A stretch of DNA of 64,000 nucleotides from Atrina japonica (Eukaryota > Mollusca > Bivalvia > Pterioida > Pinnidae), in NCBI GenBank assembly GCA_030159075.1, contig BROG01000452.1:167501-231500 (forward strand), read 5' to 3'. Below the pieces are notes generated by a model. That model searched no databases. It saw only the letters and a program-made list of their open reading frames with translations, and was not told the origin of the DNA. How positions within the stretch are numbered: the first letter of the stretch is position 1; each line of letters starts with the position of its first letter. The translations under genes and the position numbers were made by a program. Below are positions 1 to 64,000 of this stretch, piece by piece.

Positions 1-142
1 TAGCAGTTTTCATTTGTAACATCTTTGTTGATTTTATTTTATCCTATATTTTATCAGTCGACCCGCATGCGACCCCGTAGTTTTAATAAGATTGACTTAT
101 TAACTTATGCAAAGTGCTGTGACAAAATCGACATTTTTTAAG

Positions 143-216
143 AATATAAAAAAATTCAGATACCAATGTATAATTCAATAGAATGTCCAGGACATAGATA
201 CAAATCCGGTAAAATG
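143..216 (-). mobile_element. Penelope-family 3' tail
   Basis: On the - strand this reads TTTTACCGGATTTGTATCTA ... GTCCTGGACATTCTATTGA ... TTGGTATCTGAATTTTTTTA, the last 70 bp of the family tail seen at 40550-40620. Confidence 0.7.
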
Positions 217-327
217 ATAGTCATTAGAATATATTTTAGTTTAAACTCTAAATTCTTCTAAAGCCAACATGAACATCTTTTTACAGTGGTTGCTCTTTGA
301 AGGATGCTGGCTGTACATCAGGTTTAA

Positions 328-470
328 TATTTGGCCTTGTATGATAATACTTTCGCTTTAGGTAATGTGCATCTATCTTAAATTGAAGCTCCACTGATGA
401 AGTCTAATTGACAGAAACGATCGTCCTGAGCATTTTAACTTTGATAGTATGTATGTGGTATTTCAAGTAT
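328..470 (+). repeat. Dispersed repeat carrying hammerhead copy A
   Basis: ATTTGGCCTTGTATGATA at 332 and TTTTAACTTTGATAGTATGT at 433 match 23148-23280. This shows that the hammerhead motif is embedded in a longer repeat unit of at least 130 bp. Confidence 0.6.
388..431 (+). ncRNA. Hammerhead ribozyme-like motif, copy A
   Basis: The invariant core is present in order: CTGATGA (394-400), a stem II segment AGTCTAATTGACA, GAAA (414-417), a self-complementary CGATCG stem III, then the GTC cleavage triplet ending at 425. Stem I arms are GCTCCA and CTGAGC and have decayed to about four pairs. The very short stem III is like the type I hammerheads described in Penelope-like elements and animal retrozymes. 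Cleavage is not shown. Confidence 0.62.
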
Positions 471-1235
471 ACTAGAAATGTGTACTGGTAGATACTATAA
501 GGATCTCCGTTTACGCACTAACATTGTGGTCTTATGTAAAAGAGCATTTGTCCAGGTTTCGTCACTTACACTTTGGTTGATACAAATATGTGTACGTTTT
601 CAGGGGTAGAGAAATTAGGAAATTAGGAAATTAAAGCATCGAAAAGGAAGAAAATGTGTCAGTAATAATTTCTCTGTCTTGCGCATGTTCTCTTATAATT
701 ATCCTTGTCGATGTGGATTTTCTCATATCCCATGCCTATTCATAGTTTTTACTAATACAGTTCATTGTGTTATAGTATTCCGTGGATTGATCTCAATTGT
801 GTAGCTATTTCCTGAATAGCCGTCTTTCTTCACAACTATATTGTGTCACGGAGTGTGTGTCTTCTTTCACTTTACTTCTGCTTTTTTGCTTCATCAATGT
901 CCGTCAAACCATAAGACTGTCAACGCAGCATAAAGCTGTCAAAATCACTGATGTAAACGAGTCAAAAAGCCACCACATACACACATTTCGTGATTTCTGA
1001 ATTACTTAACCAAAAATCATTAACATTTATATCCGGGTCGACGAATGACTTTAATATAAGTATTCAAATACACTGGCTCTGAATCAATATTATTATAAAA
1101 ACTAATAAAAAATGTAATTTTCAAATACTTTGATACAGAATTTAAATATTGATTTGATTTATAACCGCCATCATCATTTTATCGATTTTTAAATAAATAC
1201 ATTAATTTTTGACACTTACTTATGAAGAAACGTTG
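471..1235. other. No recognised feature
   Basis: AT-rich sequence with only short ORFs (up to 67 codons) lacking any protein-like pattern. Confidence 0.4.
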
Positions 1236-1287
<52 letters not shown>

Positions 1288-1331
1288 TTTATCACTATTA
1301 TCACTATTATTATTATTATCTTTATTATTAC

Positions 1332-1402
<71 letters not shown>
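1236..1402. repeat. (TCA)n then (ATT)n microsatellite
   Basis: About 17 TCA units pass into an interrupted ATT tract. Overlapping ORFs of poly-His, poly-Ser and poly-Tyr are artefacts. Confidence 0.95.
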
Positions 1403-1403
<1 letters not shown>

Positions 1404-2589
1404 ACCACAGCGGTCACAAAACCCCGAAAAACCCTAAGCTTTATTATATCATACCGTTTTCAAAACTACAAGGTTTGTGTACTTCACCATTTTGAAAGAC
1501 ATACATCTGTTATATAGTTACGAACATTAGAAAATTTAGCATTTTTTAATTCATCAACTCAATAAATTGCATCAAACATCAAACCGTAATTTTACCTATT
1601 GAATGAGTTATTCATAATCACCTGATGACAGCAAAGAATATAACATATAGGTCAGACGGTGAAACTTTACACAACAGGAAATAGTGCAAAGCCAAGCATG
1701 TACCTTTCTACCACATGAAAAGATGCTCTGTAACACTTAAGAAACTCAACAAATCATCTTGGACAGACAGAACAAAATGCAATTCACCTTAGAGTTGAAT
1801 TCAACGATCCATGTCGGTTATTGGCATCACAATACACGTGTACATGGAACAGTTGGTCAGCTGTTTGTTGTGAAAGTGGGTTAACTTTAGGCCACTGTCT
1901 GAATCGTAAATGATGTGCGGTATCTTTGGATTTGGACGATTATTTGTGATTTTGAAGTTATTTATAAACTTTGGGGCATTTTCTTGTTGTCAATTATGAT
2001 GTATTAGAACTTAGATTTTTTAGGGTACATTTCCGTGTAGTTCTTTATAAGGTTGCCATTTACCTACAATACTATAGAGTAGTCAGTGCTGATGATAGGA
2101 CCTCAGTGTCAGAAGAGATGATAGTGTTTTAGTCAAGTAAGCCTAGGTCCTTACCTTAAATGTAAATGCTAGAGGTATTCATAGTAGAATAATTTTACAA
2201 TGAAATAACGCGCCGACAGGTATGCTTTGTATAACACGACAATGACGTTGTGGTACAGCGTCGAGGTTTAGATTGACTGTCAGTGTCAAAGATAAAGGCA
2301 TTAAACCGACATATATTTCTGTCTCACTGCCTCTAAATTTATTAAACATATCAAAATTGTTATCTTTCATAACATTGAATTTATATCGTAAATTGGGATA
2401 TTTTGGCGGCACTAAAATATGGCCACTTTGGTCATAAAATGAGGGGTTAAATGTTGTCAGTCATTTATGATTGTGTCATGTTTGAATTTGACCTACCATC
2501 AAATTTCGGTCTTGTTGTGTTGAACATTCCAGGTGTTTAAAATATCGATATAATGAAAAGTACAGGTATAATAATTAAAATTGATGCAT
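1403..2589. other. No recognised feature
   Basis: A 77-codon - strand ORF at 2179-2412 has no splice or domain support. I see nothing else. Confidence 0.4.
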
Positions 2590-2722
2590 CGTGTCATCCT
2601 TCTCCATGGCACCTGATCCCACCTCTTGTTTTCCAGATATCCGTGTCTGTCCATGTTTGCCGGAGTTGTATCTATGTCTTAGACATCCTACAGATATATA
2701 CTTTGGTATCTGAGATGTTGTA
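2590..2722 (+). mobile_element. Penelope-family 3' tail
   Basis: It matches the tail from CCTTCTCCATGGCACCTGATCC to TTTGGTATCTGAGATGTTG, about 130 bp, with no RT part attached. Confidence 0.75.
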
Positions 2723-3294
2723 TATACTACTTAATTACGATTTTATTTAAATCGAACCTTGTTTGTTAATCTATAAAACACTAATATACTTTTAACAGTA
2801 CCGGTAACAACCTTATGCACATATGAACGTTTTGTATTGGCCATTTTAATAAGATGGCCAAACTGGCCAGAAATAAACAATGGCCAAAATTTCCCAATTA
2901 ACAGTATAATTTGAATACATGTTTAAAGAAAATAATTGATCTATATACTGAAATATCTTTGTTTGCACATCACATTCTGTAAATGTAGTATTTTAATTGC
3001 AAAGACAAAAAAGTTTTGAACAGATAAGTTCTGTGTATTGCTGAAAATAAATTCTTCCTGCTGTATTACCATTCTACAACCTTCATTGACTGGCAGATAT
3101 GTTTTATCATATCTAGAATATTTTGAATTTTATAATAGTCCCAGATAATATGTTCAGTTGTCTCTTCAGTTGTTTTACAGAGAAGTACATAGTGAATGAT
3201 CTGTTTGTCTTTTATTTTGAGAAGAAATAAATGTGTACATAGTATCTTTTGACAAATTCTGTGAGGCCGAGAGTTTCTATCAGATATACTTGGG

Positions 3295-3690
3295 CGTGTT
3301 CAACATGTGAACATTTCATATGCAGAGGTAAACCAGTCACTGAAAATTATTGACACAGGTATATCGAAAACCGCGTTTGATTTCAATGTTCCGCAAATTT
3401 TACGGTCGGTATAATAGTCTTGTTTCACTAAGTGAAATGCTGGGTTACCTGTTCTATGGCCGTTGTTGAGACGTCTGTACCAATTATGACGAGGATTCGT
3501 TCCTCGTGTATTTCATTTTGATTTGACTGGACTCACGGCAGGTGTGATAGGTTGACAGGGTATGCTTACTCCTCCATGACACATGATCCCACCCCATGGT
3601 TTTAAGAAGTTTGTGTTTATCTAAATTTAACCATATTTGTACCCATATCCTGGACATCCTATCGATTTATACCTTGGTATCTGAGACTTT
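3295..3690 (+). mobile_element. Penelope-family 3' end with last RT block
   Basis: It begins in the RT segment equivalent to [13 protein letters not shown] (GGCGTGTTCAACATGTGAAC), runs through ATCGAAAACCGCGTTTGAT and TTACGGTCGGTATAATAG, then the tail to TTGGTATCTGAGACTTTTT. It is broken by stops and small deletions. Confidence 0.75.
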
Positions 3691-3721
3691 TTATATATTA
3701 CTTGCAACTTCATTGAGACAG

Positions 3722-4030
3722 AATGCCACGTTTGATGCCAACGTATTGCAAATTTTACGGTCGATATAATAGTCTTGTTTGCGATTACTCTGTTTCGTTG
3801 CCTTTTCGTTGGCGTTTGTTGAGAGGTCTATACAAATTGTGACGAAGATTCGTTCCTCACTTATTTCATTTTCATTTGACTGTGGAATCACATCTGGTGT
3901 GACTTGTCCTCCATGGCACCTGATCCCACTACTTGGTGTCCGTGTTTGTCCATTTTACAAAATTTGTATCTACATCCTTGACATCCTAAAAATTTATACT
4001 TTATTATCTGAGATGTTTTATATTCTTATA
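3722..4030 (+). mobile_element. Penelope-family 3' end, second in tandem
   Basis: It starts near ATGCCACGTTTGATGCCAAC and repeats the RT end and tail of the preceding copy, ending TATCTGAGATGTTTTATA. The two lie head-to-tail about 30 bp apart. Confidence 0.72.
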
Positions 4031-5047
4031 GCTATGCATTTAAACTTTGTTGATCGACATAACTGCTTGAAGTTGTGATCCATTTTTCTTACTTTTAATA
4101 AAATAGTTACTGGATAATAAATGATTATTTATGTATAGGGTGGTAAATGTTATCCAATATTTACTGCATTGAATTTTGTAAGCCCTGTCTTAATTGATGC
4201 TATCACCCCGTGATGCTGTAAAAAGTTATCATATACGTATAAAATTCTTTTAAACTCCTCATACTGATAAAAAAATCTTTTTTCATCAATTACATCATTA
4301 ATGTGGTATATGTCAGCATCTTGCCAATTACGATAAAAGTAAGTTTATTTATCCTACTCATAAAGTTATTATCAAGAAATATTTGTGTTTATCTGATATT
4401 AACATCTTTATAAGACTTTGCAATATAATTAGAAACGAAAGTGAAACAAATTTAAATTTAGATAAAGAAATAAATTTAAAGGAAAAATAACTATACGCAT
4501 TATTAGTTATAATCAGAACAATATTGCAGGAGGTCGGTGTTCGTGATCTTTTGATGCCGTCGACATCAAAATGTTATAAAAGACGAGACAAATAAATATT
4601 CGCATTATTATGACGTTCACTGTACTGTACGTTAAAAACAAAACATTCTTTTGATGTATATATTATGATTCCATGTAGTATTAAATGTACGTTTGCAGGT
4701 TTAACAACACAACAGCGTGGGTAAAAAAACGCATACAGGAGGACATGTCTCAAAAACCAAGGCTAAATCAATGAATGAAACATAATGAACACAAAAAATT
4801 GAAAATGTACTTGTTAGTCTTGTCTCAACGACCACTTCAGGCGTGGATCGATTACACGTGATATTCTTTATGTGTTTACTGTATTCAGGTTCAGGTAAAA
4901 CTCTCCAAAAACCCCTTCTTAATGATAAATTATTATAGAAGGTCATGCTTTATGAAGGCAGATCGTTCTGGCGTAAAGACAAGATTCACACTTAAACTGT
5001 GAAATCATATAATATCATATCATTATTCATAAGCGAAAACGTTATGG
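4031..5047. other. No recognised feature
   Basis: Only short ORFs. I see no repeat that I could match elsewhere in the window. Confidence 0.4.
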
Positions 5048-5258
5048 GTCTTGTCGATGAAACGTAAATTCTTAATTTGATATATTGTAGCACTGTAAAC
5101 TTTCTTGTGGATGAAACATAAAATCTTAATTTGATATGTTGTAGGAATGTAAACTTCCTTGTGGATCAAACGTAAAATCTTAATTTGATACATTGTTGGA
5201 CTGTAAACTTTCTTGTGGATCAAACGTTAAATATTGATTTGGAATATTGTGGTGATGT
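5048..5258. repeat. 54-bp minisatellite, about 3.8 units
   Basis: Units start at GATGAAACGTAAA (5056), GATGAAACATAAA (5110), GATCAAACGTAAA (5164) and GATCAAACGTTAAA (5218). Each contains CTTAATTTGATA and ends CTTTCTTGTG. Confidence 0.85.
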
Positions 5259-6784
5259 TATGAAAAGACTATTTAATCACTGACTTTCGTAACAATATTT
5301 TTTAAGTTATATTTACACCCTTAATTCTGAATATTGTCTTTGTAACAGAAACGGATCTGTGTGGGGGGACTATGTAATAGGCCTTTTGTTGACGGTAGTT
5401 TTGTTAGCATAAAGTTCTTAATAATCGATGATAATATTTGCTGAATTGAACGAACATTTGCAGTTATGACATTGTCTGCAGAGTAACGACAGCCAGAAAA
5501 AAAGATATAATTACGTATGCGTATTGGAGTACAGTACTGTTATGTAAAATTTATTATATTGTTCATCTATGTACATGTTGGACGCATATACATGCCTGCG
5601 AGCACGTACAACTACGCATCCATTCACGCACGTGCACAAATATATATGCATACATGTATACTTTACACACGTTTATATACATAACAACCCATTTGTAACA
5701 TTATTAAGACTACTGGACAGTGACCTTGAATGCAGTATAGGATATGGAGACCAAACTTTGTTGCAAGGTTACATCCAATGTCAAAACATATTCATGGAAA
5801 AAGAAGAACAAGAAGAAGGAGCGAGAGAAGAAGACAAAGAAGATGCACAAGGAATCAAAATGTTTTTTTCTTCTTGGTTCGGACGGAATCATAATATTTG
5901 AGTATATGTAACTTCATTCTGTCTACAGGTTATAACTTTAGAAGTATGCAAGCGTGTCTGTGACGGTATGTTAATTGATCAACACCTTTATACAATTATG
6001 TTGTAAAACATCTCGTCCCACACAACATTATTGTCATGTAATTGATGTTTTAACATCTTGTACACCATTACTAGTCATGTGTATGTATGATCGCAACTTG
6101 AACTCAATCTTTACTAAGTTTCACTGACACAGTTCCACTACATTTATATAATTCTGAACTACAGTTGGTATTACTTTTAAGTAAAGGCGCTATATCCCTT
6201 TATGTCTTATGAAAATCATTGTGGTATGCTTATACAAATAGTTACGTTGAATAAATCAGTTGCAAATGAAAAAGTTTCAAAACAAAGCTACACAAAATAC
6301 ATAGGAATTTAAGACTTTTATTGCCCGTGTATATTTCTTCTATATTATAAACATCAACCTAAGAGTTCAAGATGGAAAGAGATTCGTTTTTTTTAAACAT
6401 AAACACACACAGCTTACGGCTCTTTAACTCTTTAATGTGATTGTAGCACTGCAGTTAATAGTAGACAAAGTGGATATAAAAAAATGCTCAAAAATCACAT
6501 TTAAACCAGATATTGTTTTAGTCAGAATCATACAAGCTGTCAATATGAATTTTTGTTTGTATTAAATTTCAAAAATTCGACGTTTTATACAAACAGAATA
6601 TGTAATTTTGTAATTTTGTAATTTGTTCAAAGAAGTCAAATGTAAATAATGGACCAGTAAATATTTGTATTATTACGTGGATGACAGGGGATATCAATTG
6701 TTTGTGTATTTTTTTTTCCATTTTATGCGTAGTATGTAAACGTCTTCTATGACTCTTAACTAGGGTTTTCTCTAGAGACATATA
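5259..6784. other. No recognised feature
   Basis: Contains a 110-codon + ORF (5569-5901) ending in a Glu-rich stretch from a GAA-rich patch; it has no signal, splice or domain support. Confidence 0.4.
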
Positions 6785-7280
6785 GGTTACTTTTTCTCAG
6801 TTAAATCTAGTTTTACCCAGATAATGTGTGTTAATGAGAACATTAGCTTTAACCGTTTACACGCGAGTATTTGAGTGGTGTGTTCTTATCTATTGTTTAT
6901 GACTAGTCTATTATGGTCTGTAGGATTGAAAAAGTTAAATTAAAAAAAAATAAAATACTTAGAAAAACTAGATTTTACTGATAAAAAACTCTAAAATCAA
7001 ATGTATTCGTTAAATGTAGTTTTTTTATTTCAGATAAACTCCGTTTTTCTTATTTACGAATGAGTTAAGAGAAGAATAAAATTTAATTGCAGAAAACTAG
7101 GTTTAATTGGAAAAACTAGAATTAACCGCGCCAAAATCACAAATATACATATGTGATTTTGTGCAATTAAACTTTGTCGTTTTCTCGGTTACAAAAGGTT
7201 TTGCTCGAGAAAAATTAGGTTTATGATTTTTAGGCAGTTCAATCTAGTTTTGTTTTGTTAAGCCAGATTTTGCTCCAAGT
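6785..7280. repeat. Cluster of AAAACTAG-type motifs in both orientations
   Basis: Variants of AAAACTAGRTTTAAYTG or its reverse appear near 6807, 6963, 7092, 7111 and 7238, in otherwise AT-rich sequence. It may be a decayed short tandem or inverted array. Confidence 0.4.
7132..7161. repeat. 10-bp hairpin
   Basis: CAAAATCACA and TGTGATTTTG are perfect complements around a 10-base loop. Confidence 0.7.
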
Positions 7281-7710
7281 AATGTCAGGTACTGAAAAAA
7301 AATCTTCCTTTAACTGAAGAAAGAAAAGCTATTTTACTAATCGTGTCATTTTAGTGTAACTGGTTTAATTCGTAATAAAGAAAAACTACAAATTGAAATG
7401 GTAAGATATTTTTTATGGTTATTGTTTTATTCCACGCATTTTTTGTATACTTCCGTTACAATTAGGTGTACTATTTGTGGTCCAAACTTAAAACTTAACA
7501 AAAACGTCAGTACCCGTGTACTCGAGATGGGAAGGTAAAGTAATGATTCTTGAAATAAGACTTAAACTTAAGCTACACACGGCAAATGTAGCATGTTAGG
7601 TACGAATGAAAAAATAGCAATGCATTATGGAAACGACAAAATGACAAAGTGAATATACAAATGATCTCAACATGGATAGGAATTGTAAATCCCTAACGTG
7701 ATGACTTCAG

Positions 7711-7770
7711 GAGAGAGAGAGAGAGATAGAGATAGAGAGAGAGAGAATAGGTAGATAGATAAATAGAGAT

Positions 7771-7842
<72 letters not shown>

Positions 7843-7856
7843 AAAATAGATAGATA
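7711..7856. repeat. (GA)n and (GATA)n microsatellite
   Basis: GA dinucleotides followed by about 18 GATA units. Confidence 0.95.
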
Positions 7857-7924
7857 AACATAAATCTCAAATTGATGTTATATATATGATGGTGTATAGT
7901 TTTCCAATAAATTGTGAATTCATG

Positions 7925-7925
<1 letters not shown>

Positions 7926-8005
<80 letters not shown>
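7926..8005. repeat. (TA)n microsatellite
   Basis: An uninterrupted TA run of about 80 bases. Confidence 0.95.
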
Positions 8006-8007
<2 letters not shown>

Positions 8008-8490
8008 AACCTTCGAATTCCATGTTATCGATAATTCTCTGCCCTCCTAATGTTGTTATGTTACAAAAAGGAGACAGCTGTAGATGAAGTGCGTTTGCCA
8101 TGGTCTTTTTACCTTTCTACAATAATCATAATCTAATCTTTCACTTATTATATGCAAATCTGTGACACTGATTTTAACTGTAAGATCAAAGGTTTCATAT
8201 ATACCGAAAAAGTGCTGACGGAGATTTTTCTCTTCCTTCGCATATTATACCCTCTCTTTTAATGATTTTCCTGTCGATCCTAGGGTATAGACCAACCACA
8301 CGCAATATGACGTCACAATATAATTAATGACGTAGAACATGTGTGTCTTCTAGAATGCAGAACATAATTGTCAGACTTGACATAGAGCTTCGTAAATCTA
8401 CATAGACATGACGGTTATGCTTAGATTTAAAGAGACATGTATTTCAGATACGGCAGAGAAATATCCAACCCCTACCTTGGAAGAATAACA

Positions 8491-8584
8491 AAGGAATCTC
8501 AATCCAAGGGTAGCGTTCTTGAAGCTCCGAGGCTTGCTGAGAGTTTGTTAATCAATATTCCAACTCCGAGGATTGAGATTCCTT
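8491..8584. repeat. 15-bp perfect inverted repeat
   Basis: AAGGAATCTCAATCC at 8491-8505 is complementary to GGATTGAGATTCCTT at 8570-8584, with 64 bases between. It lies inside a 67-codon ORF that I do not consider real. Confidence 0.8.
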
Positions 8585-9088
8585 ATACTATTAGTCACTA
8601 CCTACTCCAAACATGTACCAGGTATGGCACAGAAAATTGAATCAGTCGCGAGAGACATTTTGAATCGACAGGAGAGAAATTGAACATAGAGATAAAGAAA
8701 ATCCTAATTATAATCGTTAAACCATTATTTTCCTTAATGCAATTTTAACGTCCTATAATGTTTTCGCTTATATGCGAATTATCTTAGATTTTGCCTTTTT
8801 CTCTTGCCTTTTAAAATTTCCGAACTTCATCTATAGAACACCACGCCTAAAAGAAAACGTTGTCAATAGCCTAATCATATACACTTACATATGACCAAAC
8901 AGCCTGCTAAGGAGGCGAATACAAAAGCTATTAGTCCCAGCCCTAATTTTAGGTTGCTAAGAGCTATCCAAAGTTCACCCGGCTAACCATACTTCCAGCA
9001 TCTTATGTTCAGTAACATATGTTGTGCTTGTCAAACTTGTTATAACTGTGTTATCAAAATTTCCGTTATTTCAAGATCACAAATACAT

Positions 9089-9090
<2 letters not shown>

Positions 9091-9172
<82 letters not shown>

Positions 9173-9180
9173 AAACACAC
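9091..9180. repeat. (AC)n microsatellite
   Basis: AC run of about 90 bases with slight decay at the right. It is adjacent to a Penelope-family tail. Confidence 0.95.
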
Positions 9181-9209
9181 AGAGCTTACTCGTCTTGTAA
9201 CCAATGTAA

Positions 9210-9395
9210 AAATTTCAGATACCAAAGTATAAATCAATAGAATGTCCAGGACATAGATACAAATCCGGTAAAAATGGACAAACACGGACCTCTGGAAACC
9301 AAGAGGTGGGATCAGATGCCATGGAGGAGTACGAATCCCCTGTCGACCGGTCACACCCGCCGTGAGTCCACAGGCAGGTCCAATGAAACAAGTGA
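9210..9395 (-). mobile_element. Penelope-family 3' tail
   Basis: On the - strand it runs from the GTGGACTCACGGCGGGTGTG segment to TTTGGTATCTGAAATTTTT. It is well preserved and lies next to a long CA microsatellite, 700 bp upstream of the first host gene. Confidence 0.75.
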
Positions 9396-10113
9396 GGAGA
9401 AAATGATTATGAGGATGACGGCTATAACGACGACAACGACGGGTATTATTCCAGTTAAACAATATGCATATACTTACTTATTTTGAAAACTATATTTAAA
9501 AGCAATAATACTTTATATAGTACATACAAATAGATGATTAAGATCATGTTCCGGCCACACTTCATACCGAATGTATTCTTTACGACCTGCAGAGCATTGC
9601 AGTTATATAGGCCAGAAATTGGGTTAATTTTCTCACGTTGTTTGACAACTCATCCTTTTGTTGACATGACGAGGACGGTATCATACATGAATAATTGTCA
9701 CCGCAATAAAACCCGCGGTTATCACCAATAGATAGGGCAGTTGCAACTTCTCGGCGTTGACCCGATACACTTGATATTTACTAAAGTGCTTGTCCTATAA
9801 TTGTATATATATACACTGTGGATTAAGCAAATGTTTTGATTTCATTTATTCCACTCAAGGCGTTTTACATATCGATTCAGCCGTTCATCAAATAACTGAT
9901 AACTTTCTCTGGATGTTGGGCGCCTCGATTATGATAATGCTGAAATTTGAATCTTATTTTAATTTATACAGAAGATTTATAAATTCAAACACAGTTGGAA
10001 TAGACTATATTTAGCCTGAGCTTTTTTCAGTGTGCATAAACGATTTGATAAACTATATTTCTGGAGGATTATAGCAACAGGTTTTGAAAACCGAGAAAAT
10101 AAATATTTTTATA

Positions 10114-12218
10114 ATGGATTATCTGCACGTTTTACTATTCATCCTCGTTATTTTCTACTGCGTCAACTGTGATGTAAGTACATGTATGATACTTTTTCTA
10201 GAATATTTTAACAACAATTATTTAGCCACAAGAAATATCAGCAATCTATATCGTCTTCTAACTGAATAATGCAAATATATAAAAGTATAAAAAAAAACTA
10301 TTCGAGTTCATTCTCGCTACCGAAAGGTAACACATTTAACCTTTATTATCTTGTTAGAAACTGATTTTAATTAAAAGATAAATTATCTATTTTGTAATAA
10401 AATTATATTAATTGACCTTTGTTGGTTTTTGTTTGGTTTTTCTTTTAATTATTCATTTTTGCGGGGTTCCTGTTTCGTTTATTTCTATTATTTTTATGCT
10501 TTATGTTTGATTGTTTTAACCAATAGTTTGATGCTTGTGTTGCTACCAAAGTTATTTTTACATAAGAGGCCAAAACAAATATTTAAAACGATCGTTTTTG
10601 TCAATAACGTCATCAGTTGAACTCTAATTCGATATAACTGCATATGTTCGAAAATAAAAGTTGTATCAAACAAGACCAATAACTTGTCATTTTCATGAAC
10701 AAGTTCTTGTTATGAGGAAAATAACGTTTTAACAGCGCAAAACAATAACACTTGATTAAAGAATATGTATCTATTTTTTTTCAGCATTTGACAAGGCGTC
10801 AAACTAACAGGGGGAGAATTCCGTTTAATGAAAGCCGACGATCGCAACTAAGTCTTGGTAGAGGTGGAGGTTTTAGTAGACAAATCGAAAGATTACAAAA
10901 TTCTAACCAGAAATCTCTTGAACAAAGACGTCGAGAGTTGGATACTTTAACCAGGCGTAATTTGATCCTACAGAGAGAATTATTGAATTTACGACGTCAA
11001 AAGATGAGAGAGAGTATTCGCTTGGACAGTAGAAGGGGAAATTTAAATATGAATATCATTCCACGAAGCAGACAAGAAATGATAATACGAAGACATAGAA
11101 ACATGAACATACTGGCTAACAGACGTCGAAATTTTGGACGAAGAGTTCATTCAAATTTAAGGGCAAATGGCGGCATGAGAAATAACGATAACATAATTCC
11201 AAATCTATTTGAAAGGCATTCTATAGTACCCCGATCCCGATCGCTAAACTTGGATTTAATAACGGAAGGAAATATAAGAAAAAAATTATTCGTGTCAACA
11301 ATGCCCCCAGTATTGTTCAATGGCTTTCCCCATAAAAAACCGAGGCATATTCAACGAGAAAGTATCGTCAGAAATTTTGCACGAAGAATATCTGACGACA
11401 CAACTGATAATAGACATCGTAGTTTGTTCCACGTACCTGTCGTTGCCTCTACACCTCCTCCAAATAGACAAACGTTGGATTTGCACGCGCTTTTATCAAA
11501 CGTTGTCTCTAATCATAAACACAGGGATATTCCAGTAACTGAAACAGCTGACAGTCCAGTTACCATCCCGAACCCGTCACACATTACAAAACCGTCTGTT
11601 AATATAGACGACATAATTACAGCAATGCTCTTAAAAGGTGAAATACTTGTGCAAAATAATGAACAATTGGCACCTGCACAGTCACAAATTGTAGTTCCGA
11701 ACATTATGATTATGCCGACTCCGCCCATACCACTGCTGGCAACGTTTCCCCCGACTATTCCACCGACTCCGTCTGCTTTAGATAAGGCAATACATTTTAA
11801 AATCCTTGAAGAACTTGGTTTTGATTTATCAACAGACACTCCAGAGCTTCCAGAAGGAGCAGCACAAACTATGAAACCAAAACCAAAACCAAAACCAAAA
11901 CGGAAACCAGTAAAGAAGACAAAGATTATAATGGGAAAATCAGCGCCACAAAAAATTGGAAAAAATAAAAATCCTAAGCCTAAACACAGAACAATTAAAC
12001 CTAAAGATAAGAAACATAAAATAGTACCTACAACACTCTCACCAATAAAGATATTTTTTTCGAATGACGGCATATCTACGAATACCCCCATACAAAAAAT
12101 CCCGAAGACAGGTACCATATCGCATCAAGGATCTATACCTATGCTAATAACGCCACTTGGTAACTTTACTTTAGAACTGGCGAGCAATACTACAAACAAT
12201 GGTTTCGTAATAGCTTAG
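10114..12218 (+). CDS. Two-exon secreted Arg/Pro-rich protein (unknown family)
   Basis: The CDS joins 10114-10173 and 10785-12218 and gives 497 residues. Exon 1 has a good start context (A at -3, G at +4) and encodes a 20-residue hydrophobic leader ending CVNCD. It is followed directly by donor GTAAGT; exon 2 starts after a pyrimidine-rich tract and CAG, and the frame is kept (phase 0). Cleavage is likely near residues 19-20. Residues 21-50 are Arg/Ser/Gly-rich. Residues about 51-100 (SRQIERLQ to RESIRL) look like a charged coiled coil. Residues about 100-200 are very Arg/Asn-rich. Residues about 290-370 hold an acidic/hydrophobic stretch and a Pro-rich segment (PTPPIPLL, PPTIPPTP). A Lys-Pro tract (KPKPKPKPKRKP) lies near 383-394, followed by a Lys-rich region and a short Gly/Asn C-terminal segment. 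I recognise no named domain. A secreted matrix or adhesive role is inference from the leader, basic charge and low complexity. Confidence 0.85.
10174..10784 (+). other. Phase-0 intron of the Arg/Pro-rich secreted protein gene
   Basis: The intron begins GTAAGT at 10174 and ends with a T-rich tract and CAG at 10782-10784. It separates the signal-peptide exon from the single long exon that encodes the whole mature protein. It is AT-rich, and the short ORFs inside it have no recognisable content. Confidence 0.85.
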
Positions 12219-13708
12219 CAAACCAATGTTACCAAATATTGGATTTGCACTCTTACGAGTCACGTGCAGTGAAAAAACTGGCGAAATGCATTTGTGACAC
12301 GATTGCTGGAGATATAGAATTACCCGCTGGTATTCCGTGACTTACAGCTGTGATAATGCTGGACCAAAGGATGATTGTCATTTGTACGGATGACGAGAAC
12401 TCCAAAGTGGTACCGATACTTCCTGTGAGATTTCACGTCTCCGTAACAAGGAGTCACGTGACAGACTTTAACGGGGATTAACATTGGGTAACATGGAAAT
12501 TATCGGATCTTTTGGATTCCAAATTCTATAACTAATCAAAAAGACAATTGCCAAGGCTACTAGAATATTTAATATGTACTCTGTCCATCGAAACAGATAG
12601 CTAGGATTTTTTTTAAATAGACTGTAGTGTTTAAAAGTACAATGTTATGGACATTTTTTAAAATTCGTATTCATTATTATTATTTTTTTAATTTTCACAA
12701 ACATACAATTTTAAAGACTAATTTTGGATCTATTTGTATTTAAAGTAGTGATTTCAAATATTTAAATTTGGGCATTTTACTCCAGTTTCCCTGTACCACG
12801 ATGTTATTTTCTCCACTACAGTATAACATCTACAATTTGAAATTGTAAATATTTTATCTGCGTATCCTATGGATACATACAGTCAAAAAGGGTAATAGTC
12901 TGTTCATTGTTGTGAATGTGTACGGTTATGTTGTGCCAAAGTTTGGAGCGCCAAAGCAAGATAAGTTGGTCGCTTTGGTCAAGATGGTGATTGAGATAAT
13001 TAAGTCGACAAGTTTACTGATGTATTGACATTTACGTACCTAGTTCTGATGTTATAATATTGTCATCTATAACCATTTTCGATCGTATGTTTATTATATG
13101 AACAATCATGCCAAGTATGTAAACATAGAAATACGATGTTACATCTATAAAAGGTACAACCATTACGTTCAATGTATGCGCGGTTTTAGAAATCCGATCA
13201 CCGTACGGTTTAGAAAAAGAAACATATTGGCTTTTTTCGATATTCATACTTTGATAACAATTTAAACGAATTTGATATTTTGAGAAAAAGTTTTGGTAGA
13301 AACGTTAAATAGTCTGGCAATGGATCAATCTTTTGGTCTATTATTTGGTTTGTCAATCGTGGCATGATTCGGTGTAAATAACATCTTATATACACAACTG
13401 TTTCAGTGTCATTTCATTTTTGTTATCATTGGTATCAAGTTATGAACGATTTTTCTTTTTTTTTCACTTTCACTTCGAAAAAAAATCAAATCGTTCTTTT
13501 GAAACTCAAATTTACGCTAATCCTCACGTACATGACGTTTTCCACTTTCGTTTATGATTTCGACGGAAATAACATTTGTACATCAAGGGATTTGTAATTC
13601 ATTCGTATTAATCCATTTCCTATTAACAAGAATCCATACATATATAAACTCCTCACACGGATCAGTTCTTATGTCGTTTACATGAAAGAAACAAAAACAT
13701 TTTGTGCA

Positions 13709-13710
<2 letters not shown>
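12219..13710. other. 3' flank of the Arg/Pro-rich gene, otherwise featureless
   Basis: Probable 3' UTR in its first part. No AATAAA is visible close to the stop. Apart from the shared fragment near 12.5 kb I see nothing. Confidence 0.4.
12492..12560. repeat. Fragment shared with 16530-16610
   Basis: TTTTGGATTCCAAATTCTAT, ACTAATCAAAAAGACAATTG and CCAAGGCTACTAGAAT match 16537-16610. It lies 270 bp past the stop codon of the Arg/Pro-rich protein gene and may be in its 3' UTR. Confidence 0.65.

Positions 13711-13802
<92 letters not shown>
13711..13802. repeat. (AT)n microsatellite
   Basis: A pure AT run of about 92 bases. Confidence 0.95.
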
Positions 13803-13806
<4 letters not shown>

Positions 13807-14950
13807 GCCATTATTGCGTTTTCAGAAAAAAAAAAGATAAAAGAAATTAATTGTAAAACTTTTATTTTTTAAATTTTTGTGATTATTTGTGAGTTACATT
13901 TCACGTTAGTCAATGTGGTATTTGATTAGTCTCCTTGGGGGTATTTTATTTTGTTGAAATGTGAAATAATAATTTCCTTACGCATTCTACCAATAGATAT
14001 GCCAGGATTGAAGAAACATACTTTTTACAAGCGTAACGAATAACAAGAATAAGTACAAGATTTGTTCATTTACAACATGGCACTGCGCAGTGTATATTTT
14101 AATGTGATATATAAGACAAATTTACAAATCGAGGGTTCCGTGTTTTTTGTTTTATTTTCAACTCGTAGTAGTATAAGCTTTGACAATATTGTAAGGTCAT
14201 AACATCACCCAACGTTGCATAAGATATATGTTTAATACAATATAGCAAACGGTATAATTGCTTATAGAGTTGCTCATATGCCAAAGTCAGTATTTACAGC
14301 TGAGAGGACATATACGGAACTGGTGAGGATTCATCAAATGAAAATGTAACTTATGACACAATATTTTTGCAATAAAAATGAATGAATGTTTATAGTAACA
14401 AGTATGGTCAAAGTAAGAATATCTGTGGTTTCTGTTTCCTGACCGAAATATTTATAAGAGAAGATATTTCGTCGACCCTGACATTTAAAAATAAATTGAA
14501 TAAATTTAATCGAAAGATCAGCTTGTTCCGGTTTTTAAATTATGAAAATGAATGATTTGACAAAGTTGTAGTTTGTCAGGGCGTAATGTAAGATAGTATA
14601 CAAGGGTACTAAGAGATTCTCTGTTTTCAAGATCTCACTTCCATTTTTTTTAAATCTTAATGAAACAGGAAACACATATTTTGTTTGTTTTGCCTAATTA
14701 GGTTTGCAGGTGATGAATATCTGTATATAAATCTGCGTTGTATGTATGCTATTTGAGTTTTAAGGAAGTGATTAAATGTGGAAAAAGGATGATGGCATTA
14801 TATTTCAGTAAAATATTGAATGAATGCATGATTGATATGTTTAAGTCAAATTTTAAAACATCATAAAACAATTAAAATAATTTACTTATTGGAAAACTAT
14901 ACACCTGTTGTTTAATAAAAGATATTTAACATCAATAACAGATTTATGTT
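13803..14950. other. No recognised feature
   Basis: AT-rich, short ORFs only. Confidence 0.4.
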
Positions 14951-15190
<240 letters not shown>

Positions 15191-15609
15191 TAAACCCAGT
15201 TTCCGTTGTTGATGAAGACATTTAGCCAGCAATTGATGTAAAGTGAAGGTATTGGTAAGTATCATCAGTAAAACTACCCTTCAAAGTCACACATATACAT
15301 CCACATTGATCTCTACATTTTACATAGACGTATCATATGTGTCAAATACATATTCCATTAATCAATAATGGCATACATATATGTATATTTTTCGAGTATA
15401 TAACTTTACATTCAACATAATGATAATGCCACTGTTACACTCTTGCCATGCCAGTTCTGACACGGATACAGTAATTTAGACCTGTATGTGTGTTATCAAT
15501 GAATAAATTTACAATTCTTACGAAATCTTCTGAAAAAAGGCAATTTACCAATTAATAGTTCCATGACGATATATTAACTAGGCTTGAATATATGAAAACT
15601 GGTTTAGAA

Positions 15610-16520
15610 TATTGTTTTCACAGGAGGGTTTACGGTATTGTTTTCGGAATGCTATCTTTTTTACCTTTAAATTTGACTCCTACCCGAATGATTACTTAAC
15701 GGATAAGAAATGCAAACGATTTATTTTCCTTCTACAAAGTAGGTTAAAAAATTAATTTTGGACGAACGAGAATCTGTTATGATTTTCCCATATAAAACAT
15801 ATATTTACTGGCTATTTACCTCGGAAAATATTAAGTGATAAGAAACTTGATATTGTTCTCATAGCCAGTAAACGATTATATAATAGTCCCTGGAATAAAT
15901 TATAGATAAGGAAATAGAAACATTGTTTCATATAGACTTCTACAATCGCTGTAGTAAAAAACTAATCAGACCGTGTTACACCGTGCGAAACAAATCATTA
16001 GGTGCAGTTGATACATCATGGAGATAACACAGTTTTATGCGATTCTGTGGTTGATATCGTGCGGTGATAAAACGTTAAGAAGAAACAAAACCTTTAAGGT
16101 ATTTAAGTCTTTATTATCCTAGAGTAACGGCCAATAGTACCAATCCTAATAGAGCGTTGTGTCATTTTAATGTCCTTATTCTCTTACCGGTAAAAGTGAG
16201 AAAAGCCATTTTCATTTTCTATAGTCGTTAGTATGACCTGGTACTGGTACTGAATATCGGAATCTAATTTCGTGTTCAACTGTCCTGTAGACCGCCACAA
16301 ACGCTCTCTCCTTATCGGTAAAATAATAAAAGTGGATATTACATTTTTTGTCTGCCTGCGATATCTCGTCTGGTTAAGGTTTCAGTTCATGTATTAATGA
16401 AGATTTTTAACACTTCATCAAACACATTAGGTCGTTTTTACAGGTAGGGTTCACTCAGTAATATACCAGTACTCTCAAAAAGCTGTATTTGTATAGTCAA
16501 TTATGTATGTTGTAAACTCG
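15610..16520. repeat. Tandem segmental duplication, unit 1
   Basis: About 0.9 kb aligns along its length with 16608-17600. Shared marks include TTTTCACAGGAGG, AACATATATTTACTGGCTAT, ATAGATAAGGAAA, ACAATCGCTGTAGTAAAA, CACAGTTTTATG and TATGACCTGGTACT. Many small indels show it is old. No ORF survives. Confidence 0.75.
16232..16312 (-). repeat. tRNA-like head inside duplication unit 1
   Basis: On the - strand GTTTGTGGCGGTCTACAGGA gives an A-box-like start. The B box (GATTCCGATATTCAG) is poor. It corresponds to the better copy at 17.3 kb. Confidence 0.5.
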
Positions 16521-16607
16521 GAAATTGCTGGAACTTTTGGATTCCAAATTATAACTAATTATAACTAAATTATAACTAATCTAAAGGACAATTGACAAGG
16601 CTGCGAG

Positions 16608-17600
16608 AATTGTGTTCTCACAGGAGGATTTACGATGATTTCTATTTATTCTTTCTTTCTTTCTTTTATTTTTTTTCTTGGATTGCTATCTTTTTTTTCG
16701 TTTAATTTCACTTCCATCCTAATAACTGCTTCTTGACAATAAATGGCAGCTGCTACAGAAGGCAGAGTTCAATTACGTTTATGAGGTCAATGTGTATGAT
16801 AGTTGTAATGATTGTGATTATTCTTTGTAAAACATATATCTACTGGCTATGAAGACAATGGCGCTTCGCATCGGAAAATACTAAGTGTTTCGGGTGATAT
16901 GATATTTAACTTGCTATTGTCCTCATATCCAATAAATTATTGCATGACGTTCCCTGGGATAAATCATAGATAAGGAAACGAATGCATTGTACATACAGAT
17001 TTCTACACTCACAATCGCTGTAGTAAAAACTATCTATCAGACCTCTTTACACTGTGCGAAGCAATTCATTAATTGCCGTTGATTCATCGGGGAGAAATCA
17101 CAGTTTTATGTGGTTTGTGGTCAATATCGTGCAGGGATAAAATGTTAAGTAGTACCAAACGTCTTAAGATTGAATGAGTGTTTGTTATCATAGAGTAAAG
17201 TCCAGACCTACCAATCCTCAATGAGCATTGTATCGTTTTATATTATTATTCCCATACTGGTAAAAACGAGAAAAGCGAACAGCCATATCTATGTTTTAAA
17301 GTCGTTGGTATGACCTGGTACTTGGGCTCGATTTCGATACCTAATTACGCTTGCAAGTCAACTGTACTACCGCTAGACCATCACAAATGCTCCCTTCCTT
17401 TTTGTAAAAAATGAACGCAGACATTACATTTTGACTGTATGCGACAGCTCGTCGGGTTACTTTTTTCAAATAGTGTGTTATGGAAGATTTTTAGCACTTC
17501 ACGATACACCTAAGATCGTTTTCACAGGTAGGGGTCACTCAGTGGTTCAGCATTACTCTTAAGATGCTTGTTTGTATAATCAAACATCTATGTTGTAATC
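16608..17600. repeat. Tandem segmental duplication, unit 2
   Basis: Direct repeat of 15610-16520, starting at TTCTCACAGGAGGATTTAC and ending past GTAGGGGTCACTCAGTG. Unit 2 has a T-rich insertion near 16645. Both units carry a tRNA-like head in - orientation. Confidence 0.75.
17308..17395 (-). repeat. tRNA-like head inside duplication unit 2
   Basis: On the - strand TTTGTGATGGTCTAGCGGTA (A box) and GGTATCGAAATCGAGC (B box), 45 bases apart, resemble a SINE head. This suggests that the duplicated unit includes a SINE. Confidence 0.55.
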
Positions 17601-18284
17601 TGTTGTCCTGTACTAATCAAAATGGTTCTGAGGAAAACATTAATTCAATTCCCAGTTGCTAAAATAAGTTTCCTGTAATCAAATATCAAAATACTGTACA
17701 CCAGGATTTTTTCGCCCTAGGTTGAAAGGGCAAATTTTAATAGGTTTTATATTAAGGCTAAATGAATGAACCATGGACAAACATGTTATCCAGGATAATA
17801 TGTCCATTTCAGGCGAATTTAAGACGAAGTGTATTTTTGGTATATCATAAAAGGCCGAAAATAACCAGGGGCGAGAATTCCGGAGGCGAAAATTACAGCG
17901 TATACAATAGCTAGAATGTCACAATAGAATACCTATAACACAAGCATTTTACCAATTATTTTAAAGCAATTAACACTTTCATAAATCAATGCGTCCCTTT
18001 TTTGTTGCATTTTTCGCTATCTTTTCATAAAAAACATGGAATTGTAATGTTAATGGTGACTTAATGGCTGCACGTTTAATCTGCGGCGGAAGATCTCATA
18101 GTTTCAATAGCTATCGTAAATATTTTTTTTTTATACTGAAAAGTTGTAACACTGACATTACATACTTACTATTATTATGAACATGTGGATATGGTAATAG
18201 CTATTTGAGAAAAAATTCTGGTGATCGGAATCACAATTGAGACAAAATATACATATACTGTATAAGCTACTTGTTTGCAATTAT
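17601..18284. other. No recognised feature
   Basis: No ORF above 60 codons and no repeat recognised. Confidence 0.4.
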
Positions 18285-18445
18285 AGTGCTTCACCGAGTA
18301 ATAAGTTGACGTGTCTGTTCGTTAGCTATTGTTGAATCGTTTTTGTCGAGTAAAACAAATACCCAATCCTCAATAATTTCATTTCTATTAAACTGTAGAT
18401 TCAAGGCAGATGTGACCAGTCAAAAGGGGACGCTTATATATATCA
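18285..18445 (+). mobile_element. Degraded Penelope-family fragment
   Basis: Partial match to the end of the RT and start of the tail (GTGTCTGTTCGTTAGC ... TTCATTTCTATTAAACTGTA ... GTGTGACC-like GATGTGACCAGT). It ends before the TATCTGAG terminus. Confidence 0.45.
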
Positions 18446-18911
18446 CAGACAGACTCATATTCAGACACACACAGGTTGGCTGACACTACTATCAATGTGA
18501 AAACATGTTGATTACTTATTCAAACATCAAAATATATAATTTGTAAGAACTGGTATAATAACTACCTGTATACCTCATGCGATGTAATAACACACGGAGA
18601 AAGGCCTGCACGGACACTAACCCATGCCACATGAATGCCTACAATCATCACGTTTATTACAGCAGAGCGCAGGGTCTTAACGTTTTTATTATCCTCTACA
18701 ATCATTAAAACATTTATCTGTATATAAATATACAGTATAAAGAATTTTACGATACAGAAATCATTGTCAGTGTGATCATTATCTTGTTTTGCCCACGGGT
18801 AAGTTGTATATTAATGATAAATTCTCGAAACAGGCAGACCATTTTACAAAACACACAAACTTGTATAACAATATATTAGAACCACAAATCTTCTTTTATA
18901 ACCGACAATTG

Positions 18912-19066
18912 TACAGTCAAACCCGGATATGTATTTCTAAATAAAACAAAATCGAAAGAACCCGGTTAGAACGGCAATAAAGAACTTTAAGCGGGGAAGG
19001 AAAATAATTTCAAATAAAATTGAATTTCAACGCAATAAGGTTCATTATATGTGTGTTCAACTGTAT
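18912..19066. mobile_element. Possible small MITE
   Basis: The left end TACAGTCAAACCC and the right end GTGTTCAACTGTA are imperfect inverted repeats 155 bp apart, similar in start to the elements at 35.0 and 45.0 kb. Confidence 0.4.
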
Positions 19067-19369
19067 ATAGTAGTTCGCATTTTCAAATTTTAGCATTGGC
19101 CTATCTATGTTAAAACACAATAAACACAAAAGTGTATGATTTAACTATATAAAGCCCCATAATAAAGACACATATACAGGCATATACAAGTGTATGTATG
19201 TGTATTTATCAATAATACAGTCTGCGATTATGAGAGTGTTCAATTAGTCAGACAGAAATATATTTGATACAGACTTTAACACGCAGAGTGCATTGTATTG
19301 TGTGTTACGTTGATCAACAATTTATGTTCATATCAAATTATAACAAGGTTTATTGTTAAAAAAAAACAA

Positions 19370-20005
19370 GAAAAGAAACCTACAACACCCCCCCCCCCCG
19401 AAAAAAAAACACATGCAAATAAAAAACTCAGTGTATGGATACATAATCTAGTGTCCCATAATAACCACACATGTACAAAATCACAGTGCCGTTAAACTTT
19501 ATCGTGTTCTATAATAATACTCATATACAAACTTAGTGTATAGTTAACCTAGATCGTTTTCCATAATAAACACCACGTACAACCACAGTTTATGGTACTA
19601 GTCCGTATTAAATATAAACATACAAACTCATACAAATTATATGTTAGATGTATCACACATATAAAATATCAGAGTATGATTAAAATATATCATGTATCAT
19701 CAAATCACATACATTATCACAGTTTGGTTAAATGATGTCTTGTAAAAACCTAACATACAGAATCAGAGTATGATTAAAAATATCATGTAACATAAAAAAT
19801 AGACATACAAAATTACAGTTTGGTTAAATTATATCATGTTACATAAAAAAACACATACAGAATCTGAGTATGGTAAAATTATATTATGTTACATATAATA
19901 TAAATATACAAAATCAGATAATGATTAAATTACATCATACTACATAAACACACACACATACAAAATCAGAGTATGGTAAAATTAGATTATGTTCAATACT
20001 AAACA
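19370..20005. repeat. Diverged minisatellite, roughly 50-60 bp unit
   Basis: Repeated segments of the form ACACATACAAAATCAGAGTA then TGGTTAAATTATATCATGTT and ACATAA. They are best preserved from 19660 to 19990 and decayed to the left. Confidence 0.7.
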
Positions 20006-22697
<2,692 letters not shown>

Positions 22698-23147
22698 GAT
22701 ATTATTGTTAACAATGTGAAAATATAAACCGAGGCGGTAAAACAGTATTTTCTCAATATATGATGCATCGAAAAGATGTGCCCTATTTGTTGATCATCTT
22801 GGTTGACGTTATAAACAAATAGGTCGTGGACAGTTTATAGTCAGTATTGACAATATGTGATGTTTTATTGAAATGCTGCCTGGTACTAATACGCATTCGG
22901 TAAAATACTGCATATGCATAGTCTGTTAAAAGCTTAATCTGTTGTATACTTCAAATCATTTACACCTAAAGACACCTAAAGACACAGTTGGACTGGTTTG
23001 ATTGATTGATTTTCAATGGAGTCCACTATTTCCAGGTGTTGGTGGGTTAAACACTTTCGACCTTTGCAAATAGAGATGATACGCTGATCAGGGGACGTAA
23101 TCACATCATTTACCCGGTATTCAAGCTCAATTAAATAGTCATTATAA

Positions 23148-23285
23148 TTTGGCCTTGTATGATATTATTTTCTAATTAGAAAATAGGCATACTTTATGTA
23201 TTTAAATTCAACGGAAGAAGTCTAACTGACAAAAACGATCGTCTAGAGCATTATAACTTTGGTATCATGTTTATGATATCCAAGA
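23148..23285 (+). repeat. Dispersed repeat carrying hammerhead copy B
   Basis: Same unit as 328-470, with a small insertion. The element end after TTTGGTATCATGTTTATGAT agrees with the - strand sequence next to copies C and D. Confidence 0.6.
23206..23249 (+). ncRNA. Degenerate hammerhead-like motif, copy B
   Basis: It aligns to copy A including upstream sequence (TTTGGCCTTGTATGATA at both). The core is mutated: CTGATGA became CGGAAGA and GAAA became AAAA. The CGATCG and GTC parts remain. Almost certainly inactive. Confidence 0.5.
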
Positions 23286-23589
23286 TAAAACAGGAAACAT
23301 GTACGCTGCAACTGGGCATAATTTGTATTATAATTTCCAAATGATGATGCCAGCTTGTGCTCATTTAAACGAAATATCACAGATATTAAAAAGAAACCGT
23401 TTGAGTACAAAGTCAAATTTTGACAACCTAAGTATTTGTCCATTTTTATAAGAAAATTATCTTGACCCCAATTGTGTTTGTGTTGATGATAAAAATCAAT
23501 AATGCAATTTCTGATACAGTCTCATTTATAACGTTTAGAAAACAACTATATAATCTTAATCTAAAATAGAGCCTGAGTACATAGTAATT

Positions 23590-23935
23590 TTTTGATGCCG
23601 CAGAGTAATCGCAAACAAGGTTGTTATACCGACCTAAGCTTGCCATTAACTAGTTTACTTCTGTATATAAAATGTTGGTACGTTGAACATGATTGGCGTA
23701 TCGGATCATTTGTTAGATATAAACACTATATGCATTTGATTGAGGAATATTACTACTTAAATGTGGAAAAACTAGAATGGGGAATCCGAAATTGTAGCGT
23801 TTGCTGAATAGCCTACTGGCTGTGTCTATAACAAACAACAATGTAAAATTAGAGAAAACAGCCAGTTTCGTTTTCTTTTCTGATTCAAATAAAGAAGTAA
23901 AAGTCAGTATCTTTTTGCCGCTATATTTCACAGTT
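23590..23935 (-). mobile_element. Penelope-like RT fragment
   Basis: On the - strand 23930-23715 encodes LFSKRYNFGFPILVFPHLSS and NIPQSNAYSVYI, matching the [21 protein letters not shown] block of the 39.6-kb copy. About 23640-23590 encodes GRYNNLVCDYS, the last RT block. The stretch between is deleted or rearranged, and the usual 3' tail is not seen next to it. Confidence 0.65.
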
Positions 23936-24307
23936 GTCCGTCTTAAATATAAGAATCCGGAATATTAATACCGTTGAACAGAAAAACCGTCTTGTCGAGA
24001 ACTCCCTATGTTTGACTTGTTCCTACTTACTAAATCAGTTCTAAGATAAAATGTTTCAGCACATTTCAAGCTCGAATATATTGTTCTTTATATAATTATC
24101 TATTTGCCGAATCTTAATATTGTTTTCGCTGTGAAACATTCAGGCGGAAGTATTAAAACTAGTTCAAATCTGATACGTTTGGTCATTGAAGCAATTGACG
24201 AAGCTGTGATTCAGTCAAGCAGTTAAGTAATGTGTTATTGACAGGTGCGATCATATCACATATTGTTGTATTTTTAAAATCAAAATATATGAATAAGTTC
24301 ACACGTA

Positions 24308-24850
24308 ACGAGGAGGCTAAGACGACAGTAATTAGTTCTACATGACATACGACATTTTATTTATCGCATTAGTGGACATCACATGCATTTCTTTCTTATG
24401 CTTTGATGATGACATTGCCTCATAACCCTTATTCCATCTTGATATTTATTGTGAAAAATAAGCACCAAATCCCTCTGCCATGATTTGTGTATTCACGTTT
24501 TGATACGCCCTCTGTCTATCCCTATATTTATGTCTTTCTTTCTCCATGAGTGTTTCTCCACCAGTTTTGCAGTCAAATTTGGATACATCGAAGATTTTCA
24601 GTTAAATGGTATATAGAATTTCTCTTGAATTCTATAAATGAAGAGGATCCCTTTGTTTGTATTTATTTATTAATTTCATCCGTTTATATTAATATAATAT
24701 TATATCCGTTTGATAATTGGTAAAAACAGTATTGTGACTTTATTGCCTTTGGCATTACATTTACTTTTATCTGCGAGCCACTTTCCTACAGGCAGTCGGT
24801 CTAGAAGTTGTTTGCACGTTCATGTTTGTTTACAGACATACTTGGAAAAA
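24308..24850. repeat. Long direct duplication, copy 1
   Basis: About 540 bp matches 30608-31320 at high identity, from AGTAATTAGTTCTACATGAC and CATACGACATTTTATTTATC to GGTCTAGAAGTTGTTTGCAC. A short ORF at 24710-24913 falls across its end and shows no protein-like conservation. Confidence 0.8.
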
Positions 24851-24852
24851 CA

Positions 24853-25188
24853 CCGGCTTTGTTTACAACATGGGCGCAGACATTTTGGACACCCAAAGTT
24901 GTGCGGAGGGTAAAATGAGCCCAGCGATCTGATTGGTCATTAAATGAAAAAAATTAGTTTTGCCATCCGTTTGGAAATTAAGGGTTGACGGTAAAAAAAG
25001 GGAGGGGTCATATGAGAATAGCTATTTTCCTTTGGTGCGGATTACTACGAGTTGTAAACAAGTGAAAATTTGAAGTAAAAATGCAACGGCAACCTATACT
25101 TTTGATTGCTTTTTGTTATCAAAAATATTGATCTTCCACCACAGGGTTTATTTGACCCAGATATTAAACATGGGAGTGACAGTCCTGA
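24853..25188. repeat. Direct repeat flanking a 1.7-kb non-coding block, left copy
   Basis: GGGCGCAGACATTTTGG, CCCAGCGATCTGATTGGTCA, AATGCAACGGCAACC and AAACATGGGAGTGAC all recur in order at 26886-27146. An inverted CCAAT box (ATTGG) lies in the shared part. Confidence 0.75.
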
Positions 25189-26885
25189 AGTTTTGTAAAT
25201 TAGCATTGAGGCCTATGGGAAAATATTTGGTGGTGTCTGTCCTATTTCACATTTGACCATGTAGGCTGGATGAAGCCTTAAAGGCAAGCCATTTCTATCA
25301 TTTTTATCGCAATCTACTCATACTTTTAAACAGATCTGAGGGTCTATATGCAACTGTTCATGCAAATTTAATAGGTGTGCTGCCTCTACACATATTATGC
25401 ATTTGTTGCTTCGAGAATCCTTAATTTTATCAGTAGATAATTCATTTATTGGTCAAAATTTCATCTGTTCTTGTGTATACCCCCCCACCCTCTCCTACAA
25501 AACACCAGCATGTTCAAAAAATCATATAGTTCCTGACTAATTTTAGCAAGTATTTTGGAAATGATGTTTCTATTGTAAATTTTAACTCATTTTGAATTAA
25601 AATCAGACCTTTTTTGAGGTAAAGACTGGTTGATTTTCTTTTTTTGAGGGCAAAATCTACATATTGGACCACCATTTTACTCATGCAGTGTATTTTGTAC
25701 CTTTAGTTGTATATATGTACTGTATCTGAAGGGTAAAAACCATCTCATTTTTTATGAAAATTGTATTAAACTGCACATATAAATCTCATCAGTAAAATAT
25801 TTTATCATGCCATATACATTGTAAACAGTCCCCCCCCCCTTATGCTGATCTGTACACAAGAATTTCCATATTGTGGTTAGGTCATACTGTGTTAACTTTG
25901 GGTAATAAAATTTGTAAATAAAAAATTTCTTTAGAAATAGGGCGTTTTAACATCTATCAACATTTTAACCTGTAGACAATTTTTTTTAAATCTAGCAAAT
26001 ATTGTCCAATAAGAGATTTTTTATCTAATTATCATACTCAAGTACCAAAGATAATTATAAAAGTATCAATTATATATTTTTCTGTATTAACGCATCTCTT
26101 TTCTCATTTTTTGTTTGAATTACTCTCCCCCCTCCAGCAAATGTCATCACTCTCTTGGGGTTATCCCAGACAAAAATCTCACCTCTCTTTCAAAACTTAG
26201 TATAATTAAAATTTGACTTAATTTTTCACCTCAGAACTATACATCATATCCTTTTAAAAGCAATTTGACTATCTTTTGCACCATCTGTCAGTCATTTTAA
26301 AGTCAGACTCAGTCTCTGCCCTCTGTATTCTTACTTACATCATGAGACTGTAATTAAGGGATGAAACAAAACATGGGACATCTCTGAAAATCTAACATAT
26401 TTTATATAAATGAACAGAATCTATTGAAATGGGTGTTGTATGTAAGGGTATCCCCTCCCAGAAGTTTTACACTTTTATTAAGGGTGCACTTCATTCCTCA
26501 ATAAAAGCAATCATGGTTTTACTATTAAGTGAGCTTCAGAAATTCTTCTTTACTTCTGGTGCCTCTCTCTCAATGATCCAAATCTCTCCATTATTAAGGG
26601 GTCTCTCCTTATTTGATATCATGGTCAATATTGGTCAATAATGGTATGAAATCTCAAAATAATGAAATATATGTGTTACAAACCATCTCTCATGAAAGAA
26701 AAACAGACAAATTCTTCATATAATGCATTTATTTTGTTAATATCAATGAATGGGATTGAGAGGTAGGGGTGTGACACATTATAGACTCTCTTCATGTTGG
26801 GTTCCCATCCTCATATGGAGACAGTTAGTGAGATTTCAAAAAAAACAAAATGACTATTTTTGGCGGTTTTTGGATAAATCTATAG
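25189..26885. other. Non-coding block between direct repeats
   Basis: AT-rich sequence of 1.7 kb with C-runs (25482, 25830, 26128). No ORF above 75 codons and no recognisable motif. The flanking direct repeats do not begin TG and end CA, so an LTR element is not supported. Confidence 0.5.
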
Positions 26886-27132
26886 GGGCTTTGTTTACAA
26901 ATGGGCGCAGACATTTTGGCCTAAGTGTGCTCCCAGCGATCTGATTGGTCATTAAATGAAAAAATTAGTTTTGCCATTAATAAGTGGCCATGAATGGTAG
27001 CAGGGTGACGGTTGAAAATTGAAAGGGAGGGGGTCATACCTACGAGTGCAAGTGAAAATTTGGTAAAAATGCAACGGCAACCTTCGGGCAAATTTACTAT
27101 TGATCTCCACCATCATTTGACCCAGATAAGAA

Positions 27133-27146
<14 letters not shown>
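26886..27146. repeat. Direct repeat flanking a 1.7-kb non-coding block, right copy
   Basis: Second copy of 24853-25188 with several deletions. It passes directly into the SINE fragment and (CT)n tract at 27.2 kb. Confidence 0.75.
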
Positions 27147-27382
<236 letters not shown>

Positions 27383-27439
27383 ATATGGAGACGTCAACAA
27401 ATGCCGGTGAAGGGCTTCAAATTTTGGCCTATGCTCTAT

Positions 27440-27486
27440 ATATATATGCTACACGGGGCTTCGGGTTTACTGTCTCATCATATCGA
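27440..27486 (-). mobile_element. SINE body fragment
   Basis: On the - strand it reads GATGAGACAGTAAACCCGAA then GCCCCGTGTAG, matching the body of the SINE at 35808-35845. It sits between two (CT)n tracts. Confidence 0.6.
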
Positions 27487-27507
27487 TTGATCACGTCAAG
27501 GCGAGCT

Positions 27508-27616
<109 letters not shown>

Positions 27617-27849
27617 GATGTAGGCACTTCTTTTTATGTTCGTCTTTGGGGTGAACAATTTCAATTAGTCATCTAATTACCATGGTATGATTTCACGATC
27701 AGTCCCTGAAGTATCTAAACCTGAAACAACATTTAGACCCGTCCATTACAAACATTGATTGAGTCCACTGCCAGAATTTATGAATTAAAACAATCTTTTG
27801 TAATAATTTTACATGCACAATTCACATGTTCAATCCTGAATTATGACAG

Positions 27850-27860
27850 AGAACTATATT
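27850..27860. repeat. Target site duplication, poly(A) side of the LINE
   Basis: AGAACTATATT here is identical to 30460-30470 at the other end of the LINE. The pair is the expected signature of target-primed reverse transcription. Confidence 0.7.
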
Positions 27861-30459
27861 TTTTTTTTTTTTTTTTTTATTAAATTTTTTAACATATAAA
27901 TAATTACATACATAGGTGTATACAAGAGACAGAGACAACTTTCGCACACCCTTTCGCACAGCTTATATATTTTATGTACATGTTTTGTAAAGCTGGATAT
28001 CAACAAGACTATAATGATATTATGTGCACTGTCATTTTATGAAAGCATATTACTTGCAAAAATTTCTTAAAAATGTTAATAACAATATACATTATGTAGA
28101 TTAATGGATCAGTGATCCCCCAGGGCTATAGAAAATTTTTGCCATCTATTGTTAAAAAATTCACTTCTATTACTTTTTGTGTATATCATTTTTTCTGTCA
28201 TATGATAGTGTTTAAGTTTATTTAAAAAAGGCGCAAGCTCAGGTTTCCTTTTCTGAATTTTCATCGAAAAAATATATTGTTTTGCTAAAATCAAAGCTAA
28301 ATTAACAGAGTTACTGTAATTTTCACAGAGTTTTTTACCAAGTATTATGATTTCTTTATCCAAATTTACATATAATTGACAATATGTATCCAGCCAGGCA
28401 AATAGCTCGCTCCAAAATGATTTTGTTATGTTACATGTAAAAAACAAATGAAGAAGACTTTCTTCCTCTGTATTGCAAAAAGTACACATATTAGACTCTG
28501 AAATGTGCATTTTGAATAACAATTTATTGGTTGGTAAAAATACGGTGTAATAATCTGTATTGGAACCATCGAATTGTAGTATCAATAGTTACTGAAAAAA
28601 GGCATTTTATTTACAAAGTTTTTGTTGGTTTCTTCCTCCTCGATACCAAATTCATCACACCATTTTGTTATATAAGTATTTTTAAAACTATTAATTTACT
28701 CATAAAGATATCATATACTGAGGTTTTATAATTCTTATTTTTAATTAAACTCTTAAGGTATTCAGGAATATGAGGTAAAGTGATTTGAAAATTGTCATGT
28801 CTGGCTTGTGGCCATTTCCTCAATATACATTGTTTTATTCCATAGAATGTTGTTAGGGGTGGGTAATAGATAATAGAGAATGATGATAATAGAGCTCCAT
28901 TTTCATTAAATAAATCATAAATGTAAATTATCTGATTTTGAACCCATCTCTTGTAATTTACTGTTTTATTATCAATTTTGATATTATCATTATGCCATAA
29001 TTCTTGATAAATGAAACTTTTGCTATCTGCAATTTTATGTTCACATTTTCTGAATTCATAAAAAGATTTAAGTACATCCTTCCAAAATGGGTTAATGGTA
29101 TGATTGTATGTAATTATCTTTTTAATATAGTCTGGACCTGTTTTCAAAATAGTGTCTAGAGTTGATTTTACGTTGCTCTGAAATAGCTCTAATAGAATGG
29201 AATTATTAAGAATAAGTCTGTTCATCCATTTTAATTTTAAAGAATTTATAAATACAGAAACATTTACCATTTTCAGACCCCATCCTCATATTTCTGATAT
29301 AGTTGATTTCTTGATATCTTATCATTTTTATTATTCCAAATAAATTTGAAAAAAAGCTTTTCCAATTCATTTATGAAAAAATTGTCTGGATTTGGAATTG
29401 AAATAAATAAGTGAGTAAGACGAGATAATAATATTGTTTTTATGACAGTAATTTTACCAATAGGGCTTAATATACGTTTAGACCAACTTGCAATTATTTT
29501 TTTAATGTCTTGTAATTTATTTGTATAATTTAATTGAATCATATCTTGTATATTTACACTAAACACTATGCCAAGATAGGTAAAAGGATTATCAGACCAG
29601 ATAAGTGGTGTATCATTACAAAGTTTTGTTTGACTATGTTTTTTTGACCCTAACCATATGCATCTACATTTATCAATATTTGGCTTAAGGCCTGAGTATT
29701 TGGCAAATTGTTCTAGTAAAGAGAGTGAATTTTTTAAAGATTTCTGTGATCCATCTAAAAATAAACCTGTATCATCTGCATACTGACTTACTTTTACTTC
29801 TGTATTATTTACTCTGATACCTTTAATTTCTTTGTCATTTCTTATGAGTATGCATAAAATTTCTGCACAAAGTAGGAACATATAAGGTGAGATTGGGTCG
29901 CCCTGACGACAGCCACGACCAACATTAAAAGAGGCTGAAGTAAATCCATGTTGTAAAATACATAATTTAAAATTTTTGTTGAGACAGTTAAAATAGTTTA
30001 TAAAATTTGTACCAAAATTAAGATAAGATAATACTTTATTTATAAAAATTCCAGGAAACCGAATCAAAAGCTTTTTCAAAGTCTATCATAAAGAAAAGTC
30101 CCTTTTCGTTATCCTGTTCTAACTTATTCATAATATCATATAATAATCTAGTATTTTCACCTATATATCTATTTTTCATAAAACCTGTTTGATTTTCATG
30201 TATAAGATAAGGGAGAACGTTTTTAATTCGTGATGCAAGACAATTTGAAAAAATTTTGTATGTAACATTTAACAACGAAATAGGGCGCCAATTTTTTTAA
30301 AAATTCTCTGGGTTTTCCCCCTTTAGGCAAAATTGAAATGATTCCCATTTTCTGACTTGTTGAGAGTTCTCCATTTTCTATACATTCCTTAAATGATCTA
30401 AATAAGAAGAATTTTAAGTCTGGCCAAACAAATTTAAAAAATTCAGACGAAAAACCATC
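27861..30459 (-). pseudogene. 5'-truncated, frameshifted L1/Tx1-like LINE
   Basis: On the - strand, conserved blocks of a non-LTR reverse transcriptase follow in order. From about 30459: a SDGFSSEFFK-type block, then ENQTGFMKNRYIGENTR and DFEKAFDSVSW near 30200-30050. Then GCRQGDPISPYMFLLCAEIL and the catalytic YADD box (SQYADD, about 29790), GLKPNIDKC and FTYLGI. The end carries a Cys/His zinc-binding motif (CTFCNTEEESLLHLFFTC, about 28490) typical of LINE C-termini. The frame breaks at least near 30060, 29275 and 28590, so it is not functional. A run of about 19 T at 27861-27878 is the 3' poly(A) tail read on the - strand. The same 11 bases, AGAACTATATT, flank both ends. The endonuclease and first ORF are absent, as expected for 5' truncation. 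Confidence 0.88.
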
Positions 30460-30470
30460 AGAACTATATT
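30460..30470. repeat. Target site duplication, truncated 5' side of the LINE
   Basis: AGAACTATATT, matching 27850-27860. It marks the point where the LINE sequence stops inside the SDGF block. Confidence 0.7.
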
Positions 30471-30607
30471 ATTTATTGACTCACGTGAGTCTACATCTGA
30501 CCACAGCGGCCGGCTGATGGATTTATATACTAAAATTAAGCGTCTGACCTCTCAATATAAAGTTTAAAGTAAATACAGCAACAACGTAAGTTTACGTTTG
30601 TCACGTG

Positions 30608-31320
30608 AGCGCTAAGACGATAGTAATTAGTTCTACATGACATACGACAGTTTTATTTATCGCATTAGTGAACATCACATGCATTTCTTTCTAATGCTTT
30701 GATGATGACATTGCCTCATAACCCTTATTCCATCTTGAGATTTATTGTGAAAAATGAGAACCAAAACCCTCTGCCATGATTTGTGTATTCACGTTTTTGA
30801 TACGCCCTCTGTCTATCCCTGTATTTATGTCTTTCGTTCTGTATGAGTGTCCCTTCACCAGTTTTGCAGTCAAATTTGGATTTATTGAAGATTTTCAGTT
30901 AAGTGATATATAGAGTTTCTCATGAATTCTATAAATGTAGAGGATCCCTTTGTTTGTATTTCTTTATTACTTTAAATCAAACAGTTTGATCCGTGAAAAG
31001 AAATACAACGTTTGCAATACATATTTCTTCAATGTTTCAATGTTTATTATATAAGCTTGCCGATGCAAGACTAGTTTAAAAAATACCAAAGGCACTACGA
31101 AAATTCATCACACTATTGAAAAAAACATTAAACTTTATTTGTGATTTTACAGACTTGTACTACTGATAATCCTTAAACGTAATTAGGAAAAAAGTATTGT
31201 GACTTAATTTTGATTGGCATTATGTATTTTATTTTGTTCTGCGAGCTATGTTCCTACAGCCAGTCGGCCTAGAAGTTGTTTGCACTTTCATGCTTGTTTA
31301 CAGACAAACTGAAACAAGAA
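30608..31320. repeat. Long direct duplication, copy 2
   Basis: Same segment as 24308-24850, but with about 190 bp of extra sequence (about 30970-31165) between TTGTTTGTATTTCTTTATTA and AAAAAGTATTGTGACTTAAT. The copies are 6.3 kb apart in the same orientation, with the LINE between them. Confidence 0.8.
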
Positions 31321-31810
31321 ACCGTTATATCCTATGAGAAGTAAGTTCACAAATTAGTTTAAACATAGCATACTGTAGCTTTTTAAACGCTCAGTTGTAG
31401 GCGAAAATCTTCAGTGGTAGCATACAGGACGGATGTAGTCAATATTTAATTATATGTCAATTTATCGATACACCATCCACATTCACCACTAAAAGTCGTA
31501 TTACACAAACAGTAATTCGCCATTACTGCACATCGATCTAAACTTTTGACTGGCAGAATATGTTGGTCTATTTTATTTTTGAAACTGAAATGTAAATGGA
31601 AATAATTATGTTCTCAGATTCGTGTACCAATACACGTACGATTATAAATTATTTCTATATTACTATGTAGACTATATAAGGTTTCAGGCAATTACATTAC
31701 AACATCTCCACAGTCTCGTTAATTACTTTTAATAATTTGACTTGACAAGTCTGGTAAAGTTATAAGATAAAATAACCACACACGGTGTGTTATTTACTCT
31801 CGTGCGATAA

Positions 31811-31843
31811 CTCTCTCTCTGCATCTGTCTCTCTGTCTCTCTG

Positions 31844-31906
<63 letters not shown>

Positions 31907-31907
31907 T
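31811..31907. repeat. (CT)n then (AT)n microsatellite
   Basis: CT with several CTGT interruptions, then AT from about 31884. Confidence 0.95.
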
Positions 31908-33392
31908 GTGACGTCATCTAAGGCTTATATAGTCTACGACAATGAATATCTTGGATTATAGCAGGAGTAAAAATAGTCATTTAGTGCTATAAATTCCGAT
32001 CCTTGCTATAATTGACAGTAACTGGTAAGTAACAAATGTTTTACACTCAGTGAGTGATATAAACGGAGCAGATGAACTTCTATACAACTCGATGACATCG
32101 CGTTTGCAATTCTCGACAGTAAACATTAATTCCAGTAGAAAGTAGTTGGACACATTTGCTGTTAACACAGTGTGGCCTGTGATGTGTGGCCCTGAGATAT
32201 GTGTCAACTGGACACTTTATTGACTCTGAGGTGTCCACATTAAACTAATAACCATGACGCATTGACATAGGTATATAATTATTTTATCCTAGCTAAACAG
32301 AGGATATAATTATAATTTATAGTGGTACAGAAATATAAAGAATAGTATGTCATAGAGATAAACGTAACAAGTAAGAATTTAAAGAGGCATTAGCTGTGTT
32401 TGTATTGTAATTTTTTGTCAGTACTTAGATTGATATAGAATAACAAAAGAGAGATATAAACTCGCATAAAATGATTAAATTCTTATATATGATGTTTGAA
32501 AATTTGACTATCTTTATTTGCATCTGAAAAACTCAATCTTACTATTTGTATATGGATACCACACTGGAGCAGACCTTATTTAGCACAAAATATAGGAATA
32601 TTATATCTTTAATACCTGTGTATAGCTATTGATCTTTATTATACCCCAGCTACGTGTAACAAAAGTGGCACCTTAAGCGTCGCCAGGAAATTTGTTTTAC
32701 TAAATCTACAGTTACGCAAATCTGTCAGAGCTGCAAGAAACACAAAGCATGTACATGTGTGAATACTATATACACCCCTATATACCACCATCGTTTGTTT
32801 TTCCTAATGTTGGCAATATACATGTATCGAAATTTAGCATTTTCGAGTTGTTGTCGTTTTCATTATTTCTTTAATCTCTGCTATTTCCTGTTTACAGCTA
32901 ACTATTGTAAATTGGGATGTTTCGCCGTTGTTTATGTTTGGACACCTTGGCTACTCTATTTAAATGACCAAATTTAAACCATCCAATATATGTAGATATA
33001 CATGTTTGGCTGTCGGAAAATCCGTTTCTCACATTAACAAGAAATATTGCTAACGTAAACTTTCATCATCTTTGGCAGATTGGTAAATCAAAGGCTTTAA
33101 GTTTATATATTCCATCTACTCATATTTATTTTTTTTTGTTTTTGTGATATTTCCATTTGAAAGTGTATTATATCTCGATATACCGCCATATATGATCGTG
33201 GTGAATGACGCGGCTGATTGGTCGCTAGAGATCACTGGAGTAAACTTACACAGCAGTAGTAAGACCAGATAATTAAATAATCAAGATTGTTACATAACAA
33301 GAACGGTTGTCATGTTTGGTACCAAATATTTTCCCAAAATTCATTGTCAAACTCGAAATGCCGCCATAATCTCTAAAAAAAGAACGAGAATT

Positions 33393-33395
<3 letters not shown>
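31908..33395. other. No recognised feature
   Basis: Short ORFs up to 76 codons, with no splice or domain support. Confidence 0.4.

Positions 33396-33425
<30 letters not shown>
33396..33425. repeat. (TA)n microsatellite, left of the foldback element
   Basis: Short TA run that bounds the inverted-repeat element. Confidence 0.9.
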
Positions 33426-33764
<339 letters not shown>

Positions 33765-33959
33765 AAGCATTTAAATAACTAACGACACGAACAAAAATAA
33801 ATTATTTTTTGTGGGGACGTGTCCCTTCTTCGGACCTAAGTTATAGCAATAGCACCAAAACATACTTACACACACTCAAACGCAAGCAAACACAAAACAG
33901 GAATACAAATGAAACGCTACATGCTTAACGGTGATCAAGATCGAAATCAAGATTAACAT

Positions 33960-34686
33960 ACCTTGAAGCAGCAATCGCTCCTGAAAAGATGAAACATAAT
34001 AAAAGCCCAGGGTCTGATGGAATTGCATGTGGATTTTAAAATTTGTTTTGGAAAGATTTAAGAAAAAAGTCTAAAAAGTGCTCTAAACCTACTCTAACAA
34101 TTTTTCAAATCTTCTGGTTTGAAACCTAACCTAATACAAAAGCCATATGGGTGGGCTCTAAATTAAATAGTATAGAAGGTTTGTGTCCAAAATATAAGTT
34201 ACAATGGAGAAAATAGACATTTACATTCCTAGGAATCCATTTCAATGCAGATTTAAGAAACAGGGACAAAATTAATTGTGATAATAAATTAATTACTATA
34301 GAAAAAAATTAAAACAAAAATCAAAATGGAAACTTAAAATAGCATTCATTGAAAAACACTACTCTTACCAAAATTAAAAAATATATTTATATTATTGGCC
34401 AGTCCAATTATAAAATTAATTTAAAAAAAAAGATATATCTGGAATGAAAACCCGGATCTTGTTGCTAGAAAAACAACTGAGCAAAATTTCTCTTTAAGCG
34501 GAATTTGCATGATAAACAGTATTATTCATCAAAATGTTAAGGATAATTTGGATAAGAATAATTTTTAAATCCCAAATAGCATGTAAATTGATAGAACTTT
34601 TCATCGATTCATATGACATCAATACAGAAAGATTAACAAAGGTTGGTGATCAATATCCTTTTACTTATTCAAAAAGAATTCATACC

Positions 34687-34688
<2 letters not shown>
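33960..34688 (+). pseudogene. Heavily decayed LINE reverse-transcriptase fragment
   Basis: The + strand translation, with stops and frame changes, gives pieces recognisable from the same LINE type as the copy at 27.9-30.5 kb: KMKHNKSPGSDGI near 33985, SGLKPN near 34115 and FTFLGIHFNADL near 34220. Large internal parts, including the YADD block, are missing. It runs into a TA microsatellite at 34689. This is an old relic with no coding capacity. Confidence 0.7.
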
Positions 34689-34758
<70 letters not shown>

Positions 34759-34800
34759 ATGCGTGTATGTATATATATGTGTATATATATATATATATAC
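34689..34800. repeat. (TA)n with GT segments
   Basis: TA run of about 60 bases, then mixed TG and TA. It marks the right edge of the LINE relic. Confidence 0.9.
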
Positions 34801-35030
34801 GTGTTGTGTGTAATGCGTCAATTGTGTATGTGTGTGTATACGATAACTTGAACGTCTGAATGATCATTTGACGTCTGATATCATTTCTCTCCTAGTGGTA
34901 TAGTTATTCACTACGCTATACAAATGACGCTTTAGACAGACGTCTATGAATCATCACTATCCTTATTTACATTTTATTACATATGAAAAATATAAAGTAT
35001 AAAGTGTTATATAAATTGTGTCAACAATAG

Positions 35031-35214
35031 ATACAGTACAACCTTGATATAGGAGCCACCCACGGGACCAGAAAATATTGGCCTTTATGTGCAGGTGACC
35101 TTTATACACAGGTTTAATTCAGTTAAAGTATGCACCATGATACTTTTCAAAACTCGCCTTTATAGACAGGCGATCCTTATATAGAGATGACCGCTATAGC
35201 AGGTTTTACTGTAT
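35031..35214. mobile_element. 184-bp MITE
   Basis: It starts ATACAGTACAACCTTGATAT and ends CTATAGCAGGTTTTACTGTAT. The two ends are inverted repeats of about 19 bases. The interior has repeated GGCCTTTATGTGCAGGTGAC and CGCCTTTATAGACAGGCGAT motifs. Non-coding. Confidence 0.7.
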
Positions 35215-35466
35215 ATAATTATCTACTTGGAATACCAAAATGTTCTGTAAGTGTTTGCTCTTAGTTGTGGGTGTTATGATGTTATAAGAGCGACTGCATC
35301 AAATCAGTGTTGATAACTTAAGAAAAGAAAGACAACTCGATCTTATTAAAAGCTTGTTTTGTGTAGCGAAATATTATATACCTTGTGTAATAATCTGAAG
35401 TGACTAGTGGCTGCTTAAATACGATATCTGAAGTAAAATTCATAATATGTATTGACATTGACTTTT

Positions 35467-35467
<1 letters not shown>

Positions 35468-35528
<61 letters not shown>

Positions 35529-35575
35529 GCACGCACGCACACAACCCCCCACTCACACACGCACACACACACACA
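35468..35575. repeat. (CA)n microsatellite
   Basis: CA run with CGCA and CCCCCC interruptions. Confidence 0.95.
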
Positions 35576-35719
35576 CCATATCAGTTCAAATGTAAAAATT
35601 CTAAAGATTCCTGAATACTTTAATGTTTTCATATCATTACGTTTTATTTTTGGATTAAACTAAAGACATTTAAAAAAATGAATTACGAACAAAATCGTAG
35701 GGTGTTGTACACTGTCCAG

Positions 35720-35998
35720 AGATGTTGCCAACCTGGCTCAGTCGCACTCGACTCCTGAGGTCGTGGATTCGAGTTCAGCCGGCAGCAGGCCGGATTCCAG
35801 GCCTTCGGATGAAACAGTAAAAACCGAGAAGCCGTGTCACAGTAGGTGTCGGCGCTTTAAAGAAACCCCATTGCTCTATTGCCGTAAGTGCCGAGGATAG
35901 GCCAGCCCTTTACTGGCATTGGTGACGTTTCCATATGAGTGATAGATTCTTGAGTGATGAGTGAGACCTTAAACAACAATACAGCAACAACATAATAT
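35720..35998 (+). mobile_element. tRNA-derived SINE
   Basis: A box TGGCTCAGTCGC (35734) and B box GTGGATTCGAGTTCA (35763) form a tRNA-like head. The body has CTTCGGATGAAACAGTAAAA and CTTTAAAGAAACCCCATTG, common in invertebrate tRNA SINEs. It ends in an A-rich tail with CAACAATACAGCAACAACA. Confidence 0.8.
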
Positions 35999-37336
35999 AG
36001 CCAGACGTTTGTTTATTTCCTTTGATGAAATATTACCAAACAAGTGATTTAAACTTGTAATTTGAATTAAGTTTTTAAATACCAAAAGTGAATTCAGATT
36101 AGCTGTGTAGTGATTGTCAATTTAGAAACTGTGATCCCGTTTTGAAGCAAGTCGAATCGGCCACCTTGGAGATTGCTTCGTGTAGGGAGAGCATGGTAAT
36201 AGTGAAGTATCCAGTTTACTTTGAAATCGTAATCATTGAGTATGAAGCTACCCGCGGATCCCAGTAAAGAGTAATAACAAAGAAAAGGAAATACTCTAAA
36301 GTAAACAGGACAAGTTATTTGTTAACAATAAGCCAAACTGCCCAAAAAGTGATGAAATATGTGAATTACCCAGTCTATAGTACATGTATATTATGCTGAT
36401 ATGGTAGCATCGCTGGTGACAGATGCCGCTTTATAAAAATATTGGAAGCTAAATGTATGCACTACGGGGAAATATTTAGGATAACCACGGGTGTGTCGAA
36501 AATGTCCGTCACTCGGGTAACTGTCCTGTATGTCTCCATAACTATTCTGTCAGTCCTAAATATAATGTGGTTAGAACTGACTGGTGACAGAGAGACACAT
36601 GACGTTTTGTGTGGGAAATTCCCTGGATAAAGTTTATTCTATTTTTAGAAATATATGTTCCTGTATGGTCAGTTGTGTGCGTAACTGCTTATTATTCGTC
36701 GGAGGTTTTTGGACATGGATAACGCATTGGTCCTTCTTTTGACACCCATAATTCAATTAAAAGAATACGCCCTGACTCCCTCCCGCCCAGGAAGAGAAAA
36801 ACTGTTTTGTCAGATAAAGCAATTAACTACTGTTGTTTTCCTTGTAAATGTAAATGCCATCTTTACGATAGATGATCTAAAGAAGGTATGTACAATGCAT
36901 AGATCAATTATGTTTCAGTTCCGATGCAAAAAGGGAAACAACGCTGTAAACTCTGATAATGTATCATTTATCTCCAGGAAAATGTTCGCGTATTTGTTGT
37001 TGTTATAGCTTCTGGCAATATTTGTTGTTCGATTCAATATATCCTTACAGGTCGATACGGTTCAGTCCGAGTTCCGTGTATTTCAAATTCAATAAAATAA
37101 TGACGTCATATATACAGTCGTCGACTCTCTTGACAGTCTGGGAACACATATTTTAAGTGTGACTTTCCAACATCACCGGCTAATGTGAATAGAAACTGAA
37201 GGACGATATATGGAATAAATAATGCACTGTGCCTCTGAAGCGAGATATGTATAACTTTCACAAGATTGCAATCAGCTCTATCTAATAGTATAATGAATTA
37301 ATGTAAATATTATAAACATAATACCAAAGTTAAAAT
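35999..37336. other. No recognised gene
   Basis: Overlapping + ORFs (36442-36630, 36709-37008) have short hydrophobic stretches and a GTATGT near 36890, but I cannot join them to anything. Confidence 0.35.
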
Positions 37337-37382
37337 GCTCAAGACGATATCGTTTCTGTGAATTAGACTTCATCAGTTGAGC
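37337..37382 (-). ncRNA. Hammerhead ribozyme-like motif, copy C (best)
   Basis: On the - strand: GCTCAA (37382-37377), CTGATGA (37376-37370), a 13-base stem II segment, GAAA (37356-37353), CGATATCG (37352-37345), then the GTC triplet and TTGAGC (37342-37337). GCTCAA and TTGAGC pair perfectly over six bases as stem I. CGATATCG is self-complementary with almost no loop, so stem III would be stable mainly between two RNA copies. Stem II has one mismatch (GTC against CAC). All core bases are intact. Confidence 0.68.
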
Positions 37383-37993
37383 TCCATTTTGAAAAGTATG
37401 TGTTTTTTCTAAAAATAAAAACGATGTGTTTGGAGAATACGATACCCCAACAACGCAGTCATTTATGAATATTTTTAAATCGCATAGCTCTAGCAAATAG
37501 TACTAAATGTTCAACACAATCACAGTATTTTGATAACTTATCAAAACTACAACTAGGTAATTTATCAAATTAGTTATATTTTCAGAAACGAAACACAAAT
37601 TATTGAGCTTGAAAGCTACACATTGCACAAAGAATATTGCCCTTTATGCACAGTTGGAGGAACTATCATTGTTACTTTTCATTATGGTTCTGTTCTTTAA
37701 AAACGGAATCGTTTGCACTTTGCTTTCATTTGATGACATAAGAATGTTGTAAACCTTTTTTTTCCTCAAAAGACGGAAAATGCAAAATAAAAAAAGAATA
37801 AAGATAATAAAGAAAGATTTGGAATTTAAATGGTGTTATCAGTGCCAAATATTACTTTAGTATAAGATTATCGGCTGGTACCGAAATACCAGGTAATAGG
37901 TTTATGTATACCCTCGGGGACTCAAATGGTCCACTAGTAGTGGCAACGACCTAGTGGTTATAAATATCATAGACATAATACCAAAGATATAAT

Positions 37994-38032
37994 GCTCAAG
38001 ACTATATCGTGTCTGTCAATTATCAGTTGAGC
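37994..38032 (-). ncRNA. Broken hammerhead-like motif, copy D
   Basis: It keeps the six-pair stem I (GCTCAA and TTGAGC) and GTC, but seven bases spanning the end of CTGATGA and stem II are deleted and GAAA is GACA. It is in the same orientation as copy C, 650 bp away. Inactive by sequence. Confidence 0.55.
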
Positions 38033-38344
38033 TCCGGAAACGCGGTTTTCGATATGACAAATGAATTACATACACATATCAAACATGCATCCAGGTGTCT
38101 TGAATGACAAGCCAGTTGTTATGTAAATCAAACATTACCATGTCATTTGTCATATTATTTCATATCATTTCAGAATGAGCTGACACTGTGTTTAAATATG
38201 TACTTAATTTATATATCTGTTTGAGTTCATCATTCAATAGTCGATTGGTTCACGTGAATAATGCGTTAATATCTTCCAGATAAAACGATATGTCGGGACG
38301 TGTTTATCATATGGAATTTCATGTATAAAGACAGACAACTTGCC

Positions 38345-38550
38345 GATTTCAGCGATATCGTTTAATTTCAACATTCCGCAAATTATACGGTGGGTACAAT
38401 TACCTTGTTTAACATTATTTTGATTCGCCAAATGTTGAGTGAACTTTTCGATTGTCTGTACTAATTGTAACAATCACTTGTCTTCTTTTGAATTTGACAG
38501 TGGACTCACGGCGATGTGTCCAGCTGACAGGGTATACTAACTATTTCATG
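38345..38550 (+). mobile_element. Penelope-family fragment
   Basis: It runs from TTCAACATTCCGCAAATTAT through the last RT block to GTGGACTCACGGCGATGTG and GACAGGGTATACTAACT. The rest of the tail is lost. Confidence 0.62.
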
Positions 38551-38895
38551 TCATCTCACCTCAGCTTAGGATTTTGCAGCTTAGGAGGTCAGTAATTGTC
38601 CACTATTTACTTGATTTCTAAAGTTGATCCTGAACCTCATGGCAATCAATACATGACTACTTCATCTTACGTGAGATGATATTCTTGACTAAGACGAGTT
38701 GTTCCGCTTTAACTGCTACAAAATGTTATATTCCTCGGCAACTGTATGTGCGATGTCGGCACACAATTTCAATCGGCAGACTTCGCGCTGATGTTTGATA
38801 TCAAAACGTTGCAGGACTGAGTTTGTGTCTATGTGGTTATATTTTTATAACGATATGGGCATCTTTATCCCCATGTATCTGTTTTCAGTGTAGAT

Positions 38896-39108
38896 AGGGG
38901 CCATTGTGGCGAAGTGGATATAGCATTGCGCTTTGAACAATGAAGTATTTTATTTCTAGTCAGGGTAAGTTGGGGTCCTTTTGAATCCATGCTGGTTTTG
39001 TGAGAAAATTTGCTGGTTTTCCAGTGGAAGTTCGATGGTTCCTTCCTGGGTACATGTGATTGAACAATTGTTCAGTGTGGCATAAAACAATACTCAAAAT
39101 TCAGCCTT
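38896..39108 (+). mobile_element. tRNA-derived SINE, second family
   Basis: A-box-like GTGGCGAAGTGGATATAGC begins the head. The tail TTGTTCAGTGTGGCATAAAA then CAATACTCAAAATTCA is shared with the SINE at 50.2 kb. The B box is poorly preserved. Confidence 0.65.
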
Positions 39109-39289
39109 CAAAAACATGATTTATCTAAATTTGTGAATATTCTTGATTGATCCCGGATCAGTGTTTTCAGTGTTTATAAATGTTCTTATCAGATATGCCA
39201 GTTATGTTCAACATTTCATAATCAGAGACAGACTACTCATTAATAAATTATAATAATAGTTGTACACGAATATTATGAATCGTGCTAAA

Positions 39290-39430
39290 TGGCAACTTTC
39301 CGCAAATTTTACAGTCAGATAATAATATTGTTTGCAATAATAGTGTTTCACTAAGTAAAATGTTGTATGATGTTTCCCAATTATCACGAGGATTTCACAG
39401 GGAATGCTTACTCTACCATGACACCTGGCC
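39290..39430 (+). mobile_element. Penelope-family fragment
   Basis: CAACTTTCCGCAAATTTTAC, CACTAAGTAAAATGTTG and GGGAATGCTTACTCTACCAT match the RT end and tail with deletions. It sits 55 bp before the TA microsatellite that precedes the best RT copy. Confidence 0.6.
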
Positions 39431-39483
39431 CAATATCTGAATTGTCAGAGGTCCCTCTGCGTCCGAGTATAGTGTCACTAACA

Positions 39484-40620
<1,137 letters not shown>

Positions 40621-40847
40621 ATAGCAAACCTCAAAAGCACAGTTTAACATTTCTGTATCTTCATTTATGGCTTTTAATGTTTCCATATAAAGGGATGATT
40701 TTTGGCGAGGTGAACGACAGACATCACCGTTCTGTATGGGATATTTATGTTATACATATATATCGCATTTCGGATCTATCGTGAAAATATATATATTGAG
40801 CTTTTAAGTTTAAGAGTGTTTGACCCACAACATCCAGGGTTAGATTC

Positions 40848-41038
40848 CAGTGTTGTACCATAGACTTCCCCAGCCCCCGCATAGTCCCCCCTGGGAAACC
40901 GGGCCCTGGTTAGACTTTCCCAATTGCAGAAAAAAAGCGCCTCAGCATATTACCCCCAAACACAAAACCAGTACAGAGTTTCACCCTGTGCGGAAAAATC
41001 GTCTGTGGTAGAATTTCAACTCTCTCGTGTGTGTGTGT

Positions 41039-41101
<63 letters not shown>

Positions 41102-41462
41102 TGTGTGTGTGAGTGTGTGTGTGTGTGCGTGTGTGTGTGTTTGTGTGTGTGTGTGAATGATGATATATTGTTCACAAACAGAAGAACAATAATCATTATA
41201 ATTATATTTGTAATACCAGATTTCGCGATTTCAATTATTTCATTTTTAACCAAAAACTAAAGATGATCTGTCAGTCTTGATTTGATATGGATTGATAGAA
41301 TTCTAATAATAGAACTGGAAACTGATAGATAAACCTGCGAAAATGAGGAAAAATTCTATACTGGGGCACCTTTTCCTAGGGGGAATAATTGGGCCTGGGC
41401 TGTTTAATTCCGGGGGGGGGGACTCTGTGCAGGGGAAAGCCTATGCTACAACACCGACACTG
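40848..41462. mobile_element. 615-bp TIR element (MITE-like)
   Basis: The left end CAGTGTTGTACCATAGACTT then CCCCAGCCCCC is the inverted complement of the right end, which reads GGGGAAAGCCTATGCTACAA then CACCGACACTG. The arms are about 40 bp with a few mismatches and start CAGTG, as in many hAT-type elements. No transposase is encoded. A GT microsatellite fills the interior. No clear target duplication is visible. Confidence 0.65.
41029..41155. repeat. (GT)n inside the 615-bp TIR element
   Basis: GT run with GA and CT interruptions. The ORFs on both strands here are artefacts. Confidence 0.95.
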
Positions 41463-41924
41463 ATGATACTGTATCATAAGATGTTTATTAATATTTCTTA
41501 GCACCTGTCAACAGATAGAGCCTTTGATGTCTCTCATGTAAAACAACAAAATATCAATTCAAAACTCTTCCTTCGTTCTGTAAGGCAAACATCAAGCTCG
41601 TCGGAAACCCTGGAATCCAATTTAACCATATCTGTGCTAAGTACCTAAGTTATATACTACTGTTTGTTGTTCTAGACGAGTATTTTATGATATTTGTGAC
41701 GGAAAGTGTCTACGAACCTATGGTGTGATTCGGAGGCCGTTACATAATGCCCTCAAGCCAATTCAAACACTAAGATTACAAGTGTTCGCAGAAAATCATT
41801 TGCGGTTTGAACTTGTATTCCGGGGATTGACTTCCTAAAGGTTTCGGTTTTATACGACTTCTCTACACTTTACACAACATTTTCACATAAAAAATTAAAA
41901 TAAAGACTTTTAAGCATCATAGAC

Positions 41925-42765
41925 AACTGTTTTTCCACTAACGGTGGTACACGATACTTATTTTGTCGAGCACCACTCTGATTCTACACATAAATACACT
42001 GAAGTTGATATAAATATTTGCTGGAATTTCTAATGGACAATATTTAATGTAATGTTTGGAGACTTGGCAACAAATTGTTGGCATTCCTATGGAAACAAAT
42101 TGTGTCCCTTTATTAGCCGACTTGTTATTTTATCTATGCGAAGCAGACTTCATTCACAAACTGCTGAACCAACAAAAACAAAAACAAAAAAGTAAAAAAT
42201 AAAGAAAAGAAAAGAAAAAAACTACCAGTGTCCTTTAATTTGAATCTAAATATAGCGACGACTTTCTGTCAATGAATAATGACAATTTTCATACATACGT
42301 CAATGCAGTATTTACTATCGAACTAGAAATTTAAAGATACAACAGAATCAAGCCCAAACGATTTATACTTAAACATTTTACTTACTATATAGGGCGTGTT
42401 CAGCATATGAACATTGCATATACAGATGTAAACTACTCACTTACAAATTATTTACATGGGGATATCGAAAACCGCATTTGATGTCAACGTTCCGCAAATT
42501 TCACGGTCGGTATGATAGTCTTGTTTGCGACTACTCTGTTTTAACTAAGTGAAATGTTGCCTTTTCGTTGATGGTTGTTGAGACGCCTGTACCAATTGTG
42601 ATTCGTTCCTCACTTACGGTGGGTGTGACTTCTACAGGGGATGCTTACTCCTTCATGGCAATTGATTCCACCTCTTGGTTTCCACAGGTCCATGTTTGTC
42701 CATTTTTACCAGATTTGTATCTGTATCCTGGACACCCTATAGAATTATAGTTTGGTATCATAGAT
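41925..42765 (+). mobile_element. Decayed second copy of the Penelope-like RT and tail
   Basis: It starts at the same point as the copy at 39.6 kb (GACAACTGTTTTTCCACTAA) and follows it through the TEVDI, GIPMETN-type, YSELEI and GYRKPHLMSTFRKF blocks to the 3' tail ending near 42760. Stops, indels and an A-rich insertion near 42190 destroy the frame. The YIDD region is mutated. Confidence 0.72.
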
Positions 42766-43094
42766 TTTTTTTATTTAAAAAATAGAATTGTTCCTCGTGG
42801 ATATTATTTTCTGAATGCAATTTTTTTCGTGTGCAACTGATACAGATCTTGATTTTTGTTCTGTCGCATACATAAATACTGTATATGAAATGATTCCTAC
42901 TGGTTTTTTTGGTAGTAGATTTGTGGATATGAGGGGAATTTGAATTACGTTTAATCATACCTTAACTCTCCAACACTTGCGGTTACAATTAGACTAGCAT
43001 GAAGTAGGCCCACTGTCATAAATCATGTCCATTGTGCAATACTAAGTATCGGACAGTAATCTACTGAACATTTTATAAATATTCTAAGGCATTA

Positions 43095-43340
43095 TAGTTA
43101 CTTTGAATACAATTACTCTGTTTCATTAAATAAAATCTTGAGTTACCTGTTGATAGAGCACCTGTCTGATTGTGAGGAGGGCTTATTTTTCACTTATTCC
43201 ATTAAAATTATGACCGTAGACTCGCGACGGGTGTGACCGGTCGACAGAGGATGCTTACTATTTCGTGACACCTGGTATACATCTCTGGATTTCCAGAGCT
43301 CCATGTTTGTACAGTATGTGATTTGTATAATGTCTACTTG
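43095..43340 (+). mobile_element. Penelope-family 3' fragment
   Basis: It contains AATTACTCTGTTTCATTAAA, GACTCGCGACGGGTGTGACC, GTCGACAGAGGATGCTTACT and TTTCCAGAGCTCCATGTTTG from the family tail. The end is truncated. Confidence 0.62.
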
Positions 43341-43873
43341 TTATATTGCAGATGAACATTTTGATATCTGCGTTTTATAGTACCATCACACGACAAATAA
43401 TTTAAAACTACACGTACATGTAAAATATCTTTAGATTAGAATATTTAAAAGATGTTTTGCATTGATACTTGACTTAACCTGAGGGTCAATCGATATTATG
43501 AATACTGGTGAGTTTCACAACAGTAATATAAAGTGACTGAAACGCATGAAAACGTGATAAATGGGTAGGGCTCAAACATATATAATCAAACACAGGTACA
43601 ATGTTGAAAAAATGCTATAATAAACAACAGCTTATTATAAAGTTGACAATAGTTTATTAAAGTACCCGTTTATTGGCTCTAGTTCCTATGGTAATTTGAC
43701 AATAATATAGCAAACAATAGTTGAATATTTTTGAACATGAATGTTTGATATACACTGCCGATGATTATCTTTGGTGTGTGTATACGTATTGTAATGAAGT
43801 GCAATCGCGTGTTGCCATATGATGTAATATATATGGACACTTATACTGTAAAAATATATAAAATATAAAAATA

Positions 43874-44010
43874 TCAGATACCAAAGTATAAATCAATAGG
43901 ATGTCCAGGACAAAAGGCAACTCAACATTTCACTTAGTGAAACAGAGTAGTCGCAAACAAGACTATTATACCGACCATAAAATTTGCGGAACATTGACAC
44001 AACATCTAGA
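43874..44010 (-). mobile_element. Penelope-family fragment with internal deletion
   Basis: On the - strand the RT end (GCGGCAA-free form: TTCCGCAAATTTTATGGTCG to CACTAAGTGAAATGTTGAG) joins directly to the final GTCCTGGACATCCTATTGA and TTTGGTATCTGATA. About 170 bp of tail is deleted between them. Confidence 0.68.
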
Positions 44011-45027
44011 GACCGCCATAGAGTTTTTAATTTGCTTTTTAAAACTAATTTTCTTACAAAATTACTATAGGAAGTGATGGAACCACTTATATTTGAGCAT
44101 TAAATTTGTTTTGATAAATACCCACAACATATCACAACATATATGATATAAACAGTTCCATCTTCTGTCAAAATAATTATAAATAATACTTAGTTAGTTT
44201 TCTGGGGTCATGTCTATTGTGTGTGGAAAGACAGGACCATGGTGCACAACACACAATGTCATTATGGTTGTTTGTCTTAGACATATGCCACTGTATCTAA
44301 TTTCAAGACTCTCGTTATACCAAAAAAAATTGTGCTTTTGAGTGCTACTCCAGTGATTTCACTCGTTACCCTGGATACCGGGCGTAATACGGTTTTTACA
44401 TAGATCCTGTGCTAGTTATCTAGCAAAGGACTTCACTTTAAATTTCGGATCGTCAATCTTACAACAAATAGCACTGAAGCATATTTTCTATTTGTTTTGT
44501 TTGTTTATTTTGTTATCAGATATATGATCGTAGCCAGTTTTTACCGATGAAGCAGATAACCCTTTACAATATAGTCGGGATAAAATTACCGACCTTCTTG
44601 TAACTGGCAATTTGTTTTATTTGCAAAAGTATCATTGTAATTTGACATGTATATCGAACAATACAAACTGTATCTGTCATTGCAATTCGGACAGTGGTAT
44701 TAGAGGTAATATATTATGTGATATGCTATTTTTTGTTATCTTAAATGAGCTGAAATAGTTATGATAAATATGGGAGAAAAAGCGAATCAATGTGGAATGA
44801 CATAAAGTCTACAGTTGTATTTAAAACAGTAAATTCCGTTTGGAGACAGATGATTATTTATGGTATCAGGGGTAAAATTATTTTCAGATTTGAATGTTTC
44901 ATCAAATCTAAAGTTGTAAATGAAACATATTTATTCCGATGGATTAGGGACATACCATTGTTAATTGCTCCTCAGGTCGGCCCATTTCAATTGTGTTTTT
45001 TTTTGTCTTGAAGTTCTCTCTAGACAT
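44011..45027. other. No recognised feature
   Basis: Short ORFs only, none with recognisable content. Confidence 0.4.
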
Positions 45028-45213
45028 ATACAGTTGAAACTCGCCTAAAGATCACCTCGCTTAGACAACACGTTTCACATTTCAGACCAAAAAGTTTCAG
45101 ATTCTTGTTGACAAATATTACATTAAAACATAACCTCACTTAAGTTATCACCTCACAGATCCGACAATTTTGAGTTGTCAGTTAAGTGGACTTAATTGCG
45201 AGGTTCCACTCTA
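45028..45213. mobile_element. MITE with ACAGTTGAAACTCGC ends
   Basis: The left end ACAGTTGAAACTCGCCTAAA and the right end GCGAGGTTCCACTCT are inverted, about 15 bases with mismatches. The length is close to the element at 35.0 kb and the terminal style is alike. Confidence 0.55.
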
Positions 45214-45439
45214 TTAAATGATATTCCAACGTAGGGTAAGCGTCATTCCTAATTCATCTAAATGTGATGATGTGGCCGGTTGCCAGTGTAACATAATGAT
45301 CTATCTAAAAAGCTCTGGATTTTCCGGACACCTATATTTGTCTTATCTCAACTGTTGTATGCGTTAATAAAAATATCCATATGATATTCTCATCTGACCT
45401 TGTATGTTACACACATTTTCAAAATTGTATTTGTTTTCG

Positions 45440-45602
45440 TGTTTATAATCTGAATTTGACTATGGGGTCACGTTGTATGTATCCTGTCAACAGGGGATTG
45501 ATGCTCACTCTTCCGTGACACCTTATCCAACCAATTTTTACCATATTTGTATTTGTACCCAGGACATTCTGAAGATTTATAGTTAAGTATCTGAGATTTT
45601 TT
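45440..45602 (+). mobile_element. Penelope-family 3' tail
   Basis: Diverged tail: CTGTCAACAGGGGATTGATG, ACCATATTTGTATTTGTACC, AGGACATTCTGAAGATTTAT and AAGTATCTGAGATTTTTTA. Confidence 0.62.
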
Positions 45603-45607
45603 ACAAT

Positions 45608-45705
45608 TATCTGCACCCGCTCGGTGTCACACGGTTGAACAGAGTGATCGTCCCGCAAGCTTAAAACTATGTGTTCGATTCCCATTAAAGTTATGTGACT
45701 TTGCG
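45608..45705 (+). mobile_element. Possible degenerate tRNA-like SINE head
   Basis: GTGTTCGATTCCCATTAAAG resembles a B box, with CGGTGTCACACGGTTGAAC 50 bases before as a weak A box. Too degenerate for certainty. Confidence 0.3.
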
Positions 45706-46367
45706 ATTGTACTCTAAAACGTCATGTTCTGTACGACGTACATAATAAACATATCTACTAATTTGTTATCTACTACTTCGCAGGTAACGTTTTTCACGCT
45801 CATAATGACAAAATGCTAACAGGTGAGTGCACCATATTGTGTCTCAATATCCTGATATTTGGTTCTGGATTCTGCATTCATTTTCGGTAGTGTTTTGTTA
45901 CAGAAAAGTACCATGATAGATATATATCATACTGTATTGATGTTACAGACACTGAAATATACGATTTTGTAATGTTAATGTTAAAAAAAACTCAAACGAA
46001 AGAATAGTTTAATCCTTTTAAATATTATTTTAATATTATTCTTTTATCTAGTAATCACTTTCACTATATGCACAGTGAATGATTTTAAAATGATCTCTTC
46101 TTTCTCTTTTCGTCCTGTTAATAGTCATACACCACAGCAAGTCATACTTGTTGTCTGGAGCAGATTTCGTTATTAGGAGTATTACTGATGTGTGTGTTAA
46201 ATTGTCCACAATTGTAGTTCACTTCGATAAAGATACTTAGACACTCTCTCAATGTTTCTTGATGTCATTTACATTACCCTTCTTATATCTCAGTTAGCTT
46301 TATAATTAGTCATATCCGTGTAGACCGAGGTGCCTATACCGATTTTTGAAATATTGTCCTGATATTT

Positions 46368-46380
46368 TTTATTCTTTAAT
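46368..46380 (-). terminator. Possible poly(A) signals after the Gly-rich protein gene
   Basis: On the - strand ATTAAA (46380-46375) and AATAAA (46373-46368) lie 10-22 bases after the TAA stop. This would make a very short 3' UTR, so a more distal site may be the one used. Confidence 0.35.
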
Positions 46381-46389
46381 ATGTCCCGT

Positions 46390-49300
46390 TTAAAAATCGG
46401 GTCTAATTGTAGTAGGTTTGTTCTTTGAGCTATTACCTTTTCCGGGTGGTTTCGCTTTGATTTCATCACTCTCGCGTTCAAAGTCAAACTTAAAGTTTGG
46501 AGGAACTGTGGGTTGTTTTTGTTGTACAATTCTTAATGTTCCAGAATCCGCAGATCCAGATATCTCAATGACACCCCCAGCTTTCAACACGAGCGGATTT
46601 TCTTTTCCATTTGGCTGTAGTTTTATAACATTGTCTGTTGATAAAGCTTTAGGATTAGCATGTAGTGTTGGTGAAAGTTCAATTTTTGTCCCAGATCCAC
46701 CTAACATAAGGGTTCCATCCCCACCCCCAGCGGACTCAAAATTGGATAATAGTTTTTCTGTCATAAGTGACATTAAACCAGCATCCCCTAAAGCAGATTG
46801 CGATAAGAGTGGACCTGAAGGGCCAACAGTAAGTGGAAGGCTAGGAGCTGCGGGTAGAGGTTTAGGTGCGCCTACAACTATCTCAGGGAGTCCCTTTTCA
46901 CCTGCCATCATCGCAGCAAGAGTTTGAAATTTGTCCAAATTTAGTTGTTGCTGCATGTCGTTCATCAACACACTTTCAAGAATACGATGCATGTTATTGT
47001 TCGCTAAGCTTTCACCATTCGTTTGACTACCTCCAGCAAGAGTTTGTAATCCGCTGGTTGCACTTCCAAAATTACTGCTCAATCCACTGCCAAAATCAAA
47101 ACCTAAGTCTCCCCCAAATCCAAAATTCAAATCACTAAGACTACCTATTCCACCACTAAAACCACCTAGTCCACCACTTAAACCAATTGCACTACTCATT
47201 CCATTACTTACACCACTTGTACTACCCATGCCACCACTTACACCACTTCCACCACCCATTCCACCACCCATTCCACCACCCATTCCACCACCCATTCCAC
47301 CACCCATTCCACCACCCATTCCACCACTACCAGTATTTTTGCCATTTGTTCTGCCATTAACACCACCCAGAATGTCAACTTTTATACCACCGTCTACTCC
47401 ACCTCTAACACTACCACCTGCTCCACCTTGCCAACCACTTCCTTTACTCATTGAACGACCTCCATGTCTATCAATTACCATTCCTAAACCATTCCCATGG
47501 GAGGTTTTCTTCCTTTGTGTATCACCATGTCCAATACCAACTCCTTTCCTACTATTATGATGCTCTCTAATATTACTGCCACCATGACCAACAATTTTCC
47601 CACCAACATGGCCTCCAATCTCACCTCCTATATGACCTCCTATATCGCCACTGAGATGACCTGTATCAATGCCCAAATGGCCACCGATGTCCCCACCAAT
47701 ATGGCCTCCAATATCATTGCCAATATGACCAATATCTCTTCCAATATGACCTATATCCCTGCCAATATGACTTATATCACTGCCAATATGACCTATGTCA
47801 CTGCCAATATGACCTATATCTCTGCCAATATGATGCATGTTTTTGTTATTGAGATGAATTATGTCCCCACGAATATGACTTCCCACGTCACTGCCAATAT
47901 GACTTATATCCCTGCCAATATGGCCCCTCTTTTTGTTACCTCTTTGACTTCTATCTCTTCCGATATGACCTCTAGATTTTGGAACAGTATGGCCTGTACC
48001 TTTGCCTCTATGTCTATTTATACCACCTCCAACATGGCCTCTTGTTTTACCAGAATTATGATCCCTGCTAATTTGACCTCCTATGTCTCCGCCAATATGA
48101 CCTCTAATCTCCCCGCCAATATGACCACCTATTTCCCCACCAATCCCCCCACCAATTTCTCCACCAATTCCTCTCCCCCCATGACCGCCTATTCCGGCAT
48201 CAATCCCTACACCTATTCCTCCATCAATGTGACCGCCTATTCCACCACCAATCCCCCCACTGATTCCTCCATCAATATTACCGCCTATTCCGCCACCGAT
48301 CCCTCCACCTATTCCTCCATCAACATGACCGTCTATTCTGCCACCGATCCCACTACCTATACCTCCATCGATATTACCACCTATTCCACCACCGATCCCT
48401 CCACCTATTCCTCCATCAAAATGACCGCCTATTCCACCACCAATTCCTGCACCTATTCCTCCATCAATATGACCGCCTATTCCACCACGACCAGAACCTC
48501 TGATACCACTTTCGATGTGACGCCGAGAACCACCTCTTTTTCTGTCACCGATATCACTAATTCTATCGCCAACACCACTTCCTGTCAAACTACCTATACC
48601 GCGACCACTCACACTTCGAACACCACCCCCAATGTTTCCACCAAGATTTCCTTTTCCACCAGAAGCACCTCCACTAGTCACTCTCCCTCTGCCACCTATT
48701 CCACTTTCTTTTCTGCGACCTTCACCACCTCCAATACCTCGCCTCCTACCGATTTTTCTTCCACTAATTTTTCCACCCCTTTTTTGGCCCCCAGTACCAC
48801 CACTTTTACTCCCTGAGATAGAACCGCCTCTTACCCTACCATGATTCCTAGGCAAAACTTTAATATTGTTATGTCTTTTATTATTTCCTCCTTTTATATA
48901 TCGGATTCCTCGTTTTCTGTTTTGCGCGCTGTTTTGGCGTCGGCGTTTAAGTAGCTCCTTTATATACTGTTGTCTCTTTAAATTTCCTAGATCTGCATTG
49001 TTAGCTTTTTCTACATTTCCCAGATTGCCACGGCGTCTAGATTGTGTCTGAACATTCCTTCTTGAACTTTTCCCAGGAAATGTATTTTGTTTGCTTCCCC
49101 GGCCTCTTTTTAAATTATTTAATAGGTTAGACATGTTGTTCTTTCTAGACCGTACTTTATGGAATGGGAATTTCGAAACGTCGGAAGATGATGGTTTCCG
49201 TAGTCCTGATTTTCCAAGCATTTGCCTTCCCATTTGAGCAACCATTTCACCGCCCGGTCTATTATCCATGATTCGGTTCAATGTGTTACTCACAGAATTA

Positions 49301-49539
49301 GTTAGTGCTTGACCCTGCTTTTGATTTAGAATTCCGGCACTTGATCTGCTCTTCCCAGTTACGGCCCCAAATGCAGCACCATTTTGGAAACGAGCTGAGA
49401 ACTGCCCACGGGAATTTTTTCTTCGACCATCCATTATAACAATACCATTAGCAGTACCCTTGGGGATAAAATTTGGATTCATATTATTTCCACGTGACTT
49501 TGCATTTCGTTTGTTTATTAGGTTGCCATGTCCATTTTT
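46390..49539 (-). CDS. Gly-rich repeat protein, last exon (probably secreted)
   Basis: One open exon of 1049 codons runs from a splice acceptor (CTATTTCAG on the - strand, 49548-49540) to a TAA at 46392-46390. The first internal Met is at 49482, but the frame is open upstream to the acceptor (KNGHGNLINKRN...), so that Met is unlikely to be the start. Counting from the acceptor: residues 1-300 are Lys/Arg/Asn/Gly-rich with dibasic sites. About 350-456 is a 16-residue repeat of the type IGGHIDGGIGGGIGGG. About 456-526 is looser IGGE/GHIGG. About 526-650 is a 7-residue repeat GHIGxDI. About 736-766 is GGGM. After 766 it becomes non-repetitive, with NNNMHRILESVLM, a Pro-rich stretch (APKPLPAAPSLPL) and a probable beta-rich end (VLKAGGVIEISG). 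No named domain is recognised. Silk, shell-matrix or byssus-like structural function is inference. A 5' exon with a signal peptide is expected but I did not find it. Confidence 0.8.
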   Translation of the reverse strand, partial: KNGHGNLINKRNAKSRGNNMNPNFIPKGTANGIVIMDGRRKNSRGQFSARFQNGAAFGAVTGKSRSSAGILNQKQGQALTNSVSNTLNRIMDNRPGGEMVAQMGRQMLGKSGLRKPSSSDVSKFPFHKVRSRKNNMSNLLNNLKRGRGSKQNTFPGKSSRRNVQTQSRRRGNLGNVEKANNADLGNLKRQQYIKELLKRRRQNSAQNRKRGIRYIKGGNNKRHNNIKVLPRNHGRVRGGSISGSKSGGTGGQKRGGKISGRKIGRRRGIGGGEGRRKESGIGGRGRVTSGGASGGKGNLGGNIGGGVRSVSGRGIGSLTGSGVGDRISDIGDRKRGGSRRHIESGIRGSGRGGIGGHIDGGIGAGIGGGIGGHFDGGIGGGIGGGIGGNIDGGIGSGIGGRIDGHVDGGIGGGIGGGIGGNIDGGISGGIGGGIGGHIDGGIGVGIDAGIGGHGGRGIGGEIGGGIGGEIGGHIGGEIRGHIGGDIGGQISRDHNSGKTRGHVGGGINRHRGKGTGHTVPKSRGHIGRDRSQRGNKKRGHIGRDISHIGSDVGSHIRGDIIHLNNKNMHHIGRDIGHIGSDIGHIGSDISHIGRDIGHIGRDIGHIGNDIGGHIGGDIGGHLGIDTGHLSGDIGGHIGGEIGGHVGGKIVGHGGSNIREHHNSRKGVGIGHGDTQRKKTSHGNGLGMVIDRHGGRSMSKGSGWQGGAGGSVRGGVDGGIKVDILGGVNGRTNGKNTGSGGMGGGMGGGMGGGMGGGMGGGMGGGSGVSGGMGSTSGVSNGMSSAIGLSGGLGGFSGGIGSLSDLNFGFGGDLGFDFGSGLSSNFGSATSGLQTLAGGSQTNGESLANNNMHRILESVLMNDMQQQLNLDKFQTLAAMMAGEKGLPEIVVGAPKPLPAAPSLPLTVGPSGPLLSQSALGDAGLMSLMTEKLLSNFESAGGGDGTLMLGGSGTKIELSPTLHANPKALSTDNVIKLQPNGKENPLVLKAGGVIEISGSADSGTLRIVQQKQPTVPPNFKFDFERESDEIKAKPPGKGNSSKNKPTTIRPDF

Positions 49540-49724
49540 CTGAAATAGATAAAAATATGCATTCGAAAACGATAAATATTATCAATTTGCAATACTTATT
49601 CAGATCTAAGAGGACTAATAGGGGAACTGTAATTATGTCTTTATTTAAATTAAAACACGATTGGTAGTGTGAAAAGACGGAGATAAAGATTAATTGTATT
49701 TGAGTTTAGATGTAATTGAGTAGT

Positions 49725-49790
49725 GTTTATCCCCTGCTGATTGGCCGAAAACCCACCGTGAGTCGAATCCCAATTTCAGACGAAAATGCA
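49725..49790 (-). mobile_element. Short Penelope-family tail relic in the intron of the Gly-rich gene
   Basis: ATCCCCTGCTGATTGGCCGA followed by CCCACCGTGAGTCGAATC parallels the - strand tail segment seen at 21915-21950. It lies about 190 bp upstream of the splice acceptor of the Gly-rich protein gene. Confidence 0.4.
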
Positions 49791-49997
49791 TATATATTCT
49801 TAATAACGGCCATAAAATATGGTAAATTATCGACTTAAAAGACAGTACTTCATATTACTTTTAATCAGTGATTTACAAATATAACGTAAATCCATATACT
49901 TTATGGAGGAGGCATACGCTATATCTACACAGAACAAAAGTGAGAGTTGACAACTTGAAATCCTGATTAACTGCGTCAGTTTTTTAATTTAATAGGA

Positions 49998-50220
49998 ACC
50001 ACCGCGGCCGAATGGTTAAGACATCAAGGTCCTGAAGTATCTCGCTTGTTAACGTAGATTCTAGCCCCGCTGTAACCTCAGCTGCATTTTGGAATAAAGG
50101 TCGGTGGTCTCAAACCTGGTACAATGTAACCAGGTTATCTCCTCCATCATTAAAACATGACCGCCACCATATAACTAAAACATGTTTAGTTCGGCGCAAA
50201 ACACCATTCAAAATTCAAAT
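49998..50220 (+). mobile_element. tRNA(Leu/Ser)-like SINE
   Basis: The head GCGGCCGAATGGTTAAGAC resembles a class II tRNA with a long variable arm. The B-box region is GTAGATTCTAGCCCCG. The body has CTGGTACAATGTAACCAGG, and the tail is GTTCGGCGCAAAACACCATT. It lies upstream of the last exon of the Gly-rich gene, probably in its intron. Confidence 0.75.
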
Positions 50221-50383
50221 TTAAAACATTAGTATAATAACTCATTTCCTGAATTTCTATCGTTTCTGATAACAGAGAATATGGCAAGTGTGCTTTTTTG
50301 TAAGGTGTCTGTACTGTGTAATTTGTGATGTAATGTGTTCATATATGGACAGTCAGACCGACAAACAAACAGACAGACCGACC

Positions 50384-50737
<354 letters not shown>

Positions 50738-50867
50738 AAAGGAACAAACAAACAGATAAATTAATATTTAGGTGGGTGGGTACATCCATCAATATATCGC
50801 ATAACTAGATAATTAGTCTGACGTTGTGCCATTTGTTTATTTTAATAATTAAACAACATATGCGAGT

Positions 50868-52559
<1,692 letters not shown>

Positions 52560-52678
52560 CGGAATTGATCCCACCTCTTGGTTTCCAGAGATCCGTGTTT
52601 ATCCAGTTTTACCGGATTTGTATCTATGTCCTGGATATTCTATTGATTTATACTTTGGTAGCTGAGATTTTTTATATA
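52560..52678 (+). mobile_element. Penelope-family 3' tail
   Basis: It runs from GATCCCACCTCTTGGTTTCC to TTTGGTAGCTGAGATTTTT, about 115 bp and close to the 40.5-kb copy. Only the terminal part is present. Confidence 0.75.
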
Positions 52679-54120
52679 TACTAGAGAACCATAACCAAAG
52701 ACGACGGGTTAAACCTTTGTTGATATTAATTTTTACTAAGGAATGCAGTGAAAAAATTATGAATTATTATGTAACATATGCTGTACATTACAAATAACGT
52801 TATTTTATCTACATTTTGTCTCCTAACGCTATATTACAGGCAAAACACCATTTAACTTGTAAATCCATTATCTTGTCCTGAAGAAGTTTCAAGTTTTGAT
52901 GCAAAGGAAAGTTCTGAATTCTGCCTGAGCTAAACAGTAAATTTTACCAATTTAGTGCTTGTGGATATAGTATAAAATAGTATATAATAATAATAACTAA
53001 TTTTGTCTTCGTGGTGCCACATAAATATTACATATTATGTTTTAAATATTTACATCGCCATCTGTTTCATTCAACTTTGAATTAAAAAAGAAGTAAGAAT
53101 CGATTTAGTTTGTAATAAAAAAGATGACACAACACGTTTATCAAAGTTACCGAACATCAATTGTGACGTAAATGGAATTTTGCCTATGAATGTACAAATT
53201 TTTTCGTGTATTATATCTAAAAAATGAATGAGATAAATTATGGACAAACCCAACTGTAATATGATTACACACACACACGCACACACACATATATACAGAC
53301 ATATTTCCTAATAAACTGATTATTTAACGGTGTATCCTGAAATCTAAACGGCTTTGTACCTCGGACTCGAGGCGTAGGTAACAAGTCATCAGTAAATGCA
53401 CATTCCTTCTATCACATTATCCCCTCTTATTATTCAATGTTTCATATATACCAACTTCTCAGCATACTGTCTCGCAGAACAAATTAACGTAAATATTTCA
53501 GAATCTATAAATCTTATATCGATTGCTATCTTGATCTCATTTCTTGTCAAATCAGCAAAATGAAGTAACGATTATCCATCAACAATCCATAAAAATCGTT
53601 TTACATTCCAGTATATCACACACACCGAAAGTTGGACATATCCCATAAGACAAACTATCATAGTGCGACGTTTTTATGACTTTGGGTTTGACCTGTGGTA
53701 ATAAATCTATATGTACACGTAAACTTTAACGCAAGCGTACGTAACATATTTGCTTTTGTATTACACTAAATATCGTAATTAACTTTTCTGATAAAAAAGG
53801 AAATACGGTGTATTGTTCACTCTGCACACAAGCATGTACAGAAACAAAAATAATTTGATAGTGCCAGTCAGCTATGAACAATCATTAAACAAGCCTGTCA
53901 AACCAAGTCAAAATACATTACAGATAAAAACGTGCATTGGTGAATTTATTCCCGTTCGGACATGCAGGGGAAAGTATCTAAATATACATTATTTAGTAAA
54001 ATATATAGGATATTGTAAAATTTCGTCAATGGTCTGTATATCTCAAAACTGAATAAAATTAGTGAACATACTTGAATTAAAACGGAAGCTTTTAAATAAC
54101 TTTCAGACGGGCCAATTTTG
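52679..54120. other. No recognised feature
   Basis: AT-rich, short ORFs, and a short CA tract at 53265-53290. Confidence 0.4.
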
Positions 54121-54183
54121 TTTTTATTATTATTATTATTACTATTATTATTTTTATTATCATAATTATTATTATTATTATTA

Positions 54184-54269
<86 letters not shown>

Positions 54270-54274
54270 ATTAC

Positions 54275-54323
<49 letters not shown>

Positions 54324-54339
54324 GTTGTTCTTATTATTA

Positions 54340-54370
<31 letters not shown>

Positions 54371-54428
54371 ATTATTATTATTATTATTATTATTATATTA
54401 TTTATTATTATTATTATTATTATTGTTG
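54121..54428. repeat. Long interrupted (ATT)n microsatellite
   Basis: About 300 bases of ATT with sporadic ATC, CTT and GTT. Confidence 0.97.
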
Positions 54429-54437
54429 TTGTTCTAA

Positions 54438-54489
54438 CAAAAAGAAGAAGATGAAGAAGAAAAAGAAGAAGGAAAAGATGAAAGAAATT

Positions 54490-54588
<99 letters not shown>

Positions 54589-54625
54589 GTTACGATGACG
54601 ACGATGGCGACGAAGACGATGATGA
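54438..54625. repeat. (GAA)n then (GAT)n microsatellite
   Basis: GAA-rich 54438-54480, pure GAT about 54490-54587, then decayed GAC/GAT. It directly follows the ATT tract. Confidence 0.95.
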
Positions 54626-56239
54626 TGATAAAAAAACGATTAAGAGTTAATAAAGAGATGTATGGATAAAATACATAAAGAAGAAACAGAGATTCAAATA
54701 AAATTATACCGAAATACAAAAGAAAAAAAAACAGAACAAATATATTGAAATAAAATAAAAAACATAGAAACAACACCTTAAGAACAGTAGAATATGATAC
54801 AATGGACAAAAATAAAAATAGCATTCAGTCAAAGACATTCGCACAAAATAAAATAAATTGAAACTAGAAATATGAGCACTTGCATACGTAAAGGGCGACT
54901 ATCCAATACCTAAAACCAAAAACTGAATGAAATAACACTAAATTACCGGTTTTCAACTACATGTGTATATGAATGCCAGTATGTACAGGTATGAATTAAT
55001 GAACAACATACAGGTATACAGCCAAATGTACGTCTCTTATTTGAATAATGAACTTTTTAGCATACATGGTAACCATTAACGCATATTGATTTGCAATTAA
55101 ATCACATCGACACGCTCCGCTGCTCAATACACAAGCATGTCGCATATCATTCTATCTCTATCCTGGGAAAAAGTAGGCTATAAAATTTGACATTAATACG
55201 TCTGATATGTAATACTTTTGCTTGTTTATTATTCCGCCTACATTTACAGCCTTTTGCTCTAATTTACGAACTGTTGTATGGAGATATGATTTTTTTATAA
55301 CACTGCTGTATCACTAGTCAGAGTTGCAAATTCAATTATCCGTTTATGATACGTATTCCATAGATTGTAGCTCGTTTCATATTGTCACGAGTCAATGTTT
55401 TATATTCGCATGTATATTGCAGGTTTCAATTACCTGAAGTTTTCATAAAATTTTATCAATTTTGAAATATCCCCATCGTCAACAATTGCTTTCTAGACCA
55501 TCATAAACCTAAACATGTGGATGGCACTCTGACTGTCTGTTTGATACAAACTCGCGGCCAGTTTCCAACATGGACGACGTTTTGTCATTATACTGTAGTG
55601 TAAGTGTTAAGATAGCTGAAATTTTAAATGCGAGATGTTCTTTTCTATTTTCAAGTTTTTTTTTACGTGATGAATTACAGTACAGTATCACAAGTTTTCA
55701 ATAGTGATTTGATTTTTTTTATTGTTTACAGACCTTGCTTTTTCGATACATAAACCTTCTCCCTGTATTTTGTACGTTAAAGGTTGATAACAACGTCAAG
55801 TAATCTCGAACCAGGCGTTTCAGCAGCTAAAGTATGCAGACGTGAAACAAATCTCTCCTACTGTGTATTATGTCCGACAGAAACTCAGGAACAACTTATT
55901 GAAAAGCCAATTTCTACCGAAAAACTATTGTCTACAATCAGAATGAGCATGTTGTGGTGATGGTGATTTAAAATTTAAGATTAAGATGTCAGCGTGCCAC
56001 CCAACTTGTGTTCTGTTCTTTGATGTTTACTTAACACATCCAGATATGTGACATATTTCAGCACGCAATTCCAACGGGAGTCATTTGCCTCTATTATATA
56101 ATACATGTACCTATTTAATCAATATCTTTTGTGTTACGGCACGCAATACAGAAACAAATAATAATAAAATAGTTTCAGATTTGCTTTGATTTAACAAAAT
56201 CCGTTTTTTATCATAAGTATTCATAGAAAAAAATAGACT
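54626..56239. other. No recognised feature
   Basis: Nothing recognised on either strand. Confidence 0.4.
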
Positions 56240-57440
56240 AGTTAACATTAAACAGCATAACTCAAAATCAAAAACTTAACATTTTACAACATAACACAAT
56301 AACGTAAGCTGATATTTTATAATATATCACAATAACGTAAGTTATCATTATACACCATAACACAATAGCATTAGCCATCATTTTACAAGGAAAAACAGAT
56401 TAACATAAGTTGACATTTTACAGCATAACACAATGACGTAAGTCATCATTATACGCCATAACACAATGACGTAAGTTATCATTATACACCATAACACAAT
56501 AGCATAAACCATCATTTTACAAGGAAAAACAGATTAACATAAGTTGACATTTTACAGCATAACACAATCACGTAAGTCATCATTATACGCCATAGCACAA
56601 TAACATAAATCATCATTTTACAACAAAACACATTAACACTCAGCATTTTACAACATAACATAATAACGTAAGTAAACAATACACAATGAAGTTAGTCAAC
56701 ATTATGCAGCATAACACAGTAATGTAAGTTATCATTTTACAACGAAACGAAATAACGCAGGTAAACATTTCACAGTATAATACAATAGTCAACATTACAC
56801 ATCGAATCTCAATAACGTTACCAATATAAAATACAAGAACGTAAGTTACCATTATACAGTATAGCAACGTAATATAAGTTAACAATTAACAACATAACAT
56901 GCGTACATAAATATTACACAAAGTAACACAAGAACGTACGTTAACATTTTACAGCATAACACAATAAGTTAAGTAAACATTTAACATTACACAACGAAGC
57001 ACAATGACGTTAGTTAACATCATACATCATAACACAAGAACGCAAATTAACATAACACAACGAAGCACAATGACGTTAACATTATACAGCATAACACAAG
57101 AACGCAAATTAACATTACACAACGAAACACAATGACGTTAGAACGTTTGGTAACATTATACAGCATAACACAAGAACATAAATTGATATTATACAGCACA
57201 ACACAATAACATAAACAGCAAATCATACCATTAGTTGACATTATACAACGAGAAAATATAACATAAGTTAACATTATACAACGATAAAATATAACATAAG
57301 TTAACATTATACAACGATAAAGTATGACATAAATTAACATTATACAACAATAAAACATAATTTAGGTTAACATTACACAACAACACAATATAACATATAC
57401 AGCAACGACAGCATACACAACCAGTAAGTTAATATTACAC
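56240..57440. repeat. 33-bp minisatellite with higher-order units
   Basis: About 35 units of the type CATAACACAATAACGTAAGT plus TATCATTATACAC. A four-unit block starting CATCATTTTACAAGGAAAAA occurs at 56376 and again at 56510, 134 bp apart, which shows higher-order duplication. - strand ORFs over it are by-products. Confidence 0.88.
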
Positions 57441-58200
57441 AATAAGAGCTAAAAATAATATAAAAATATACAGCTAATGCCCCTTTAAATAATTGACCTT
57501 TCACAAAAATTTCAACACGACACCTTTCGACAGGCTTTTATTTTATGACTTCGCGAATAAAAGACCCGTCCAAATGTGTGATTATGACGTCAAAATTGAA
57601 TAAAAAATACCACATGGAAAGTCAAATGTCAAACACTTGAGGAAAGGTAAATTCTAAGTAACTGAATTTATTCTACCTGTCAATAGGTCTATAATATCAT
57701 AATAATCAATATTAATTTGCTTACAATCTTACAGTAGATATTTTTAGTTCTGTAAGGGATGTTAAGTGACATACAATGTCTAAATACTGGATAATACCGA
57801 GCATCTTCAAAATCAAGATGTTGTATCCGATGTCATTGTGGATTGATATTTCATGTCAACCAACTATGTTTTGGGGAAATTAAATTGTTAAATGACATGT
57901 AATTTGGTTTAAGCTCTATAGATAAAGTTTTATCAAAAACAGGACAAAGCGTTTACAATAGATTTTATCGAAAAGTTAGTATTTTATAGGCAGAACGTAC
58001 TTAATAAACTAATTACGTTATATTCGTTATTTTCACTTAAATGTATATTATTTGACATTACTTGAAGATTGTTAATTAACTACATTGCTTTAAAACAATA
58101 TCAACAATTGTTCCTCTGTTTTCCATTTTTTGAAAGGGCATTTATTTTTTATACAAAATACACGCACAAACGTTCATTTTTATCTGGGTTTCATTTAAGG

Positions 58201-58307
58201 ATTGTTTTTCATTTTTGAACATCATCGGGGTATAAAAGCACGAAGTGATTTTTTTCTATGGGCAATTGCTTTTATACCCCGATGATGTTCAAAAAATGAA
58301 AAACAAT
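58201..58307. repeat. Near-perfect 40-bp inverted repeat with 26-base loop
   Basis: The left arm 58201-58240 (ends GGGGTATAAAAGCA) and the right arm 58267-58307 (begins TGCTTTTATACCCC) are complementary with only one extra base in an A/T run. The loop is 58241-58266. It would form a long hairpin in DNA or RNA. Confidence 0.9.
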
Positions 58308-61164
58308 ATTGTAATATTATAATATTTATATTCATTACCATTTTTCAGTGAAACTGTAGTCCACTGGATACTAAATTCATTCCAGAACATTGACTTTGCG
58401 GGGGTGTTTTCATATGACGTTATGGCTCAACAGCTGTTTTGACATGAGAAGTAGTTCTCTTTTCTGATCGCAAATACTAATGAAATTAAGGTTTAATTAT
58501 TTTTTTAATTTCATTTTGAAAGAAACTAGTGACATGGACAATTTTGACCACTTATTCTCAGATTTAGTTCGCGATTTTTAATATTCGACCATTTAGTAGT
58601 GGCGGGTTAAATGTGTCAGAAGAGAATTGCCCGAATTTGCCGTGTACAAATGGCTGATATGCCTACCATGTGCGATTTGGATAATAACAGATGATCGTTG
58701 TTTACAACAAATTTTAGTTTGAATTCTGATATTTTATCAGTAGAATAAACCACAGAAAGTTTGAGTGTGATTGTTAATATTCGTCCATGACGTCCATTCT
58801 ATTTGATATTTCACCAATCGCTGAATCAGCTGAGAAATGCCTTGGACTGTGAAGGGTTGACGGTTTCGTGAGTAGACCTATTTCAGTATATATTCTAGCC
58901 CACTAGCAAATCCTTCAGATCAATTGAAACAAGACAAATGCAGATTATGTTGTGAAATAACAAACCTTTACAGTTATGTTGAAAAGATAATTATCGACAC
59001 GTTCGTTATGGAAAATCCGTGTAGGCCTATAAATTATAATAGATCCATATGTCAATTCAGACATCAGTTTTTACCAGCTGATCATATACAGTATCCCGTC
59101 AATTTACTGAGAAACCTATGAACACTACTCATGTTCGGCATTAACATTACAGATTGTGAAAAACAAGATGGGCCTGGTAATTAGCCTCGCAATTAATTGG
59201 ATTTGAAGTGTACTGAGAGTCGATTTCACGCGATGCGAGTAATGAATTGTTTCTGACAGGAAGAGCCTATATGGCGACGAAAAAGCAAGCTAGTTATCAG
59301 AGATGCAGGACAAAATTGCACCAGACCTGACTCCCTTTTCGACTTACTTACAAGCAACGTAACTACGAAGCAAATTTTTATTCTGTGGCCTGTGTTTCTT
59401 TTCATAACATGAATTAGATCTATCCCAATAGGCCTATGATATGGGCATGTACAGTGTACTACTATTTCGATTTCTTTCAGTGATTTTTGTTTGTTTTGTG
59501 GTAATTAATATCTTTGAATAAAAATATGGAATTAATGTGTGTTATTTTATTATTTATTGATTCATCCATATGTTCAGATAATACTTGTCCGACCAATCGC
59601 TGCCGTAACATGGTCATGGAAAGGGTTTCTTAGATATTTAGTTATTCCTACGCCAGCCAGCGGTTAACACTTAGATCACGTGATGAGCCACTGGTGTTAT
59701 TGATACAAAAATTAGGTCATTCTGTATAACTGTAATGAAGGAAATTACAGTCGGTATGTAAATACATATATATATATTTTATGCAACACACACACACATA
59801 CATCTGACCAGGTATAATACCATTTTGTTTCGATTTCCTACATCTATTTCACATTCTATATCTACTGATTAATTCTTGTTGACAGTAACATTCGCCTTGA
59901 GTATTTGTTTTGGCGTTTATTTAAAAAAAAGTACCTTTACGCTTATACTATTTATAGAAATATTTCCGACGAAAAAAGGAGTCAACAGTAAACACAATGT
60001 ATCAACATCATGTGAAATAAACATTTTTTACATATTTGATTATACTGAGATATATCTATCTTGACCTGTTTCTCGCGTAAGATTGACCGTGGTGTGTTTC
60101 TCAGTTACGCTTATTATTTATTTGTGTTGATGTTTATAGCAAACATTAATCATCTATATGATATAGAAACTTCATTTACGTTGTACTTAGAAAATCATGT
60201 CGGAAAACGAAAAAATACCAGTTATGTATTAGATTAAATTCGAACTAACTACACGATGTGTTTTAAATCACTTCCAATCTGATCAACACATCACCCAATC
60301 ACCCCAAACATAGTGCATATCCCGAAACCGACACCCTCTGTAAAAACATATTTACGAAATCAATATTCATTGACTGCATAAAGGTGAATATCTCTTATAC
60401 ACATATCACTGTAAAAAAACTATATGATTTTTACAAGTCAGAAGTAAAATCAATCAATATAGTTATACGTACGTATAAACAAATTCCAATGAGTCCATTT
60501 AGTAATAACTACACTTCGTTTACGGTATTAAAGTTTCAGCGATTTATTATCATACGATTAATTACTATCCCCGCGTTATCTTTGTATAGCTACAGAGTTT
60601 TCTTTACCCGCATATCCAATGCATGTCACTTTGTTGGTTTAATGATGATAATAATTGCGTTTACTTAGATTGAAGGGCTGTATTACAAATGGATCAATCC
60701 CCACGTTTAATTGGACTCGCCGTCTAATTCGAATCTTTAAATAAAAAACAAAGGTTATTCAAATGTCATGAAAATTAAGTCTTCCGTGAAATTATATATA
60801 ATATAATATTTGATTTGAACTAATTACTGTGGTTACTTAAAATTACTCCTCAAGAGTTTTACTATAGTTTCTATTTTAAATTAGAACCCCAACGTTTAAT
60901 TTTAATACATGCTCCTTTTGCTTCATAAGGTATTATCAAATAGTTTGATTAAAGTTTAAAAGATATGTTTATACGTTAGTTAGAGTTAACACTTAGGTTT
61001 CATGTTAATTAATCCTTACACAGTTTATAATTGTTATTTTATTTTAGCAAAAATAGTCCATTATAATGATACAATTAAAAAGATAATTATGTTTGATAGT
61101 TCTAAGAGTTTATCTTTTTACTTTTTTTTATTTTGCATATTTTACGCTACACCCCATATTTTTT
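58308..61164. other. No recognised feature
   Basis: About 2.9 kb with only short ORFs (up to 94 codons at 60384) and a small TA/CA patch near 59765. Confidence 0.4.
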
Positions 61165-61375
61165 CAGTCATATCCTAGAGGCCAGTGATTAATGGTGGAT
61201 ACGAGAATCCAGTTACAATGTACCTGGGACAGAAATACGGGCCTGCTGCAAGTTAGCCCGAACTTTCTAGCAAAAGTCAGTTAAGGCTCCAGCGGGGCTC
61301 GAACCTGCGCTGATCGAAAGTGATAGTATTCAAGGTCAAAAGGGCGATCTTCTAAACACTTGCTCACGGACGCCG
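61165..61375 (-). mobile_element. tRNA(Leu/Ser)-like SINE
   Basis: On the - strand: GGCGTCCGTGAGCAAGTG, a long variable-arm region, then B box CAGGTTCGAGCCCCGCTGG, then a body with CAGGTACATTGTAACTGGAT that parallels the SINE at 50.1 kb. It is a better-kept head than that copy. Its arms do not fold into an intact tRNA. Confidence 0.75.
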
Positions 61376-61997
61376 CTCTCTTTCAAGTTATATTTGCAAC
61401 TATAACGAATCAAATTACAAGTGTTTGTGACGTCACTGTGTAGACAGATTATCCTCAACAACTGCGTTAAATCACATAAACTATACGTTCGTATAACTAA
61501 ACACATAGACACATAAAACACAGTGACGAACCACGTGACATTCATAGTATATTTTCTGACAGAATGTGATGAAATGGTGTAACCATGACACTAATGTGAT
61601 TGTGGAACCATTTATCGACGAAAAATGGTAATGTTACATTCCTAGAAAACCTTGCTGTTATATTATGACTTTCCAAGTGAAGGAGTGTATATTAATGCAC
61701 AATATGGAATGGAGGTAGTTACGGAGATGAAAATTTTACCCCGACTGAGGAATGTGTATATATACATATATATAATAAAGTATGTTTGGATGTGAATAAT
61801 AATTGAAAATGCAGGCTAAATGTATGTATAAGCAATATGTGTTGTGCACTTATTTCTGCGCAAGTATTTTACCTATTTGGAACAATTTGGTGAACGCGGC
61901 AGAAAGGAGAATATAGATTCCGATCCCCAGTGATTAGATAATGTACGAATGTTGAGATTAGATAACACCAATATATTTATATGTTTGCTAGAAGTCT

Positions 61998-62172
<175 letters not shown>

Positions 62173-62526
62173 AATTGCAGCTGTTCTTTCATATAATCTT
62201 AACATATACGCACAGAGAAAACTGGTCACATCAACCAATATCAAATTGTGTATAACTCTCCAAATTAAATTGTTATTCCGAGGTAGAAATGTGTGGTACA
62301 GTGTTCGCATAAGGAAAAAAAAGATAGTAAAGGAAAAAGGTATTCTGTTTTTTAATTTGACCATTTTCTGAGTTGCAGTCAGCAATACAAAAATATATAT
62401 CAAATAATTCACTATATAAAAAATCTAATTTGGTCAACATGACAAACATTTTACATGAAATATATTGAACATGTACCATCTGTAATTATCTGCAACATTC
62501 CAATATTATTATTATCAATATAGTTT

Positions 62527-62674
62527 TAAAGGCCACCTGATCACAAATACCGTTTTCTGCTGTCTCCGATAGTACAATTTGTGTAAAATTAGCCTGTATA
62601 TAAAGACCACCTCCCTGTTAAGACTGCTTCTGTTATGTTCCAAAGGAGATCTTTGTATACATGTTTCACTGTAG
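62527..62674. mobile_element. MITE fragment
   Basis: On the - strand it begins CTACAGTGAAACATGTATAC and contains GGAGGTGGTCTTTATATACA, like the interior of the 35.0-kb element. The second end is missing. Confidence 0.45.
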
Positions 62675-63149
62675 TTATAAATATATAAATGTATTTTTCT
62701 GTACATGTTTCTTAAATAATAAGTAAATCAAAGATTCACACCTCGAGTCAAACAGTTATGATGTGGGAATTTATGTATACATATGTCATTGTGGATAACC
62801 TCAATCATTCACTATGGAATTCAAGGTTCGCGTTATTTCCACTATTATCAAGAATGTTGATTGATAATTATTTAACGAAATCACTGCTGAAAAATCTAAT
62901 ATTTGAATACTGTCTTCTACTATATCTGATGATTAACACTATGATATGTTGAATGTCATATTTACCTGTTTAATATTGGAATATGCTTATGAAATGTTTC
63001 TTGTGAGGCAGTGCCAATGAGCAAAAGTTTGTTTTGTTTTGTATGTCTGTTGTTTTACACCCTGTCAATAATATTTACATATATTATGAAGTCACCATCC
63101 TTAGATGAAATGTTCAGATACCAACTCAGTGATATCTATTTAATGGAAC

Positions 63150-63345
63150 GCGTGGTAAGGAACTCGGCTTCAAATTCCATCCCAAACAGCATGTCTTGCA
63201 ATTCGTATAACGAGTATTTGGCGAAGGAACAACGGTTACTACCATTTAAAAAAGCATTTGGTATGGTGCTGCATCGTAAGTCGAACCCGGAACCTTCTGC
63301 TTGCGAATCGAATGTTGTATCACTAGACCACCGCAAGCGATCAAA
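63150..63345 (-). mobile_element. tRNA-derived SINE
   Basis: On the - strand: GCGGTGGTCTAGTGATACAA (A box) and AAGGTTCCGGGTTCGACTTA (B box) form a tRNA-like head at about 63342-63270. A body with GTAACCGTTGTTCCTTCG follows. It explains most of the 120-codon + strand ORF at 63011-63373. Confidence 0.7.
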
Positions 63346-63630
63346 TATGCACAAAGAAGATGGATATACATGAGGATGTTTAACATCCCCTTGATTGAAT
63401 CACCAGTAAAGTTATCGCTTATACATGAAAGTAAGGACTTATTACATGGATGGAAGATATAAAATTTAAATATATTAAATCAATAAATTCTAAATTGAGA
63501 AATGTACATGTATATATGAATAATATATGATATAATAATATTGAAATGATATATCGAGTATCAGTAAATGGCAAAAAATATGGCAAAATGTTTACCAAAG
63601 TAAACCTTGGTAGAAATTAAAAATTAGAAA

Positions 63631-63663
63631 TAAAAAAAAATAATAATAATAATAATAATAATG

Positions 63664-63725
<62 letters not shown>
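63631..63725. repeat. (AAT)n microsatellite
   Basis: About 30 AAT units with one GAT. Confidence 0.95.
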
Positions 63726-63834
63726 TAATTAGTATAATAATTAACAGTAAAATCATCAGTTATGATTATTAATATAATTTCTATGAAGACGATAATTAAT
63801 GTAAAACCAAAATGAAGAGGATGATGAAGCAGTG

Positions 63835-63945
63835 CAAGAAGAAGGAAGAGTACTAAAGAAGAAGAAGAAGAAGAAGATGATGAAGAAGAAGAAGAAGAAA
63901 AAGGAGAAGAAGATAGAAATATGAGAAACAGAAAAAAGAGTGGAA
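63835..63945. repeat. GAA-rich purine tract
   Basis: GAA and GAAGAT runs. Poly-Ser ORF on the other strand is an artefact. Confidence 0.85.
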
Positions 63946-64000
63946 GAAAGAGGTGGGACAGAGGAAGAGTAATGAATAATAAATACAAATACAATAATGA

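What the first reader, a model, noticed from the sequence alone, without database searches (positions are those of the whole stretch)
37337..37382. Hammerhead ribozyme motif with intact core and minimal stem III
On the - strand CTGATGA, GAAA and GTC occur in the right order. A perfect six-pair stem I (GCTCAA with TTGAGC) is present, and stem III is a palindrome (CGATATCG) with no room for a loop. That geometry is known from Penelope-like elements and animal retrozymes, where two copies act as a dimer. I see the bases directly; self-cleavage is inference. One stem II mismatch may weaken it.
Basis: partly seen in the sequence, partly recalled or inferred. Interest (0 to 1): 0.78.

Follow-up and report, generated by a model that had tools for sequence, protein, structure and literature searches.

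The report
Decayed hammerhead in an animal retrozyme
The motif is a worn copy of a hammerhead ribozyme from a small, very abundant jumping element whose fresher copies elsewhere in the same genome still look able to cut their own RNA, probably in pairs.

Summary
The bases are as described. The motif alone is weak: the relaxed core pattern is no commoner in the window than in shuffles, and Rfam reports no hammerhead at the site. But it is one of six copies of a dispersed repeat in the window, and that repeat is a hammerhead family. In the window's own genome (832 Mb), CTGATGA-N-GTC-N(3-8)-GAC-N-GAAAC occurs 8,371 times against 1 for the reversed control. A young array of a 374-bp unit, 99% identical, carries one hammerhead per unit; another has 185-bp units. 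Of 93 copies scored, 46 end at one 3' boundary, 36-46 nt past the predicted cut, and 22 run into another unit. This fits an animal non-LTR retrozyme. The window holds one interrupted dimeric insert (37305-38035, -).

The family has an unusual A.A between core and a 3-bp stem II, also in the young array. Folding allows a dimeric hammerhead for the family, not for this copy. A Penelope-like element in the same genome has a different, ordinary-core hammerhead. Cleavage, circles and mobiliser are inferred.

The parts
37377..37382 (-). c1 hammerhead, stem I 5' arm GCTCAA
   Evidence: read directly; pairs with 37337-37342
37370..37376 (-). c1 core CTGATGA
37357..37369 (-). c1 stem II region AGTCTAATTCACA; in the young array AGTCTTAATTGACA (A + GUC/GAC + A)
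   Evidence: array sequence; this copy has G to C and one T fewer, leaving 2 pairs
37354..37356 (-). c1 core GAA (G12 A13 A14 in hammerhead numbering, recalled)
37344..37353 (-). c1 stem III palindrome ACGATATCGT, same as in the young 374-bp array
37337..37343 (-). predicted cut after C at 37343, then stem I 3' arm TTGAGC (37342-37337)
   Evidence: cleavage not tested
37305..37419 (-). c1: 3' end of the retrozyme insert (unit 51-166), hammerhead plus the family 3' tail
   Evidence: 94% to the array unit; ends at the common 3' boundary
37420..37776 (-). 357 nt unrelated to the unit, interrupting the insert in place of about 71 nt of unit
   Evidence: its only match among the loci then held was itself
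37777..38035 (-). c2: upstream retrozyme unit (unit 85-353) with a damaged hammerhead (37991-38037) and the body
   Evidence: 84% over unit 85-353; 89% over unit 85-309
278..466 (+). c3: single retrozyme copy, hammerhead 383-434 with the family core intact and stem III ACGATCGT
   Evidence: Rfam RF00163 18.3 bits, below cut-off
23143..23279 (+). c4: single retrozyme copy, core decayed (CGGAAGA, AAAAAC)
   Evidence: 80% to unit; core read
10541..10688 (-). c5: diverged copy of a third subfamily (extra stretch after stem I)
   Evidence: nhmmer E 5.6e-31 with a profile that included it; 74% over 94 columns
59795..59941 (+). c6: most diverged copy
   Evidence: nhmmer E 5.7e-28 with a profile that included it; not recovered by the later profile

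Best explanation
The site is a degenerate copy of a hammerhead ribozyme belonging to a non-autonomous, non-LTR retrozyme present in thousands of copies in this genome, taken to be an animal's. Proposed cycle: multimeric transcripts are cut at GTC/TTGAGC by hammerheads that pair two by two through the palindromic stem III and stem I (inferred from folding); monomers of about 330-390 nt are sealed into circles (inferred by analogy with published animal retrozymes); a reverse transcriptase supplied in trans starts at one internal place 36-46 nt past the cut and copies round the circle (inferred from the common 3' end, ragged 5' ends and head-to-tail multimers). In the window one such dimeric insert sits at 37305-38035 (-), later interrupted and mutated; its hammerheads are probably no longer active.
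For: Six copies in the window. 8,371 genome matches to the family core against 1 control. Array of 4.8 units of 374 bp at 99% identity, one hammerhead each. Head-to-tail spacings of 336-386 bp at 14 of 59 sources scanned (8 loci cut, 10 picked from its list partly because tandem, 40 more from its list, and the window) and 184-187 bp at one; 7 head-to-tail pairs at 330-359 bp among the first 100 places; one more pair, 346 bp apart, in a locus fetched for another reason (L060). Common 3' end: 46 of 93 copies that scored at least 60 end at unit 160-174, 22 of 93 run on into a further unit. Sharing between copies falls off upstream. Six further places taken: 6 of 6 the same family, 3 with the common 3' end, 2 running into the unit body, 1 disrupted just past the core (read by eye). 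Published animal retrozymes: type I hammerheads in 150-450 bp tandem repeats, mussel 350-390 bp (PMC7229834, sections 13 and 14).
Against: No Rfam hammerhead hit at the site or in 853 bases of the young array. RF00163 gave no match in the genome at E 0.001, though only 73 of 92,384 candidates were scored and the control genomes were silent too. Pair counts show no covariation beyond shuffles. In 46 copies left after the N14-pattern class was dropped, core positions are no better kept than the rest of the 80-nt module (0.904 against 0.888, p 0.51). The circular fold of the unit is no more stable than shuffles (z -0.24), whereas published retrozyme circles are described as highly self-paired. 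No clear target-site duplications in 13 inserts. 25 of 93 copies end at neither the common 3' end nor a further unit. No RNA data.
Confidence: 0.85

Rival explanations
1. The hammerhead belongs to an autonomous Penelope-like element (PLE): the copies are 5'-truncated ends of PLE insertions, with the hammerhead in the pseudo-LTR.
For: Common 3' end past the hammerhead and ragged 5' ends resemble the PLE 'tail' made by internal initiation (PMC11167929). A PLE with its own hammerhead does exist in this genome: in L059 and L066 a GIY-YIG domain (28.9 and 27.2 bits, cut-off 22.6) lies upstream on the same strand.
Against: That PLE hammerhead is a different family with an ordinary core (CTGATGAG...CGAAAC) and stem III ACACGTGT or ACATGTGT; its profile hit only its own four loci among all loci held then. 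For the retrozyme, sharing between 110 copies drops from 70 at the hammerhead to about 8 at -350 and 1 at -750, with no long flank common to them; RT fragments nearby lie on either strand. The longest frame in the doubled 374-bp unit is 38 aa in sense and 82 aa in antisense.
Confidence: 0.08
2. The conserved 80-nt module is a recognition hairpin for the mobilising enzyme and only looks like a hammerhead; it does not cleave.
For: Core positions are no more conserved than the rest of the module; A.A next to the core departs from the usual hammerhead (recalled); monomer hammerhead is 3.6 kcal/mol above the best fold.
Against: Core letters, their order and spacing, six-pair stem I, GUC/GAC stem II and stem III palindrome coincide in a young family arranged in tandem units, where animal hammerheads are known to sit; a second family with a different 185-bp body shares this module.
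Confidence: 0.12
3. Chance match in AT-rich sequence.
For: Core pattern alone is not enriched in the window; no Rfam hit.
Against: 8,371 against 1 genome-wide, homologous copies, tandem array.
Confidence: 0.01

Closest known systems
Animal non-LTR retrozymes with type I hammerheads (Cervera and de la Pena 2020, PMC7229834), mussel family above all
   Same: One hammerhead per unit, head-to-tail units of about 330-390 bp (mussel 350-390), low G+C (0.32 here), thousands of dispersed copies.
   Different: A.A between core and a 3-bp stem II; circular fold not specially stable. The mussel sequences themselves (figures and supplement) were not seen, so likeness in sequence is untested.
Minimal hammerheads of Penelope-like elements and Terminons
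   Same: Very short, palindromic stem III, probable dimeric action, common insert end downstream of the hammerhead as in the PLE 'tail' (PMC11167929).
   Different: Here inside short tandem units without a long ORF. The PLE hammerhead of this same genome has an ordinary core edge (G...C), a different stem I (CATTGC/GCAATG) and stem III. Cervera 2014, Lunse 2017 and Arkhipova 2017 are not held; known from citations and recall.
Viroid hammerhead with an extra core nucleotide (De la Pena and Flores 2001)
   Same: A natural hammerhead with an added nucleotide in the core; title seen in the reference list of PMC6155905, its exact place recalled.
   Different: Here an A on both strands, the commonest state in a family of thousands.

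Membership tests
Hammerhead ribozyme, type I | Core CUGANGA ... GAA and A-U before the cleaved H | tested here: met
   window c1 and array unit; type I because the helix is open at stem I (directly read)
Hammerhead ribozyme, type I | Stem II directly on the core (G10.1-C11.1, recalled) | tested here: not met
   an extra letter on each strand; first 100 places: letter after CTGATGA A 87, C 8, T 4, G 1; letter before GAAAC A 98, T 1, G 1. Ordinary CTGATGAG-N(6-10)-CGAAAC: 8 matches, control 5; none of the 8 has GUC/GAC, and 4 of the 8 belong to the PLE family
Hammerhead ribozyme, type I | Match to Rfam RF00163 over its cut-off | tested here: not met
   none at c1 or in 853 bases of the array; c3 18.3 bits against 34
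Hammerhead ribozyme, type I | Self-cleavage | not testable with these tools
   needs a transcription assay
Animal non-LTR retrozyme | Hammerhead in head-to-tail repeats of about 150-450 bp | tested here: met
Animal non-LTR retrozyme | G+C below 50%, non-coding | tested here: met
   G+C 0.321; longest frame in the doubled unit 38 aa in sense, 82 aa in antisense; up to 96 aa antisense in the array itself
Animal non-LTR retrozyme | Circular and linear unit-length RNA in tissue | not testable with these tools
   no RNA data
Animal non-LTR retrozyme | Highly self-paired circular RNA | tested here: not met
   z -0.24 against 100 dinucleotide shuffles
Animal non-LTR retrozyme | Target-site duplications longer than 4 bp, when present | tested here: inconclusive
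   13 inserts, approximate left ends, none clear
Penelope-like element | RT + GIY-YIG ORF bounded by pseudo-LTRs that hold the hammerhead | tested here: not met
   no long flank common to the 110 copies; the PLE found has another hammerhead. A whole-genome search for PLE ORFs was not run

The most novel reading that the evidence does not exclude
A hammerhead sub-class in which an A.A step separates the catalytic core from a 3-bp stem II, kept by a family of over 8,000 copies, cutting essentially only as a dimer through a palindromic stem III; its circles are copied by a PLE-type reverse transcriptase that starts at one internal site 36-46 nt past the sealed cut, so that the insert ends record rolling-circle reverse transcription.
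Probability: 0.3. Interest if true: 0.68.

Novelty: new variant of a known kind. Interest (0 to 1): 0.5.

Why it matters
How animal retrozymes are reverse-transcribed and inserted is, as far as I know, not settled. This genome offers a large family with a fresh array, a common 3' end beyond the cut site, ragged 5' ends and a Penelope-like element with its own hammerhead in the same nucleus, which makes a circle-as-template, internal-start model directly testable. The A.A at the core edge would, if active, widen the accepted hammerhead core, and it may be one reason why a standard model misses the family.

Tried and rejected
C/D-box snoRNA: Rfam lists snR47 weakly on c3 (20 bits, cut-off 61) because UGAUGA is also a C box (recalled); the tandem, dispersed family argues against it. 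Other weak Rfam hits at the site (snR32, tracrRNA and others) are far under cut-off. A tRNA-type internal promoter in the body (GTTTGAGTCC resembles a B box, recalled): ARAGORN finds no tRNA. A smaller internal repeat within the 155-nt copies: not significant, lowest shuffle fraction 0.088. Covariation: none beyond shuffles. Constraint on the core: none visible. Exact family core in viral contigs and in bacterial/archaeal genome contigs: 0 and 0. Covariance model R1 was built but cannot be used on this genome. Papers: none in the held library combines hammerhead ribozyme with cephalopod or with Penelope and octopus, and Naiad with GIY-YIG and hammerhead gave none; the species is unknown to me, so these searches say little. 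Whether the A.A variant is in print was not settled: searches gave listings, of which I opened four papers (PMC7229834, PMC7761336, PMC11167929, PMC6155905), and three key papers are not held.

Full report
Observation. Stem II in this copy is AGTCTAATTCACA: only two pairs, flanked by A.A and C.C. The relaxed core pattern occurs twice in the window against 1.64 expected, and Rfam lists no hammerhead here at its own cut-offs or at E up to 10 over 1,001 bases.

A repeat family. The second match, at 394 (+), proved to be homologous. Self-comparison gave six copies in the window: 37305-37419 (-), 37777-38035 (-), 278-466 (+), 23143-23279 (+), 10541-10688 (-) and 59795-59941 (+). The copy at 388-431 gives a type I hammerhead match in Rfam of 18.3 bits, under the cut-off of 34, E 0.037 over 141 bases.

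The window's own genome. G000 holds 832,074,514 bases in 2,347 contigs, and the window is C452:167501-231500. A first pattern (CTGATGA-N14-GAAACG) gave 113 matches against 10 for the reversed control and led to tandem arrays. At C423 (L009) a 374-bp unit is repeated 4.8 times at 99% identity, each unit with GAGCTCAACTGATGAAGTCTTAATTGACAGAAACGATATCGTCTTGAGC. The stricter family pattern CTGATGA-N-GTC-N(3-8)-GAC-N-GAAAC gave 8,371 matches against 1. Among the first 100 places listed I counted by eye 7 head-to-tail pairs at 330-359 bp. In 58 loci and the window (332,866 bases) a profile found 110 copies, with 21 head-to-tail spacings of 336-386 bp at 14 loci and five of 184-187 bp at L017. The loci came from the first pattern, some chosen because they were tandem, so these are not frequencies for the genome. 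L017 shares with the 374-bp unit little more than the hammerhead and the 3' tail, 66-106 aligned columns per unit: a second family with a different body.

Insert ends. The 18 ends laid side by side (one of them an inner L017 unit) stop within a few letters of ...TTTGGTATTATGTTTATAATATTT; they had been placed by the alignments. Of 110 copies, 2 were dropped for lack of downstream sequence and 15 for a score under 60. Of the remaining 93, 46 end at unit 160-174 (five of these are inner L017 units where its own body begins, and one place at L034 is counted twice), 22 run on into another unit, and 25 end elsewhere, ten of them at unit 137, probably where a third subfamily has an insertion. The predicted cut lies after unit 128, so the usual end is 36-46 nt past it. 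5' ends vary, and sharing between copies falls off upstream. Six places taken rather than from the first pattern gave 3 with the common end, 2 running into the unit body and 1 disrupted. Since the insert runs across the cut site without a break, the template was an uncut or resealed RNA; with head-to-tail multimers and a common start this is what copying round a circle would leave. That step is inference.

The window's insert. Unit 85-353 lies at 38035-37777 (84% over 271 aligned columns; 89% over unit 85-309) and unit 51-166 at 37419-37305 (94%), on the - strand, with 357 unrelated nt in place of about 71 nt of unit. I read this as one dimeric insert, 5'-truncated just before stem I, ended at the family 3' end, later interrupted. 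Two separate inserts are possible, but the first would then lack the family 3' end.

Stem II and A.A. The family has A-GUC...GAC-A: one A on each strand between core and stem II. In the first 100 places the letter after CTGATGA is A 87, C 8, T 4, G 1, and the letter before GAAAC is A 98, T 1, G 1 (my count). As it stands in the 99% identical array, it is not decay of old copies. That the usual hammerhead has G10.1-C11.1 at this place is recalled. A viroid hammerhead with one extra core nucleotide is cited in PMC6155905 (reference list only).

A second, ordinary hammerhead family. CTGATGAG-N(6-10)-CGAAAC has 8 matches against 5 in the control, and none of the 8 has the GUC/GAC stem. Four of the 8 (L059, L060, L065, L066) are homologous: CATTGC before the core, a stem II such as GCGUUUUAACGC in L066, ACACGTGT or ACATGTGT after it in L059, L065 and L066, and GCAATG further on in L065 and L066 (read by eye). 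L059 and L066 share about 760 nt upstream at 79%, with a GIY-YIG domain over Pfam's cut-off on the same strand (28.9 and 27.2 bits against 22.6). This is a Penelope-like element with its own hammerhead, which Rfam also scores under cut-off (18 bits, RF00008, L066; no match at gathering scores in five loci). Its number in the genome was not obtained. It shows that PLE machinery has been in this genome and that the A.A core is not shared by every hammerhead of this genome.

Folding. For the array hammerhead, the monomer hammerhead fold is -9.5 against a best fold of -13.1 kcal/mol, and the dimeric hammerhead -31.4 against a best dimer of -31.7 (twice the monomer optimum is -26.2). For the window copy the values are -4.5 against -13.2 and -21.4 against -35.6. 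Nearest-neighbour energies do not model the catalytic core. So the family may act as dimers, and this copy probably not at all.

Results against the reading. No covariation beyond shuffles; no extra constraint on core positions in 46 copies; the circular unit is not unusually stable; no clear target duplications in 13 inserts; no RF00163 match in the genome search at E 0.001, with 73 of 92,384 candidates scored and no control ringing; no Rfam match in 853 bases of the array at E up to 2.

Comparison. Published animal retrozymes are type I hammerheads in tandem repeats of 150-450 bp, 350-390 bp in mussel with about 5,000 hammerhead copies, seen as circles in tissue (PMC7229834: abstract, passages, sections 13 and 14). 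Many type I hammerheads have a weak stem III and work as dimers (PMC7761336, passages). An anole PLE starts reverse transcription inside its RNA, leaving a 'tail', and has a hammerhead (PMC11167929: abstract and other passages, and the first of two parts of the main text). I file the element as a retrozyme-like family, as a variant: tandem layout, hammerhead, size and composition are met; circular RNA is untested; strong self-pairing is not met; and the stem II edge departs from the usual hammerhead. The species is not known to me; that it is an animal is inferred.

Noticed in passing
L059 (core at 1524, -), L066 (1524, -), L060 (1523, -), L065 (1524, -): Penelope-like element with GIY-YIG domain and an ordinary-core hammerhead with palindromic stem III, distinct from the retrozyme family.
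   Followed up: partly
window 39597-40391 (+), with fragments at 41950-42540, 3279-3466, 3720-3800 (+), 23596-23820 and 43911-44075 (-): Reverse-transcriptase ORF weakly matching RVT_1 (E 0.0017); only solved-structure match is telomerase RT (E 0.0097); 7,901 of 8,000 scored candidates related in the protein collection; 51 match segments, itself included, over the window and 58 loci. Looks like another Penelope-like element inserted beside a (TA) repeat; the name is recalled.
   Followed up: partly
window 144-214 (+) and ten further places listed (9208, 40551, 42704, 52607 and others): Short high-copy element, several copies just downstream of the reverse-transcriptase fragments, perhaps their 3' tail.
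   Followed up: no
L017: 185-bp tandem units sharing little more than hammerhead and tail with the 374-bp family; stem I 5' arm differs (TTTCAA).
   Followed up: partly
L001, L005, L008 and window 10541-10688: Third subfamily with about 24 extra nt between stem I and the 3' tail.
   Followed up: no
window 340-418: Weak match of c3 to the JPX_2 lncRNA model (16.3 bits, cut-off 48), whose consensus holds CACUGAUGAGG...GCAGAAAC; probably chance.
   Followed up: no
L062, about 1501 (+): CTGATGA-GCC-UAUA-GGC-GAAAC, a perfect short stem II on an ordinary core but no stem I seen beside it.
   Followed up: no
L027 upstream of 1562 (-) and L054 upstream of 1622 (-): 640-bp segment 91% alike at nearly the same distance upstream of a hammerhead copy; no long frame seen in L027.
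   Followed up: partly
window 46390-49578 (-) and 10749-12218 (+): Long open frames: 1,062 aa glycine-rich, and 489 aa with no relative at E 0.001 among 7,996 scored candidates.
   Followed up: partly
window 28109-30296 (-): Broken LINE-type reverse transcriptase, RVT_1 at E about 1e-14 in two pieces.
   Followed up: no
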